NCBI RefSeq assembly: GCF_018599185.1
Contig: NZ_JAHFVL010000001.1
Coordinates: forward strand, 496,001 to 560,000
Source of the DNA: Rhodanobacter sp. LX-99
Lineage (GTDB): Bacteria > Pseudomonadota > Gammaproteobacteria > Xanthomonadales > Rhodanobacteraceae
Direction of reading: 5' to 3'
DNA: 64,000 nt
Shown: piece after piece, positions 1 through 64,000 of the stretch
Position numbering within the stretch: position 1 is the first letter of the stretch
Layout: every line of letters starts with the position of its first letter
The notes under the pieces: generated by a model
Told to the model about the DNA's origin: nothing
The model's database searches: none
The model's input: the letters and a program-made list of their open reading frames with translations, nothing else
Translations under genes and position numbers: made by a program

Positions 1-2
1 TC

Positions 3-641
3 AGGGGCGGGCCCTGGGTCGCGGTATACAGCGATGAATGGCCCCGCGGGCATCGTCGCGTCTTCTACGAAACGGACGGACATGCCCGGCTGCCTGGCCG
101 CTTCGCGATCGACTGGATGAAGGTCGATGCGCAGGGAAGGACGCTGAGGAATGCTTCCGGCCTAGCTTCCAGCTCGCTTTCCTATGGTGCCGAAGTGCTG
201 GCCGTCGCCGACGCCCGCGTGGCCGCAGCACGGGACGGCATCACGGAGGCTGCAAGGATCTCCGACAACCATGCCCACCCGCACCCGGATGCCGCGGGGA
301 ACTACATTTCATTGGCGCTCGAAGGCGGGCAATTCGCCACCTACGAGCATCTCCGCCCGGGGAGCCTGAAAGTCGCCAGGGGAGACCATGTCAGCGCAGG
401 ACAAGTCCTCGCCGAGGTCGGATTCACCGGCGATTCGACCGAACCCCACCTGCACTTCCATGTGTCGGATTCGCCCAGTCCGCTGCAAGGCGAAGGCATG
501 CCCTACTCCCTGAGTCGCGTCCTCCTGCTCGGGCGCTTCGAGGATTGGAATGACCTGGGATCGCGGCGATGGCGGGATTTCCCGCCGCGCGTCGTCGACC
601 GCGAATTCCCCCAGGGAGGCGACGTGGTCGATTTCAAATGA
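3..641 (+). CDS. M23 family metallopeptidase (C-terminal part, 5' end outside window)
   Basis: The reading frame is open from the first bases of the window to a TGA at 639-641, so only the C-terminal 212 or so residues are seen. It has the LytM/M23 signature: an H-x-H-x-D segment (AHPHPDAAGNYISL) followed by the zinc-ligand motif EPHLHFHV after a GD/VLAEVGFTGDS stretch. M23 enzymes are zinc endopeptidases that cut peptidoglycan cross-bridges in the periplasm. A tail of about 50 residues follows the HLHFH motif. An internal ATG at 117 exists, but the frame upstream also reads as sensible protein, so I treat the gene as truncated by the window edge. It converges on the UvrA-like gene with a 90-bp gap. 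Confidence 0.85.
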   Translation, partial: RGGPWVAVYSDEWPRGHRRVFYETDGHARLPGRFAIDWMKVDAQGRTLRNASGLASSSLSYGAEVLAVADARVAAARDGITEAARISDNHAHPHPDAAGNYISLALEGGQFATYEHLRPGSLKVARGDHVSAGQVLAEVGFTGDSTEPHLHFHVSDSPSPLQGEGMPYSLSRVLLLGRFEDWNDLGSRRWRDFPPRVVDREFPQGGDVVDFK

Positions 642-731
642 CCTCGCCGGAAACCCGCCGTCGAACCCACCGGACCCGGCAAACGCCGTCGACCATCTCG
701 TGGCCGTGATGATCCCTCACTGTCGCGAGGA

Positions 732-3128
<2,397 letters not shown>

Positions 3129-3156
3129 CGTGCCTCCACCGGCATCGCCGGACGGT

Positions 3157-3567
3157 TCAGCGCACTTCGTTGATGCGGATATGGTTGCCGGAAGGATCGC
3201 GGAAGGCGCAGTCGCGAATCCCGTACGGCTGCATGGTCGGCTCCTGGATGACTTCGGCGCCGCTGGCCTGCAGCCGCTCGAAGGTGCCGTCGAGGTCGGC
3301 GGTGGCCAGGATGATCATGCCGTAGGTTCCCTTGGCCATCATCTCGGCGATGGTGCGGCGCTCGTCGTCGGTGATGCCGGGGGCGGCGGCCGGCGGGTGC
3401 AGGACGATGGACGTGCCGGGCTGGCCGGCGGGGCCGACCGTGATCCAGCGCATGCCTTGATAGGCGACGTCCTTGCGCACCTCGAAGCCGAGGGTGTCGC
3501 GATAGAAGGCCAGCGCCGCGTCCGCGCCGGTGTGCGGGAGGAAACTCGAGTGAATGGTGATATCCAT
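3157..3567 (-). CDS. VOC (glyoxalase/bleomycin-resistance fold) family protein
   Basis: About 136 residues with the beta-alpha-beta-beta-beta repeats of the vicinal oxygen chelate fold: an N-terminal MDITIHSSFLPH strand, AFYRDTLGFEVR helix, and a C-terminal GIRDCAFRDPSGNHIRI motif. Such proteins are metal-dependent enzymes or drug-binding proteins; the substrate cannot be read from sequence. Two ATGs are possible, 3576 and 3567. I prefer 3567 because an AGGA lies 8 nt upstream and homologues I recall begin MDITIHS. It lies between the UvrA-like gene and an AraC-type regulator on the same strand, so co-transcription is plausible. Confidence 0.85.
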   Translation of the reverse strand: MDITIHSSFLPHTGADAALAFYRDTLGFEVRKDVAYQGMRWITVGPAGQPGTSIVLHPPAAAPGITDDERRTIAEMMAKGTYGMIILATADLDGTFERLQASGAEVIQEPTMQPYGIRDCAFRDPSGNHIRINEVR

Positions 3568-3648
3568 GGCAGTCATCCTGGGTGTGGTCGGGCCGTCATG
3601 CTAGAGCGGACCGGCAGGCCGGCGCTTCTCGATTCCTGATCGGCCGGG

Positions 3649-4062
3649 TCACCTGATCGGCCTCGTCACCAATTTGGCCACGCACGACGGCATCCCCTCC
3701 GTCGCGAGCGCCGCCTCGCGCCGATACACGCTGGGCGGCGTGCCGACCAGTTCGGCGAAGCGGCTGCTGAAGGTGCCCAGCGACGCGCAGCCGACCTCGA
3801 AGCAGACCTCGGTGACGCTGAGGTCGCCACGACGCAGCAGCGCCATCGCGCGTTCGATCCGCCGCGTCATCAGGTAGCTGTACGGCGACTCGCCGTAGGC
3901 GAGGCGGAACTGGCGGCTGAGATGACCGGCCGACATGTCCACGCCGCGGGCGAGCGCCTCGACGTCCAGCGGCTGCGCGTACTCCCGGTCGATCCGGTCG
4001 CGGACGCGGCGTAGCCGCGCGAGGTCGCGCAGGTGCTGCGTTTCGGCGGGTCTGCTGGTCAT
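3649..4062 (-). CDS. AraC-family helix-turn-helix transcriptional regulator (DNA-binding domain only)
   Basis: About 137 residues, essentially an AraC/XylS DNA-binding domain alone. It shows a first HTH (LDVEALARGVDMSAGHLSRQ), the linking FRLAYGESPYSYLMTRRIERA helix and a second HTH (SVTEVCFEVGCASLGTFSSR) ending in FAELVGTPPSVYRR. No N-terminal ligand domain is present. The open frame extends upstream to 4137 but the ATG at 4062 (MTSRPAE) gives the usual family length. Single-domain AraC proteins commonly regulate an adjacent VOC gene, and here the VOC and UvrA-like genes lie directly downstream on the same strand. Regulation of those two genes is an inference from position. Confidence 0.88.
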   Translation of the reverse strand: MTSRPAETQHLRDLARLRRVRDRIDREYAQPLDVEALARGVDMSAGHLSRQFRLAYGESPYSYLMTRRIERAMALLRRGDLSVTEVCFEVGCASLGTFSSRFAELVGTPPSVYRREAALATEGMPSCVAKLVTRPIR

Positions 4063-4169
4063 CGGCGCGATCGTGTCATGCCGCAGCGGCGTGCTCAAGC
4101 CGTCGACGTGAGCACCGGGGACTCTGCTAAGTTGCAACCCTTGCCATATCCATCGCCCAGGGGGACGCC

Positions 4170-5105
4170 ATGCTTCGCCGCCATCTCATTGCCGCATTCG
4201 CGCTGACCACCGGCCTGCTGGCACTGCCCGCCCTCGCCGCCGAGCAGGACAAGCCCACGCCGACCGCGAAGGAAATCCTGGCCAGGTCCACGCCGGCCGA
4301 GTGGCGCACGCCGGACCCGCAGAACCTGCTGTTCATGCAGCTGCCGACCGGGCGCGTGGTGATCGAGCTGGCGCCGGACTTCACCCCGCTGCACGCGGCG
4401 AACATCCGCACCCTGGTGCGCGGGCACTATTTCGACGGGCTGGCGATCATCCGCGTGCAGGACAACTTCGTCACCCAGTGGGGCGACCCCAACGACGACG
4501 AGAACGGCGACAAGAGCAAGATCCGCTCGCTGGGCAAGGCCAGCAAGACGCTGCCGCCGGAGTTCACCCGCGCGATCGACCCGAAGCTGCCGTGGACGGC
4601 GCTGCCGGACGGCGACGTGTACGCGCCCGAGGTGGGTTTCAGCGAGGGCTTCCCGGTGGGGCGCGACCCGGCCAGCGGGCAGGAGTGGGTGGCGCACTGC
4701 TACGGCACGGTCGGCGTGGCGCGCGACGTGGCGCCAGAGACCGGCAGCGGCAGCTCGCTGTACGCGGTGATCGGTCAGGCGCGCCGACTGGACCACAACC
4801 TCGCCGTGGCCGGCCGCGTGCTGGAGGGCATGCCGCTGCTGTCCGGGCTGCCGCGCGGTCCCGAGCCGATGGGCTTTTACACGGAACCGCGGCAGCGCGT
4901 CACCATCGAATCGGTGCGGCTGGCGGCCGACATGCCGGCGAAAGACCGCCCGGCGATCCAGGTGCTGCGCACCGACAGCGCCAGCTTCGCCGCGCTGGTC
5001 GAGGCGAAACGCAACGGCCGCAACGCGTTCTATCCCAAGCCGGCCGGCAAGGTCGACCTGTGCGGCATCGACGTGCCGGTACGCGAGGCGAAGCCGGCAC
5101 CCTGA
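4170..5105 (+). CDS. Secreted cyclophilin-type peptidylprolyl isomerase
   Basis: 311 residues. A Sec signal peptide is evident (MLRRHLIAAFALTTGLLALPALAA, cut before EQ). The mature part has the cyclophilin core: QLPTGRVVIELAPDFTPLHAANIRTL followed by YFDGLAIIRVQDNFVTQWGDP. An insertion separates this from GTVGVARDVAPETGSGSS, which is the equivalent of the family's GxxxMA...NSxGSQF strand. Cyclophilins speed cis-trans isomerisation of prolyl bonds; the signal peptide places this one in the periplasm. The length, about 120 residues over the minimal domain, reflects the insert and a C-terminal extension. The gene is transcribed divergently from the AraC-type regulator, with about 107 bp between starts. 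Confidence 0.88.
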   Translation: MLRRHLIAAFALTTGLLALPALAAEQDKPTPTAKEILARSTPAEWRTPDPQNLLFMQLPTGRVVIELAPDFTPLHAANIRTLVRGHYFDGLAIIRVQDNFVTQWGDPNDDENGDKSKIRSLGKASKTLPPEFTRAIDPKLPWTALPDGDVYAPEVGFSEGFPVGRDPASGQEWVAHCYGTVGVARDVAPETGSGSSLYAVIGQARRLDHNLAVAGRVLEGMPLLSGLPRGPEPMGFYTEPRQRVTIESVRLAADMPAKDRPAIQVLRTDSASFAALVEAKRNGRNAFYPKPAGKVDLCGIDVPVREAKPAP

Positions 5106-5175
5106 CGCCGCCACGAACATTTTGTTCACCCGCGTCGGTTACCTTGCTTTTCTTGCCGACGCCGGAAACCGTGAC

Positions 5176-5769
5176 ATGCCGTTGAACGACACCCTGGCCT
5201 TCCTGCGCGCCTGGCTGCGCGATCCACGCGGCATCGGCGCGGTGACGCCGTCCGGCGCTGCACTGGCGCGGCTGATGACCAGCCACGCCAGCGCGCTGGG
5301 CGGGCCGGTGATCGAACTGGGGCCGGGCACCGGCGCACTGACCCGCGCCCTGCTGGCGCGCGGCGTGCCGCTGCACCGGCTGGCCCTGATCGAGGCCGAC
5401 CCGCACTTCGCCGACGCACTGAGCCGGCGCTACCCGGAGGCGACCATCCTGCGCATGGACGCCGCCCGGCTAGGCGATACCGAGTCGCTGTTCGGCGACG
5501 AACGCGCCTGTGCCGTGGTCAGCGGCCTGCCGCTGCTGTCGATGCCGCCAGCCCAGGTCGCCGCGATCGTGCAGGGCGCGTTCGAACGCCAGCTGCGCAG
5601 CGGCGGCATGTTCTACCAGTTCACCTACGGCCCGCGCTGTCCGCTGCCGCCGGCCCTGCTCGCGCGGCTGAACCTGCAGGCCCGCCGCGTCGGCAGTGCC
5701 CTGCTCAACCTGCCGCCGGCGGCGGTCTACTGCGTCAGCCGGCGAGCGGAGATCCAGGTCGCGGCCTGA
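5176..5769 (+). CDS. PmtA-like phospholipid N-methyltransferase / class I SAM methyltransferase
   Basis: About 197 residues. SAM-binding motif I is VIELGPGTGALTRALL, followed by an acidic motif II (LALIEADPHFADAL). A SGLPLLSMP segment and the FYQFTYGPRCPLP region resemble bacterial phospholipid N-methyltransferases and rRNA-dimethylase-like enzymes. The open frame starts at a TTG at 5122, but the ATG at 5176 (MPLNDTLAFLRAWLRDP) gives the usual N-terminus for the family, which begins with an amphipathic helix. Likely role is methylation of phosphatidylethanolamine at the inner membrane; the exact substrate is an inference. It follows the cyclophilin gene with a 70-bp gap on the same strand. 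Confidence 0.8.
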   Translation: MPLNDTLAFLRAWLRDPRGIGAVTPSGAALARLMTSHASALGGPVIELGPGTGALTRALLARGVPLHRLALIEADPHFADALSRRYPEATILRMDAARLGDTESLFGDERACAVVSGLPLLSMPPAQVAAIVQGAFERQLRSGGMFYQFTYGPRCPLPPALLARLNLQARRVGSALLNLPPAAVYCVSRRAEIQVAA

Positions 5770-5944
5770 TCCGCGCCCGGCAACCGGGACGCATCGAACA
5801 GGGTTCGCCCGTCGACCGCGCGTGAACGAGGTCTGAAAGCGCCGGGCCATCACCACATAACCTTTGCATGTCTCCGGCTATGACTTGTGCCGGTGCCCCG
5901 GCACGTCCGGACGACGTGCGGGCCAACCGCCGCAGGAGTGACGG

Positions 5945-8092
5945 ATGAAACGCAGCCGGAAAGCACTCAGCTGGATCGCGGGCATCGTGCTGGCGTTGGT
6001 CGTGGTGCTGCTGATCGTGGTCGCCACGTTCGACTGGAACCGCATGAAGCCGTTCATCGGCGACAAGGTCAGCCAGGCGATCGGCCGACCATTCGCGATC
6101 AATGGCGAGCTGACCGTGGATTGGCAGCGCGATCGCAACGGCAGCTGGCCCGGCTCGTGGTTGCCGTGGCCCGAATTCACCGCGCGCGACATCAGCATCG
6201 CCAACCCGGACTGGGCGACCCAGCCGCAGTTCGCCCACCTCGACGCGCTGCGCTTCCGGCTGTCGCCGCTGCCGTTGCTGGCACACCGCATCGACGTGCC
6301 CACGCTGCAGCTGGTGCATCCCACGGCCGATCTCGAGCGCGACAAATCGGGGCGTGCCAGCTGGGATTTCGCGCTGCCGGAAAGCACGGCGCCTTCCGCC
6401 TGGAAGCTGCAGCTGGGCACGATCGGTTTCGACCAGGGGCTGCTCACGCTCGACGACGCGGCCCGCCGCGTGAAGCTCAAGCTGGTGGTGGAGCCGCTGC
6501 AGGCGGCGATCCCGTACGACCAGATCGTGGCCCGGCAATCCAGCGCCGCGCGCGAGGAGGCCGGCAAGACGCTGGGCGCCGCGGCGAAGAAAACCCTGGC
6601 CAGCGGCGATGCCGGGCCGGACAAGGACAAGACGAAGGCATCCATCGCCTATCAGTTCGGCTGGACTGCCGAAGGCAGCTACCAGGGCAGCCCGCTCAAG
6701 GGCCACGGCAAGACCGGCGCCGTGCTGGCATTGCAGGACACGACCACGCCGTTCCCGCTGCAGGCCGACGTGCGCATCGGCGACAGCCGCATCGCCCTGG
6801 TCGGCACGCTGACCGATCCGCTGCACCTGGGCGCGCTGGACGTACGCCTGTGGCTGTCCGGCTCCAACATGGCCAAGCTATATCCGATCACCGGCATCAC
6901 CCTGCCCGACACCCCGCCGTACGCCACCGAAGGCCACCTGAAGGCCGAACTGCACCGCAGCGGCAGCCGCTATAGCTACCAGGACTTCCGCGGCCGCGTC
7001 GGCGGCAGCGACCTGGCCGGCAACATGGTGTTCGTCACCGGCGGCAAGCGCCCCAAGTTGAGCGGCGACGTGCACTCGAAGCTGCTGCAGTTCGCCGACC
7101 TGGCCCCGCTGATCGGCGCCGATTCCAACGCCGGGAAAAAGCAGCGCGGCGACGCCACGCCGCAGCCCGCCGACAAGCTGCTGCCGGTCGAACCGTTCCG
7201 CACCGACCGCTGGCAGGCGATGGATGCGGACGTGACTTTCACCGGCGCGCGCATCGTGCGCGGCGAGGCGCTGCCGATCGACTCGCTAGGCACCCACCTG
7301 GTCCTGAACAACGGCGCCCTGTACCTGGACCCGCTGAGCTTCGGGCTGGCCGGCGGCACCGTGCGCAGCAACATCACCCTCGACGGCAGCCGGGCACCGA
7401 TGCGCGGCCTGCTGAAACTCGACGCGCGCCATCTCAGGCTCAAGCAGCTGTTCCCGACTTTCGAGCCGATGCGCACCAGCTTCGGCGAGATCAACGGCGA
7501 AGCCGCGCTCGATGCGCAGGGCAATTCCATCGCCGCCCTGCTCGGCAGCGCGAACGGCGAGCTGAAGCTGCTGATGAACGACGGCGCGATCAGCAAGACC
7601 CTGCTGGAAACCGCCGGCCTCAACGTGGCCAACATCGTCATCGGCAAGCTGTTCGGCGACAAGACCGTGCAGATCAACTGCGCGGCCGCCGACATGGCCG
7701 CCAGCAACGGCCTGTTCGACATGCGCCTGTTCGTGTTCGACACCGACGACGCCGTCATCGACGTCACCGGCACGGTGAACTTCGCCGACGAAAAACTCGA
7801 CCTGGACGTGAAACCGCACACCAAGGGTTTCCGCGTGTTCTCGCTGCGCTCGCCGCTGTACGTCCGCGGCACGCTGAAGAACCCGAACGTCGGCGTGCAG
7901 GCCGGTCCGCTGCTGGCGCGCGGCGCCGGCGCGGTCGCGCTGGGCGTGGTCGCCGCCCCGGCCGCCGCCCTGCTCGCGCTGGTCGCGCCCAGCCACGGCG
8001 ACGCCGGCGACAACACCTGCCGTGCCGTCCTGCAGCAGCTGCGCAGCTCCGGCAAGATGATGCCGGCAGGCAAGCCGGCGGCGAAGAAATAG
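5945..8092 (+). CDS. AsmA family protein (inner-membrane anchored, periplasmic lipid-transfer type)
   Basis: 715 residues. A single N-terminal membrane anchor (about residues 8-28: LSWIAGIVLALVVVLLIVVA) is followed by the AsmA start FDWNRMKPFIGDKVSQAIGRPF and a long beta-rich periplasmic region with repeats of the SLGTHLVLNNGALYLDPLSF type. A C-terminal AsmA_2-type segment (DTDDAVIDVTGTVNFADEKLDLDVKPH) ends in SPLYVRGTLKNPNVGV. AsmA/TamB-like proteins form bridge-like grooves thought to help move phospholipids to the outer membrane. Start ATG 5945 is preceded by AGGAGTGACGG. About 175 bp separate it from the methyltransferase upstream and I see no clear terminator there. Confidence 0.9.
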   Translation: MKRSRKALSWIAGIVLALVVVLLIVVATFDWNRMKPFIGDKVSQAIGRPFAINGELTVDWQRDRNGSWPGSWLPWPEFTARDISIANPDWATQPQFAHLDALRFRLSPLPLLAHRIDVPTLQLVHPTADLERDKSGRASWDFALPESTAPSAWKLQLGTIGFDQGLLTLDDAARRVKLKLVVEPLQAAIPYDQIVARQSSAAREEAGKTLGAAAKKTLASGDAGPDKDKTKASIAYQFGWTAEGSYQGSPLKGHGKTGAVLALQDTTTPFPLQADVRIGDSRIALVGTLTDPLHLGALDVRLWLSGSNMAKLYPITGITLPDTPPYATEGHLKAELHRSGSRYSYQDFRGRVGGSDLAGNMVFVTGGKRPKLSGDVHSKLLQFADLAPLIGADSNAGKKQRGDATPQPADKLLPVEPFRTDRWQAMDADVTFTGARIVRGEALPIDSLGTHLVLNNGALYLDPLSFGLAGGTVRSNITLDGSRAPMRGLLKLDARHLRLKQLFPTFEPMRTSFGEINGEAALDAQGNSIAALLGSANGELKLLMNDGAISKTLLETAGLNVANIVIGKLFGDKTVQINCAAADMAASNGLFDMRLFVFDTDDAVIDVTGTVNFADEKLDLDVKPHTKGFRVFSLRSPLYVRGTLKNPNVGVQAGPLLARGAGAVALGVVAAPAAALLALVAPSHGDAGDNTCRAVLQQLRSSGKMMPAGKPAAKK

Positions 8093-8158
8093 GCACCGGC
8101 ACGTCACACACGATGGCCGGCGCTAGAATGCCGGCACTCTTCTTCGCGCGAATTCCCC

Positions 8159-9088
8159 ATGCAACCCGTCAACCAGGCCCGTCTGCAGATTCATTTCTGC
8201 GTGTTGCTGTGGGGCTTCACTGCGATTCTCGGCAAGTTGATCACGCTGCCGGCGCTGCCGCTGGTGTGGTGGCGCATGTTGCTGGTGGTGGCGGCGCTGC
8301 TGCTGATGCCGCGGGTCTGGCGCGGCTTGCGCGCGATGCCGGCGCGGCTGATCTGGGCGTATGCCGGCATCGGCGTGCTGGTGTCGCTGCACTGGCTGAC
8401 TTTCTATGCGGCGATCAAGCTGTCGAATGCGTCGGTCGGCGCCACCTGCATCGCGCTGGGGCCGGTGTTCCTGGCCTTCATCGAGCCGTGGATCGCCAGG
8501 CGCAGGTTCGACCCGCGCGAGCTGCTGATCGGCGTGGCGGTGGTGCCGGGCGTGGTGATGGTGGTGGGCGGCGTCCCGCACGACATGCGCCTCGGCATCG
8601 CGGTGGGCGTGCTGTCGGCGCTGTTCGTGGCGTTCTTCGGCTCGCTCAACAAGCGCCTGGTCGAGCACGGCGACCCGCTCACGGTGACCTTCATCGAACT
8701 GGGCACCGGCACCGTCTTCCTCACCCTGCTCGCACCGTTCATCCCGCATGCCGGCCCGGCGTTCATGCTGCCGGGCACGCACGATGCGCTGTTGCTGCTG
8801 GCGCTGTCGTTCGGCTGCACCCTGCTGCCGTTCGCGCTGGCGCTGGTGGCGCTGCGCCACATGAGCGCGTTCGGCACGCAGATGGTGACCAACCTGGAGC
8901 CGGTCTACGCGATCATGCTGGCGATCGTGCTGCTGGGCGAGCAGCATGAGCTGGACCGCTGGTTCTACGCCGGCGTGGCGGTGATCCTCGCCGCGGTGTT
9001 CATGCACCCGCTGCTGAACCGGCGGGCACGTACCGCCACGCAGCCCGAACTGCTCGGCACCGCCGAAAGCCACAGCATGGTCGACTGA
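8159..9088 (+). CDS. EamA/DMT superfamily permease
   Basis: 309 residues with about ten hydrophobic helices in two EamA repeats, each of five helices. The first runs from IHFCVLLWGFTAILGKLI to LSNASVGATCIALGPVFLAF; the second ends in LEPVYAIMLAIVLLGE, the conserved EamA signature before the last helix. The drug/metabolite transporter superfamily exports amino acids, nucleosides or other small solutes through the inner membrane; the substrate cannot be told from sequence. ATG 8159. A methyltransferase gene follows within about 35 bp, so the two may be co-transcribed. Confidence 0.9.
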   Translation: MQPVNQARLQIHFCVLLWGFTAILGKLITLPALPLVWWRMLLVVAALLLMPRVWRGLRAMPARLIWAYAGIGVLVSLHWLTFYAAIKLSNASVGATCIALGPVFLAFIEPWIARRRFDPRELLIGVAVVPGVVMVVGGVPHDMRLGIAVGVLSALFVAFFGSLNKRLVEHGDPLTVTFIELGTGTVFLTLLAPFIPHAGPAFMLPGTHDALLLLALSFGCTLLPFALALVALRHMSAFGTQMVTNLEPVYAIMLAIVLLGEQHELDRWFYAGVAVILAAVFMHPLLNRRARTATQPELLGTAESHSMVD

Positions 9089-9121
9089 TCCATGGTCACC
9101 GGCCTTCCCGAGGAACAACCC

Positions 9122-9766
9122 ATGACCGACATGCAGCAGCACTGGGAAACGGTCTACCGGACCAAGGCGCCGGATGCGGTCAGCTGGTACCGCCCGCATC
9201 TGGATACCTCGCTGGCGCTGATCGAACGCGCCGCGCCCGATCGCAACGCGGCCGTGCTCGACGTCGGCGGCGGCGCGTCGACCCTGGTCGACGACCTGCT
9301 CGCGCGCGGCTACCGCGACCTCAGCGTGCTCGACATTTCCGCGGCGGCATTGAACGTCGCCCGCGAACGCCTGGGCGAAACGGCGAACGCGGTGACCTGG
9401 CTGGCGGCCGACCTGCTCGACGCGCCGCTGCAGGAAGCGCGCTACGACCTGTGGCACGACCGCGCCGTGTTCCACTTCCTGACCGAGGCGGAACAACGCG
9501 CGCGCTACCTGCGGCAGCTGGCCCGTGCGCTGAAGCCGGGCGGCCACGCGATACTGGCCACGTTCGGCCCGCAGGGCCCGCTGAAGTGCAGCGGGCTGGA
9601 TACGGTTCGCTACGACGCCGAGGGACTTGCTCGCGTGCTCGGCGACGGCTTCGCGCTGGTCGACAGCACGCTCGAATTCCACGCGACACCGTTCGGCACC
9701 ACCCAGCCATTCCTTTACGCCCTGTTCTGCAAGACATCCTCCGATACCGCGGGAGATCCGCACTGA
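9122..9766 (+). CDS. Class I SAM-dependent methyltransferase
   Basis: About 214 residues. The N-terminus MTDMQQHWETVYRTKAPDAVSWY is typical of this family. SAM motif I is AVLDVGGGASTLVDDLL, then an acidic motif II (SVLDISAAALNVARERL) and DLWHDRAVFHFLTE at the motif IV/post-motif position. LKPGGHAILATFGPQGP matches the usual motif VI. An ATG also occurs at 9092, but the GAGGAA 8 nt ahead of 9122 fits a ribosome binding site better. The substrate is unknown; relatives are annotated loosely as small-molecule (thiopurine/tellurite-like) methyltransferases. The stop overlaps the start of the next gene (TGATG), implying translational coupling with the CDF protein. Confidence 0.88.
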   Translation: MTDMQQHWETVYRTKAPDAVSWYRPHLDTSLALIERAAPDRNAAVLDVGGGASTLVDDLLARGYRDLSVLDISAAALNVARERLGETANAVTWLAADLLDAPLQEARYDLWHDRAVFHFLTEAEQRARYLRQLARALKPGGHAILATFGPQGPLKCSGLDTVRYDAEGLARVLGDGFALVDSTLEFHATPFGTTQPFLYALFCKTSSDTAGDPH

Positions 9767-10374
9767 TGGCCAATTGCGACACATGCTGCGGAGCCGCGGC
9801 CACACAACTGGCGCTGCGCCAGCGCGGCGTGCTGAAGACCGTGCTCGCCATCAACGCCGCCGCCTTCGCGGTCATGATCGTGGCCGCCATGCAGGCACAC
9901 TCCTCGGCGCTGCTGTCGGACAGCTTCGACTACCTGGGCGATGCGCTGACCTATCTCGCCAGCCTGTGGGCCGTCGGCCGCAGCATGCATGCCAAGACCC
10001 AGGTCGCACGCATCAAGGGCGGCCTGATCGTGACGGCCGGGCTGCTCGTATTGGTGCAGCTGGGCTGGCGCGCGTGGCACCCGGCCGAACCGCTGTTTGC
10101 GTGGATGGGCGCGTTCAGCCTGCTGGGCCTGTTCGCCAATGGCCTGTGCCTGCTGCTCCTGTACCGGCACCGCGACGACGACCTCAACATGTCGTCGGTC
10201 TGGACCTGTTCGCGCAACGACGTGGCCGCGAACCTGTCGGTGCTGCTCGCCGCTGCCGGCGTGTGGGCGTTCGACGCCGCATGGCCCGACCGGCTCGTCG
10301 CCCTCGGGCTGGCCGTGCTGTTGCTGCGCTCCGGATTCGGCGTGCTGCGCGACGCCGCACGCAGTACCCGCTGA
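9766..10374 (+). CDS. Cation diffusion facilitator (CDF) family, transmembrane domain only
   Basis: 202 residues from the ATG at 9766, which overlaps the preceding stop codon. The N-terminus carries three Cys in CDTCC. Six hydrophobic helices follow. Helix II holds the CDF metal-site pattern LLSDSFDYLGDALTYL and helix V has SRNDVAANLSVLLAA, so the D/D...N/D tetrad position is recognisable. The cytoplasmic C-terminal dimer domain of typical CDF proteins (about 300 residues) is absent. CDF proteins export Zn, Cd, Co or Fe against protons. The gene abuts the heavy-metal island and converges on czcA, so a role in Zn/Cd/Co efflux is likely but inferred. Confidence 0.82.
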   Translation: MANCDTCCGAAATQLALRQRGVLKTVLAINAAAFAVMIVAAMQAHSSALLSDSFDYLGDALTYLASLWAVGRSMHAKTQVARIKGGLIVTAGLLVLVQLGWRAWHPAEPLFAWMGAFSLLGLFANGLCLLLLYRHRDDDLNMSSVWTCSRNDVAANLSVLLAAAGVWAFDAAWPDRLVALGLAVLLLRSGFGVLRDAARSTR

Positions 10375-10383
10375 AACACGCCC

Positions 10384-10419
10384 AGGCCCTCGGCCACCCG
10401 ACCGGGTGGCCGAGGGCCT
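10384..10419. terminator. Bidirectional hairpin between converging CDF and czcA genes
   Basis: A perfect 16-bp inverted repeat (AGGCCCTCGGCCACCC with a GACC loop) fills the 47-bp space between the CDF stop (10374) and the czcA stop (10422). Its position between convergent genes and its high stability fit a shared transcription terminator. The flanks show only short T runs (CTCTTC on the plus side), so it is not a textbook rho-independent terminator. Confidence 0.75.
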
Positions 10420-10421
10420 CT

Positions 10422-14834
<4,413 letters not shown>

Positions 14835-14838
<4 letters not shown>

Positions 14839-16082
14839 GGGGACGAAACTCCGGCAGTGGCCGTCATCCGTTCGATGTCGGTCAACAAGGTGTGGTAACG
14901 GACGGCCGCGTCGATCTGCGCGTTGCGCAGTTCGAGCAGCGTGCGCTGGGCCTGCGACAGTGCGACGAAGCTGAAGCGCCCGGCCTCGAAACCCTCGCGG
15001 GTCAGCGTCAGCGCGGTCTCGGCCTTCGGAATCATGCGGTCGCGATGCGCTTCGAAGGCGGTGCGCGCGTGGATCAGTTCCTGGTACGTCGAGAACAGCC
15101 GCTGGCGGACGTCCATCTGCTGCGCCTGTGCGCGCGCATCGGCCGCCTCGGTCTCGGCCACGGACTGGGCCACGCTCAGCGCCGAGCGGCCGGCGCTGCC
15201 CAGCGGCAGCGAGACGCCGGCGATCAGCGCCATGTCGTTGAAGGCGGACAGCCGCCGCACGCCGACGTGCACGCTGACATCCGGCCTGGCGCTGGCGGCG
15301 GCCACGCGTTCGCGCGCCTGCGCCGCGCGCGTGTCCAGCGCCAGGCCACGCAAGACGGGATTGTCGGACAAGCGTGAAACGAGAGCCTCATACGACGGCA
15401 CCGCGGGCAGTTCGAACAGGTTGCCGGCCACCGCGTCGAAATCAGGCTCGACGGCATTCCACAAGGCAGCAAGCGAGACCCTGGCACTGGCCAGTTCGTG
15501 CGACGCGTGCTCCACCTCGATGTCGGCCCGCGCCTCGGCGATCTGCATCAGGTCGAGATCCGATTCCGGACTGCGACCGGCCTGCACCCAGCGGCGCACG
15601 GTCGCGGTCAGCTCGTGCGCAAGGGCAAGGTCCTGCGCCGCCACGGTGCTGCGCGCCTGGTCGGCGAGCACTTTGACAAAACGCCGGGTCGTCTCGGTGG
15701 CCAGTTCCAGGCGGGTCTGGTCCAGCGCATTGCGCGACCGCTCGATGTCGATGGCGCCCACCGCCCGGCGGGCGTCGCGTTTGCCGCCCCGCTCAAGGAC
15801 GCGGCCCAGCCGCACCGTGGTTTCTGCCGCCTGGACGCCGGCTACCGACCCGGTACCGCCCAGATTTTCCACATCCGCGCCCACCACCCAGGGTGGGGTC
15901 AGCCCGGCAAGATCCGCCTGCCGTTCGGCGGCGACGACCGTCCGGTCACCGGCACGGATGGCCGGGTTGTGCGCGAGCGCACGGGTTACCGCCTGCGGCA
16001 ACGAAAGCGCTTCGCCCGCGAACGCAGGCGCGCCAAATCCGCCTGCCAGCAGCAGGAGGCATAGACAACGTAAGGAAAGCAC
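14835..16082 (-). CDS. czcC: CzcC-type outer-membrane factor (TolC family)
   Basis: 415 residues. A signal peptide (LCLLLLAGGFGAPAFA) precedes LSLPQAVTRALAHNPAIRAGDRTV, the typical start of the first outer-membrane-factor repeat. The rest is alpha-helical with two TolC-like repeats, including EVGRSP-like linkers and the DVSVHVGVRRLSAFNDMALIAGVSLPLG strand pair. It forms the outer-membrane exit duct for the CzcBA pump. It is the first of the three czc structural genes and lies 66 bp downstream of the small His-containing protein gene on the same strand. Start ATG 16082. Confidence 0.92.
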
Positions 16083-16148
16083 GATGTTCTCCCATCGAAT
16101 GCACAGTCAACGATTTCAGGCCGCGATGCGGCTATCGGAACGTTGCCG

Positions 16149-16538
16149 TCAGGCAATGGGAGGGCGGTGCAGGCGTGTCAGTGGGCCATCGGATGCCGAC
16201 GCATCTTGCCAGGGCGGGCATGCGTCACCCGGCGCCGCCATCTGGCACAAGCCGGCAAGTGTCGCCGGCAACGTCGCCGTCGCCCCACCCAGGTAATGCG
16301 CATGGACGTGCGACCCGTCCGGAAGCGGCACGATCGGCTCGCCGGCATCATCGTGATGATGGTCGCCGGATACGCCGATGGCGAGCGAGGGAGCCGTTTC
16401 GTGCGCGCCGCCATGACCGTGCACGATCCACCTCGGCATCGAGGCAAAGGTCACGATCGCCAGCAAGAGCAGCAGCACTCCACGCACCACGATGGGGTGG
16501 TGTTGCGGCAAGCAGCGGAGTGTGCGAAAGGCTGGCAT
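16149..16538 (-). CDS. Small His-containing, probably exported protein upstream of czcCBA (CzcI-like position)
   Basis: 129 residues from the ATG at 16538. One hydrophobic segment near the N-terminus (VVRGVLLLLLAIVTFASM) looks like a signal or anchor. The mature part is rich in His (HGHGGAHE, GDHHHDD, GSHVHAHYLGG) and has two Cys near the end. No enzyme motif is visible. Size, export signal, His content and position directly before czcC resemble CzcI-type accessory proteins of Czc systems, but I cannot claim homology by eye. The frame is open further upstream to 16790, overlapping the GDCCVxC gene, so 16538 is chosen because the signal-like segment follows it. Confidence 0.6.
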   Translation of the reverse strand: MPAFRTLRCLPQHHPIVVRGVLLLLLAIVTFASMPRWIVHGHGGAHETAPSLAIGVSGDHHHDDAGEPIVPLPDGSHVHAHYLGGATATLPATLAGLCQMAAPGDACPPWQDASASDGPLTRLHRPPIA

Positions 16539-16618
16539 GGCCGGCCAACTATGCGCAGAGCGAGCGGCAAAGGCAACCGGGGACGTGAAGCGGCACTCGC
16601 CACCCGCAGCCCCGATCG

Positions 16619-16834
16619 TCAACCGCAGCAGCTTCTCCGCTGCTGGACCGGCGGGCACGGCACGCTGCCCCAGGAACAGAACACGCAACAGTCGCCCGGT
16701 TTGGGCTGCAACAATTTGCCGCAGCCGGGACAGTCGTAGAAAAACTGGCAGGCGTCGGTCGGCATGGTCTCGGTGACCTGGTGGCCGCAATGCGGGCAGG
16801 TCAGCGTGCTGCGCAGGATGAGTTCAGCCGCCAT
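16619..16834 (-). CDS. GDCCVxC domain small cysteine-rich protein
   Basis: 71 residues with four Cys clusters: LTCPHCGHQ, FYDCPGCGK, the name-giving GDCCVFCSWGSVPCPP, and SCCG at the C-terminus. These look like zinc-ribbon knuckles or a thiol metal-binding site. The family occurs next to mer and other metal-resistance genes. The function is unproven; a cytoplasmic metal-binding role is an inference from cysteine content and context. No signal peptide. The start overlaps the end of merP by 11 nt, so it is part of the merT-merP transcription unit. Confidence 0.8.
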   Translation of the reverse strand: MAAELILRSTLTCPHCGHQVTETMPTDACQFFYDCPGCGKLLQPKPGDCCVFCSWGSVPCPPVQQRRSCCG

Positions 16835-17111
16835 GGTCTTTGTCCGTGACCGGGAAACCCGCCTCGGTAATCGTGCGCGCCAACACGGGCCGCGTGGTGC
16901 GATCTGCGTCGAACGTCACCGCGACCGTGGCGGCATTGAGATCGACCTTCGTGTGCGTCACGCCAGGCACGCGGCTCAACGCCTTCTCGATCGTGATGCT
17001 GCAGGTCGGGCAGGTCATGTTCGCTGCATGCAACACCGCCGTGGTGGGCGTCGCCGCATGGGCCACGCCCAGCCATAGGATGGCGCCCATTGCACATATC
17101 CACTGACGCAT
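16824..17111 (-). CDS. merP: MerP-like periplasmic heavy-metal-associated domain protein
   Basis: 95 residues. A signal peptide (MRQWICAMGAILWLGVAHA) is followed by one heavy-metal-associated (HMA) domain with the NMTCPTCSITIEKAL motif: C34 and C37 bind the metal. The fold continues through GVTHTKVDLNAATVAVTFD to ITEAGFPV, the usual HMA end. MerP takes up Hg(II) in the periplasm and hands it to MerT. It starts 10 bp after merT ends and overlaps the GDCCVxC gene downstream, so these genes form one unit. Confidence 0.92.
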   Translation of the reverse strand: MRQWICAMGAILWLGVAHAATPTTAVLHAANMTCPTCSITIEKALSRVPGVTHTKVDLNAATVAVTFDADRTTRPVLARTITEAGFPVTDKDHGG

Positions 17112-17121
17112 CGTTTATCTC

Positions 17122-17478
17122 CTACAAAAACCAGCCCACGACATAGGGAAACAGCAATAAAAGCACGATCAGTACCGTGGCTGCCCACAGCCAGAGTCGG
17201 CGCCGACGCAAGACGGCGGGTTCAACACAGACGCCCTCAGTGCGACAACGCGACGAGGGTCCGTACAGTGTCCAGAACACCAAGCCCAGGCAAAGCAGCG
17301 TGGCCGCAATGAACCATGGGCGCCAGGGGTCGAGCGCGGTGAGCTGGGCGATCCACGCGCCGCTGATGCCCAACAGCACCAGCAGCAGCGGCACCACGCA
17401 GCATATGGAGGCGCCGATTGCGGCGAGCAGCGCAGCGATCACGGCGGGCAACGTCGATTTGGCCGGTAGCGTAGTCAT
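17122..17478 (-). CDS. merT: MerT-like mercuric ion transporter
   Basis: 118 residues with three transmembrane helices. Helix I carries the vicinal pair GASICCVVP (C26, C27), and a second cysteine pair (C78, C84 in SSRCRTEGVCVEP) lies in the loop between helices II and III. Both are hallmarks of MerT, which passes Hg(II) from MerP to the cytoplasm. In a classic mer operon the ion is then reduced by MerA. No merA is present anywhere in the window, so importing mercury alone would be harmful unless merA lies elsewhere or this unit serves another purpose. First gene after the mer-type promoter. Confidence 0.93.
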   Translation of the reverse strand: MTTLPAKSTLPAVIAALLAAIGASICCVVPLLLVLLGISGAWIAQLTALDPWRPWFIAATLLCLGLVFWTLYGPSSRCRTEGVCVEPAVLRRRRLWLWAATVLIVLLLLFPYVVGWFL

Positions 17479-17484
17479 GGGCGC

Positions 17485-17516
17485 ATACTAACTTCCGTAC
17501 CCGACTACGGAGTCAA
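17485..17516 (-). promoter_or_regulatory. mer-type promoter/operator between merT and merR
   Basis: Read on the minus strand: -35 TTGACT (17511-17516), a 20-nt spacer and -10 TAGTAT (17485-17490). With TTAGTA as the -10 the spacer is 19 nt, the overlong spacing typical of MerR-activated promoters. The spacer holds the dyad CTCCGTA...TACGGAAG. The first half (TTGACTCCGTA, and GTACGGAAGT) matches the mercury-transposon mer operator as I remember it. merT starts 7 bp beyond the -10 and the divergent merR ATG lies 2 bp beyond the -35, so bound MerR would also sit over its own start. Confidence 0.9.
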
Positions 17517-17518
17517 GC

Positions 17519-18067
17519 ATGGCGGCTGCCCTCACCATTGGTCGACTGGCCCTGGCTGCCGACATGCACGTCGAAACCGTGCGCTATTACCAGCGGGTGG
17601 GCCTGTTGCGTGAGCCCGAGCGGCCGCTGGGTGGCGTGCGCCGCTACGGGCCGTCGGACGTGGCGAGCCTGCAGTTCATCCGCCGCGCCAAGACCATGGG
17701 CTTCACGCTGGAGGAGATTGCTGGACTGCTGCAGCTCAAGGGGCAGCGGGCCTGCGCGCAGACACGTCGACTGACCGAGCACAAGCTCCTCGATGTGCGC
17801 CGCAAGCTGGAGGACCTGCAACGACTGGAGACGGAACTCATGCAACTTGCCGACGACTGCGCACACGCTCCGCGTGGTGGCCACTGCCCGACACTGGATT
17901 TTCTTCGACAGCCTAGCGTGCACCTGCCCATGCAGGTACACGCTCACCCGTTTACGGCAGCACCACGATCGACGTCACCGTGCTGGCCATGCCTGCCGGA
18001 CGCAGGCCGAACTGCACCTTGTCACCGACCTTCACGTGCTTCAGCAAATCGGGCGAAGCAACCTTGA
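17519..18067 (+). CDS. merR: MerR-family mercury-responsive regulator with C-terminal read-through tail
   Basis: 182 residues. The N-terminal winged HTH reads LTIGRLALAADMHVETVRYYQR. A coupling helix follows, then a dimerisation helix with the mercury-ligand cysteines RACAQTR, LADDCAHAP and GGHCPTL at the positions of C82, C117 and C126 in MerR. Known MerR proteins are about 144 residues; here the recognisable domain ends near HPFTA (about base 17951). The frame then runs on for about 38 unrelated residues, antisense to the end of cusF. The tail is probably junk from a lost stop codon. Divergent from merT across a 40-bp operator. Confidence 0.88.
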   Translation: MAAALTIGRLALAADMHVETVRYYQRVGLLREPERPLGGVRRYGPSDVASLQFIRRAKTMGFTLEEIAGLLQLKGQRACAQTRRLTEHKLLDVRRKLEDLQRLETELMQLADDCAHAPRGGHCPTLDFLRQPSVHLPMQVHAHPFTAAPRSTSPCWPCLPDAGRTAPCHRPSRASANRAKQP

Positions 18068-18302
18068 ACGGCATCGTCATCGCCGGCCAATGGATGGAGG
18101 CAATCGCCTCGTGCTGCAGTGTGATGGTGCCTTGGGTTGCATCGATGACCTTGATCACGCCCACGCCCTGCGCATCCGCTGGTCTGGCGTCGTGCACGTC
18201 GGCCATAGCGTGCGTGGTGGAGTCCATCTGCCGGGCAGCAGCCATGGCGGAAGTGGCGATCAGCGCGCCGGTGAGTACCAGGGCGACGAGGGGCTTTTTC
18301 AT
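17952..18302 (-). CDS. cusF: CusF-like periplasmic copper/silver chaperone
   Basis: 116 residues. A signal peptide (MKKPLVALVLTGALIATSAMAA) precedes a small OB-fold with the metal site of CusF: H64, then eight residues on W72, M75 and M77 in QHEAIASIHWPAMTMPF, the same spacing as H36/W44/M47/M49 of E. coli CusF. The Trp-capped Met/His site binds Cu(I) or Ag(I) and delivers it to the CusCBA pump. It starts 3 bp after the cusA stop, so it is the last gene of the cus unit. Its 3' end overlaps the MerR read-through tail by 116 bp on the opposite strand. Confidence 0.93.
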   Translation of the reverse strand: MKKPLVALVLTGALIATSAMAAARQMDSTTHAMADVHDARPADAQGVGVIKVIDATQGTITLQHEAIASIHWPAMTMPFKVASPDLLKHVKVGDKVQFGLRPAGMASTVTSIVVLP

Positions 18303-18305
18303 GGA

Positions 18306-21300
18306 TCAGTTTCCTTGCAGGTTGGAGTGAAACGAGACGTTCGCCTGGCCGGCCCGACGCAACCGGCGCAGCACCAGCAGGCGGAACGCGGCGGGGATGA
18401 CCAGCATGGACAGCAGCGGCGCGGTGAGCATGCCGCCGATCATCGGCGCGGCGATGCGCTGCATGACTTCGGAGCCGGCACCATGGCCGAGCAGGATCGG
18501 CAGCAGGCCGGCAAGGATCACCGCGACGGTCATCGCCTTCGGCCGCACGCGCTGCACCGCGCCTTCGCGGATCGCCTCATCCAGTTCGGCCATACCCGAT
18601 TGCGGATCAGCTGCCAGCTGGCGATCCCACGCATGGCGCAGGTACAGCATCATCACCACGCCGAATTCGGCGGCAACGCCGGCCAACGCGATGAAACCGA
18701 TCATCGTCGCCACCGACACCGCATGGCCCAGCAACCAGATCAGCCAGAGCCCGCCGACCAGCGCCAACGGCACGCTGGCCATGATCAGCGCCGCCTCGCT
18801 CATCCGGCGGAACACCGCGTAGATCAGCACGAAGACGATGAGCAGAACGATCGGCACCACCAGGGTCAGTCGCTGCATCGCCTGCGCCAGATATTCGAAC
18901 TGGCCCGACCACGCCACGGTGACGCCCGGCGGCAACCGGACCTGCTGCGCCACCGCGCGCTGCAGATCCGCCACCACCGCGCCCAGGTCGCGGCCAGCGG
19001 TATCGACGTAGACGTAAGTCGCCAGCTGGCCGTTTTCGCTTCTCAGCATCGGCGGCCCGGCGACCACCTTGATGTCAGCCACCTGCCCCAGCGTCAGCTG
19101 CGCGCCGTTTGCCGCGACGATCGGCAGCTGCGCCAGCGCGGCCAGCGAATCGCGCGCCGCCCGCGGATAGCGCAACACGATCGGGTAGCGCTCGCGCCCT
19201 TCGACGGCCTGGCCAATCGGCTCGCCGCCGACCACAGTCGCCACCAGCTGCTGCACCTGCTGCTGGGTCAGGCCATAGCGTGCGGCGTCGGCGCGCCGGA
19301 TGCGCACGTCGACATAGCGTCCGTTGGCGGCCCGTTCGGCAATCGCCGTACTCACGCCGGGTACGCCGCGCGCCACCGCCTCGATCCGGTCGGCCACCCT
19401 CTGCAAGCTGCCGACATCGCTGCCCAGCACCTTGATGCCGATCGGGCTCTTGATGCCGGTGGCCAGCATGTCGATGCGGTTGCGCAGCGGCGGCACGAAC
19501 AGGTTGGTCAGGCCCGGCACGTGCACCGCCTTGTCCAGCTCCGCCTTGATCTTCGCCATCGTCATGCCTGGCCGCCATTGCGATTTCGGCTTGAAGGTGA
19601 TCGTGGTTTCGAACATTTCCAGCGGCGCCGGGTCGGTAGCCGTGTCGGCACGGCCGGCCTTGCCGAATACATGATCGACTTCCGGCACGGTCTTGATCAT
19701 GCGATCGGTCAACTGCAGCAACTGCGAGGCCTTGCCCGCGGACAGCCCCGGCAACGCGGTGGGCATGTACAGCAGCGTACCTTCGTCCATCGCCGGCATG
19801 AATTCGCTGCCGAGCCGGCCGAGCGGCAGCAGCGAGGTGAGCAGCAACAGCCCGGCCAGCGCCAGGGTCGCCTTCGGATAGCGCAGCACCGCTTCCAGGA
19901 TCGGCCGGTACAGCGCGATCAGGCCACGGTTGAGCGGGTTGGCGTGCTCCGGACGGATGCGCCCGCGGATCAGGTAACCCATCAACACCGGTACCAGGGT
20001 CACCGCCAGCCCGGCCGCCGCGGCCATCGCGTAGGTCTTGGTGAACGCCAGCGGCTTGAACAGCTTGCCCTCCTGTCCTTGAAGCGCGAACACCGGGATG
20101 AAGGACAGCGCGATGATCAGCAGGCTGACGAACAGCGCCGGACCCACTTCGGCCGCCGCGTCGGCGAGCAGCGACCAGCGCGACGTGCCTTGCGGCTCCC
20201 CGCCATCATGCGCATCGCGCCAGCGCTCCAAGTGCTTGTGCGCGTTCTCGATCATCACTACCGCCGCGTCGACCATCGCGCCGATCGCGATGGCGATGCC
20301 GCCGAGCGACATCAGGTTCGCCGTCACGCCCTGCAGGTGCAGCGCGATGAACGCGGCCAGCACGCCCAGCGGAAGGCTGACCACCGCCACCAGCGCCGAG
20401 CGCAGATGGCCCAGGAACAGCACGCAGACCAGTGCGACCACCAGGAATTCTTCGAACAACTTTCCCCACAGGTTGCTCACCGCCGCGTCGATCAGCTGCG
20501 CGCGGTCGTAGGTCGGCACGATCTCGACGCCGGCCGGCAGGCTGCGCTCGAGCTCGGCAAGCTTCGCCTTGACCGCCACGATCGCGGCCTTCGCGTTCTT
20601 GCCCGAGCGCAGCACGACGATGCCGCCGGCCACTTCGCCCTGGCCATCCAGCTCGGCGATGCCGCGCCGGAAACTCGGTCCGCGCCGCACTGTGGCGACT
20701 TCGCCCAGCAGCACCGGAACACCGGCGGCACTGGTGGTGATCGGCACGCTTTCGAAGTCTTCCCTGCTGCGCAGGTAGCCTTCGCTGCGCACCATCAACT
20801 CCGCCTCGCCCTGCTCGATCACCGAGCCGCCTCCGGCGCCGTTGGCCGCGCGCACCGCGTCCACCAATTGCGCCACGGTGATGCCGCGCGCGGCCAGCGC
20901 CTGCGGGTCCGGCACGATCTGCCAGGCGCGTTCCATGCCGCCGAGGCTGGCCACCTCGGCGACGTCCGGCACGGTCTTCAGCTGGTAGCGCAGGAACCAG
21001 TCCTGCAATGCACGCAGTTCGCCGAGATCGTGCCTGCCGCTGCGGTCGACCAGCGCGTATTCGTAGACCCAGCCCAGGCCGGTGGCGTCGGGGCCCAGCG
21101 ACGGGTTGACCCCGGCCGGCAGCTGATCGCGCACCTGGCTCAGGTACTCCAGCACGCGCGAGCGGGCCCAGTACAGGTCGGTGCTGTCGTCGAACAGCAC
21201 ATAGACGTAGGAATCGCCGAAGAACGAATACGCGCGCACCGTCCGGGCGCCGGGCACCGACAGCATGGTGGTGGCCAGCGGATAGGTGACCTGATCCTCG

Positions 21301-21482
21301 ACCACCTGCGGCGATTGCCCGGCCCAGCTGGTGCGGATGATCACCTGGGTATCGGACAGGTCCGGCAAGGCGTCCAGCGGCGTGCGCATGACCGAAAACG
21401 CGCCGACGGCGGCCAGCGCCAGCGCGGCCAGCAAGACGGCCACGCGGTTCGCGATCGCGGCACGAATCAGCGCGGCAATCAT
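18306..21482 (-). CDS. cusA: CusA-type Cu(I)/Ag(I) efflux RND pump
   Basis: 1058 residues, full length. Helix IV reads [20 protein letters not shown], giving D405 and E412. The periplasmic methionines that bind Cu/Ag in E. coli CusA fall at exactly the same numbers here: M573 ([10 protein letters not shown]), M623 (APLEMFETT) and M672 ([10 protein letters not shown]). That supports copper/silver specificity, in contrast to CzcA at 10422. It is a proton antiporter that exports metal from the periplasm via CusB and CusC. Its ATG overlaps the cusB stop (ATGA), and cusF follows directly. Confidence 0.97.
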
Positions 21483-22780
21483 CGCTTGTCTCCCGTCGGC
21501 ATCGGGTGGGACACCGCATGGTTCGCTGCGCTGGCGGCCGGCGCGGGCACAGTCGGACTATTGCCCAAGCGCTCCAGCGCGCCGGACAGGCTGGCCTCCG
21601 AATCGATCAGGAACTGGCCGGATACGACGACCTTCTCGCCGCCGCGCATGCCGCCCAGGATTTCCGTGTAGCCATCGGCCGAGCGGCCGGTACGCACGGC
21701 AAGCGGGCGGAAATGGCCGTCCGCTTCCGCCACGATCACCCGCGTCTGCCGGCCGGTCGCGATCAGCGCCTCGTCCGGCACCACCGGCACTGCCTCGCCA
21801 TCGGCCGGACGCAGTTGCACGGTGGCGAACATGCCCGGACTCAGCCGACCGTCCGGGTTGGCCAGCACGATGCGCGCGCGCCGGGTGCGCGTGGCGCTGT
21901 CGATATCCGGCAGCAGCGTCTCCACGCTGCCGTGAAACTCCTGGCCCGGCAACGCGTCGACCGTGACAGTGACGGGCGTACCGCCATGCACCGCACCGGC
22001 GAGCGCCTGCGGCAACGCCGCCTCGACCCAGACCGTGGCGAGGCCGTTCAACGTCATCAGCGTCTGTCCGGCACTGACCCGTTGCCCCTCCCGTACCTCC
22101 AGCGAAGTGACCACGCCGGCCTGCGGCGCATGCAGCGTGACCGCCGCACCCGTGCCGCGATGTGCCGCGCGGATGTCCGCAGCGTTCAGACCCAGCACCT
22201 GCAGGCGCTCGCGTGCGGCGCCGCGCAGGGCCTTCGCGTCGGCCGACTGCGCGCCCTGCAGCGCGTCGTACTCGGCCAGCGCGCTGCTCCACTGCGGCGC
22301 CAGCAGTTCGGCCAGCGGTTCGCCCGCCGTCACCTGCGTGTACGGCGCACGCACCCGCAACTTGCTGATCACCGCATCGACGCGGGCGCTGACCGTGGTG
22401 GCTTCGCGCGGATTCCACGCCACCGTGCCGGGCACGCGCAGCGCGCCCGACAGGACGCGGCGCTCGACCAGCGCGGTGCGCACGCCCAGGTTCTGCACGG
22501 TGGCCGGATCGATCTGCACGACCTCCCCGGCCGCCCCGGCATCGGCATAGCGGGGCACCATTTCCATGCCCATCGGCGACAGGCCGGGCTTGTCGAAATG
22601 CTGCTCCGGCACCATCGGGTCGTACCAGTACAGCACCTTGCCGGCAGCGCTCGGCGAAGTCACCGACGAACGCACCTGCGCGGGTTCGGTAGCGGCCCGG
22701 TGACGGCCACCGAGATAACCGGCGACGAGCAATGCAGCAGCCGCGACGGCGGCGGCAACGATCACCAATGGACGCTTCAT
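21479..22780 (-). CDS. cusB: CusB-type periplasmic adaptor of the copper/silver pump
   Basis: 433 residues from the ATG at 22780, preceded by the overlapping cusC stop. One N-terminal membrane anchor ([20 protein letters not shown]) is followed by the CusB metal-binding segment [16 protein letters not shown]...[13 protein letters not shown]. The barrel-sandwich domain comes next ([18 protein letters not shown], and later [22 protein letters not shown]). The membrane-proximal domain ends near [18 protein letters not shown]. CusB bridges the pump and outer-membrane channel and passes Cu(I)/Ag(I) to CusA. The open frame runs upstream to 22897 but that part is antisense-like and overlaps cusC. 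Confidence 0.94.
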
Positions 22781-24048
22781 GGCGTCACCTCCGAAGGCAG
22801 CAGATAGGCAAGCGAAGCCCACAACCGCGCGCGTGCGGCCAGCGCATCGGCGTAGCTCAGGCGCAGTTCGATCTCGGCGCGGCGCGCATCCAGCCACGGC
22901 TGCAACGAACCGCCGCCGCGGTAGCCGGCCAGCGCGGTTTGTGCGCGGTCACGCGCCAGCGGCAGCAGGGTTTGCCGGTAGCGCGCGATCTGCCGCCCCC
23001 AGCCTTGCCAGTTGGCCACCGCCCGCGTCACCGCCTCGCGCTGGGCGCGGCGCGCGTCCTCGTGATCGGCCTGCACCGCGTCCCATTGCGCCTGCCGGGC
23101 GCTGATGCCGCGGTCCTGCCGGTTGCGCGTGAACAGCGGCAGGCTGACGCCCACCTCCAGCATCACCATGTCCGACAGGCCCGGCGCGCGTTTGCCATAG
23201 CTGGCGCTCACGTTCCAGTCCGGATGCCTGGCCGCACGTGCCTGTTCGAGCGCCGCCTGCGCCACCTGTTCGCGTGCAGCCCACGCCTGCATCGGCGCCT
23301 GCCGGTCGATGGTAGACACCAGGCGATCGGCTTCCACCGGCAGTCGACCGAAATCCTGCGTCGCGGCAAGCGTGCCGGGCGGCGCCCCCAGCCAGCGCTG
23401 CAGGCCCGCTTGCGCCGCCGCGAGATCCGCCTCGACCGCCTCCAGCCGGTTGTCCAGCGTGGCGATCTCGGCCTGGGCGGCCAGCACATCGACCGCGCTG
23501 CCTTGGCCGCCGCGCAAACGGGCCTGCGCGATCCGCACGGCCAGCGCCGCCTCGTCATGCAAGTCGGCCAGCAACGCACGCTGCTGCCCGATCGCCCATA
23601 CGTCGATCCAGGCATCGGCAATGCGCTCGCGCACACTCTGCGCGGTAGCCACGCGATCGGCCTGCGCCGCATCGATCCGCGCGCTGGCCAAGGCGCGCTC
23701 CGCGCGACGCGCCGTGCGCGAGGGAATGGCCTGCATCACGCCGACCGTGCGCGCGGTCATCTCGTCCGAACGCAGGCTGAAAGCGCCCGGGCTGGTGACC
23801 GGGTAGTTGGAAAGCCCGAACGTCAGCGTGGGATCCGGCAGCTGGCCGGCACGCGCCGCCTCCTCGCGCGTGGCCGCGATGTCGGCGGCGCGTGCTTCAA
23901 GTTGCGGCGCCCGCGCCAGGCCCTGCTGGACAGCCGCTTCCAGTGTCAGCGGCGGCTCGGCGGCATGCGCCGTCGCGGCCACGGCCCCCCACAGGAGCGC
24001 GACCAGACCCGTCACCACCAGGTGCCGGGCGAAATAAATGGAGAACAT
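22777..24048 (-). CDS. cusC: CusC-type outer-membrane channel (TolC family)
   Basis: 423 residues from the ATG at 24048. A signal peptide (HLVVTGLVALLWGAVAATAHA) precedes LTLEAAVQQGLARAPQLEARAADI, the start of the first helical repeat. LPDPTLTFGLSNYPV is the usual first beta strand, and VMLEVGVSLPLFTRNRQDRGISARQAQ marks the second repeat. It forms the outer-membrane duct of the copper/silver efflux system. An upstream in-frame start at 24096 would place 16 residues before the signal peptide, so I use 24048. Its stop overlaps the cusB start by ATGA. An 82-bp gap separates it from the small protein gene upstream. Confidence 0.92.
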   Translation of the reverse strand: MFSIYFARHLVVTGLVALLWGAVAATAHAAEPPLTLEAAVQQGLARAPQLEARAADIAATREEAARAGQLPDPTLTFGLSNYPVTSPGAFSLRSDEMTARTVGVMQAIPSRTARRAERALASARIDAAQADRVATAQSVRERIADAWIDVWAIGQQRALLADLHDEAALAVRIAQARLRGGQGSAVDVLAAQAEIATLDNRLEAVEADLAAAQAGLQRWLGAPPGTLAATQDFGRLPVEADRLVSTIDRQAPMQAWAAREQVAQAALEQARAARHPDWNVSASYGKRAPGLSDMVMLEVGVSLPLFTRNRQDRGISARQAQWDAVQADHEDARRAQREAVTRAVANWQGWGRQIARYRQTLLPLARDRAQTALAGYRGGGSLQPWLDARRAEIELRLSYADALAARARLWASLAYLLPSEVTP

Positions 24049-24130
24049 GGGTGAACACTCCGTCGATCTGCATTTGCGTCCTGCCAAAGCGGGCACGACG
24101 CCACGTCGGTGGATACCGCGACGTGTCAGA

Positions 24131-24553
24131 TCAAATCAGGAGTGCGCAGTACAACAACATGGGTGTGGGCGGTGGTGCGCGCAAACGGTCGAGATGCGCC
24201 AGGGTTCGATGCGACGGCAACGTCACGGCCGCCACGGACAACAACATCGGCGGCAGCGCGGTCAGCGCATTGAACGGCACCGAGGCGGTGCGTACATCGA
24301 CCTGGGTGGCATGATCGGGTTGGCAATGTTGCCGGCAGATCGGGTCGGCCGGGGCCGCCGGCATTTCCGCGCAACCCTCGCCCATCGCCGCCATCGAAGA
24401 CGCATCCGCCTGCGTCGCCACCGCGGCCGGCGATGCCGGCACGGCTGTACAGGCATACGCGGCCACCGCCACCTGCTGCCACAACAGCAGCAAGGCCACC
24501 AGCCACGCAAGGCGGCGGCGGATACGCGGACGGATGTGGAATGCGCGCTTCAT
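24131..24553 (-). CDS. Exported His/Cys-containing protein of copper clusters (function unknown)
   Basis: 140 residues from the ATG at 24553. The basic N-terminus MKRAFHIRPRIRRRLAWLVALLLLW runs into a signal peptide or membrane anchor. The exported part has Met and Cys (MAAMGEGCAEMP) and the segment DPICRQHCQPDHA, which could bind metal. It ends with a hydrophobic stretch (ALTALPPMLLSVAAVTL). I do not recognise a named domain. Short proteins of this design are common upstream of cusCBA in related bacteria, so an accessory copper-handling or regulatory role is plausible but unproven. The frame is open to 24598; 24553 starts at the basic region before the signal. Confidence 0.65.
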   Translation of the reverse strand: MKRAFHIRPRIRRRLAWLVALLLLWQQVAVAAYACTAVPASPAAVATQADASSMAAMGEGCAEMPAAPADPICRQHCQPDHATQVDVRTASVPFNALTALPPMLLSVAAVTLPSHRTLAHLDRLRAPPPTPMLLYCALLI

Positions 24554-24639
24554 GCCATGGCCACTGTAATGCAGATGGGTCGAGCGCGTCATTGACACGG
24601 GTCAAGCAAGCAGCGACGCCAATGACGCACCGGTGTCGC

Positions 24640-25092
24640 TCACGCTCCCGGGCCGTGGCTCGCAAAGACCCGGGTCGAGCCGTCGCGGCCGATCAACACC
24701 ACGTCGTAGCGTTCGGGCGCGCCCATCTCCATGCCCGGCGAGCCCATCGGCATGCCGGGCGCGGCCAGGCCGCGCGCGTTCGGCCGCTCGGCCAGCAGGC
24801 GACGGATGTCCTCCACCGGCACATGCCCCTCGATCACGTAGCCGTCGATCAGCGCGGTATGGCAGGACATGGCGCCCGGCGGCACGCCGAGCCGTGCCTT
24901 CACCGCCGCCATCGGCTGATCCTGATGCACGGTGGCGGTGTAGCCCTGCGCGCGCATGTAGTCGATCCACGCGCCGCAGCAGCCGCAGGACGGATCGCTG
25001 TACACATCGAACGCGTTCGCTGCCATCGCCACCGGCGCGAACAGCGCGGCAAACAGCAGGCTGATGCCCAGGCGGGAAAGCCGTCGCTTCAT
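24640..25092 (-). CDS. DUF411 family metal-associated periplasmic protein
   Basis: 150 residues. A signal peptide (LGISLLFAALFAPVAMAA) precedes the DUF411 core: FDVYSDPSCGCCGAWIDYM holds the CxCC metal/thiol site, followed by VPPGAMSCHTALIDGYVIEGHVP and VEDIRRLLAERPNARGLAAPGMPMGSPGM. The family is found in copper and other metal clusters and is thought to bind metal or act as a thiol protein; no activity is established. ATGs at 25098 and 25092 are both possible. AGGAG lies 7 nt before 25092 but only 2 nt before 25098, so I use 25092. It begins at the stop of the cytochrome c fusion gene. Confidence 0.88.
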   Translation of the reverse strand: MKRRLSRLGISLLFAALFAPVAMAANAFDVYSDPSCGCCGAWIDYMRAQGYTATVHQDQPMAAVKARLGVPPGAMSCHTALIDGYVIEGHVPVEDIRRLLAERPNARGLAAPGMPMGSPGMEMGAPERYDVVLIGRDGSTRVFASHGPGA

Positions 25093-25094
25093 CG

Positions 25095-26132
25095 TCATTC
25101 TCCTGCTGCCGGGGTGGTTTGCCACTGGATGGACACGATCTTCCAGCTGTCGCCGTCTTTCCTGAGGTTGAGCATCTCGCGGCTGCGCAGCGTGGCCGGC
25201 TTGCCCTTGACCGTGGTCTGCATGTCGCTTTCGCTGCCGACCATCGCGGTATCGCCCATCGGCATCGAGCCCAGCCAGACCGGCGTGATCCGCGCGGTTT
25301 TCAGGAAGGCGATGTCCTCGCCCAGGTGACCGCTCGCGTATTCATCCCGAGACTGCGTGTGACCGCCTTCGCTGATGCTGGCATCGGGCGCCAGCAACGC
25401 GAGCACGGCCGCACGATCGCCGCGCTGCAGCGCCGCCTGGAACGCCCGCGCCACGGCCTCGGCCGCGGGTGCCGCGTTCGGCTTCATCCCCTCCATCGAC
25501 AGCGGCGCCTCGACCGCCGGAGTGCCGGCGGCGTGTTCGTGAGCCTCGCCATCCGCGGCGGTCGCTGCATGGCTGTGGCTGTGGCCACCCTCGTCGCCCA
25601 TGTCCATGTCTTCATCCGGCGGGGCCTTCGCCACCATGTCCCTGTATTGCGCCGGCGTCAGGTCGGGCAGCTTCTGCAGGAAGGCGACCATGCTCCAGAT
25701 GGTGGGATCGTCGTGGCTGAGTCCCCACGCCGGCATCGCGCTCATCTTGATGCCGTGCTTGATCACCCAGAATGCCTCCTTCGGCGCGACCCGCACCTGC
25801 GACAGGTTCGGCGGCCGCGGGTACAGGCCCGGGCGGATTTCGGAATCCTTCCCGCCGGGCTTCAAGTGACACTCTGTGCACATCGCCGCGTACTGGCCGG
25901 CACCCTTCAGGATCAGCTGCTCGTCGTTGAGGTTGGGCACCTGGATGTCTTTCGAGTGCACCTCGATCGAACGCTCGCGCATGGCCTGCATGACGGCGAA
26001 GACAGGCCGGGTGTGAGGGGCATCGGCACCCATGTCGTAGAGGCCCGAGTACACGAACACTCCCCCGCCGATGGCAAGAATACCCAGGACAACGGCGACA
26101 GTGATGCCATGCTGCTTGATCTGCTGTTTCAT
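25095..26132 (-). CDS. Cytochrome c fused to a SnoaL/DUF4440-like domain
   Basis: 345 residues in three parts. An N-terminal membrane anchor (about 10-30) is followed by a monohaem cytochrome c domain with CTECH at 85-89 and a candidate axial Met in MSAMPAWG (M133). A His- and acid-rich linker (about 173-205, including GGHSHSH and GEAHEHAAG) joins it to a C-terminal NTF2-like domain (about 222-340) of the SnoaL/DUF4440 type, ending DGDSWKIVSIQWQTTP. The first part suggests periplasmic electron transfer; the second is a ligand- or substrate-binding cone. Within a cop/cus run it may accept electrons from CopA or sense metal, but that is speculation. 12 bp after copB. Confidence 0.85.
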   Translation of the reverse strand: MKQQIKQHGITVAVVLGILAIGGGVFVYSGLYDMGADAPHTRPVFAVMQAMRERSIEVHSKDIQVPNLNDEQLILKGAGQYAAMCTECHLKPGGKDSEIRPGLYPRPPNLSQVRVAPKEAFWVIKHGIKMSAMPAWGLSHDDPTIWSMVAFLQKLPDLTPAQYRDMVAKAPPDEDMDMGDEGGHSHSHAATAADGEAHEHAAGTPAVEAPLSMEGMKPNAAPAAEAVARAFQAALQRGDRAAVLALLAPDASISEGGHTQSRDEYASGHLGEDIAFLKTARITPVWLGSMPMGDTAMVGSESDMQTTVKGKPATLRSREMLNLRKDGDSWKIVSIQWQTTPAAGE

Positions 26133-26144
26133 GGTGCGTTCTCC

Positions 26145-27326
26145 TCAGAACCAGATGCGCACGCCGGCCCCGATCTGCCGGTCGAGCACGGGTTGGCGAT
26201 CCTGCCGTGCGTAGTCGGCGCTGGTGCCGACGCGGCGTACCCAGTTCACCCCGACGTACGGAGCGAACTGGCGGCGAATCTCGTAGCGCAGGCGCAGGCC
26301 GAACTGTACATCGGAGATACCGCGGCCGATGCCTCGCTGCGGATCGCTTTTGCCGTACAGGTTGATCTCCGCTTCCGGCTGCAGGATCAGCCGCTGGGTG
26401 AACAGCAACTCGTATTCCGCGCGCAGGCGTGCCGCCGTGCGACCGCCGGCGCCGGCATAACCGGTCGCCTCCAGTTCGAACCAGTACGGCGCCAGGCCCT
26501 GCACGCCGAACGCGGCCCAGCTGCGCGCCGGGCCTGCGCCGAAATCGCGGCGCACGCCCAGCTGCGTGCTCCAGAACGTGGCGACGTTGCGATTCCAGAG
26601 CACCTCCACGTTGCCGTCTTCGAGCTTGCCGCGGCTGCGTTCGCCCTCGCTGCGCAGCCACAGCTTGTCGCTGTCGCTGCCGTACCAGCCCTGGATTTCC
26701 CAGCTCTGGCCGTTGGCGTCGCGGCCGTGGAACGCCTCCAGTTGATCGATCAGCAGCATGCCGGCCGGTGCGCCGCCATGCATGTGCAGCCCATGCACGG
26801 GGCTGGCGGCGATGCCGTGGGAATAATCGCCGCTGCGTGCATCCGCAGGCGCGCGGCCGCCCTGCATCGGCCCCATTGTCATGCCCGGCATCGAATCCGT
26901 GCCGTGCGCCGCGCCGTGGTTCATGCCAGGCATCGCCTGGTGGTCCATGCCGTGCATCGGGCCGTGATCCATCTCGACCATGGCGCCGTGCTCCACTTGC
27001 GGCATCGTGCCGTGATCCATGCCGCCCATGTCATGCGCCCCGGTGGACGAAGGTGCCGGCGTGGCTGGAGCGTGCGGCCTCTTCGCCTTCTCGACCGGCG
27101 CTTTCGCCGCCGGTTTCGCGGCGCTGCCCGCAGTGGCCGGCATCGCCATGCCGTGCATGCCGGCGTGATCCATGCCCGGCATGGCGCCCATGGCCATCGG
27201 CGCCGTGCTGCTCGACGCGGCGGGAGCGCTCTGCGCCGCTGCCGCCAGCGGCAACGCCAGCAGCAGCGCGGCCAGCAACGCCGAACGCGGAGGCGCGATC
27301 GTGGTGTCGCGACGATGCATCCTCAT
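26145..27326 (-). CDS. copB: CopB-type outer-membrane copper resistance protein
   Basis: 393 residues. A signal peptide (LLAALLLALPLAAAAQ) is followed by a Met/His-rich region of about 150 residues made of MDHxxM-like units (MPGMDHAGMHGM, MGGMDHGTMPQ, MEMDHGPMHGMDH), a soft-metal sink. The C-terminal half is a predicted beta barrel: SWEIQGWYGSDSDKLWLRSEG through VRRVGTSADYARQDRQPVLDRQIGAGVRIWF, with the terminal aromatic typical of outer-membrane proteins. CopB binds copper at the outer membrane alongside CopA. The ATG at 27326 overlaps the copA stop (ATGA), indicating coupled translation. Confidence 0.92.
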   Translation of the reverse strand: MRMHRRDTTIAPPRSALLAALLLALPLAAAAQSAPAASSSTAPMAMGAMPGMDHAGMHGMAMPATAGSAAKPAAKAPVEKAKRPHAPATPAPSSTGAHDMGGMDHGTMPQVEHGAMVEMDHGPMHGMDHQAMPGMNHGAAHGTDSMPGMTMGPMQGGRAPADARSGDYSHGIAASPVHGLHMHGGAPAGMLLIDQLEAFHGRDANGQSWEIQGWYGSDSDKLWLRSEGERSRGKLEDGNVEVLWNRNVATFWSTQLGVRRDFGAGPARSWAAFGVQGLAPYWFELEATGYAGAGGRTAARLRAEYELLFTQRLILQPEAEINLYGKSDPQRGIGRGISDVQFGLRLRYEIRRQFAPYVGVNWVRRVGTSADYARQDRQPVLDRQIGAGVRIWF

Positions 27327-29089
27327 GACACCACCACCTCGCGGAACATGCCCGCCTCCATGTGGTACAGCAGGTGGCAGTGGTAGGCCCAGCGCCCCGG
27401 TGCGTCGGCCGTGACCGCATAGGTGATGCGCTGCGCCGGCTGCACGTTGACGGTGTGCTTGCGCACCTGGAATCGGCCATCCGGATTCTCCAGCTCGCTC
27501 CACATGCCGTGCAGATGGATCGGGTGGTTCATCATGGTGTCGTTGACCAGCACGATGCGCAGGCGCTCGCCGGTGTTGAAATGCACTGGCTTGGCGTCGG
27601 AGAACTTGATGCCGTCGAACGACCACATGAAGCGCTCCATGTTGCCGGTCAGGTGCAGCTCGATCTCGCGGCCGGGTTCGCGCGCGTCGATCGGCCCGCC
27701 GATGGTGTGCAGGTCGGCGTAGGTCAGCACGCGGCGGCCGTTGTCGCGCAGGCCGATGCCCGGATCGTCGAGATTGGTGCGCGGCATGTCGACATGCATG
27801 TCCACGCCGGGGCCGTATTCGGTACGGGCGTGGCGCACGACCGGTGCCGTTGCGGCCGCCATGACGGCCATGTTGCCGTGATCCATGCCGGCATGATCCA
27901 TGCCGGGCATCGCGGCGTGGCCGCCGCCGTGGTCCGCGTGCGGCATCGCGCCCATCATGTCCTGCATGCCCAGCCACACGCGCTGGTCCAGCGCCGGCAC
28001 CTCGGCGGACATGCCCTGCCGCGGCGCCAGCGTGCCGCGCGCGTAGCCGCTGCGGTCGATCGACTGGGCGAACAGCGTGTACGCGCGCTCGTCCTGCGGC
28101 TCGACGACGACGTCGTAGGTTTCGGCTGCCGAGATGCGGAATTCGTCGACCGGCACCGGCTGCACGTCCTGGCCGTCGGCGGCGATCACCGTCATCTTCA
28201 GGCCGGGAATGCGCACGTCGAAGATGGTCGACGACGAACCGTTGATGAAGCGCAGCCGGATCTTCTCGCCGGGCTTGAAGATGCCGGTCCAGTTGCCCGC
28301 CGGCGCGGCGCCGTTCATCAGGTAGGTATAGGTGTAGCCGGAGACGTCGCCCAGGTCGGTCGGGTTCATGCGCATGGCGTTCCACATCCTGCGCATCGCC
28401 AGCGCCTGGCCCAGTCCCTTCTCGCGCACGTCGCGGAAGAAATCCGGCACGGTCGGCTGGGCGAAGTTGTAGTAGTCGCTCTGCTTTTTCAGCTTGGCGT
28501 AGATGCGCTCGGGATCCTCGTCGGTCCAGTCGTTGAGCATCACCACGTAGTCGCGATCGGTCGGGTAGCGCTCGGGGCCGGCCGGTTCGATCACCAGCGG
28601 ACCGTACAGCGCGTTCTGTTCCTGGAACCCCGAGTGCGAGTGATACCAGTAGGTGCCGCTCTGGCGTACCTGGAACCGGTAGAGAAAGCTTTCGCCCGGC
28701 GCGATGCCGTCGAAACTGAGGCCGGGCACGCCATCCATCTGGAACGGCAGGACGATGCCGTGCCAGTGGATCGAGGTGGGCACGCGCAAGCGGTTGGTCA
28801 CGCGCAGGTTCACCGTGCTGCCCTGCCTCCAGCGCAGCAGCGGGCCGGGCACGCTGCCGTTGACGGTGGTCGCGGGCCGCGCCACCCCGGTGAAGTTGAC
28901 GGCGGTCTCGACGATGTCCAGCGCGAAGTCGGTGCCGCTCAGTGCCGTGGGCTGGCCCGGGCTGGTCAGCGCCCAGGCATTCGAGGGGCGCAGCAGGCCG
29001 AGGCCGGCCGCAGCGCCGCCGATGGCGAGGCCCTGCACGAAACGCCGTCGCGACAGATCGGTCGCGGGCGACGGGGAAAATGGATTCAC
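27323..29089 (-). CDS. copA: CopA/PcoA-type multicopper oxidase
   Basis: 588 residues. A twin-arginine signal (LSRRRFVQGLAIGGAAAG) exports the folded enzyme to the periplasm. Four copper-ligand boxes are seen: HWHG (108-111), WYHSHSG (148-154), HPIHLHGMW and the C-terminal HCHLLYHMEAGMF, which supplies the T1 and T2/T3 ligands. A Met/His-rich insert lies in the middle (MGAMPHADHGGGHAAMPGMDHAGMDH). The enzyme oxidises Cu(I) to less toxic Cu(II) and sequesters copper. Length is close to the 590-610 of the family. It is coupled to copB downstream, and the CopL-like gene lies 98 bp upstream. Confidence 0.96.
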   Translation of the reverse strand: MNPFSPSPATDLSRRRFVQGLAIGGAAAGLGLLRPSNAWALTSPGQPTALSGTDFALDIVETAVNFTGVARPATTVNGSVPGPLLRWRQGSTVNLRVTNRLRVPTSIHWHGIVLPFQMDGVPGLSFDGIAPGESFLYRFQVRQSGTYWYHSHSGFQEQNALYGPLVIEPAGPERYPTDRDYVVMLNDWTDEDPERIYAKLKKQSDYYNFAQPTVPDFFRDVREKGLGQALAMRRMWNAMRMNPTDLGDVSGYTYTYLMNGAAPAGNWTGIFKPGEKIRLRFINGSSSTIFDVRIPGLKMTVIAADGQDVQPVPVDEFRISAAETYDVVVEPQDERAYTLFAQSIDRSGYARGTLAPRQGMSAEVPALDQRVWLGMQDMMGAMPHADHGGGHAAMPGMDHAGMDHGNMAVMAAATAPVVRHARTEYGPGVDMHVDMPRTNLDDPGIGLRDNGRRVLTYADLHTIGGPIDAREPGREIELHLTGNMERFMWSFDGIKFSDAKPVHFNTGERLRIVLVNDTMMNHPIHLHGMWSELENPDGRFQVRKHTVNVQPAQRITYAVTADAPGRWAYHCHLLYHMEAGMFREVVVS

Positions 29090-29187
29090 GTTTGTCTCCT
29101 TCGGGGCATCGGCCGTCGATGCCGGTCACGGGTCGCGTTCACGCTGCCGTCGAGCGGGCGTGAAAGCGCTATCGAAGTGAACGGGAA

Positions 29188-29580
29188 TCAGCCCGCCGGA
29201 GGACGCAGCGGCGCGGCGTAAACCACACTGGGCGCGGGCGCGAAGGACGAAGGGACACGCAAGCGCTCCGGGGCCACCGGAACAAGTTCGGTCATGGCGA
29301 CTGCCGGCAAGACGCTGCCGCACATCGCCGCACAGTGCGCGGACCCCATCGAGCCATGCAGGCCATGATCCTGGTCGCCACAGCAGTCGGAGTGGGCCGG
29401 CATGATGTGCTGGCCACGATCGGCAGGATGCGCGATGGACGCGGGCGCGCCCTGATGCGCGTCGCCCATCATTCCGACGGGCATGCCGTGGACCGGCGCG
29501 ATCGCGAGGATCAGCCACGCCAACCACCCCATCGCCCGGAAGGATGGCAAGCGTGCGACATGGCGTAGCGAGCGGTTCAC
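29188..29580 (-). CDS. copL: CopL-like His/Cys-rich exported protein upstream of copAB
   Basis: About 130 residues if the GTG at 29580 is the start; the first ATG in frame is at 29532. A signal-like segment (MGWLAWLILAIAPVHG) is followed by metal-ligand-rich stretches: MPVGMMGDAHQG, HIMPAHSDCCGDQDHGLHG and SAHCAAMCG. The C-terminus ends AAPLRPPAG. In xanthomonads the gene before copAB is copL, a small His/Cys-rich protein needed for copper-induced expression of copAB. Position, size, composition and the proline-rich tail fit, so I use the symbol with caution. Neither start has a convincing Shine-Dalgarno sequence. Confidence 0.65.
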   Translation of the reverse strand: MNRSLRHVARLPSFRAMGWLAWLILAIAPVHGMPVGMMGDAHQGAPASIAHPADRGQHIMPAHSDCCGDQDHGLHGSMGSAHCAAMCGSVLPAVAMTELVPVAPERLRVPSSFAPAPSVVYAAPLRPPAG

Positions 29581-29680
29581 CGGCACAGCATAAAGTCCGT
29601 GCCGGCTGGCCTCAACTCTGGACGGGGGTCCAGCAGCGTCGTGACGGGTGGCCGCCACGTTCGCCCATCGCCCCGACGGA

Positions 29681-30013
29681 CTACTTGCTGTAGCCCATGT
29701 GCAGCGTGATCTTGTCGCCGGCCTTCAGGTTGGCCACCGACGCCGGCGGGAAATGCACGCGCAACGACATGCCGGCCGAGTCCACTTCGACGATGCCGGT
29801 CTTGCTGTCGACCGAGCTCACGGTGGCCGGCATCATGTGCATGCTGCCGTTCTTGTCGCGATGCATCTTGTGATGCATGCCTCCCATCTGTCCCATGCTG
29901 CTCGATGCCGCTGCCGGCGCCATGCCTCCACTGTCCTGGGCACTGACCGTACCGAACGCCAGGCAAAGGCCGAAGGCGGCCGTCGAAACGATGATTTTCG
30001 GCGAGAAAGTCAT
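29681..30013 (-). CDS. Small Met/His-rich periplasmic protein, CusF-like size, first gene of the copper run
   Basis: 110 residues from the ATG at 30013. A signal peptide (IIVSTAAFGLCLAFGTVSAQ) precedes a Met/His-rich stretch (SSMGQMGGMHHKMHRDKNGSMH). A compact C-terminal part follows (MMPATVSSVDSKTGIVEVDSAG then LKAGDKITLHMGYSK), which looks like a small OB-like beta fold as in CusF, but the CusF H-x7-W-x2-M-x-M site is not present. Likely a periplasmic copper buffer; the exact family is not recognised. It is the most upstream gene of the minus-strand copper run, about 100 bp before the CopL-like gene, and is divergent from rlmJ across 165 bp. Confidence 0.7.
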   Translation of the reverse strand: MTFSPKIIVSTAAFGLCLAFGTVSAQDSGGMAPAAASSSMGQMGGMHHKMHRDKNGSMHMMPATVSSVDSKTGIVEVDSAGMSLRVHFPPASVANLKAGDKITLHMGYSK

Positions 30014-30178
30014 GATGATTCTCCGCGCTGGGGGACGGCCGAAGCCCGCATGCCCGGCCGGTTGCAACTGCAACAGGCGGAGCCTGCACCGGTCGATGTG
30101 CAGGAAAGGTTATGTGACGCCGCGGGAGGAGTACGCCGCCGCCCCCTATACTGGGTCACCCCGCCCGCCGTGACCGCC

Positions 30179-31093
30179 ATGAATTACCGCCACGCCTATC
30201 ACGCCGGCAATTTCGCCGATGTCCTGAAACACGTCGTGCTGCTCGCTCTGATCGAGGCGATGCAGGCCAAACCCACGCCGTTCTGCTACATCGACACCCA
30301 CGCCGGCAGCGGCAACTATCCACTGGACGGCTTCGAGGCGCGCAAGACCGGTGAGCACCAGGACGGCATCGCGCGCCTGCACCCGGCCGAGAAGGTGCCG
30401 CCGCTGCTGCAGCGCTGGCGCGCCGGCATCCTCGGCGGCGCGGGCAACGAGCAGGGTCTGAAACAGTATCCCGGCTCGCCGCTGCAGGTCGCCCGGGCGC
30501 TGCGTCCGGGCGACAGCGCGCGGCTGTGCGAACTGCACACCGAGGAAGCGGCCAAACTGCGCGAGCTGTTCCGCGGCAACCCGCAAGTGCACGTGCATCA
30601 GCGCGACGGCTACGAGGCGCTGAAAGCGCTGCTGCCGCCGAAGGAAAAGCGCGGCCTGGTGCTGATCGACCCGCCGTACGAGGCGCAGGAAGCCGAGTAC
30701 AAGCTGATCGAGCAGGCGCTGAAGTCGGCCCTGCTGCGCTGGCCCACCGGCGTCTACGCCGTGTGGTACCCGATCAAGCTGCGCAGCCAGGTGCAGCCGT
30801 TCCTGCGCCGTCTGCAGCACAGCGGGGTGAAGCGCATCCTGCGCGCCGAGCTGCTGGTGCATCCGGACGATACGCCGTTGCGCCTCAACGGTTCGGGCAT
30901 GGTCATCCTCAACGCACCGTGGAACCTCGACGACACCCTGCGCGAACCGCTGCGCGTGCTGGCCAGCCTGCTGTCGCAGGATCGCCCGGCCGAATGGAAG
31001 CTGGACTGGCTGCTGGACGAAGCCGGCAGCCAGCTGAACACGCCCAGCCCGTTGCCCGCCTCGCGACTACCGCGGCCGCCGGGCCGCCGCTAA
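30179..31093 (+). CDS. rlmJ: 23S rRNA (adenine-2030-N6)-methyltransferase RlmJ
   Basis: 304 residues. The N-terminus MNYRHAYHAGNFADVLKHVVL is diagnostic for RlmJ. A SAM-binding region around FCYIDTHAGSGNYPL follows, and the catalytic DPPY tetrad is at about 164-167 (LVLIDPPYEAQEAEY). A C-terminal segment contains NGSGMVILNAPWNLD. RlmJ methylates A2030 of 23S rRNA before ribosome assembly. The ATG sits at 30179. The C-terminal tail after LDEAGSQ is extended and Pro/Arg-rich compared with the E. coli protein (280 residues). Transcribed divergently from the copper run. Confidence 0.96.
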   Translation: MNYRHAYHAGNFADVLKHVVLLALIEAMQAKPTPFCYIDTHAGSGNYPLDGFEARKTGEHQDGIARLHPAEKVPPLLQRWRAGILGGAGNEQGLKQYPGSPLQVARALRPGDSARLCELHTEEAAKLRELFRGNPQVHVHQRDGYEALKALLPPKEKRGLVLIDPPYEAQEAEYKLIEQALKSALLRWPTGVYAVWYPIKLRSQVQPFLRRLQHSGVKRILRAELLVHPDDTPLRLNGSGMVILNAPWNLDDTLREPLRVLASLLSQDRPAEWKLDWLLDEAGSQLNTPSPLPASRLPRPPGRR

Positions 31094-31133
31094 GCTCGAC
31101 GCACCCAGCCAGCGTTCCTCCAGGAGCACGACC

Positions 31134-31649
31134 ATGCGCACCCGCCCCGCCTTCATGCTGACCCGTCTCGCCGTGCCGGCCGCCCTGCTGATGCTGGCCG
31201 CCTGCGCACCGGCGCCGATCTACAAGGCCACCGGCGCCGCGGTCACCGCCGCGCCGTTCCAGGTGGCGCAATCACCCGAGAACTTCAGCAACAGCGAGGT
31301 GATCTGGGGTGGCCGCATCGTGCAGGTCAAGGTGCTCGCCGACCACAGCGAGATCGAACTGCTGGCCTATCCGCTGGACTCCTCGCAGCGGCCGAAGGCG
31401 AACGACAGCGGCAACGGCCGCTTCATCGCGGTGATGCCCGGCTACGTGGAGCCGCTGGACTATCCCTCCGGCGCGCTCATGACGGTCGACGGCAAGCTCA
31501 ACGGCAGCCGCGCCGGCAAGGTCGGCGAGGCCGACTACGTGTTCCCGCTGGTCAGCGTGGCGCAATCGCACGTGTGGACCGCCGAGGAAATGAACAAGGG
31601 CCGCAACAACGTCCGCTTCGGCGTGGGCCTGGGCGTCGGCATCCGCTGA
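31134..31649 (+). CDS. slp: Slp family outer-membrane lipoprotein
   Basis: 171 residues. A lipoprotein signal peptide ends in the lipobox LAAC with the modified C24. The mature protein has the Slp core: NSEVIWGGRIVQVKVLADHSEIELLAYPLDSSQRPK and the closing FPLVSVAQSHVWTAEE segment. Slp-type lipoproteins sit in the outer membrane and are stress or starvation induced in E. coli; the molecular role is not settled. A Shine-Dalgarno-like CAGGAG lies before the ATG at 31134. It follows rlmJ with a 40-bp gap on the same strand, so the two may share a transcript. Confidence 0.9.
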   Translation: MRTRPAFMLTRLAVPAALLMLAACAPAPIYKATGAAVTAAPFQVAQSPENFSNSEVIWGGRIVQVKVLADHSEIELLAYPLDSSQRPKANDSGNGRFIAVMPGYVEPLDYPSGALMTVDGKLNGSRAGKVGEADYVFPLVSVAQSHVWTAEEMNKGRNNVRFGVGLGVGIR

Positions 31650-31689
31650 TCCCGCCCACGCACCGGCACTTCGCCGGCCCGACGCCGCA

Positions 31690-32085
31690 TCAGCGCCGGA
31701 ATTGCGCGAACGTCACGAAGTGGCCGCCCGGTTCGCGATAGCCGATCTCGGTGGCGCCGTAGAACGTGTCGTGCCGCGGCGCCACGATCTCGCAGCTTTC
31801 CAGCGCGGCAGCCAGCTCGTCGATGTCGTCCACCTCGACGAACAGGCAGCTGCGATCGCCACGCCAACCCATCGCCGCCGCGTGCGGATCGGCCGCGAGC
31901 GAGGCGGTGGTCTGCAGCATCAGTTCGATGCCGTTGCCGAGCAGGATCACGAACGCCGGCCCGCCCTCGCCCGGCACCTCGGCGGTGACCGCAAAGCCCA
32001 GCCGGTCGCGCCAGAACGCGAGGCTGGGCGCGATGGTTTCGACGTACAACACGGGCGTGGCCTTGCGGCAAACGGGCGATGTCAT
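31690..32085 (-). CDS. VOC family protein (glyoxalase/bleomycin-resistance fold)
   Basis: 131 residues from the ATG at 32085. N-terminal TPVLYVETIAPSLAFWRDRLGF is the first VOC strand-helix unit, with FVILLGNGIELMLQTTASL and a second module containing VDDIDELAAALES. The end GYREPGGHFVTFAQF carries the usual metal-ligand region. No substrate can be assigned. The frame remains open upstream to 32391, but that stretch is a shadow of the AraC gene. The gene lies 70 bp downstream of an AraC-type regulator on the same strand, a common regulator-VOC pairing. Confidence 0.87.
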   Translation of the reverse strand: MTSPVCRKATPVLYVETIAPSLAFWRDRLGFAVTAEVPGEGGPAFVILLGNGIELMLQTTASLAADPHAAAMGWRGDRSCLFVEVDDIDELAAALESCEIVAPRHDTFYGATEIGYREPGGHFVTFAQFRR

Positions 32086-32155
32086 GATGGAACTCCTCGA
32101 GTGGATGGAGGCGCCAGCATGCATCGTGGCGCCCCGGCCGTCTTGAACGAATGCG

Positions 32156-32887
32156 TCAGCGCCAGCGTCCGGGCGTGACGCCGGCGAAGCGGCGGAACTC
32201 GCGCACGAAATGCGCCTGGTCGCTGTAGCCCGCGGCCAGGGCGACATCGACGGGCCGCTGGTCGCGCCGCTGCAGCAGTTGCCTCGCCCGCTCGAAGCGC
32301 AGCCAGCGCAGATGCTGCCGCGGGCTGACCCCGACATGCTCCATGAAACGCCGCTGCAACGTGCGCATGCCCACGCCCATGTCCTCGGCAAGCGCGGCGG
32401 TCGTCGACGGCAGCGCCGGTTCCGCCTGCAGCCGCCACAGCAGCCTTGCCGTATCCGTCAGTCGCAGCTGCGGCAGGATCGCCAGCAGACTCGCGTCGGC
32501 GCGACGACACCGCGCGACAAAATCGCGATCCTCGCACCACCCATCCAGCGGTGGGCGCCACGCGCGCGCCGGCAACGCGGCAAATTCGGCGCTGCCGTCG
32601 GTCAGCAGCGACAATGGCGCACCCAGCAACGGGAACAACCCACCGGGCACGAAGCGGATGCCGAACAGGTCCTGCCGGCCGCCGGCTTGCACCTCGATGG
32701 CGCGGGTCATCGTGCCGACCCAGCGCATCCGCGGCGATGCACCGGCAAAATCGCAGATCAGGTCGGCGCAGCCATCGGGAAGAATCCGTTGCGCCGCCCG
32801 CTCGCCGTCGACCGCGCTGTCGACGCCCCAATAGGCGGCAACCAGCCCGTGCAGGCGCGGCGATGGCGGGGATTCCCGATAAGTCAT
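32156..32887 (-). CDS. AraC-family transcriptional regulator
   Basis: 243 residues. An N-terminal effector domain (PPSPRLHGLVAAYWGVDSA through ADLICDFAGASPRMRWVG) resembles the DUF6597/AraC N-terminal domain of many small-molecule responsive regulators. The C-terminal DNA-binding domain has a first HTH around ALAEDMGVGMRTLQRRFMEHVG and a second in VALAAGYSDQAHFVREFRRFAGVTPGRW, the typical AraC signature. The ligand is unknown. It lies just upstream of, and on the same strand as, the VOC gene, which is its probable target. ATG 32887. It is divergent from a CDF transporter gene, with 88 bp between starts. Confidence 0.9.
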   Translation of the reverse strand: MTYRESPPSPRLHGLVAAYWGVDSAVDGERAAQRILPDGCADLICDFAGASPRMRWVGTMTRAIEVQAGGRQDLFGIRFVPGGLFPLLGAPLSLLTDGSAEFAALPARAWRPPLDGWCEDRDFVARCRRADASLLAILPQLRLTDTARLLWRLQAEPALPSTTAALAEDMGVGMRTLQRRFMEHVGVSPRQHLRWLRFERARQLLQRRDQRPVDVALAAGYSDQAHFVREFRRFAGVTPGRWR

Positions 32888-32975
32888 GCGCGCATCTTGC
32901 CACGGTGCCGATGGGTGCTGGCCGGGATTTCTTGCGGTGCCTTACACTTCACGGCCACTGCCGAAGGAACCGCAC

Positions 32976-33887
32976 ATGTCCGGCCACGCCGCCAACCCGA
33001 TCAAAGCCATCCTGCTCGCGCTGGGCGCCAATTTCGCCATCTTCGTGGCCAAGCTGTTCGCCGCCTTCGTCACCGGTTCCGGCGCGATGATGGCCGAGGC
33101 GGTGCACTCTCTGGCCGACTGCGGCAACCAGGGCCTGCTGCTGCTCGGCATCCGCCAGGCCAGGCGCCCACCGTCCGACGAGTTCCCGCTGGGCTGGGGC
33201 CGTGCGCTGTACTTCTGGTCGTTCCTCGTCGCCATCCTGCTGTTCAGCGTGGGCGGCATGTTCTCGATCTACGAAGGCATCCACAAGCTCACGAATCCCG
33301 AGCCGCTCAAGTGGCCGTGGCTGGCGCTGGGCGTGCTCATTTTCGGCATCGTGGTCGAGGGCATCTCGATGCGCGGCTGCCTGCAGGAAGTGAACAAGGC
33401 CCGCGGCGACCAGGATCTGTGGACGTGGTTCCGCCAGACGCGCTCCAGCGAGCTGCTGGTGATCTTCGGCGAAGACCTCGCCGCTCTTGTCGGCCTGTGC
33501 CTGGCCGCGATCGCCGTGGGCGCCACCATGCTCACCGGCAACCTGATGTTCGACGCCGCCGGCACCATCGCGATCGGCGTGCTGCTGATCGTGGTGGCGG
33601 TGCTGGTGGCGATCGAGGTCAAGGCGTTGTTGATCGGCCAAGGCGTGGAACCGCGCCGCCGCGAGGAACTGCTGGCCTTCCTCAACGCGCGCCCGGAAGT
33701 TGCCGAAGTGCTGAACCTGATCACCCTGCAGATGGGCCCGGACGTGATGGTCGCGGTGAAGGCGCGCATGCAGCCCACCGCCGGCAACCACCACCTGATC
33801 GAGGCGATCAACACCGTCGAGGCCGCCATGAAAACAGAATTCGGCGATGTGCGCTGGAGCTTCTTCGAGCCGGACGATGCGGATTGA
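32976..33887 (+). CDS. Cation diffusion facilitator family transporter
   Basis: 303 residues from the ATG at 32976, with a GAAGGA ribosome binding site. Six helices are visible. Helix II has the metal-site pattern MMAEAVHSLADCGNQ (HxxxD) and helix V GEDLAALVGL. The loop ALYFWSFLVAILLFSVGGMFSIYEGIHKL is characteristic of the FieF/MMT-like CDF branch. The C-terminal cytoplasmic domain is present (EVAEVLNLITLQMGPDVMVAVKARM). Such proteins export divalent cations against protons; Zn, Fe or Mn cannot be distinguished here. Unlike the CDF protein at 9766 this one is complete. Confidence 0.9.
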   Translation: MSGHAANPIKAILLALGANFAIFVAKLFAAFVTGSGAMMAEAVHSLADCGNQGLLLLGIRQARRPPSDEFPLGWGRALYFWSFLVAILLFSVGGMFSIYEGIHKLTNPEPLKWPWLALGVLIFGIVVEGISMRGCLQEVNKARGDQDLWTWFRQTRSSELLVIFGEDLAALVGLCLAAIAVGATMLTGNLMFDAAGTIAIGVLLIVVAVLVAIEVKALLIGQGVEPRRREELLAFLNARPEVAEVLNLITLQMGPDVMVAVKARMQPTAGNHHLIEAINTVEAAMKTEFGDVRWSFFEPDDAD

Positions 33888-33958
33888 CCGGTAACGGTTG
33901 AACGCGCGAGCCCACGCTACAATCCCACCCCCAGTTCCGCCCGCCTCTCTCGCCCCCC

Positions 33959-34498
33959 ATGCGCAACCCCCTGCAAGAACAACTGCTCAAGGCTGGCCTG
34001 GTCAACAAGGCTAAGGCCGCGCAGGTCGTGCGCGAGCAGGCGAAGAAGCACAAGGGCAAGGGGCCGGTGGCGCCGAGTGCCGAGCAGGTGGAGGCGCAGC
34101 GGTTGCAGGCGGAGAAGGCCGAGCGCGATCGCGCGCTGGCCGCCGAGCGCAATGCGCAGGCGCGGGCCCACGAGGCGCGCGCGCAGGTGCGGCAGATCGT
34201 CGAGACGCACAAGGTGAAGCGCGAGGGCGAGATCGCCTATCGCTTTACCGACGGCGACAAGATCAAGGACGTGCTGGTGAACGAGGCGCTGCGTGCGCAG
34301 TTGGCCAGCGGCACTCTGGTGATCGTGCGTCACGACCATGGCTACGAGCTGCTGCCGCGTGCGGCCGCGGACAAGGTGTATGAACGCGACGCAGCGATGA
34401 TCGTGCTCGACCACGGCCGTGCCGAAACCGGCAGCGGCAATGACGCGGACGACGAGTACTACAAGCAGTTCCAGGTGCCGGACGACCTGGTCTGGTAG
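33959..34498 (+). CDS. DUF2058 (YaiL-like) nucleoprotein-like protein
   Basis: 179 residues. The N-terminus MRNPLQEQLLKAGLVNKAKA followed by a highly charged, Lys/Arg/Glu-rich helix (AKKHKGKG, then AEKAERDRALAAERNAQARAHEARAQ) is diagnostic for DUF2058. The C-terminal globular part (GEIAYRFTDGDKIKDVLVNEALRAQL) ends in DDEYYKQFQVPDDLVW. The family is widespread in gammaproteobacteria. The long charged helix suggests nucleic-acid or protein contact, but no function is established. Start ATG 33959; the gene is 71 bp downstream of the CDF gene. Confidence 0.9.
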   Translation: MRNPLQEQLLKAGLVNKAKAAQVVREQAKKHKGKGPVAPSAEQVEAQRLQAEKAERDRALAAERNAQARAHEARAQVRQIVETHKVKREGEIAYRFTDGDKIKDVLVNEALRAQLASGTLVIVRHDHGYELLPRAAADKVYERDAAMIVLDHGRAETGSGNDADDEYYKQFQVPDDLVW

Positions 34499-34527
34499 TG
34501 CTTGAAAGCGCCATCCGTAGTCACGAG

Positions 34528-34566
34528 GCCCTTCGACTCCGCTGCGCTACGCTCAGGGAGAACGGT
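34528..34566. repeat. Short intergenic repeat of the CCCTTCGACTCCGC...GCTCAGGG type
   Basis: The 91-bp gap between the converging DUF2058 and VOC genes contains CCCTTCGACTCCGCTGCGCT followed by ACGCTCAGGGAGAACGG. The outer ends CCCT/AGGG and the inner GAG/CTC steps give a weak hairpin. This motif recurs between genes in many gammaproteobacterial genomes as I recall. No second copy is seen in this window, so calling it a dispersed repeat rests on memory. Confidence 0.5.
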
Positions 34567-34589
34567 TTTCTCTACGTTTGCGTGCTGGA

Positions 34590-34985
34590 TCAGTCGCGCT
34601 TCAGTTCCAGCAGATCCCAGCCATTGCCGTACAGATCCTCGAACACCGCCACCGTGCCGTAGGCCTCGTGGCGCGGCTCCTCGCGGAAATGCACGCCGGC
34701 GGCGCGCATGCGTTGCCAGTCGCGCTGGAAGTCGTCGGTGTGGAGCAGCAGGAACACGCGGCCGCCGGTCTGGTTGCCGATGCGCGAGGCCTGCTCGTCG
34801 CCTTTCGCCCTGGCCAGCAGCAAACGGGTTTCGCGCGAACCAGGCGGCGCCAGCAGCACCCAGCGCTTGCCGCCGCCCATGTCGGTGTCTTCGACCAGCT
34901 CGAAACCGAGCGCGCGGGTGTACCAGGCGATCGCCTCGTCGTAGTCGGCGACCAGCAGCGCCAATGCGCCGAGATGCTGTTTCAT
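34590..34985 (-). CDS. VOC family protein
   Basis: 131 residues. HLGALALLVADYDEAIAWYTRALGFELVEDTDM is the classic first half of a VOC domain, with KRWVLLAPPGSRETRLLLARA, the second module FLLLHTDDFQRDWQRMRAAG and the closing TVAVFEDLYGNGWDLLEL. Metal-dependent lyase, dioxygenase or binding activity is possible; the substrate is unknown. Its ATG at 34985 overlaps the stop of the YjbR-like gene by 4 nt (ATGA), so the two are translationally coupled. The pairing of a VOC and a YjbR protein is common in related genomes. Confidence 0.9.
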   Translation of the reverse strand: MKQHLGALALLVADYDEAIAWYTRALGFELVEDTDMGGGKRWVLLAPPGSRETRLLLARAKGDEQASRIGNQTGGRVFLLLHTDDFQRDWQRMRAAGVHFREEPRHEAYGTVAVFEDLYGNGWDLLELKRD

Positions 34986-35380
34986 TTTCTTGCCTTGACT
35001 GTCGGCAGCGGCCCCAGCTCCGTCTGCAATTTTTTCGTCAGCTTCGCGCGGATCAGCGTGTAGGCATCGAGGATGAAGGTCTCCAATTCCACGGTGGCGA
35101 AACGCTGCGGTTCGGTGATCGAGATCCAGTGCGCGCGGGCCAGGTACGGCGCCGGGATGATGCCGGGCTGGTCGGTGAGTTCGAGGAAACGGTCGTCGGC
35201 CACCTTGAATGACAACCGCCCGCCTTCACTGCCGTCCGACGGCATCACGGCGAACATCTTGCCGCCGACGCTGAACACCATGTCGACGCCCCACTTGGTA
35301 TCGCGGGTGACGCCGGGCCAGTGGCCGCACAGCGCTTCCAACTGGGCCGCGGTGAGACCATTTGCCGGTTTGCGGGTCAT
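34982..35380 (-). CDS. MmcQ/YjbR family DNA-binding-fold protein
   Basis: 132 residues from the ATG at 35380. The YjbR fold is recognisable: LTAAQLEALCGHWPGVTRDTKWG, VDMVFSVGGKMFAVM, LSFKVADDRFLELTDQPGIIPAPYLARAHW and a C-terminal helix pair with AYTLIRAKLTKKL. The family has a CyaY/double-wing-like fold and is usually annotated as DNA-binding on structural grounds, without proven function. The frame is open upstream to 35410; the ATG at 35380 gives the common length. It is coupled to the VOC gene downstream. Confidence 0.88.
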   Translation of the reverse strand: MTRKPANGLTAAQLEALCGHWPGVTRDTKWGVDMVFSVGGKMFAVMPSDGSEGGRLSFKVADDRFLELTDQPGIIPAPYLARAHWISITEPQRFATVELETFILDAYTLIRAKLTKKLQTELGPLPTVKARK

Positions 35381-35528
35381 GCCGTGCTCCGAGGAAATCC
35401 AGCCTCGCATTGTGCGGGCGTGATACGTGCCCTGTCTGCCATGGCCACATTATCCCGTACTGCAACATGGGCCGGTCGATCACAGCGGTGGCTCCGGTGT
35501 ATGCGGCAGCTCACCGCAGGGCCCGTCA

Positions 35529-35557
35529 TTGCAAATTCATGTTGCATTGCACACAAT
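35529..35557 (+). promoter_or_regulatory. Candidate sigma-70 promoter for the GNAT gene
   Basis: In a locally AT-rich patch ahead of the GNAT gene, TTGCAA (35529-35534) and CACAAT (35552-35557) are separated by 17 nt. The ATG of the gene follows 21 nt beyond the -10. Matches to the consensus are partial (4/6 and 4/6), so this is a suggestion based on spacing and base composition. Confidence 0.35.
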
Positions 35558-35578
35558 ACGCAAAAGTATGGAACTGCC

Positions 35579-36184
35579 ATGATTCCTGCCATCGACTTCT
35601 CTGCCCCGTCCCGTTACGCCTCGTTGCCGCCACGCAGCAGCGAGCGCTTTGCGCGCCCCAAGGTGGCGCCGTCGTCGCACGGCGAGCAGGTGCGTACCCA
35701 GGACGGCCGCGAGCTGGTGTTGCGGCCGATCGAACCGGGTGACGTGGCCGCGATGCAACGCTGCTTCACCCGGCTGTCGCCGGAGGACATCCGCCGCCGC
35801 TTCCTGCATGCGATGTCCGAGCTGCCCGCGCCGATGGCGCAGCGGCTGTGCCGCATCGACCCCGCGCTGGAGACTGCCTATGTGCTGATGGACGAGTCCA
35901 TCAAGCCGGCCGAGATGCGCGGCGTGGGCCGGATCTTCGTCGACGAGGCCACCGACAGCGCCGAGTTCTCGGTACTGGTGGAACAGGACTGGAGCCGGCT
36001 CGGCCTGGGCGCGCTACTGATGCAGCGGCTGGTCGACGACTGCCGCCGTCGCGGTCTCGCCGAGCTGTGGGGCTACGTGCTGCAGGAGAACCGGCCGATG
36101 CTGCAGCTGTGCAAGGAACTGGGCTTCACTCAGCGGATGATGCCGGACGAACCGGGCACGGCGCAGATCACGTTGAAGCTGTAG
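35579..36184 (+). CDS. GNAT family N-acetyltransferase
   Basis: 201 residues. After about 45 residues of N-terminal extension, a GNAT domain begins at GRELVLRPIEPGDVAAMQRCFTRLSPEDIRRRF. The acetyl-CoA-binding motif A is FSVLVEQDWSRLGLGALLMQRLVDDCRRRG, with the QxxGxG/A signature altered to WSRLGLG. It ends in ENRPMLQLCKELGF, the usual motif B. The LSPEDIRRRF opening is shared with the GNAT domain of acyl-CoA-synthetase-like protein acetyltransferases (Pat), here as a stand-alone domain. Substrate unknown. ATG 35579; 97 bp upstream of mfd on the same strand. Confidence 0.88.
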   Translation: MIPAIDFSAPSRYASLPPRSSERFARPKVAPSSHGEQVRTQDGRELVLRPIEPGDVAAMQRCFTRLSPEDIRRRFLHAMSELPAPMAQRLCRIDPALETAYVLMDESIKPAEMRGVGRIFVDEATDSAEFSVLVEQDWSRLGLGALLMQRLVDDCRRRGLAELWGYVLQENRPMLQLCKELGFTQRMMPDEPGTAQITLKL

Positions 36185-36281
36185 AACCGCAACGGCGGGT
36201 GGGGCCTGTCGGAGCCATCGCGTTACACTTGCCCGCTTTCCCCGGCGCGGCTCGATGGCGGCGCCTTGACCATGCGTCCCC

Positions 36282-39200
36282 ATGACCAGTCCGATCAAGC
36301 ACCCGCCCCTGCCGACCACCCCCAAGCAACGCCGCTACTGGACGCCGCCACACGGTTCCGGCCGGGCGCTGCTGCTCGCCGAGGCGGCGCGCACGCACGA
36401 GGGCCTGCTGGTGGTGGTGGCGCGCGACACCCAGCGCGCGCAGGCGCTGGAGTCCGAACTGAAGATCTTCGCCGGCGGCCTGCCGGTGCTGCATTTCCCG
36501 GACTGGGAAACCCTGCCCTACGACGCGTTCAGCCCGCACCCGGAGATCGTCTCGCAGCGCATCGCCACGCTGTACCAGCTGCCGAACGTGAAGCGCGGCG
36601 TGCTGGTGGTGCCGGTGGCCACGCTGATGCAGCGGATCGCGCCGCGTTCGCACATCACCGGCTCCGGGCTGGTGCTGGCGAAACGGCAGAAGCTGGATCT
36701 CGCCAGCGAACAGCGCCGGCTGGAAGCATCCGGCTACCGCAACGTGCCGCAGGTGGCCGAACCGGGCGACTTCGCGGTACGCGGCGCATTGCTGGACATC
36801 TTCCCGATGGGCACGGCCGAGCCGTACCGCATCGAGCTGTTCGACGACGAAGTGGAGTCGATCCGCAGCTTCGACCCGGAAACCCAGCGCTCGCAGCAGC
36901 AGGTGGACCGGGTCGAGCTGCTGCCCGCGCGCGAGTTTCCGCTCACCGACGAAGCGGCGAAGGAGTTCCGCGGCAACCTGCGCGAGCGCTTCCCGATCGA
37001 CGTGCGCCGCTGCCCGCTGTACCAGGACATGAAGGAAGGTGTGACGCCCGGCGGCATCGAGTACTACCTGCCACTGTTCTTCCCCCAGACGGCAACCTTG
37101 TTTGATTACCTCGCCGACGATGCGCTGTTCGTGCTCGGCGAAGGCGCCGGCGAAGCGGCCGACCAGTTCTGGGCGCAGACCGCCGAACGCTACGACCAGC
37201 GTGCGCATGACATCGAACGCCCGGTACTGCCTCCGGCCGAACTCTATCTGCCGCCGGAACAGTTGCGCGAGCGGCTCAACAAGCGGCTGCGCGTGGAGGT
37301 GGTCGATCCAGGCCACGAGCACGCCGTCGACACCGGCACCCAGCCGGCGCCGGAGTTGCCGCTCAATCGCAAGGGCGAGGAGCTGGGCACGTCGCTGCGG
37401 CATTTCCTGGCCAGCTATCCGGGCCGGGTGTTGATCGCCGCGGATTCGGCGGGGCGGCGCGAAGCATTGATCGAGACGCTGGCGAGTGCGGGACTGAAGC
37501 CCGAGCACGTCGAAAACTGGGCAGCTTTTCTTGTTCGTCATCCCAGCGAAAACTGGGATCCCGCGACTCTGGACGCCCAAAAGGCACTGGATGACCAGCA
37601 TTCGCTGTTGAAGAGCTCTTCCGGCTTTCGCCGGAATGACGAAAAAAACCTTCCACGCTTCGTCATCACCATCGCCCCGCTCGAACAAGGTTTTGCGCTG
37701 ACCAAACCCGCGATCACCGTGCTCACCGAGCGCGAGCTGTACGGCGAACGGGTGCGCAGCGAGCGCGACCGCAAGCGCCGCCGCGGCACCGCGCGCGACC
37801 CCGAAGCGATCATCCGCGACCTCACCGAGCTCACCCCCGGCGCGCCGATCGTGCACGTCGACCACGGCGTGGGCCGCTACCAGGGCCTGGTGTCGATGGA
37901 CGTGGGCGGCATGGACGGCGAGTTCCTCACCATCGAGTACGCCAAGGGCGACAAGCTGTACGTGCCGGTGGCGCAGCTGGGCCTGGTCAGCCGCTACTCC
38001 GGCACCGCGCCGGAGCTGGCGCCGCTGCATTCGCTGGGCGGCGACGCGTGGGAGCGCGCGCGCCGCAAGGCCGCCGAGAAGGTGCGCGACGTCGCCGCCG
38101 AGCTGCTGGCGATCTACGCGCAGCGCCAGGCCCGCGGCGGCGAATCGCTGCCGATCGATCGCCAGCTGGTGGAAGAGTTCGGCAGCACTTTCCCGTTCGA
38201 GGAAACTCCCGACCAGGAAAGCGCGATCGAGGCGGTGCTGAACGATCTTGCCGCAGCGCGCGCGATGGACCGGGTGATCTGCGGCGACGTCGGCTTCGGC
38301 AAGACCGAGGTGGCGCTGCGCGCCGCGTTCGCCACCGCCACCGCCGGCAAGCAGGTCGCCGTGCTGGTGCCGACCACCCTGCTCGCCCAGCAGCACTACC
38401 GCAATTTCGCCGACCGTTTCGCCGACTGGCCGGTGCGCGTGGACGTGCTGTCGCGCTTCAAGTCGACCAAGGAAGTGAACGAGGCGCTGAAGCGCCTCGC
38501 CGACGGCCAGATCGACGTGATCGTAGGCACGCACAAGCTGTTGCAGCCGGACGTCAAGTTCAAGAACCTCGGCCTGGTCATCGTCGACGAGGAGCAGCGC
38601 TTCGGCGTGCGCCAGAAGGAACAGCTGAAGAAGCTGCGCGCCGAGGTCGACCTGCTGACGATGACCGCCACACCGATCCCGCGCACGCTGAACATGGCGA
38701 TGGCCGGCCTGCGCGACCTGTCGCTGATCGCCACGCCGCCGGCGCACCGCAGCGCCGTGCGCACCTTCATCTCGGCGTGGGACCCGGCGACGATCCGCGA
38801 GGCGCTGCAGCGCGAGCTGTCGCGCGGCGGCCAGGTGTACTTCCTGCACAACGAGGTGCAGAGCATCGAACGTACCGTGCGCGAGCTGGAGGAACTGGTG
38901 CCGGACGCGCGCATCCGCATCGCCCACGGCCAGATGCCGGAGCGCGAACTGGAAGGCGTGATGGCGGACTTCCACCGCCAGCGCTTCAACGTGCTGGTGT
39001 GCACCACCATCATCGAAACCGGCATCGACATCCCCACCGCCAACACCATCATCATCGACCGCGCCGACCGCTTCGGCCTCGCGCAACTGCACCAGCTGCG
39101 CGGCCGCGTGGGGCGCTCGCACCACCGCGCGTATGCATACCTGGTGGTGCCCGACCGCCGCTCGATCACCGCGGACGCGCAGAAGCGGCTGGAAGCCCTC

Positions 39201-39848
39201 GCCTCGCTGGAAGAACTCGGCGCCGGCTTCACCCTGGCCACGCACGACCTGGAGATCCGCGGCGCCGGCGAGCTGCTCGGCGACGAGCAGTCCGGCCAGA
39301 TCCAGGAGATCGGCTTCGGCCTGTACACCGAATTGCTGGACCGCGCGGTGCGCGCGCTGAAGTCGGGCAAGGTGCCGGACTTCGACCTCAGCAGCGAGCA
39401 CGAAACCGAAGTCGAGCTGCACCTGCCCGCGCTGATCCCCGACGACTACCTGCCTGACGTGCACGCACGCCTCACCCTGTACAAGCGCATCGCCAGCGCA
39501 CGCAGCGAGGACGACCTGCGCGACCTGCAGGTGGAGATGATCGACCGCTTCGGCCTGCTGCCCGGTCCGACCAAGCAGCTGTTCGCCGTGGCCAGCCTGA
39601 AACTGATGGCCACCCCGCTCGGCATCCGCAAGCTCGACTTCGACGCGAACGGCGGCCGCATCGTGTTCCGCGAGAAGCCCGAGGTGAACCCGATGACCAT
39701 CATCCAGCTGATCCAGCGCCAGCCGCGCGTGTACAAGCTGGACGGCCAGGACAAGCTGAAGGTGATCCTCGACCTGCCCGGTGCCAGCGAGCGCATCCGC
39801 AGCGCGCAGGAACTGCTGGTGACGCTGGGCGCGCGCCGGCCTGGGTGA
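36282..39848 (+). CDS. mfd: Transcription-repair coupling factor Mfd
   Basis: 1188 residues. The UvrB-like N-terminal module (LPDWETLPYDAFSPHPEIVSQR), the RNA-polymerase-interacting domain (APIVHVDHGVGRYQGL) and the RecG-like translocase are present: Walker A GDVGFGKTE near residue 666, DEEQRFGV and MTATPIPRTL. The TRG region (ITTGIDIPTANT-like, here TIIETGIDIPTANTIII) and the C-terminal D7 domain follow. Mfd removes stalled RNA polymerase and recruits UvrA for transcription-coupled repair. The protein is about 35 residues longer than usual. The excess lies at residues 419-454 and is encoded by a palindromic intergenic-type repeat inserted in frame (annotated separately). Confidence 0.97.
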   Translation: MTSPIKHPPLPTTPKQRRYWTPPHGSGRALLLAEAARTHEGLLVVVARDTQRAQALESELKIFAGGLPVLHFPDWETLPYDAFSPHPEIVSQRIATLYQLPNVKRGVLVVPVATLMQRIAPRSHITGSGLVLAKRQKLDLASEQRRLEASGYRNVPQVAEPGDFAVRGALLDIFPMGTAEPYRIELFDDEVESIRSFDPETQRSQQQVDRVELLPAREFPLTDEAAKEFRGNLRERFPIDVRRCPLYQDMKEGVTPGGIEYYLPLFFPQTATLFDYLADDALFVLGEGAGEAADQFWAQTAERYDQRAHDIERPVLPPAELYLPPEQLRERLNKRLRVEVVDPGHEHAVDTGTQPAPELPLNRKGEELGTSLRHFLASYPGRVLIAADSAGRREALIETLASAGLKPEHVENWAAFLVRHPSENWDPATLDAQKALDDQHSLLKSSSGFRRNDEKNLPRFVITIAPLEQGFALTKPAITVLTERELYGERVRSERDRKRRRGTARDPEAIIRDLTELTPGAPIVHVDHGVGRYQGLVSMDVGGMDGEFLTIEYAKGDKLYVPVAQLGLVSRYSGTAPELAPLHSLGGDAWERARRKAAEKVRDVAAELLAIYAQRQARGGESLPIDRQLVEEFGSTFPFEETPDQESAIEAVLNDLAAARAMDRVICGDVGFGKTEVALRAAFATATAGKQVAVLVPTTLLAQQHYRNFADRFADWPVRVDVLSRFKSTKEVNEALKRLADGQIDVIVGTHKLLQPDVKFKNLGLVIVDEEQRFGVRQKEQLKKLRAEVDLLTMTATPIPRTLNMAMAGLRDLSLIATPPAHRSAVRTFISAWDPATIREALQRELSRGGQVYFLHNEVQSIERTVRELEELVPDARIRIAHGQMPERELEGVMADFHRQRFNVLVCTTIIETGIDIPTANTIIIDRADRFGLAQLHQLRGRVGRSHHRAYAYLVVPDRRSITADAQKRLEALASLEELGAGFTLATHDLEIRGAGELLGDEQSGQIQEIGFGLYTELLDRAVRALKSGKVPDFDLSSEHETEVELHLPALIPDDYLPDVHARLTLYKRIASARSEDDLRDLQVEMIDRFGLLPGPTKQLFAVASLKLMATPLGIRKLDFDANGGRIVFREKPEVNPMTIIQLIQRQPRVYKLDGQDKLKVILDLPGASERIRSAQELLVTLGARRPG
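37536..37641 (+). repeat. Palindromic intergenic-type repeat inserted in frame within mfd
   Basis: 106 bp. The left end reads CGTCATCCCAGCGAAAACTG and the reverse complement of the right end reads CGTCATTCCGGCGAAAGCCG, so the termini are near-identical inverted repeats with the CGTCATyCCrGCGAAA motif common between genes in xanthomonads. The inner part holds CTGGATGACC and AAGAGCTCTT. It starts exactly at a codon boundary (codon 419) and reads as RHPSENWDPATLDAQ... with no stop. The flanking residues (WAAFLV before, RFVITIAPLEQGF after) resume the normal Mfd sequence. Confidence 0.85.
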
Positions 39849-39949
39849 GTGGTCGCAGCGCCGCGGCTCGCCTGCCCCTGGCAACCGGCCCAGCATCGCG
39901 GCCGTGCGACAGGGGCGCGCATCCATCCCGAATCCGCCACGGCGGCCCG

Positions 39950-40144
39950 CTCGTGTGCTTCGGCCTTGCCGACCTGCTCATCCTCGCCTGCATCGCCATC
40001 GACACGATCCGGCAACGCCGCCTGCATCCGGCGTTCGGCTGAGGAGCCGCCGTGATCATCGTGTCGCAACCGCTGCGCCTGTGGCTGGCCGGCACTCCGG
40101 CCTGGATGGCTTTTGCGGGCCGGCTGGCCGGCGGAGCGGCTTCG
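39950..40144 (+). pseudogene. Remnant of a membrane protein C-terminus with an in-frame stop
   Basis: Just after mfd, one reading frame encodes LADLLILACIAIDTIRQRRLHPAFG, a TGA stop (40040-40042), then GAAVIIVSQPLRLWLAGTPA and WMAFAGRLAG. Joined across the stop, this reads as the last one or two helices of a bacterial multi-helix membrane protein, with the typical xRRRLHP...W...SQPLRLxxxGTPAWxAFA ending I recall from such families. The TGA falls where a Trp (TGG) would be expected. The N-terminal part of the gene is missing, so this looks like a decayed or partly deleted gene. Confidence 0.55.
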
Positions 40145-40540
40145 CGCCGGCAGGACGATGGTCACTGGCCGTCGATATCCCTGCTCCGCACAATGCACCC
40201 CCGATACCGCGACGGATGACCCTCCGCGTCCGGATTGAACCACTTCGGCCGCCCCATGCCGGGTGCCGTCCGTCCGGGAGCCCGCAAACGGCGCGTGGCC
40301 TGGCTGTGCGGCACGGGCCGTGGCATTGGCACGGCCCGTGCTTGACACGGGGACAAAAGATGATGCACGTTCGGCTGTTGTCGCCCGCTCCATGGCAGGT
40401 CACGGGGCGGGGATCCGGCGGGCAAGGAGACAGGCGGCCCTGTGCCCTGGAGCATGCCGGGGCGTGATGCCGCGGAGCGGCCTGCACGCGCACCATCCAC
40501 CTGCAGTCCTGCAAGATGCTCGCACAGCGGGGAGAGGCAA
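40145..40540. other. Intergenic stretch with no convincing gene
   Basis: About 400 bp between the membrane-protein remnant and the diguanylate cyclase. Open frames here are short and read as Arg/Pro/Ala-rich shadow sequence. A TTGACA occurs at 40342-40347, but no fitting -10 lies 16-18 bp downstream. The ATG of the next gene is preceded by GGGAGAGG. I see no hairpin or RNA motif. Confidence 0.5.
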
Positions 40541-42280
40541 ATGGAGAGGCTGGTCACAATGCCGACATCGATCCGCCCAAGGCGATCATGGTGCGGCTTC
40601 GTGCTGGGCCTGTTCTGGTTCGGACTGGGCGTGGTCCACGCCGCCACGCCGCTGAACGGTGCCTGGCGCGAGGCGCACGCTGGCGACACGCCGCAATCCG
40701 TGCTGCACGAATACCATGCCGGCCTGCTGAAGAGTTTCGATCCGTCCCTGCTGCAGCGGTTCCCGCAGAACAGCACCGGCAGCTGGGTGGTGATCGCGCC
40801 ACAGCCGCCCTGGGACAACAACACGACACGGGTGCTGACGATCTACCCGCCCACGCTGGGCTCGGTCACCGTGTTCGGCAGCGATCAGCCGCAGACACTG
40901 GCGCTGGACGACTTCAGCGCATCGACCCACGGCCACGGCCGGCTGGCCTGGCAACTGCCCGCCAGCATGGCCGGCTCGGCGCCGATCCTGCTGAAGTTCG
41001 AACCGTCGCAGACGCTGAGCGCACCGGTACGCTTCCACCTGGAATCCTGGAACGAGTACGCGCGCGCCGACGCGCAGTGGCTGGTCTTCGCCAGCGCCTG
41101 TTTCGCGGTGATGCTGGCCATGGTGCTGATGGCGCTGTGCTTCGCGCTGATGCTGCGCGACGTCACCTACGCCTGGTACGCCGGCTACATCCTCTGCTAC
41201 GCGCTGATCCAGGGCATCCAGACCGGCTTCGTGTTCCATCCGATGGAGTGGGAATGGCTGTCGGGCATGGCCTTGCTGGCCGGTTCGGCCGCCGTGGCGC
41301 TGTCGGTCGCGTTCGCCTCGCTGTTCATGATGCGGTTCTGCGAACTGCAGAGTTACGCGCCGCTGCTGCGGGTGCCGATCATGGCGCTGGCGGTGGGCAT
41401 GATCCAGCTGGTGCTGATGCGCAGCAGCCGGATCCCGTTGCTGGTCGAGGTGGCGCAGATCCTGCTCAACCCCTTGCTGATGATCGGCGCCGCCTTGCTG
41501 CTGGTGGCCGCCATCGTCGCCGCGGCGCGCGGTTCGCGCCAGGCATGGTTCTTCCTGGCCGGCTGGACGCCGCTGCTGCTGCTCACCGCGCTGACCAGCG
41601 CCCAGGTCGGCGGCGCGCTGCCGCAACTGGACTGGCTCAACGACGCCAGCCTGGCCGGCGGTGCGTTCGAGGCGATCGTGCTGTCGATCGGCCTGGCCGA
41701 CCGTGCGCTCAGGTTGCGCCACGACCGCGACATCGTGCGGGTGCTGGCCGACCACGACGCGCTCACCAACGTGCTGAACCGCCGCGCCTGGACCGAGCGC
41801 GCCAGCGCCCTGCTGTCCAGCGGACCGCCGCGGCCTATCGCGCTGCTGTTCCTCGACCTGGATCATTTCAAGCTGCTGAACGATCGCCAGGGCCACAACG
41901 CCGGCGACCGCGCCCTGGTCGCCGTGGCCAAGGCGCTGGCCACCGAGCTGCGACCCGCCGACCTGCTCGGCCGCTACGGCGGCGAGGAGTTCGTCGCCCT
42001 TCTCGACGGCATCCCGGCGCAACAGGCCATGCAGGTGGCGACCCGCCTGTGCCGGCGCGTGCACCGGCTGGAAATACCCGTCAGCGAGGATTCGCTGCTG
42101 CTCAGCGTCAGCATCGGCGTCGCCGCGCGCCGGGAAGGCGACGACGTGGAGTCCCTGGTCGATCGCGCCGACCAGGCCATGTACGACGCCAAGCTGGGCG
42201 GCCGCAACCGGGTCTCGCTGCACGCCAACAGCACACCGGCCGGCCCGCGCCTGCACGTGGTGGAAACGCGCGAGCGTTGA
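40541..42280 (+). CDS. 7TMR-DISM diguanylate cyclase (GGDEF)
   Basis: 579 residues from the ATG at 40541, preceded by GGGAGAGG. A signal/first helix (WCGFVLGLFWFGLGVVHA) and a periplasmic 7TMR-DISM sensor domain of about 160 residues are followed by seven helices (about 190-400) and a short linker. The cytoplasmic GGDEF domain has DHDALTNVLNRRAW, FLDLDHFKLLNDRQGH and the active-site RYGGEEF (about 478-484). The inhibitory I-site RPAD lies five residues before GGEEF. It should make cyclic di-GMP from two GTP and be feedback-inhibited. The ligand of the sensor domain is unknown. It converges with the E1 dehydrogenase gene, with a 9-bp gap. Confidence 0.93.
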   Translation: MERLVTMPTSIRPRRSWCGFVLGLFWFGLGVVHAATPLNGAWREAHAGDTPQSVLHEYHAGLLKSFDPSLLQRFPQNSTGSWVVIAPQPPWDNNTTRVLTIYPPTLGSVTVFGSDQPQTLALDDFSASTHGHGRLAWQLPASMAGSAPILLKFEPSQTLSAPVRFHLESWNEYARADAQWLVFASACFAVMLAMVLMALCFALMLRDVTYAWYAGYILCYALIQGIQTGFVFHPMEWEWLSGMALLAGSAAVALSVAFASLFMMRFCELQSYAPLLRVPIMALAVGMIQLVLMRSSRIPLLVEVAQILLNPLLMIGAALLLVAAIVAAARGSRQAWFFLAGWTPLLLLTALTSAQVGGALPQLDWLNDASLAGGAFEAIVLSIGLADRALRLRHDRDIVRVLADHDALTNVLNRRAWTERASALLSSGPPRPIALLFLDLDHFKLLNDRQGHNAGDRALVAVAKALATELRPADLLGRYGGEEFVALLDGIPAQQAMQVATRLCRRVHRLEIPVSEDSLLLSVSIGVAARREGDDVESLVDRADQAMYDAKLGGRNRVSLHANSTPAGPRLHVVETRER

Positions 42281-42289
42281 CCGCTGCCG

Positions 42290-44560
<2,271 letters not shown>

Positions 44561-44586
44561 GGCGGTTATCGGCAAGGTGGGTAGGG

Positions 44587-45189
44587 TCAATGTTGCATCG
44601 GGGTGTGGCCAGGCTGTGCCCGCACGCGGGCCAGCCAGTCACGGATGTTCGGGAAGGCGGACAGATCGAACCCGCCGTCGCCGGCGCAATGGGTGTATGC
44701 GTACAGCGCGATGTCGGCGATGCCGTAGCGCTCGCCCACGAACCACTCGCGCCCGGCCAGGTGCCGTTCCATCACCGCCAGTACCTGCGCGCCCTTCTGC
44801 AGCAGCGCCGGAACCTCGGCCTGGCGCGGGTGGTCGGGCGGCAGCCAGCCGCGGATGAAGCGCGCCACCGCGATGCACGGCTCGTGGCTGTACTGCTCGA
44901 AGAACAGCCACTGCAGCGTCTGCGCGCGCAGCCAGCGATCGTCCGGCAGGAACGGCGTGCCTTCGGCGAGGTAACAGAGGATCGCGTCGGATTCGGCCAG
45001 CCGGCGGCCGTCGTCCAGCTCCAGCAGCGGCACCTTGCCGTTCGGGTTCTTCGCCAGGTAGCCCGGCGTGCGCGTCTCGCCATGTGCGCTGTCCACGTCG
45101 ACCCAGCGGTAGTCGCGGCCCAGCTGGTCCAGCAGCAGCTGCAGCTTGTAGCAGTTGCCGGAGGCACGCATGCCGTAGATGGTGATCAT
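44587..45189 (-). CDS. Glutathione S-transferase family protein
   Basis: 200 residues. The thioredoxin-like N-terminal domain reads MITIYGMRASGNCYKLQLLL (S10 as the probable catalytic Ser/Tyr region), NPNGKVPLLELDDGRRLAES with the cis-Pro and ESDAILCYLAEG. The helical C-terminal domain has WLFFEQYSHEPCIAVARF and the conserved GIADIALYAYTH N-cap motif. GSTs conjugate or bind glutathione adducts; the substrate is unknown. The ATG at 45189 overlaps the preceding nucleotidyltransferase-like gene stop, and the E1 gene starts 26 bp after this stop. Confidence 0.92.
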   Translation of the reverse strand: MITIYGMRASGNCYKLQLLLDQLGRDYRWVDVDSAHGETRTPGYLAKNPNGKVPLLELDDGRRLAESDAILCYLAEGTPFLPDDRWLRAQTLQWLFFEQYSHEPCIAVARFIRGWLPPDHPRQAEVPALLQKGAQVLAVMERHLAGREWFVGERYGIADIALYAYTHCAGDGGFDLSAFPNIRDWLARVRAQPGHTPMQH

Positions 45190-45683
45190 TGCCGTTCCTC
45201 GCTCAAGCGCTTCAGCAGCGCCGCGCGCTGCAGGTCCTTGGGGCGTCCGAAACTTTCCAGCACGCGGATCTGTTCCGCCACCACGGGAATCGGGACCGCG
45301 AGGCCGCCCCTATCCAGCGTGACGATCCGGTCGACCCGCACCGGCTCCCAGCCGCGTTCGCCGCAGAGTTCGAGGCCGCCCATCACTTCCACCGGCAACC
45401 CGGGGAAACGGAAGCGGGCGAAACACGAACGGAAACGCTCTTCGCCGCGCGGCACATAAGTATCATCGCGCCGGGCCCGCCAATGCCCGATCAGGGTTTC
45501 CGCATCGCGCACGCTGGTCAACACGTCGAGATCGGCCACCGTCACCTCCGCGCCGGCCAGCCGCGCCGCGGCGCTGCCGATCAGCGTCCACGGATCGCGG
45601 CAAAGGCGATGCAGGTCCGGTACCGCCGCAGCGAGTACCTCGCGCAATGCCGCCGCCGTGTCGACATGGACGGAGGCACTCAT
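45186..45683 (-). CDS. Nucleotidyltransferase-fold-like protein
   Basis: 165 residues from the ATG at 45683. The order WTLIGSAAARLAG...VTVADLDVLTSVRDAETLI gives the G-S...D-x-D pattern of nucleotidyltransferase-fold proteins, where the aspartates bind a metal. The remainder contains RSCFARFRFPGLPVEVMGGLEL, reminiscent of the third catalytic carboxylate strand (EVMGGLEL). The assignment is by pattern only; the substrate is unknown. Both its ends overlap neighbours by ATGA (GNAT upstream, GST downstream), so the three are made together. Confidence 0.65.
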   Translation of the reverse strand: MSASVHVDTAAALREVLAAAVPDLHRLCRDPWTLIGSAAARLAGAEVTVADLDVLTSVRDAETLIGHWRARRDDTYVPRGEERFRSCFARFRFPGLPVEVMGGLELCGERGWEPVRVDRIVTLDRGGLAVPIPVVAEQIRVLESFGRPKDLQRAALLKRLSEERQ

Positions 45684-46228
45684 GGCCGTGCGCGGCGACG
45701 GCGCCATTGCTCGCGCGTCTGTGCCCATATCTCGGTCGGCGAATCCTCGTACGGCGCCGGCAGCTTGCCCGGCCCGCGGCAGGTCGAGCCGAGCCGCTGC
45801 GCCAGCGCCTGCGAGGCGTGGTTGTCCGGATGGATCGAATGGATCATCTCGCTCCAGCCCAGTCGGTCGAACGTCCAGTCGACCGCCGCCACGCAGCCTT
45901 CCAGCGCGTAGCCCTTGCCCCAGGCGGCGCGCGCCAGGCCCCAGCCCACTTCCGTACCGGGCCAGTCGGCCGGATGCCATGGCCCGAGCCGGCCGATCCA
46001 CTGGCCGCTGCTTTTCTCGATCACCGAGAACATCGCAAAACCCTGGATCGACCAGGCGCCCGCCAGGGTCAGGAAACCGCGCCAGGCGGCGGCGCGTGAT
46101 TGTTGGCCACCGATGAACTGCGCCGCCTCGGCGTCGGCCATGTTGGCCGCGTAGGCATCGAAATCCTCCGCCCGCGGCGGACGCAGGATCAGCCGATCGG
46201 TTTCGATGCGCAGCGAATCGAGGTCCAT
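45680..46228 (-). CDS. GNAT family N-acetyltransferase (RimJ/RimL-like)
   Basis: 182 residues from the ATG at 46228; a GTG nine bases upstream is also possible. The RimJ/RimL-like start LRIETDRLILRPPRAEDFDAYAAN is clear. Motif A lies in EVGWGLARAAWGKGYALEGCVAAVDWTFDRLG, with the acetyl-CoA loop GKGYA, and IHPDNHASQALAQRLG is the usual motif B. It probably acetylates an amine on a small molecule or protein N-terminus; the substrate is unknown. The gene is 16 bp after the acyl-CoA dehydrogenase stop and overlaps the nucleotidyltransferase-like gene. Confidence 0.9.
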   Translation of the reverse strand: MDLDSLRIETDRLILRPPRAEDFDAYAANMADAEAAQFIGGQQSRAAAWRGFLTLAGAWSIQGFAMFSVIEKSSGQWIGRLGPWHPADWPGTEVGWGLARAAWGKGYALEGCVAAVDWTFDRLGWSEMIHSIHPDNHASQALAQRLGSTCRGPGKLPAPYEDSPTEIWAQTREQWRRRRARP

Positions 46229-46244
46229 GCGCGCCACGCTCCGC

Positions 46245-47414
46245 TCAGAATGCGTTGATGCCGGTCAGCTCGCGGCCCACCACCAGCTCGTGCACCGTCT
46301 CGGTGCCTTCATAGGTGATCACCGATTCCAGGTTCAGCGCGTGGCGGATCGCGCCGTGTTCGGTGGTGATGCCGGCGCCGCCGAGGATGTCGCGGCACTG
46401 GCGCGCGATGTCGATCGCCATGCGGCAGTTGTTCCACTTCGCCAGCGAGACCTGGGTCGGCTGTATCCTGCCGGCATCCTTCAGCCGACCCAGCTGCAGC
46501 GACAGCAGCTGCGCGGTGGTGATGCGGCGGGCCATGTCGGCCATCTTCAGCTGCACCGCCTGGTTGGAGGCGAGCGGACGGCCGAACAGGATGCGCTCCT
46601 TCGTGTAGTCGAGCACTTCCTTGAGGCAAGCCTGCGCGGCGCCGATCGGGCCCCAGGTGATGCCGTAGCGCGCCTGGGTCAGGCAACCCAGCGGCCCCTT
46701 CAGGCCCTTCGCGTTCGGCAGCCGCGCGCTGTCCGGCACACGCACGTTGTCGAAGAACAGCGCGCTGGTGACCGAGGCGCGCAGGCTCATCTTCTTGTGG
46801 ATTTCCTGCGCCTTGAAGCCGGCCGTGTCGGTCGGCACCACGAAGCCCTGGATGCCGTCCCCGGTCTGCGCCCACACGATGGCGATGTGCGCCAGGTTGC
46901 CGTTGGTGATCCACATCTTGGCGCCGTTGATGACCCAGTCGCCGCCATCCTTCTTCGCGTGGGTCTTCATGTTCGCCGGATCGGAACCGCCGTGCGGTTC
47001 GGTCAGGCCGAAGCAGCCGATCACTTCGCCGGCCGACATCTGCGGCAGGTAGTGCTGCTTCTGCTCCTCGCTGCCGTAGGCGTAGATCGGGTACATGCAC
47101 AGCGAGCTCTGCACCGAGGCAAAGCTGCGCAGGCCCGAATCGCCGCGCTCCAGCTCCTGGCAGATCAGGCCATAGCTCACGCCGTTCATGCCGGCGCCGC
47201 CGTAGGTCTCGGGAATCGTGGCGCCGAGCAGGCCGAGCGCGGCGATCTCCGGGATCAGTTCCTTCGGGAAACGCGCCTGGTCGAAGCAGTCGCCGATGAT
47301 CGGCAGCACGCGCTCGTCGACGAAGCGGCCGACGGTGTCCTGCACCATGCGTTCCTCGTCGGTGAGCAGCGAACGGACATCGTACAGATCGAGCGGATTC
47401 AGACTGACAGCCAT
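46245..47414 (-). CDS. gcdH: Glutaryl-CoA dehydrogenase-type acyl-CoA dehydrogenase
   Basis: 389 residues from the ATG at 47414. It has the full acyl-CoA dehydrogenase order: helical N-terminus, a middle beta domain with CFGLTEPHGGSDPANMKT and WITNG, and a C-terminal helical domain. The stretch SFASVQSSLCMYPIYAYGSEEQK and the catalytic-base region ITYEGTETVHELVVGRELTGI are typical of glutaryl-CoA dehydrogenase, which oxidises and decarboxylates glutaryl-CoA to crotonyl-CoA in Lys/Trp breakdown using FAD. It is the first gene of a five-gene minus-strand run that includes the fused E1 dehydrogenase. Confidence 0.92.
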   Translation of the reverse strand: MAVSLNPLDLYDVRSLLTDEERMVQDTVGRFVDERVLPIIGDCFDQARFPKELIPEIAALGLLGATIPETYGGAGMNGVSYGLICQELERGDSGLRSFASVQSSLCMYPIYAYGSEEQKQHYLPQMSAGEVIGCFGLTEPHGGSDPANMKTHAKKDGGDWVINGAKMWITNGNLAHIAIVWAQTGDGIQGFVVPTDTAGFKAQEIHKKMSLRASVTSALFFDNVRVPDSARLPNAKGLKGPLGCLTQARYGITWGPIGAAQACLKEVLDYTKERILFGRPLASNQAVQLKMADMARRITTAQLLSLQLGRLKDAGRIQPTQVSLAKWNNCRMAIDIARQCRDILGGAGITTEHGAIRHALNLESVITYEGTETVHELVVGRELTGINAF

Positions 47415-47514
47415 GGGAGCTCCGGAGAGGGGGCGTAAAAGCCGGTATTGTAGCGCGGCCCACGATGGCCCTACGACTCCCGCCCCCACGCCACGTCCCC
47501 CCTGACGAAAACCC

Positions 47515-48390
47515 ATGTTCAAAGGTGTACTGCTCGGTTTCGCGGCATTTGCCGCCTACGCCATCAGCGACGCGTTCGTGAAATCGCTGCGCGGCTCGCT
47601 GCCGGCCTACGAGGCGGTGTTCTTCGGCGCCGTGCTGGGCCTGAGCGCCCTGCCCTTCATCCGCAAGCGCGACGACCGCTGGCACGAGGTGCTGGTCGCG
47701 CAGCGCCAGGGGCTGTGGCTGGTGCGCGCGCTCGCCAGCGCGGTGGGCAGCACGGCGGCGGTGATCGCCTTCACCGCGCTGCCGATGGCCGAGGCGTTCG
47801 CTCTGATCTTCCTGCTGCCGATCTTCGTCACCATCCTGTCGGTGCTGGTGCTGGGGGAGCACGTGGGCTGGCGCCGCTGGTCGGCGGTGGTGGCCGGCTT
47901 CATCGGCGTGCTGGTGGTGCTGCGGCCGGGCTTCCGGGTGCTCGGCGTCGGCCACCTGGCGGCGATCGTCTGCGGCCTTTCCGGCGCCGTCTCGATGATC
48001 GCCCTGCGCCTGTCCGGCTCGCACGAAAAGCGCGTCACCCTGTACGGCGCCGGCGTGGTCGGCTCGATCCTGCTGACCGGCGTGCTGATGCTGCCGGCCT
48101 TCGTCTGGCCGTCCCTGCACCAATGGCTGCTCCTGCTCGGCTACGGCCTGCTCGCCGCGCTCGCCTCGGTGCTGCTGATGCTGGCTACCCAGAAGGCGCC
48201 CGCCAACCACGTCGCGCCCACCCAGTACAGCCAGATGCTGTGGGCCGTGCTGCTCGGCTACGTGCTGTTCCACGACCGCCTGGACTGGCCGATGGCGATC
48301 GGCATCGCGATCATCCTCGGCGCCGGCCTGTTCACCTTCGTGCGCGAGGAGCAGGTCACGCAATGGTGGAAGCGCATGCGCATGCTCTGA
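47515..48390 (+). CDS. EamA/DMT superfamily permease
   Basis: 291 residues with ten predicted helices in two EamA repeats. The first repeat runs from KGVLLGFAAFAAYAISDAFVK to VIAFTALPMAEAFALIFLLPIF and VLVLGEHVGWRRWSAVVAGFIGV. The second ends in NHVAPTQYSQMLWAVLLGYVLFHDRLDWPMAIGIAIIL. It resembles the RarD/SAM-transporter-like side of the superfamily, but no substrate can be named. ATG 47515, divergent from gcdH across about 100 bp. Confidence 0.9.
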   Translation: MFKGVLLGFAAFAAYAISDAFVKSLRGSLPAYEAVFFGAVLGLSALPFIRKRDDRWHEVLVAQRQGLWLVRALASAVGSTAAVIAFTALPMAEAFALIFLLPIFVTILSVLVLGEHVGWRRWSAVVAGFIGVLVVLRPGFRVLGVGHLAAIVCGLSGAVSMIALRLSGSHEKRVTLYGAGVVGSILLTGVLMLPAFVWPSLHQWLLLLGYGLLAALASVLLMLATQKAPANHVAPTQYSQMLWAVLLGYVLFHDRLDWPMAIGIAIILGAGLFTFVREEQVTQWWKRMRML

Positions 48391-48510
48391 CGGCAGGCCG
48401 GCACGACCCGGCCGGCGCGATCTGCTGCCACAACGGGACACGCGCATGTTTCGCCGCCCGCCGAAACATGTGCCGGCGGACCGGACCCATCATGGCTGCA
48501 TCGCTCACCC

Positions 48511-49512
48511 ATGAAGGCCGCATGCATGTCGGGATTACTGGCACTCGGACTGATCTCCGCCCTTTCCGCAAGCACGATCCACCTGCCCGTCGCGCACGAC
48601 GCCAGCCAGCAAGTCGCCCTGCACTGCGTGACTCCGGCGCAGGCGAACGGCCAGGTCGTGCTGTTCGTGCACGGCGCCAGTTTCCCGACCATGCTGGCGT
48701 TCGGTTTCGAATTCGCGCCCGGTGATTCGTGGATGGACTTCATGGCGCGGCAGGGTTTTCTCGCCTGCGGCCTGGACTTCGTCGGCTTTGGCGCGTCCAG
48801 CCGCCCCGCGGCCATGGCACACGCCGCCGCAGATGCCTCGCCGGTGACCCGCGCCCCGGAAGCCGCGCGGGAAATCGGCGTGGCCATCGACTATCTGCGC
48901 AAGAAGCGCGGGATGGGCCGCGTCCATCTGGTCGCGCATTCCTGGGGCACCCTTCCGGCCGCCACGTTCGCCGCGAAACATCCCGGCGCGCTGGCCTCGC
49001 TCACCCTGTTCGGCCCGGTCGTGCCGAAGCCGGGCGAGCCTGCCGAACCCGTGCACGAAGCGTGGTGGACGATCAGTGCCGAGGCACGCTATCAACAGCT
49101 GCGCTTCAAGCATGTCCTGCCGCCGGGGCTGACCTTGCTGGAACCGGCCGTCGCGCGGCGCTGGGCCGGCGAATTCGACGCGTCGGTGCCGCACGTGGCG
49201 GGCGACCCGCCGGGCGATCTGCGCATTCCCGCCGGCCCCGCGGCGGACATCGACGCGGTGGCATCCGGCGGCGGCTATCCGTACGACCCCTCGACCGTCA
49301 GGGTTCCGGTCTTCGTGGTGTACGGCGACTACGACACGGTCACCGACGACGCCGGTGCCACGGCCTTCCTGGCGAAGTTCAGCGCCAGCCCGCTCACCTG
49401 GCGCATGCGCATCGGCCACGGCAGCCACGTGATGCACCTGGAGCGCAACCGTCACTCCCTGTACCGCAGCGTGAACGCCTTCATCCGCGCAGCGCAGGAC
49501 ATGCAGCCATGA
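48511..49512 (+). CDS. Alpha/beta hydrolase, probably exported
   Basis: 333 residues. A short hydrophobic N-terminus (CMSGLLALGLISALSAS) may be a signal peptide. The hydrolase core shows the oxyanion strand VVLFVHGASFPTM, the nucleophile elbow AHSWGT with S144, an acid in VYGDYDTVTDD and the catalytic His in GHGSHVMHLE. The substrate is unknown (lipase/esterase type). Its TGA overlaps the ATG of the ABM gene (ATGA), so the two are coupled. Only a weak ribosome binding site precedes 48511. Confidence 0.85.
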   Translation: MKAACMSGLLALGLISALSASTIHLPVAHDASQQVALHCVTPAQANGQVVLFVHGASFPTMLAFGFEFAPGDSWMDFMARQGFLACGLDFVGFGASSRPAAMAHAAADASPVTRAPEAAREIGVAIDYLRKKRGMGRVHLVAHSWGTLPAATFAAKHPGALASLTLFGPVVPKPGEPAEPVHEAWWTISAEARYQQLRFKHVLPPGLTLLEPAVARRWAGEFDASVPHVAGDPPGDLRIPAGPAADIDAVASGGGYPYDPSTVRVPVFVVYGDYDTVTDDAGATAFLAKFSASPLTWRMRIGHGSHVMHLERNRHSLYRSVNAFIRAAQDMQP

Positions 49513-49853
49513 TCGCGGTGATCTTCGAACTCGTGCCGGCCGATGGACGCGGACAGGACTATCTGGACATCGCCGCCGGCCTGCGCCCGCTGCTCGACGG
49601 CATCGACGGCTTCCTTTCGATCGAGCGCTTCCAGAGCCTCTCGACCCCGGGGAAAATCCTCTCGCTGTCGTTCTGGCGCGACGAGGAGGCGGTGGCGGGC
49701 TGGCGCCGAACGGAGGCGCACCGCCTCGCCCAGGGCCAGGGCCGCGCCGGCATCTTCAGCGACTACCGGCTGCGCGTGGCCAGCGTCGACCGCGACTACG
49801 GCATGCGCGAGCGCGAACAGGCGCCCGCGGACAGCCGCGCGTTCCACGCCTGA
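49509..49853 (+). CDS. Antibiotic biosynthesis monooxygenase (ABM) domain protein
   Basis: 114 residues with the ABM ferredoxin-like fold: IAVIFELVPADGRGQDYLDIAAGL, GFLSIERFQSLSTPGKILSLSFWRDEEAVAGWRR and a closing FSDYRLRVASVDRDYG. This size and the ...SFWRDEEAVxxWR... motif are typical of small ABM proteins, which act as cofactor-independent oxygenases or haem-binding proteins. The actual reaction is unknown. It is translationally coupled to the hydrolase upstream and converges on the WYL regulator, with a 12-bp gap. Confidence 0.88.
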   Translation: MIAVIFELVPADGRGQDYLDIAAGLRPLLDGIDGFLSIERFQSLSTPGKILSLSFWRDEEAVAGWRRTEAHRLAQGQGRAGIFSDYRLRVASVDRDYGMREREQAPADSRAFHA

Positions 49854-49865
49854 AAGCCGCCGCCG

Positions 49866-50828
49866 TCAGCGTCGACGCGGACGCGCCAGTTCGCGCAGGC
49901 GCGTGGCGCAGCGCGCGAGTTCGGCGCGCAACGCCGCCGGCGCGCGTATCTCGAAGCCGAACGGCAAACCGGCGAGCTGGCGCGCGAACCAGCCCAGGTC
50001 GTCGGCGCCGGTACGCAGCAGCACGCCGCCCGGCACCGGTTCGAGCAGGCCGAACGCCAGCGAGAACGCCTTGCGCGCCGTCGGCAGATCCGCGTGCAGC
50101 AGCACCTCGATCGCGTGGGCGTGAGGTATCGTGGCGATGCTCCGCTGCAGCTGGTCCAGGGCGTCGAAACCGGGCGGCCGGCGGAACGATCGATCGAGCA
50201 GGCGCACCTCGCCGACCCGATCCAGCCGGAACGAGCGCAGGCCGTGGCGCAGGTGGCACATGCCCACCGCGTACCAGGCACCCGCCCGCCAAGCCAGGCC
50301 GTACGGGTCGAACTCGCGCTCGGTGTGGGCACCCGCGGCGGAGTCGTAGCCCATGGACACGCGCCGCTGCGCCTGCGCCGCGCCGGTCAACGCGATCAGC
50401 GCCGCATTGCTGCCGGGCGTACTCGAGGCCGGCAGCAGGTCGACCTTGACCGTGTCGGCGATCGCGCGCACGTGGCGCTTCAGGCCATCGGGCATGACCC
50501 GCGCCAGTTTCGCCTGCACGCTTTCCACCGCCGGCGCCGCCTCGGCCAGGCCCAGCCCGCGCGCCGCCACCATGCCTACCGACAGCGCCACCGCCTCGTC
50601 GTTGGTGAACATCATCGGCGGCAGCCTGAAGCCGGCGACCAGCATGTAGGCGCCGTGGCGGCCGCGCTCGGCGGTGAGCGGAATGCCGAGGTCCTCCAGC
50701 ATCACGATGTAGCGTCGCAGCGTGCGCACGTCGACGCCGACCCGGCGCGCCAGTTCGGGGCCGCTCATGCGGCCGTGGCTCTGCAGCAGGTCGAGCACCG
50801 CCAGCACGCGGGTGGTGGGTTTCGCCAT
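49866..50828 (-). CDS. YafY-type transcriptional regulator (HTH plus WYL domain)
   Basis: 320 residues from the ATG at 50828; another ATG is at 50837. The N-terminal HTH_11 reads TRVLAVLDLLQSHGRMSGPELARRVGVDVRTLRRYIVMLEDLGIP. A middle WYL domain follows, with AWRAGAWYAVGMCHLRHGLRSFRLDRVGEVRLL, the name-giving region. The C-terminal WCX part ends near WFARQLAGLPFGFEIR. Family members respond to small ligands or nucleic acids. It is divergent from NIPSNAP-LysE across 93 bp that hold a small palindrome, the likely operator. Confidence 0.92.
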   Translation of the reverse strand: MAKPTTRVLAVLDLLQSHGRMSGPELARRVGVDVRTLRRYIVMLEDLGIPLTAERGRHGAYMLVAGFRLPPMMFTNDEAVALSVGMVAARGLGLAEAAPAVESVQAKLARVMPDGLKRHVRAIADTVKVDLLPASSTPGSNAALIALTGAAQAQRRVSMGYDSAAGAHTEREFDPYGLAWRAGAWYAVGMCHLRHGLRSFRLDRVGEVRLLDRSFRRPPGFDALDQLQRSIATIPHAHAIEVLLHADLPTARKAFSLAFGLLEPVPGGVLLRTGADDLGWFARQLAGLPFGFEIRAPAALRAELARCATRLRELARPRRR

Positions 50829-50850
50829 GGCGGCCATGGTAGCGACAAAT

Positions 50851-50869
50851 CAGGGCGTAATTTGCCCTG
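50851..50869. promoter_or_regulatory. Candidate operator: CAGGGC-N7-GCCCTG palindrome
   Basis: In the 93-bp divergent region between the WYL regulator and NIPSNAP genes, CAGGGC (50851-50856) and GCCCTG (50864-50869) form a perfect 6-bp inverted repeat with an AT-rich 7-nt centre. The size and place suit a dimeric regulator's binding site. No experiment or second copy supports it. Confidence 0.45.
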
Positions 50870-50921
50870 TATGGGTTTTAGCGTGTGTCCTGCGCCACCC
50901 GGCGCCCAGGCCAGGGAACCC

Positions 50922-51782
50922 ATGAACCACTTCAAACGACTGTTACCCGGCATCGTCGCGGGCATCGCGCTCGCTGCAGCCATGCCGGCACACGGCAAAC
51001 CCGCGAACGAGGCCCCCATGACGGAAAGCGTGCAGCACCTCAAGGACTACCAGGTCGTCGAATTCCGCCGCTACGTCACGGCGGACGGCGAGCTGGCGCA
51101 CTTCGCCAAATACTTCGACGCGTATTTCCCGGAAGCATTCGAGCAGCTCGGTGCGATGGTGTTCGGCCAGTTCACCGAGCGCGGGCACTCGAACCGGTTC
51201 ACCTGGCTGCGCGGCTTCCACGACATCAATGCGCGCCCGATCGTCAACGCGGCGTTCTACTACGGGCCGCTGTGGAAGGAGCACCGGATCAAGGTCAACG
51301 CGATCCTGCCGGACAGCGACAACGTGATGCTGCTGCGCCCGCTGCATCCGGAACACGGCATCAGCGTGCTGCCGGCGGTCGATCCGGTGACCGAGGAACG
51401 CGGCGCGCAGGGCATCGTGGTCGCGCAGATCTTCGCGGTGAAGAAAGGCAGCGAGGACACCTTCGCGAAACAGGCCGAGGCCGCGTTCGACGCCTACCGC
51501 ATCGAGGGCGTGCACCCGGCCGGCGTGCTGGTGTCGCTGGATGTGCCGAACAACTTCCCGCAGTTGCCGATCCGCACCGACGGACCGTTCCTGGTCTGGC
51601 TGGGCGTGATCCGGGACGAGGCCACGCTGGACCGGCGGCTCGCGCCGATCCTGACGTCCGCCGAACGATCGCTGGCGGCGGGTGGCCTCCTGCGCGGCGC
51701 GCCGGAGCGCGTGGTGATGGACCCGACCCCGCGCTCGCGCCTGCGCTGGCTTGCCGGCACGGGCGCCGGGGTTTCGCCATGA
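50922..51782 (+). CDS. NIPSNAP family protein, probably exported
   Basis: 286 residues. An N-terminal hydrophobic segment (LLPGIVAGIALAAAMPAHG) looks like a Sec signal peptide, unusual because most NIPSNAP proteins are cytoplasmic. Two dimeric alpha/beta-barrel (ferredoxin-like) repeats follow: QVVEFRRYVTADGELAHFAKYFDAYF and, later, VAQIFAVKKGSEDTFAKQAEAAFDAY. The family function is unsettled. ATG 50922 has AGGGA just upstream. The stop overlaps the lysE start (ATGA). Confidence 0.85.
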   Translation: MNHFKRLLPGIVAGIALAAAMPAHGKPANEAPMTESVQHLKDYQVVEFRRYVTADGELAHFAKYFDAYFPEAFEQLGAMVFGQFTERGHSNRFTWLRGFHDINARPIVNAAFYYGPLWKEHRIKVNAILPDSDNVMLLRPLHPEHGISVLPAVDPVTEERGAQGIVVAQIFAVKKGSEDTFAKQAEAAFDAYRIEGVHPAGVLVSLDVPNNFPQLPIRTDGPFLVWLGVIRDEATLDRRLAPILTSAERSLAAGGLLRGAPERVVMDPTPRSRLRWLAGTGAGVSP

Positions 51783-52414
51783 ACCACGTCGAGCAACTAT
51801 GGCTGTTCTTCGCGCTGGTCTTCGGCATCATGGTGCTGCCCGGCCTGGACATGGCCTTCGTGCTGGGCAGCACGCTGGCCGGCGGGCGCCGCCGCGGCTT
51901 CGCCGCGCTGGCCGGCATCGTCGCCGGCGGCGTGTGCCATGTCGTGATGACCGCGCTGGGCATCAGCGTGCTGCTGGAATTGATCCCCGGCGCATTCAAC
52001 GCGCTGCTGCTGGCCGGCGCGCTGTACATCGCCTGGATCGGCCTCTCGCTGATGCGCAGCGACGCTGCGCCGGCCCTGCAGCCGGATGCCCCACGGCGCT
52101 CGCACGCGGCGACGTTCCGCCAGGGCATGCTGACCTGCCTGCTCAACCCCAAGGCCTACCTGTTCATGCTGGCGGTCTTTCCGCAGTTCCTGCGCCCGGA
52201 GCACGGCCCGATCGCGGCGCAGGCGCTGGTGCTGTGGCTGATCATCGCGCTCAACCAGCTATGCGTTTACGGCGGGCTGGCGTTGATGGCCGACCGCGCC
52301 CGCGCATGGCTGCAAGGCAAGCCGAAGGCCGGAACGCTGGCGACCCGCTGCGTGGGCGCCTTGCTGATCGCGGCGGCCATGTTCACCGGCTTCGAGGGAT
52401 GGCGCGGGGCGTAA
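51779..52414 (+). CDS. LysE family amino-acid/metabolite exporter
   Basis: 211 residues with six predicted helices. The RhtB/LysE signature is VLPGLDMAFVLGSTLAGGRRRGFAALAGIVAGG in helix I-II, followed by NALLLAGALYIAWIGLSLMR and the FRQGMLTCLLNPKAYLFMLAVFPQF stretch typical of the family. It exports an amino acid or homoserine-lactone-like solute; the substrate is not determined. Translationally coupled to the NIPSNAP gene and probably controlled with it by the divergent WYL regulator. Confidence 0.92.
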   Translation: MNHVEQLWLFFALVFGIMVLPGLDMAFVLGSTLAGGRRRGFAALAGIVAGGVCHVVMTALGISVLLELIPGAFNALLLAGALYIAWIGLSLMRSDAAPALQPDAPRRSHAATFRQGMLTCLLNPKAYLFMLAVFPQFLRPEHGPIAAQALVLWLIIALNQLCVYGGLALMADRARAWLQGKPKAGTLATRCVGALLIAAAMFTGFEGWRGA

Positions 52415-52447
52415 GCCGGCGCGCGCCATTCCCGGCCGACACCTCGC

Positions 52448-53371
52448 TCAGTGGTTGCTGACCCCGTGCGGCACGTGCCCGGTCGCCACGTGCTTGCGCG
52501 CGGACTCCACGTTGGCCGGCGAGTCGTCGAAGAAGATGTCGGCGCCGAACGCGTCGAGGAACGGCCCCTTGTCGCGGCCGCCGAGGAACAGCGCCTCGTC
52601 GATGCGCACGCCCCAGCGACGCAGGGTGAGGATCACGCGTTTGTGCGCGGGCGCGGAACGGGCGGTGACCAGGGCGGTGCGGATCGGCGAGTCCTCGGCC
52701 GGGAACGCGGTCTGCAGGCGATGCAGCGCGGTGAGGAAGCCGCGGAACGGGCCCACCGACAACGGCTCGGCGGCGTGTTCGGTTTCGCTGCGGTGGAAGG
52801 CTTCCAGGCCCTCCTCGCGCGATACGCGTTCGCCCTCGTCGCCGAAGATCACCGCGTCGCCGTCGAACGCGATGCGCAGCTGCTCGCCGGCGCGCGGCGG
52901 CGCGGTGCTGGGCAGGATGGTGGCCGCGGCCACGCCGGCGGCGAGCGCGCGGCCGACGTCCTCGGCGTTGGCCGAGAGGAACAGGTCGGCCTTGAACGGC
53001 GCGATGTAGTCGGACGTCGGCGCGCCACTGGTGAACGCGGCACGGCTGATTTCCAGGCCGTAATGCTGGATCGCGTTGAAGATGCGCAGGCCGGTGTCGC
53101 CGGAGTTGCGCGACAGCAGGATCACCTCGACCGGCGGCACGTCGCCGGCCAGCTTGTTGAGGCCGAGCAGCTTCTGCACCAGCGGGAAGGCCACGCCGGG
53201 CCGCAGGATTTCGTCCTCGTGCTCGATCTGGAACGAGCGGTAGGCGTCGAGGCCTTCGCGCTCGAACAGCGCGTGGCTGTCGCCGAGGTCGAACAGCGCG
53301 CGCGAGGAAATCGCCACGACCAGGCGGTTGTCGACAGGCGAGTCGGGGGCGTGGACGGTTGGCTGGGTCAT
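52448..53371 (-). CDS. 5'-nucleotidase (cytosolic NT5C1-like family)
   Basis: 307 residues. The sequence matches the bacterial 5'-nucleotidase family: LVVAISSRALFDLGDSHALFE, VEVILLSRNSGDTGLRIFNAIQHYGL, the acidic IAFDGDAVIFGDE motif (HAD-like catalytic DxD, D-G-D) and FLGGRDKGPFLDAFGADIFFDDSPANVE near the end. It removes phosphate from nucleoside monophosphates in the cytoplasm. ATG 53371 is preceded by an inverted repeat that separates it from the NAD kinase gene. The C-terminal end is reached just before the convergent LysE gene. Confidence 0.92.
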   Translation of the reverse strand: MTQPTVHAPDSPVDNRLVVAISSRALFDLGDSHALFEREGLDAYRSFQIEHEDEILRPGVAFPLVQKLLGLNKLAGDVPPVEVILLSRNSGDTGLRIFNAIQHYGLEISRAAFTSGAPTSDYIAPFKADLFLSANAEDVGRALAAGVAAATILPSTAPPRAGEQLRIAFDGDAVIFGDEGERVSREEGLEAFHRSETEHAAEPLSVGPFRGFLTALHRLQTAFPAEDSPIRTALVTARSAPAHKRVILTLRRWGVRIDEALFLGGRDKGPFLDAFGADIFFDDSPANVESARKHVATGHVPHGVSNH

Positions 53372-53387
53372 GACGCGAATCTAGCGC

Positions 53388-53469
53388 ATTGAGCGAGGAG
53401 TGAGTGAAGAGAGAAATGCGCGAGCCCTGCCTTCTCTCTTTTCTCGCTCCTCTTCACTCGCTCCTCAAT
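53388..53469. repeat. Imperfect purine/pyrimidine-rich inverted repeat between NAD kinase and 5'-nucleotidase
   Basis: The left arm ATTGAGCGAGGAGTGAGTGA plus AGAGAGA and the right arm TCTCTC...CTCGCTCC, TCTTCACTCGCTCCTCAAT are complementary with gaps. Each arm also contains internal near-repeats of GAGGAGTGAG/GAGCGAG. The right arm includes the NAD kinase stop codon (53465-53467). It could act as a terminator or as a dispersed repeat; without another copy in view I cannot tell. Confidence 0.6.
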
Positions 53470-54226
53470 CAGCCGCGAACTGCTCGTCGAGGATGCGCTG
53501 CTCCAGATTGTGCTCGGGATCGAACAACAGCCGCACGCCCTGCCCGCCGGACTGGCGGATCGCCACCGTGCGCACGTCGCGCACCTCGTGGAAATCGGCG
53601 GTGGCGCTGACCGGGCGCTTGCCCGGGTCGAGCACGCGCAGGATCACCTCGGTGCGGTGCGGCAGGATCGCGCCACGCCAGCGCCGGGGTCGGAACGGGC
53701 TGATCGGGGTGAGCGCCAGCACGTTCGCGTCCAGCGGCAGGATAGGGCCGTGCGCGGACAGGTTGTAGGCGGTGGAGCCGGCCGGAGTCGCCACCATGAT
53801 GCCGTCGCAGATCAGGTTCGGCAGCTTCACGGTGCCGTTGAGTTGCACTTCCAGGTGCGCGGCCTGGTTGCTCTGGCGCAGCAGCGAGACCTCGTTGAAC
53901 GCCAGCGCCGTGTGCTGGTTGCCGGCCGCGTCGACGACCTCCATCTGCAACGGGAACAGCGACGCCGTGTGCGCGCGCGCGATCCGCTCCGGCAGGCCAT
54001 CGAGCCTGTGCTTGTTCATCAGGAAGCCGACCCGGCCCAGCTTCATGCCGTAGACCGGCACTTCCACCGCGCGGTACGCGTGCAGGGTGCGCAGCATGAA
54101 GCCGTCGCCGCCCAGCGCCACGATCAGCTCCGCCTGCTCCGGCGGCACGTCGCCATAGCGATCCACCAGTTTGCGCCGCGCCTGCTGGGCGACGCTGATG
54201 TCACTGGCGACGAAGGCGAAGCGCAT
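53465..54226 (-). CDS. nadK: NAD kinase
   Basis: 253 residues. The NAD kinase signature GGDG is at 39-42 ([18 protein letters not shown]), followed by [23 protein letters not shown] and the second conserved block [23 protein letters not shown], where T and S contact NAD. The enzyme phosphorylates NAD to NADP with ATP in the cytoplasm. It is slightly shorter than the E. coli enzyme (292) at the N-terminus, as in many relatives. ATG 54226. It lies downstream of the glutamate dehydrogenase gene but is separated from it by a terminator and a large inverted repeat. Confidence 0.95.
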
Positions 54227-54261
54227 ACGCGGGAATCCGTTGCGGAGGTCAGCCGAGCTTA

Positions 54262-54337
54262 CCGTAGGAGCCCGCTCGCGGGCGATGCTCTTGATTCTGG
54301 ATTCGGAAGAGCATCGCCCGCGAGCGGGCTCCTACGG
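54262..54337. repeat. Perfect 31-bp inverted repeat (REP-like) between gdhB and nadK
   Basis: CCGTAGGAGCCCGCTCGCGG begins a 31-nt arm (54262-54292). It is repeated exactly in reverse complement at 54307-54337, with a 14-nt loop between. GTAGGAGCCCGCTCGCGGGC is a widespread intergenic palindrome in xanthomonads and pseudomonads as I recall. It can form a very stable hairpin in either strand. Confidence 0.9.
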
Positions 54338-54366
54338 CAACAGCAGCGACACGCGAAAGGCGTGGG

Positions 54367-54408
54367 ATAAAAGAAACGCCCGGCGACCTTGCGGGCGCCG
54401 GGCGTTTC
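54367..54408 (-). terminator. Rho-independent terminator of the glutamate dehydrogenase gene
   Basis: GAAACGCCCGGCG and CGCCGGGCGTTTC form a perfect 13-bp stem with a 10-nt loop (54373-54408). On the minus strand the stem is followed by TTCTTTTAT, a T-rich tail. It lies 25 bp after the gdhB stop codon. Confidence 0.88.
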
Positions 54409-54433
54409 ATACCGCTTTACGATGCGAGCTTGC

Positions 54434-57400
54434 TCAGACCGGCACCTGTGCCAACTGCGCCAGGCGACGGACCGCGACCGAGGCGATCGGGTAGTCCGCG
54501 TTCTGGGTGAGGATTTCCGCCAGCATGCCGCGGGTGTACTGCAGCGTGGCGTCGTCGCGCTGCAGCCACGCCTGCACCGGCGAGACATCCTTGTTGCCGC
54601 CGCCGAGGCTCAACACCTGCAGCGACAACGCCCGGTGCTGGTGGTTGAGTTCGTCCAGCAGCGAGCCGCGAGCCTGCGCGTGCCAGTGACCTTCCACCGG
54701 CAGCGCCTCGATCTGGTCGCGCAGCCACTCCAGGTCCAGCGCCTCGCCCAGTTCGTAGAACACGCCGGCCACCTTCTCGATCGGCTGGCCGCTCTGCTGG
54801 CTTACCTCGACCATGTCCAGCGCCGCGCGCAGCTCCGGCATGCGGGCCATCCGCAGCGCCAGTTCCGCCGGCAGGCCCAGGCCTTCCCACTTTTCCTGGC
54901 TGGAGGAGAAATCGCCCTTGCCGGTCGGCGTCAGCACGCCCGGCAACGCCTTGCGCAGGGCCGACACGCCGGCCTGGTAACGCTCGACGTTGGCGGCGAT
55001 GTCCAGCGAACCACCGGGACGGTTCAGCAGCCAGCGGGTCATGTGGCGCAGCAGCGACCAGATCTGCTTGATCGCGTCGATCTGGGTGTTCTCGGCGACC
55101 TTGGCGTCCAGCGCCTCGATCTCCGCCCACAGCTCGCGCGCTTCGAGGATCTCGCGTGCCGCGGTATAGGCCTTGGCGATCGCCGCCGGCCCCTGCCCGG
55201 TGTCTTCCTGCATGCGCATCATGAAGGTGGCGCCCATGCGGTTGATCGTCGAATTGGTCACCGCCGTGGCGATGATCTCGCGCTTCAGCCGGTGGCGCTG
55301 CATGTGCGCGGCGTACTTCTCGTGCAGCGGCACGGGGAAGTAGCGCACCAGTTCCTTCGACAGGTACGGGTCTTCCGGCACGTCCGAGTCCAGCAGCTGC
55401 TGGAACAGGCGCATCTTGTCGTACGACAGCAGCACCGCCAGCTCCGGCCGGGTCAGGCCCAGCCCGCGGCTCTTGCGCTCGGCCAGTTCGGCTTCCGACG
55501 GCAGGTTCTCGACCTGACGATCGAGCGTGCCCTCGGCCTCCAGCGTGCGGATGAAGTGCGCCATCGAACCGATGCGGTGCACCGACTGGTGCTCCATCAG
55601 GGTGATCGCCTGGTTCTGCCGGTAGTTGTCCCACAGCACCAGCTGGCCCACCTCGTCGGTCATCGCGGCGAGCTGCGCGTTGCGCGCGTCGAAGCCCAGC
55701 TCGCCGCGCTGCACGGCGTCGTTCAGCAGGATCTTGATGTTCACCTCATGGTCGGAGGTGTCCACGCCGGCGGAGTTGTCGATGAAGTCGGTATTCAGCA
55801 GCACGCCGTGCTGCGCCGCCTCGATGCGGCCTTTCTGGGTCATGCCCAGGTTGCCGCCCTCGCCGATGATCTTCGCGCGGACGTCGGCGCCGTTGATGCG
55901 CAAGCCGTTGTTGGCGCGATCGCTCACCTCGGCGTGCGTTTCACCGGACGACTTGATGTAGGTGCCGATGCCGCCGTTCCACAACAGGTCGACCGGCGCC
56001 TTGAGCACCGCACTGAGCAGGTCGGTCGGCGCCAGGTGCTCGACGTCGGGCTTGAGCCCCAGCGCCACGCGCACTTCCGGCGAGATCGGGATCGACTTGG
56101 CGCTGCGCGGATAGACGCCGCCGCCGGCGGAGATCAGCGACTTGTCGTAGTCGTCCCAGCTCGAGCGCGGCACCTTGAACAGGCGCTGGCGCTCGACGAA
56201 CGCGCGCGCCGCATCCGGGTTCGGGTCGAGGAACACGTGGCGATGGTCGAACGCGGCCACCAGCCGGATGTGTTCGGACAGCAGCATGCCGTTGCCGAAC
56301 ACGTCGCCGGACATGTCGCCGATGCCCACGCAGGTGAAGTCCTGGCTCTGGCAGTCGCGGCCGAGCGCGCGGAAGTGGCGCTTGACCGATTCCCACGCAC
56401 CGCGCGCGGTGATGCCCATGCCCTTGTGGTCGTAGCCGTGCGAACCGCCGGAGGCGAACGCGTCGCCGAGCCAGTAGTTGTGCTCGATCGAGATCGCGTT
56501 GGCGATGTCGGAGAACGTGGCGGTGCCCTTGTCCGCGGCCACCACCAGATAGGGGTCGTCCGCGTCGTGGCGCACCACGTCGTGCGGGTTCACCACCTTG
56601 CCGTCGACCAGGTTGTCGGTGATGTCGAGCAGGCCGTTGATGAACAGGCGGTAGCAGGCGATGCCCTCGGCCAGCTGCGCGTCGCGGTCGCCGCCAACGG
56701 GCGCCTTCTTGACGAAGAAGCCGCCCTTGGAACCAACCGGCACGATGACCGTGTTCTTGACCATCTGCGCCTTGACCAGGCCCAGCACCTCGGTGCGGAA
56801 ATCCTCGCGCCGGTCGGACCAGCGCAGGCCGCCGCGCGCCACCGCGCCGAAGCGCAGGTGGATGCCCTCGACGCGCGGGGCGCACACCCAGATCTCGCGG
56901 TACGGCACCGGCTTGGGCAGGTCGGGCAGCATGTGCGAATCGAGCTTGTAGCTGATGTAGTCGCGGTACGCGCCGTCCCACTGCTGGAAGAAGCTGGTGC
57001 GCAGGGTGGCGCGGATCAGCTTCACGAAGCTGCGCAGGATGCGGTCCTCGTCGAGGCTGGCCACGTTCTCCAGCAGGATCCCGATCGCGTGCTCGACAGC
57101 CTGGACCTGCTCGTCGCGCGGCTTCGCCAGCATGGCACCGAGGCCGTCGATCAACGCCGGCTGCGCGGCCTGCACGTTGGCCGGGATCAGCGCCTGCATC
57201 TCGGCGACCAGGGTGGCGCCGGCGGCCTTCAGCTCGTCGGCGGAAAGCGCTTCGCGGCGCGGATCGAACTTGGCCAGGAACAGTTCCACCAGCAGGCCGG
57301 CGATCGCCGGATAGCGGTTGAGGGTTTCCTCCATGTACGACTGCGAGAAGGTGGCGCCGGTCTGCAGCAGGTACTTGCAGTAGCCGCGCAGCATCGCCAC

Positions 57401-59359
57401 CTGGCGCCAGCTCAGCTTGGCGCCCAGCACCAGCCGGTTGAAGCCGTCGTTCTCGGCGCTGCCGCGCCAGATCTTCTCGAACGCATCCTCGAACAGCGCA
57501 CCGACCTGCTCCACGCTGAAGGTGAGCTTGCCGACCGGCTGCACCTCGAAATCCTGGATCGACAGCGGCGCGCCGCCGGAAATGTCGTAGACATGTTCGG
57601 TGAGCACGCGCAGGCCGAGGTTCTCCAGTTGCGGCAGCACCTCGGACAGCGCGATGTCGCCGCCCGAACGGTAGACCTTGAAACGCAGCGTCTCCGGCTT
57701 CTTCGGCGGGTGGTAGAACGACATCCGCAATGCGTTGTCGCCGGCCAGCTGCGACAGTTGGTGGACGTCCTCGGCGGCCACCGCCGGGCTCACGTCCTCG
57801 ACATAGCCGGCCGGCAGCGAACGCGCATAGCGGTTGGCCAGCACCACGCCTTCATGTTCGCCGCGCAGCTGCACCAGCGCATCGCGCACCTCGTCGTGCC
57901 AGTTGCGCACGATGCCGGCGACGCCCCGCTCCAGTTCGGCGAGGTCGTACGCGGGCTGGTCGCCGATCTTCGGCCGCAGCACGATGGTCAGCCGCGCCAG
58001 CGCGGCCTCGCCCATCTGCACCGAGGAATCGCTCTGCTCGACGTGCAGCGCCGCACCCAGCAGCGCCTCGATGCGCTCGCGCACCGAGGTGTTGAAACGG
58101 TCGCGCGGCACGAACACCATGCAGGTGAAGAAGCGGCCGTAACGGTCGCGGCGAATGAACAGCCGCGTGCGCGCGCGCTGGCGCAGCTCGAGGATGCCCA
58201 TCGCGGTGGCGAACAGCTCGTCTTCGGTACTCTGGAACAGCTCCTCGCGCGGCAGCGTTTCCAGGATGTGCCGCAGCGACTTGCCGGAATACGAATCGCG
58301 CTTCAGGCCCGAGCGCGCCAGCACGGTCTCCACCTTGTGCCGCATCAGCGGCACGTCCTGCGGACGGGCCATGTAGGCATTGGAGGAGAACAGGCCGAGG
58401 AAGCGCTGCTCGGCCACGGCGCGGCCGTCGGCGCCGAACTGCAGCACGCCGATGTAATCCATGTAGCCGGTGCGGTGCACGTGCGAACGCGCGTTGGTCT
58501 TGGTCAGGATGATCGCGTCGGTGGCGCCGGACTGCGGCAGCTCGCTGGCGGCCAGCGTGCGCAGCGAGCGCGGCGCCATCGAGCGCTCGTTGCTGCGCAG
58601 GATGCCCAGGCCGGACGACTCGATCGCGCGCAATACGCGATCGCCGTCCGCGTCGGCGACTTCGTATTCGCGGTAGCCGAGGAAGGTGAAATTGTCGGCG
58701 GCGATCCAGCGCATGAACTCGCTGGCCTCCTGCACCGAAGCGGCATCCAGCGGCAGCTTGCGCTGCGGCAGCTCGTTGGCGACCGCCAGTGCCTTGTCGC
58801 GCATCGCCGACCAGTCGCTCACCGCCGCGCGCACGTCGTCCAGCGCGGCCTCGACCTGCGCCTCCAGATGCGCCTGCTCGGCGGTATCGGCGAGCCGGTC
58901 GATCTCGAAATGCATCAGGGATTCGGCACTGCCGGCGTCGCCGCCGAGGCTCAGCAGCTTGCCGGAAGCGTCGCGCGCCACCTTCAGCACCGGATGGATC
59001 ACCGCATGGATCTGCAGCTTCGACGAGACGATCATGCTGACCGTGTCGACCAGGAACGGCATGTCGTCGGTGACGATCTGCAGCAGGCTGCGCCCGGCCT
59101 GCACATCCGCCGGGCTGAGCACGCGCACGCTGGCGCAACCGGCGCGGCGCTGCTGCATGAACTCCAGCAGGCTGCCGACCAGCGCCGCCCACTGCACCGG
59201 TGTGTGCAGATGCGCGTCGCCGCCCCCGATACGTGCAAAGAAAGCCTCGCAGAAAACCTGCGCCTCGCTCAGGCGCTCGGGCGAAAAACCGCCCTTTTTC
59301 AGCTCTGCAAACACTACTGACGGAAGGGAAGGGTCGTTCGCCGCAAGAGTCGCATTCAT
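54434..59359 (-). CDS. gdhB: NAD-specific glutamate dehydrogenase, large L180-type
   Basis: 1641 residues. A long N-terminal regulatory part with ACT-like segments (for example LLQIVTDDMPFLVDTVSMIV) is followed by the catalytic region: AVARGGLRWSDRREDFRTEVLGL, VKNTVIVPVGSKGGFFVKK with the catalytic Lys, and the NAD-binding stretch TCVGIGDMSGDVFGNGML. A C-terminal domain of about 500 residues has LTRPELAVLLSYDKM and LGEALDLEWLRDQIEALP. The enzyme deaminates glutamate to 2-oxoglutarate with NAD, feeding carbon into the TCA cycle. Length matches the class (about 1600-1650). ATG 59359; the terminator follows at 54367. Confidence 0.97.
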   Translation of the reverse strand: MNATLAANDPSLPSVVFAELKKGGFSPERLSEAQVFCEAFFARIGGGDAHLHTPVQWAALVGSLLEFMQQRRAGCASVRVLSPADVQAGRSLLQIVTDDMPFLVDTVSMIVSSKLQIHAVIHPVLKVARDASGKLLSLGGDAGSAESLMHFEIDRLADTAEQAHLEAQVEAALDDVRAAVSDWSAMRDKALAVANELPQRKLPLDAASVQEASEFMRWIAADNFTFLGYREYEVADADGDRVLRAIESSGLGILRSNERSMAPRSLRTLAASELPQSGATDAIILTKTNARSHVHRTGYMDYIGVLQFGADGRAVAEQRFLGLFSSNAYMARPQDVPLMRHKVETVLARSGLKRDSYSGKSLRHILETLPREELFQSTEDELFATAMGILELRQRARTRLFIRRDRYGRFFTCMVFVPRDRFNTSVRERIEALLGAALHVEQSDSSVQMGEAALARLTIVLRPKIGDQPAYDLAELERGVAGIVRNWHDEVRDALVQLRGEHEGVVLANRYARSLPAGYVEDVSPAVAAEDVHQLSQLAGDNALRMSFYHPPKKPETLRFKVYRSGGDIALSEVLPQLENLGLRVLTEHVYDISGGAPLSIQDFEVQPVGKLTFSVEQVGALFEDAFEKIWRGSAENDGFNRLVLGAKLSWRQVAMLRGYCKYLLQTGATFSQSYMEETLNRYPAIAGLLVELFLAKFDPRREALSADELKAAGATLVAEMQALIPANVQAAQPALIDGLGAMLAKPRDEQVQAVEHAIGILLENVASLDEDRILRSFVKLIRATLRTSFFQQWDGAYRDYISYKLDSHMLPDLPKPVPYREIWVCAPRVEGIHLRFGAVARGGLRWSDRREDFRTEVLGLVKAQMVKNTVIVPVGSKGGFFVKKAPVGGDRDAQLAEGIACYRLFINGLLDITDNLVDGKVVNPHDVVRHDADDPYLVVAADKGTATFSDIANAISIEHNYWLGDAFASGGSHGYDHKGMGITARGAWESVKRHFRALGRDCQSQDFTCVGIGDMSGDVFGNGMLLSEHIRLVAAFDHRHVFLDPNPDAARAFVERQRLFKVPRSSWDDYDKSLISAGGGVYPRSAKSIPISPEVRVALGLKPDVEHLAPTDLLSAVLKAPVDLLWNGGIGTYIKSSGETHAEVSDRANNGLRINGADVRAKIIGEGGNLGMTQKGRIEAAQHGVLLNTDFIDNSAGVDTSDHEVNIKILLNDAVQRGELGFDARNAQLAAMTDEVGQLVLWDNYRQNQAITLMEHQSVHRIGSMAHFIRTLEAEGTLDRQVENLPSEAELAERKSRGLGLTRPELAVLLSYDKMRLFQQLLDSDVPEDPYLSKELVRYFPVPLHEKYAAHMQRHRLKREIIATAVTNSTINRMGATFMMRMQEDTGQGPAAIAKAYTAAREILEARELWAEIEALDAKVAENTQIDAIKQIWSLLRHMTRWLLNRPGGSLDIAANVERYQAGVSALRKALPGVLTPTGKGDFSSSQEKWEGLGLPAELALRMARMPELRAALDMVEVSQQSGQPIEKVAGVFYELGEALDLEWLRDQIEALPVEGHWHAQARGSLLDELNHQHRALSLQVLSLGGGNKDVSPVQAWLQRDDATLQYTRGMLAEILTQNADYPIASVAVRRLAQLAQVPV

Positions 59360-59790
59360 GGCATCTTCTGGTTAGTGGAGACGATGGTCGGGAAGGCAGG
59401 TAAAAAGCCTTGGAAGGATACGCCGCGCGACAGGGCGAATCCAGCCGCGCACCCCTGCTGCGACCATGCCCGCGCGCATGGTTCAGATTGGTCGCGAGAC
59501 ATCTTCACGGAAGCCGTGCCAGTCACTCGATCGCGCGACACGCCGCGAGCACACGGGATGCCGAACACCCCGCGACAGCTTCCGAAAGCGCTGCCGCCGC
59601 CCGCGCCAGCGCGGTGCAGATCATCGCCCCACTTGTCAACGGCTGGATTCACGACAGCCATAAAATGTAAACTGACCGGTATAGTCTGGCTGCGAACCGC
59701 TTGGCATCGCGCCTCGCCGAACGGCGACGCGATTCGAGCAGCGGTCATCCGCGGCCAAGCCAACCTATGACACAAGACATACGGAGCGCG
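59360..59790. other. Divergent intergenic region between gdhB and the RND efflux operon
   Basis: About 430 bp. Open frames on both strands are short and Arg/Ala-rich with no recognisable domain, so I call no gene. An AT-rich patch near 59661-59685 contains TAAAAT and the sequence ACTGACCGGTATAGT with an ACCGGT palindrome, and TATAGT could be a -10, but no good -35 is spaced from it. No repressor gene of TetR type lies here. Confidence 0.45.
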
Positions 59791-59874
59791 ATGCAGTATC
59801 CCGTCCACGGCAACCTGCAGCGCACCCCGGCAAGCCCCCTATCCCCGTTCAAGCAAGTCCTGGAGCTCCCATGA
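59791..59874 (+). CDS. Possible 27-codon leader ORF overlapping the efflux adaptor start
   Basis: ATG at 59791, with GGAG four bases upstream, opens a 27-residue frame (MQYPVHGNLQ...KQVLELP) whose TGA at 59872-59874 overlaps the adaptor ATG at 59871 (ATGA). No domain is recognisable. The overlap would couple translation of the adaptor to the leader. The adaptor also has its own GGAG five bases before its ATG, so the leader may be incidental. Too short to judge by codon use. Confidence 0.4.
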   Translation: MQYPVHGNLQRTPASPLSPFKQVLELP

Positions 59875-61064
59875 AGTCCTCATCACCGAGCATGACCTTG
59901 TTGTGCCTGAGCCTGCTGGCGCTGGCCGCCTGCGGCAAGGGCAAGGAACAAGGCCCGCCGCAGATGCCGCCACCGGAAGTCGGCGTGATCCGGATACAAC
60001 CGCAAAGCTCACCGCTGACCAAGGACCTGGTCGGCCGCCTGTCGCCCTACCGCAGCGCCGACGTACGCGCCCGCGTGGCCGGCGTGCTGCTCAAGCGCGC
60101 TTATACCGAAGGCACCGACGTCAAGCAGGGCCAGTTGCTGTTCCAGATCGACCCGGCCCCGCTGAAGGCCGCGCTGAGCGCCGCCGAGGCTTCGCTGGCG
60201 CAGGCCCAGGCCACGTACACCAACGCCAAGGTCAACGCGCAGCGCGCCCGCGAGCTGGCGCCGAAGGGCTACATCTCCAAGTCCGACCTGGACAACGCGC
60301 AGGCCAGCGAGCGCAGCGCGGCGGCCGCCGTGCAGGCGGCGCGCGCCAACGTGCAGACCGCGCGCATCAGTCTCGGCTACGCCAGCGTGACCTCGCCGAT
60401 CGAGGGCCGCGCCGGCCAGCAGCAGGTGACCGAGGGTGCGCTGGTCGGCAACGGCGGCGACGCGACCCTGCTCACCACGGTCGACCAGATCGACCCGCTC
60501 TATGTGAACTTCACCATGAGCGTGGCCGACCTGGAGCAGATGCGCCGCGCGCAGAGCAACGGCAACGTCACCCTGGCCGAACCGGACAAGGCCAGCGTGC
60601 AGGTCGCCCTGCCCGACGGCAGCGCCTATGCCGAAGCGGGCACGCTCGACTTCTCCTCCACCACGGTCGACCCGGCCACCGGCGCGGTGAACCTGCGCGC
60701 GCAGATTCCCAATCCGAAGCACAGCCTGCTGCCGGGCATGTACGTGACGCTGAAAGCGCAGCTCGGCGAACAGCACAAGGTGTTCCTGGTGCCGCAGGAG
60801 GCCGTGCTGCGCGACACGGTGGGCGCCTATGTGTTCACCGTCGGCAAGGACGGCAAGGTCGCGCGCCGCGACGTCGCCACCAGCGCCGCGAGCGGCGGCA
60901 ACTGGGTGGTCACCGCCGGCCTCGCCGCGGGCGAGCAGGTGATCGTTTCGGGCGTGCAGAACGTGAAGGAAGGCGAACCGGCCAAGGCCTCGCCATGGCA
61001 ACCCAGCACCGCGGGCAACCGCGGCTCCGCCGCGGCCGCCAGCGCGCCGGCGCGCGGCAAGTAA
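59871..61064 (+). CDS. AcrA/MexA-type RND periplasmic adaptor lipoprotein
   Basis: 397 residues. A lipoprotein signal ends in the lipobox LAAC (C21). The adaptor architecture is clear: SADVRARVAGVLLKRAYTEGTDVKQGQLLFQIDP starts the lipoyl half-motif and a coiled-coil hairpin follows (SAAEASLAQAQATYTNAKVNAQRARELA). The second lipoyl half is LGYASVTSPIEGRAGQQQVTEGALVG. The beta-barrel and membrane-proximal domains include NPKHSLLPGMYVTLKAQL and VPQEAVLRDTVGAYVFTV. It joins the inner-membrane pump to an outer-membrane TolC protein for drug export. The pump gene starts 12 bp after its stop; no outer-membrane gene is in view. Confidence 0.95.
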   Translation: MKSSSPSMTLLCLSLLALAACGKGKEQGPPQMPPPEVGVIRIQPQSSPLTKDLVGRLSPYRSADVRARVAGVLLKRAYTEGTDVKQGQLLFQIDPAPLKAALSAAEASLAQAQATYTNAKVNAQRARELAPKGYISKSDLDNAQASERSAAAAVQAARANVQTARISLGYASVTSPIEGRAGQQQVTEGALVGNGGDATLLTTVDQIDPLYVNFTMSVADLEQMRRAQSNGNVTLAEPDKASVQVALPDGSAYAEAGTLDFSSTTVDPATGAVNLRAQIPNPKHSLLPGMYVTLKAQLGEQHKVFLVPQEAVLRDTVGAYVFTVGKDGKVARRDVATSAASGGNWVVTAGLAAGEQVIVSGVQNVKEGEPAKASPWQPSTAGNRGSAAAASAPARGK

Positions 61065-61076
61065 GGGAGTCCGGAC

Positions 61077-64000
61077 ATGCCGAGTTTCTTCATCGACCGC
61101 CCGATCTTCGCCTGGGTGGTCGCCATCCTGATTTCCCTGGGTGGCGTCCTGGCGATTCTCAACCTGGGCGTGGAATCGTACCCGTCGATCGCGCCGCCGC
61201 AGGTCGTGGTCAACGCCACCTATCCCGGCGCCAGCGCCGACACCACCGAGAAAACGGTCACCCAGGTGATCGAGCAGCAGCTCACCGGCATCGACCACCT
61301 GCTGTACTTCAGCTCGTCGTCCAGCGCCAGCGGCCGCGCCAGCATCACGCTGACGTTCGAGAGCGGCACCGACCCGGACATCGCCCAGGTGCAGGTGCAG
61401 AACAAGGTGGCGCTGGCCACGCCGCGCCTGCCGTCCGAAGTGACCCAGCAGGGCGTGGTGGTGGCCAAGGCCAACGCCGGCTTCCTGATGGTGGTGGCGC
61501 TGCAGTCGGACAACCCGAGCATCGATCGCAACCGCCTCAACGACATCGTCGGTTCGCGCGTGCTCGACCAGATCTCGCGCGTTCCCGGCGTCGGCAGCAC
61601 CCAGCAGTTCGGCTCGGAATACGCCATGCGCATCTGGCTGAACCCCGACAAGCTGCAGGGCTACGGCCTGTCGGCCTCGCAGGTGCTGGCCGCGATCAAG
61701 TCGCAGAACGTGCAGTTCGCCGCCGGCTCGATCGGTTCCGACCCGGCGCTGCCCGGCCAGGGCTTCACCGCCACCGTATCGACCGAAGGCCGCTTCACCA
61801 CGCCCGAGCAGTTCGCCGGCATCATCCTGCGCGCGAACCCCGACGGCACCACCGTCACCCTCGGTGACGTGGCCAGGATCAGCTTCGGCCCAGGCAGCTA
61901 CGGCTTCGACACCACCTGGAACGGCAAGCCGATCGGCGCCTTCGCGATCCAGCTGCTGCCCGGCGCCAACGCGCTGAACGTGGCGACCGCCGTGCGCGGC
62001 AAGATGGACGAGATCGCACCCAGCTTCCCGCAGGGCGTGAGCTGGTTCAGCCCGTACGACAGCACCACGTTCGTGAACATCTCGATCAACGAGGTGGTGC
62101 ACACCCTGGTCGAGGCGATCATCCTGGTGTTCCTGGTGATGCTGCTGTTCCTGCAGAACATCCGCGCCACCATCATTCCCACCCTGGTCATCCCGGTGGC
62201 CCTGCTGGGCACCTTCCTCGGCATGCTGCCGCTGGGCTTCACCATCAACCAGCTGACCCTGTTCGGCATGGTGCTGGCGATCGGCATCGTGGTCGACGAC
62301 GCGATCGTGGTGATCGAGAACGTCGAGCGCATCATGACCGAGGAGGGGCTGTCGCCGAAGGATGCCACGCGCAAGGCGATGGGCCAGATCACCGGCGCGA
62401 TCGTGGCGATCACCGTGGTGCTGGCGGCGGTGTTCATCCCCTCGGCGCTGCAGCCGGGCGCCTCGGGCATCATCTACAAGCAGTTCGCGCTGACCATCGC
62501 GGTGTCGATGGGGTTCTCCGCGCTGCTCGCGCTGTCGTTCACGCCGGCGTTGTGCGCCAGCTTCCTGCAGCCGGAGCACCACAAGAAGAAGAACTTCGTG
62601 TTCCGCAAGTTCAACGAGTTCTTCACCTGGACCACGCACACCTATACCGGCCACATCGGCGGTGCGGTGCGCCATGCGCCGCGCTGGATGCTGGCCTTCG
62701 TGTTGATCGCGGTACTCGGCGGCTTCCTGTACACCCGCCTGCCCGGCAGCTTCCTGCCGGAAGAGGACCAGGGCTACGCCCTGTCCGTGATCCAGCTGCC
62801 GCCAGGCGCCAGCAAGCAGCGCACCAGCGAGGTGATGGCGCAGATGCGCGCCATCCTCGACAAGGACTCCGCCGTGGAAGGCGTGCTCCAAGTGACCGGC
62901 TTCAGCTTCATCGGCTCCGGCGAGAACGCCGGCATGGCCTTCATCAAGCTCAAGGACTGGGACAAGCGCGACGTCACCGCCGCCGAGTTCATCCAGCGCG
63001 CGAACATGGAGCTGCACGGCATCCGCGACGCGCGCATCTTCGTGGCGAATATTCCCACGGTGCAGGGCCTGGGCCAGTTCGGCGGCTTCGACATGTACCT
63101 GCAGGATCGCAGCGGCGCCGGGCGCGAAGCGCTCACCCAGGCGCGCAACACGCTGCTGGGCAAGGCCGCCCAGAACAGCGGGCTGACCGGCGTGCGCCCC
63201 AACGCGCTGGAGGATTCCCCGCAGCTGCACCTGGACGTGGACCGCGTACAGGCGCAGTCGATGGGCCTGTCGGTGGGCGACATCTACAACGCGATCGGCC
63301 TGATGCTGGCGCCGGTGTACGTGAACGACTTCACCTACGGCGGCCGCGTGAAGCGCGTGATCATGCAGGCCGACGCGTCCTACCGCATGAGCCCGGACGC
63401 GCTGCAGCACTTCTTCACTCCCAGCACGCAGGCCACCGCCGCCGGCACGCCGTCGATGATTCCGCTGTCCAACGTGGTGCACGCGAAGTGGGAGGTGGGC
63501 TCGCCCTCGCTGACCCGCTACAACGGCTACGCGGCGGTGGAGATCGTCGGCTCGCCGGCACTGGGGCATGCTTCGGGCGAGGCGATGAGCGAGATGGAGA
63601 AGCTCGTCACCAACGACCTGCCCAAGGGCTTCGGCTTCGACTGGACCGGCCAGTCGTACCAGGAAATCCTTTCCGGCAACGCCGCCACGCTGCTGATGGT
63701 GCTGTCGATCGTGATCGTGTTCCTGGCGCTGGCCGCGCTGTACGAAAGCTGGTCGATCCCGGTCTCGGTGCTGCTGGTGGTGCCGCTGGGCATGCTCGGC
63801 GCAGTGGTGTTCACCCTGCTGCGCGGCCTGCCCGACGACATCTACTTCAAGATCGGCCTGATCACGGTGATCGGCCTGGCGGCGAAGAACGCGATCCTGA
63901 TCGTGGAGTTCGCGGTGGAGCAGCAGGCACACGGACAGACGCTGCGCGCAGGCGTGATCGAAGCGGCGCGACTGCGACTGCGGCCGATCCTGATGACCTC
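61077..64000 (+). CDS. AcrB/MexB-type RND multidrug efflux pump (3' end outside window)
   Basis: The first 974 or so codons of an HAE-1 pump; the usual length is about 1040-1050. The ATG at 61077 has AAGGGAG upstream. The N-terminus MPSFFIDRPIFAWVVAILI is typical. Helix IV has GIVVDDAIVVIENVER with the twin Asp of the proton relay, and helix X GLAAKNAILIVEFAVEQ with the essential Lys. This DD/K set marks drug-type rather than heavy-metal RND pumps. Two periplasmic loops are full length. It forms a trimer that extrudes hydrophobic drugs and solvents through the adaptor and a TolC channel. The frame is open at the window edge. Confidence 0.96.
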   Translation, partial: MPSFFIDRPIFAWVVAILISLGGVLAILNLGVESYPSIAPPQVVVNATYPGASADTTEKTVTQVIEQQLTGIDHLLYFSSSSSASGRASITLTFESGTDPDIAQVQVQNKVALATPRLPSEVTQQGVVVAKANAGFLMVVALQSDNPSIDRNRLNDIVGSRVLDQISRVPGVGSTQQFGSEYAMRIWLNPDKLQGYGLSASQVLAAIKSQNVQFAAGSIGSDPALPGQGFTATVSTEGRFTTPEQFAGIILRANPDGTTVTLGDVARISFGPGSYGFDTTWNGKPIGAFAIQLLPGANALNVATAVRGKMDEIAPSFPQGVSWFSPYDSTTFVNISINEVVHTLVEAIILVFLVMLLFLQNIRATIIPTLVIPVALLGTFLGMLPLGFTINQLTLFGMVLAIGIVVDDAIVVIENVERIMTEEGLSPKDATRKAMGQITGAIVAITVVLAAVFIPSALQPGASGIIYKQFALTIAVSMGFSALLALSFTPALCASFLQPEHHKKKNFVFRKFNEFFTWTTHTYTGHIGGAVRHAPRWMLAFVLIAVLGGFLYTRLPGSFLPEEDQGYALSVIQLPPGASKQRTSEVMAQMRAILDKDSAVEGVLQVTGFSFIGSGENAGMAFIKLKDWDKRDVTAAEFIQRANMELHGIRDARIFVANIPTVQGLGQFGGFDMYLQDRSGAGREALTQARNTLLGKAAQNSGLTGVRPNALEDSPQLHLDVDRVQAQSMGLSVGDIYNAIGLMLAPVYVNDFTYGGRVKRVIMQADASYRMSPDALQHFFTPSTQATAAGTPSMIPLSNVVHAKWEVGSPSLTRYNGYAAVEIVGSPALGHASGEAMSEMEKLVTNDLPKGFGFDWTGQSYQEILSGNAATLLMVLSIVIVFLALAALYESWSIPVSVLLVVPLGMLGAVVFTLLRGLPDDIYFKIGLITVIGLAAKNAILIVEFAVEQQAHGQTLRAGVIEAARLRLRPILMT

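Follow-up and report, generated by a model that had tools for sequence, protein, structure and literature searches.

A probable loop in domain D3 of Mfd as a recurrent landing site for unrelated palindromic repeats in Rhodanobacteraceae

How does a palindromic repeat of a kind found mainly between genes come to be read as protein inside mfd, the gene of the transcription-repair coupling factor? The question arose from a window of 64,000 nucleotides of Rhodanobacter sp. LX-99 (positions 496,001 to 560,000 of contig NZ_JAHFVL010000001.1), which is the whole stretch of DNA that was analysed. Its source genome measures 3.83 Mb, and its nearest named relatives by Mfd are Rhodanobacter. A first-pass annotation had described a 106-bp element with near-identical inverted ends, starting at codon 419 of mfd and read in frame without a stop. 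Both points were borne out: the two end motifs match CGTCATYCCRGCGAAA exactly at 37536-37641, and the mfd frame (36282..39848, + strand) is stop-free over all its 1188 codons. The first base of codon 419 is at 37536 and that of codon 454 at 37641. The features of the locus are distributed as follows:

36282..39848, + strand: mfd (transcription-repair coupling factor), intact ORF of 1188 aa (ORF, phmmer, Pfam)
37404..37532, + strand: first stretch of Pfam MFD_D3, residues 375-417, corresponding to profile positions 1-43 of 73; the profile is split in two here
37518..37535, + strand: left border of the site, codons W413-V418; an alignment of 13 sequences shows no change at the W and F of the W..F motif
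37536..37641, + strand: CGTC-type REP dimer, in frame, 106 bp, codons 419-454 (sequence, BLAST, alignment)
37536..37561, + strand: 5' REP unit, with CGTC tag, GAAA loop and a stem of 7/8 pairs (pairs by eye)
37562..37615, + strand: dimer spacer; similar spacer at two other loci of the same genome (L002, L003) and in mfd of Rhodanobacter sp. B04
37616..37641, - strand: 3' REP unit, inverted, with CGTC tag, GAAA loop and a stem of 7/8 pairs (pairs by eye)
37653..37670, + strand: right border of the site, codons P458-T463 (PRFVIT); here D3 becomes conserved again (phmmer, alignment)

Conserved Mfd sequence lies on both sides of the element, as the annotation had it. Aligned with phmmer to E. coli Mfd (2eyq), query residues 10-410 correspond to 12-415 and residues 458-1177 to 425-1140; because the alignment breaks between them, most of residues 410-458 are extra with respect to the E. 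coli protein. The Mfd domains are all present (UvrB_inter, MFD_D3 in two parts, RID, DEAD, Helicase_C and TRCF in Pfam). The suggested alignment with relatives was also carried out and identifies the residues as an insertion: four relatives (L072, L075, L077, L079) have 4 residues between the anchors, compared to 40 in the window, and the closest mfd genes (L072 and L189, flank DNA distance 0.08-0.09) have a 4-residue loop at the site. The residues are absent in E. coli Mfd and in close relatives alike, and the net gain over an empty site is about 36 residues. As RNA, positions 37530-37650 fold better than 199/200 shuffles (z -3.46), and a slightly different stretch around the element gave z -2.2 with 60 shuffles. 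A Rfam scan returned two weak matches, both far under gathering scores, and a plasmid collection contained no match. The Xanthomonas sRNA sX14 matched 37513-37636 on the - strand at 20.5 bits (gathering score 80), perhaps through shared hairpin sequence only.

We then considered the identity of the repeat. CGTC REPs are described as palindromes with a CGTC tag at one end, a stem of 8-9 bp, a loop of 4-5 nt and a tail that is mostly CCA; they are multi-copy, mostly intergenic, often arranged in opposite pairs, and have no dedicated transposase (account in PMC3733652). The mfd element carries CGTCAT at both outer ends and, judged by eye, each of its units forms 7 of 8 stem pairs, with one mismatch, closed by a GAAA loop; its tails, also read by eye, are CCC and AG. 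Since the account in PMC3733652 gives CCA for 'most' tails, membership is possible despite the tails. The genome does hold further copies: a BLAST search found 24 matches, including the mfd copy and partial pieces (for example 89% over 62 bp and 76% over 115 bp), and the end motif with up to two mismatches occurs 52 times, against 0 in a reversed control. Many of these 52 form opposite-orientation pairs less than 120 bp apart, and the spacer type of the mfd dimer recurs at two other places. Within the window the end motif has 4 matches for 0.16 expected, a number reached in 0/100 shuffles. PF01797 (Y1_Tnp; RAYT-type gene), the only transposase profile searched, has 0 matches in this genome, while the same search was positive in 5/14 control genomes. 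The insert is thus best described as fitting an inverted pair of CGTC-tagged palindromes of the CGTC REP superfamily, from which it departs in its tails and in a single mismatched pair per stem.

The end motif had been said to be common between genes, and this agrees with a screen of the 52 end motifs for an open frame whose GC3 exceeds 0.85 on each side of the motif, an indirect screen that detects open in-frame insertions and is blind to frame-breaking ones. Only mfd passed, apart from one 2-mismatch match in GC-rich sequence that was taken as chance. Five more element places found by BLAST in this genome showed no open high-GC3 frame. In genome G116, 30/55 element matches were screened and mfd alone was flagged; in genome G007, 30/152 were screened and three flagged, none of which held up on composition and Pfam. 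Ten borderline intragenic ORFs of these two genomes were submitted to Pfam and rejected, 8 being domain-free and 2 having the element upstream of the domain. The annotation further proposed that a mobile repeat had landed in a loop and been kept as coding sequence. Landing in a loop, the loop being deduced from the alignment, and retention as coding sequence are supported by the data; present-day mobility is not, with 0 Y1_Tnp matches in the element's own genome.

To what extent is the site filled in other genomes? The census covers 130 readable genomes out of 147 sampled from the family (Rhodanobacteraceae by named members), 17/147 being left out for contig ends, lack of a match or coordinates not listed. 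A recognisable repeat occupies the D3 site in 29/130 genomes, a loop of 3-8 residues is present in 99/130, and 2/130 belong to neither class. The 29 repeats are labelled as follows: CGTC in 11, CTCTCCC hairpins in 10, CCTCCCC hairpins in 7 and GTAG in 1. Labels were given by regular expression and then by hand, one locus of 8 residues (L078) being counted by eye as a shrunken repeat. Counted by hand, the repeats make 17 genus-by-label combinations and are found in 11/26 genera of the family. GTAG elements are at the site in three Rhodanobacter (C01, C03 and UBA5168), and GTAGGAGCGGC inserts with the GTAG tag were read at L062, L188, L190 and L194. Among 80 named loci, 41 of which have the same site sequence as a census locus, 22 have repeats, 53 are empty and 5 are unlabelled. 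This point of Mfd D3 is therefore a recurrent landing site in Rhodanobacteraceae for at least three unrelated kinds of repeat; we count three and not four because the two C/T-rich labels may be related. The largest of the first family's loci that were read is that of Frateuria sp. Soil773 (L083 / L203), with 71 residues between the anchors and several CGTCATCCCGGC-like units in a row.

An order-wide search revealed a second family, with a split or long D3 match in 14/58 rows (hand count). Of these 14 genomes, chosen for that very split or long match, 12 have repeat-labelled inserts (2 CGTC, 10 CTTCTCCC-type) and the other 2 are unlabelled. The CTTCTCCC-type label was given by resemblance to what we take to be intergenic repeats, L280, L281 and L283 being weak cases. 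C/T-rich pattern counts in this family are 1 in G263, 4 in G295 and 5 in G339 for controls of 3, 3 and 0, and 117 in G188 for a control of 3. At the level of the class, the MFD_D3 profile matches 210/229 genomes, with one match in 203 and two in 7: G000 and G188, which are insert-bearing, and G382, G437, G568, G569 and G601. Among the matches listed, which are the higher-scoring ones whereas inserts would score lower, spans are 204-246 bp and no long insert appears. Restriction of the inserts to this order is likely, judging from these profile matches. The same peptides were found elsewhere in Mfd proteins only (2 matches among 16 candidates, counting the window's own, and 1/1), which is weak evidence as the peptide search requires shared exact words and similar length. 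One locus labelled Candidatus Eremiobacteraeota (L261, CAJCJD010000148.1) has a Rhodanobacteraceae-like mfd and is probably a binning error.

The three kinds of repeat are multi-copy. The CGTC pattern is present in 123/147 family genomes (control 0), the GTAG pattern in 19/40 genomes of the genus at 1-104 copies (control 0-2; counted whatever the state of mfd), and C/T-rich palindromes in 27/28 chosen genomes at 1-165 copies (control 0-3). Copy number as sole cause was nevertheless rejected: 4/5 genomes with more than 330 CGTC matches are empty at the site (G113, G125, G134 and G066, with 331-415 matches), the fifth (G009, 440 matches) being insert-bearing. The site is also empty in G105 and G126, which contain 75 and 49 C/T-rich palindromes. 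Since these six repeat-rich genomes are empty, repeat supply is not decisive.

The distribution of inserts along the protein was analyzed on 121 Mfd sequences longer than 900 aa, a set that contains duplicates and preselected loci. Most of them stop at about residue 1040, and the analysis covers the protein up to there. Inserts of at least 8 residues occur at residue 422 in 60/121 sequences and at residues 267-269 in 18/121, all others being at residue 4 or at the start. Within the part covered, a single other internal point of Mfd thus varies much in length. It corresponds to 37080-37085 of the window (residues 267-268, with no insert here) and has 9-19 extra residues in the 18 sequences, among them L058, L062, L065, L066, L210 and L225. 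The DNA of L058 at this second site holds the palindrome CCGCACATGGATGTGCGG, possibly from another repeat family.

Could a faulty assembly or a misread frame account for these inserts? Contigs of three drafts do end at or near the Mfd site (G018 at L074 and L155, G085 at L170, G114 at L144), as repeats are expected to cause. The frame is nonetheless open across the insert in every readable insert-bearing locus, the inserts lie within large contigs from many projects, and those of L188 and L190 are similar yet distinct; an artefact is extremely improbable.

A second possibility is that insertions were few, and that inheritance, loss or recombination between strains did the rest. State changes were counted on FastTree trees of mfd alone (about 260 flank residues), with 9 unlabelled loci left out. 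With all labels, 175 tips require at least 37 changes on the protein tree and at least 36 on the DNA tree; insert versus empty requires 20 and 18 respectively. These counts do not separate gain, loss and transfer, and the two C/T-rich labels may be related families, both of which leave room for a small number of insertions. So do the CCTCCCC and CTTCTCCC inserts, whose junctions are unchanged in several genomes, the 2 changes that CTTCTCCC requires for 10 tips, and the spacer sequence common to the window and Rhodanobacter sp. B04. Against this, the CGTC, GTAG and C/T-rich sequences differ from one another, the genus-by-label combinations number 17, and the closest relatives of the window have an empty site with a short loop. 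We consider such a history unlikely.

The same changes could be produced by insertion targeting, the DNA at this point being a preferred target for whatever copies or moves several kinds of repeat, and so being struck far more frequently than the rest. The presence of different kinds at one and the same point of Mfd, the many state changes and the mixture found in the 16 nearest relatives (DNA distance up to 12.7%), where CGTC, GTAG, CCTCCCC, CTCTCCC and empty states are all present, agree with targeting, as does the start of the CCTCCCC elements, which in the majority of their lineages is immediately preceded by TTTCT(C) or a closely similar sequence. However, targeting would require unrelated repeats to share a target, the own genome of the window's element has no Y1_Tnp match, and the left offset is not constant among the CGTC inserts, differing by multiples of three in 14/16. 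These steps of three point to selection on frame. Targeting is in our opinion an unlikely explanation.

The frame deserves attention in its own right. By our reading, one 5' frame is common to 14/16 CGTC inserts, of which two have degenerate motifs, and one 3' frame to all 15/15 that have the end motif. When 36 generic dimers were read on both strands, the three frames were open in 37, 31 and 44 of 72; the alternative frame is thus open more often than the one used (44/72 vs 37/72), and is nearly as hydrophilic. A single preferred frame counts against mere tolerance, because tolerance alone does not predict it.

Selection on the protein was estimated on 14 insert-bearing pairs. dN/dS is 0.00-0.26 in the flanks and 0.39-0.95 in the inserts (32-58 codons), some pairs possibly comparing independent insertions; the left flank reaches 0.26 in insert-bearing pairs vs 0.04 and 0.07 in two empty pairs. 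The Mfd flanks are under strong purifying selection and the inserts drift. RNA folding gives z of -2 or lower in 39/52 labelled inserts long enough to fold, the others being shrunken or decayed. In short, mfd stays open with constrained flanks, while the inserts change faster and some of them shrink.

Taken together, these results make it probable that D3 of this lineage offers a tolerant loop, invaded in frame again and again while Mfd went on working. Repeats would enter many places, and those inside genes would persist only if open, in frame and able to hang off the protein surface as an added stretch. In the window, a CGTC REP dimer would have entered in frame between the W..F and RF.IT segments of D3. 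The added stretches, mostly hydrophilic or rich in Pro and Gly, would form a disordered surface loop, as suggested by the alignment and the Pfam profile; once lengthened, such a loop would accept replacement of one repeat by another. In all likelihood the insert is carried as a tolerated passenger, with at most a weakly modulating effect, in what appears to be a working Mfd, as the flank dN/dS of 0.00-0.26 indirectly suggests. Two observations speak against pure tolerance: the empty sites of repeat-rich genomes and the one preferred frame.

An effect of the insert on Mfd activity is possible in view of what is reported of the domains concerned. The D1-D3 module is described as undergoing large rotations during Mfd loading (PMC7864632), and D1-D3 is said to regulate translocation (PMC7835731). 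Inserts in D3 might then tune loading or autoinhibition, and hence repair or mutation rate, with repeats supplying the alleles. That many intragenic REPs lie in replication and repair genes, with mutator effects proposed (PMC3733652), is in favour of such selection for an altered Mfd, and so is the fact that mfd was the sole interrupted gene in the screens of the window's genome (52 matches) and of G116 (30/55). The insert dN/dS of 0.39-0.95 with decay of some inserts, and the 99/130 family genomes free of insert, argue in the opposite direction, and we hold this selection to be quite unlikely. We give equally little credit to its more specific form, in which the D3 loop would be a reused docking point because inserts alter the swing or release of D1-D3 during loading. 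If true, repeats would furnish interchangeable regulators of transcription-coupled repair and of the supply of mutations, which the bacteria would acquire, exchange and lose within short spans of evolution.

The tolerant loop has partial precedents. CGTC and GTAG REPs have been described in frame in replication and repair genes, with the same tags and dimer form as in mfd, and in recB of X. campestris and X. oryzae they occupy about the same site (account in PMC3733652). Why intragenic REPs are so often in DNA-repair genes was a question raised in 2013 by Di Nocera, De Gregorio and Rocco (PMC3733652). Unlike the cases described there, the Mfd loop has received several unrelated kinds across many genera, among them C/T-rich hairpins that belong to neither superfamily. 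The main text of that paper, the supplementary gene list aside, has 0 occurrences of 'mfd', 'Rhodanobacter' or 'coupling factor', and a search of the literature on intragenic palindromic repeats, on RPE and mfd and on Rhodanobacter REPs found no report of the Mfd site among the papers covered. Intragenic in-frame REPs in repair genes were therefore already known; the Mfd case adds one loop that takes unrelated repeat families.

The comparison with Rickettsia palindromic elements (RPE), made by the annotation, turned out to be closer than an analogy, RPE-6 and RPE-4 of R. conorii being assigned to the CGTC superfamily (account in PMC3733652). Like the mfd insert, RPEs are palindromic repeats that conserved genes have retained as part of their coding sequence. 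R. conorii is credited with 44 RPE insertions, nearly half of them in ORFs, and in many unrelated genes (account in PMC10969869), in contrast to one gene and one loop here: the mfd insert is a palindromic repeat that a conserved protein gene reads in frame, whereas insertions in many genes were not seen, mfd alone of the 52 matches passing the GC3 screen apart from the chance-like one. Neisseria dRS3 equals CGTC-1 in the account of PMC3733652 and would thus be the same type of repeat. The GTAG tag of the GTAGGAGCGGC inserts is common to the RAYT-linked GTAG REPs (REPtrons) of the same account; in contrast to REPtrons, neither the GTAGGAGCGGC pattern nor Y1_Tnp has a match in the genome of the window (0 for each).

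As this site shows, intergenic repeat DNA can be turned repeatedly into protein sequence. One gene and one loop provide dozens of natural alleles, either empty, filled by various repeats, or shrunken, and thereby a naturally occurring experiment on how proteins put up with, or make use of, DNA that invades their genes. The question of REPs in repair genes is directly testable here because sister species supply matched Mfd with and without inserts. Genome G007, whose site is the same as that of Fulvimonas soli (L192), also has a CGTC element (G007:C3:99520-99545) a few hundred bases upstream of its insert-bearing mfd, the gene start being estimated.
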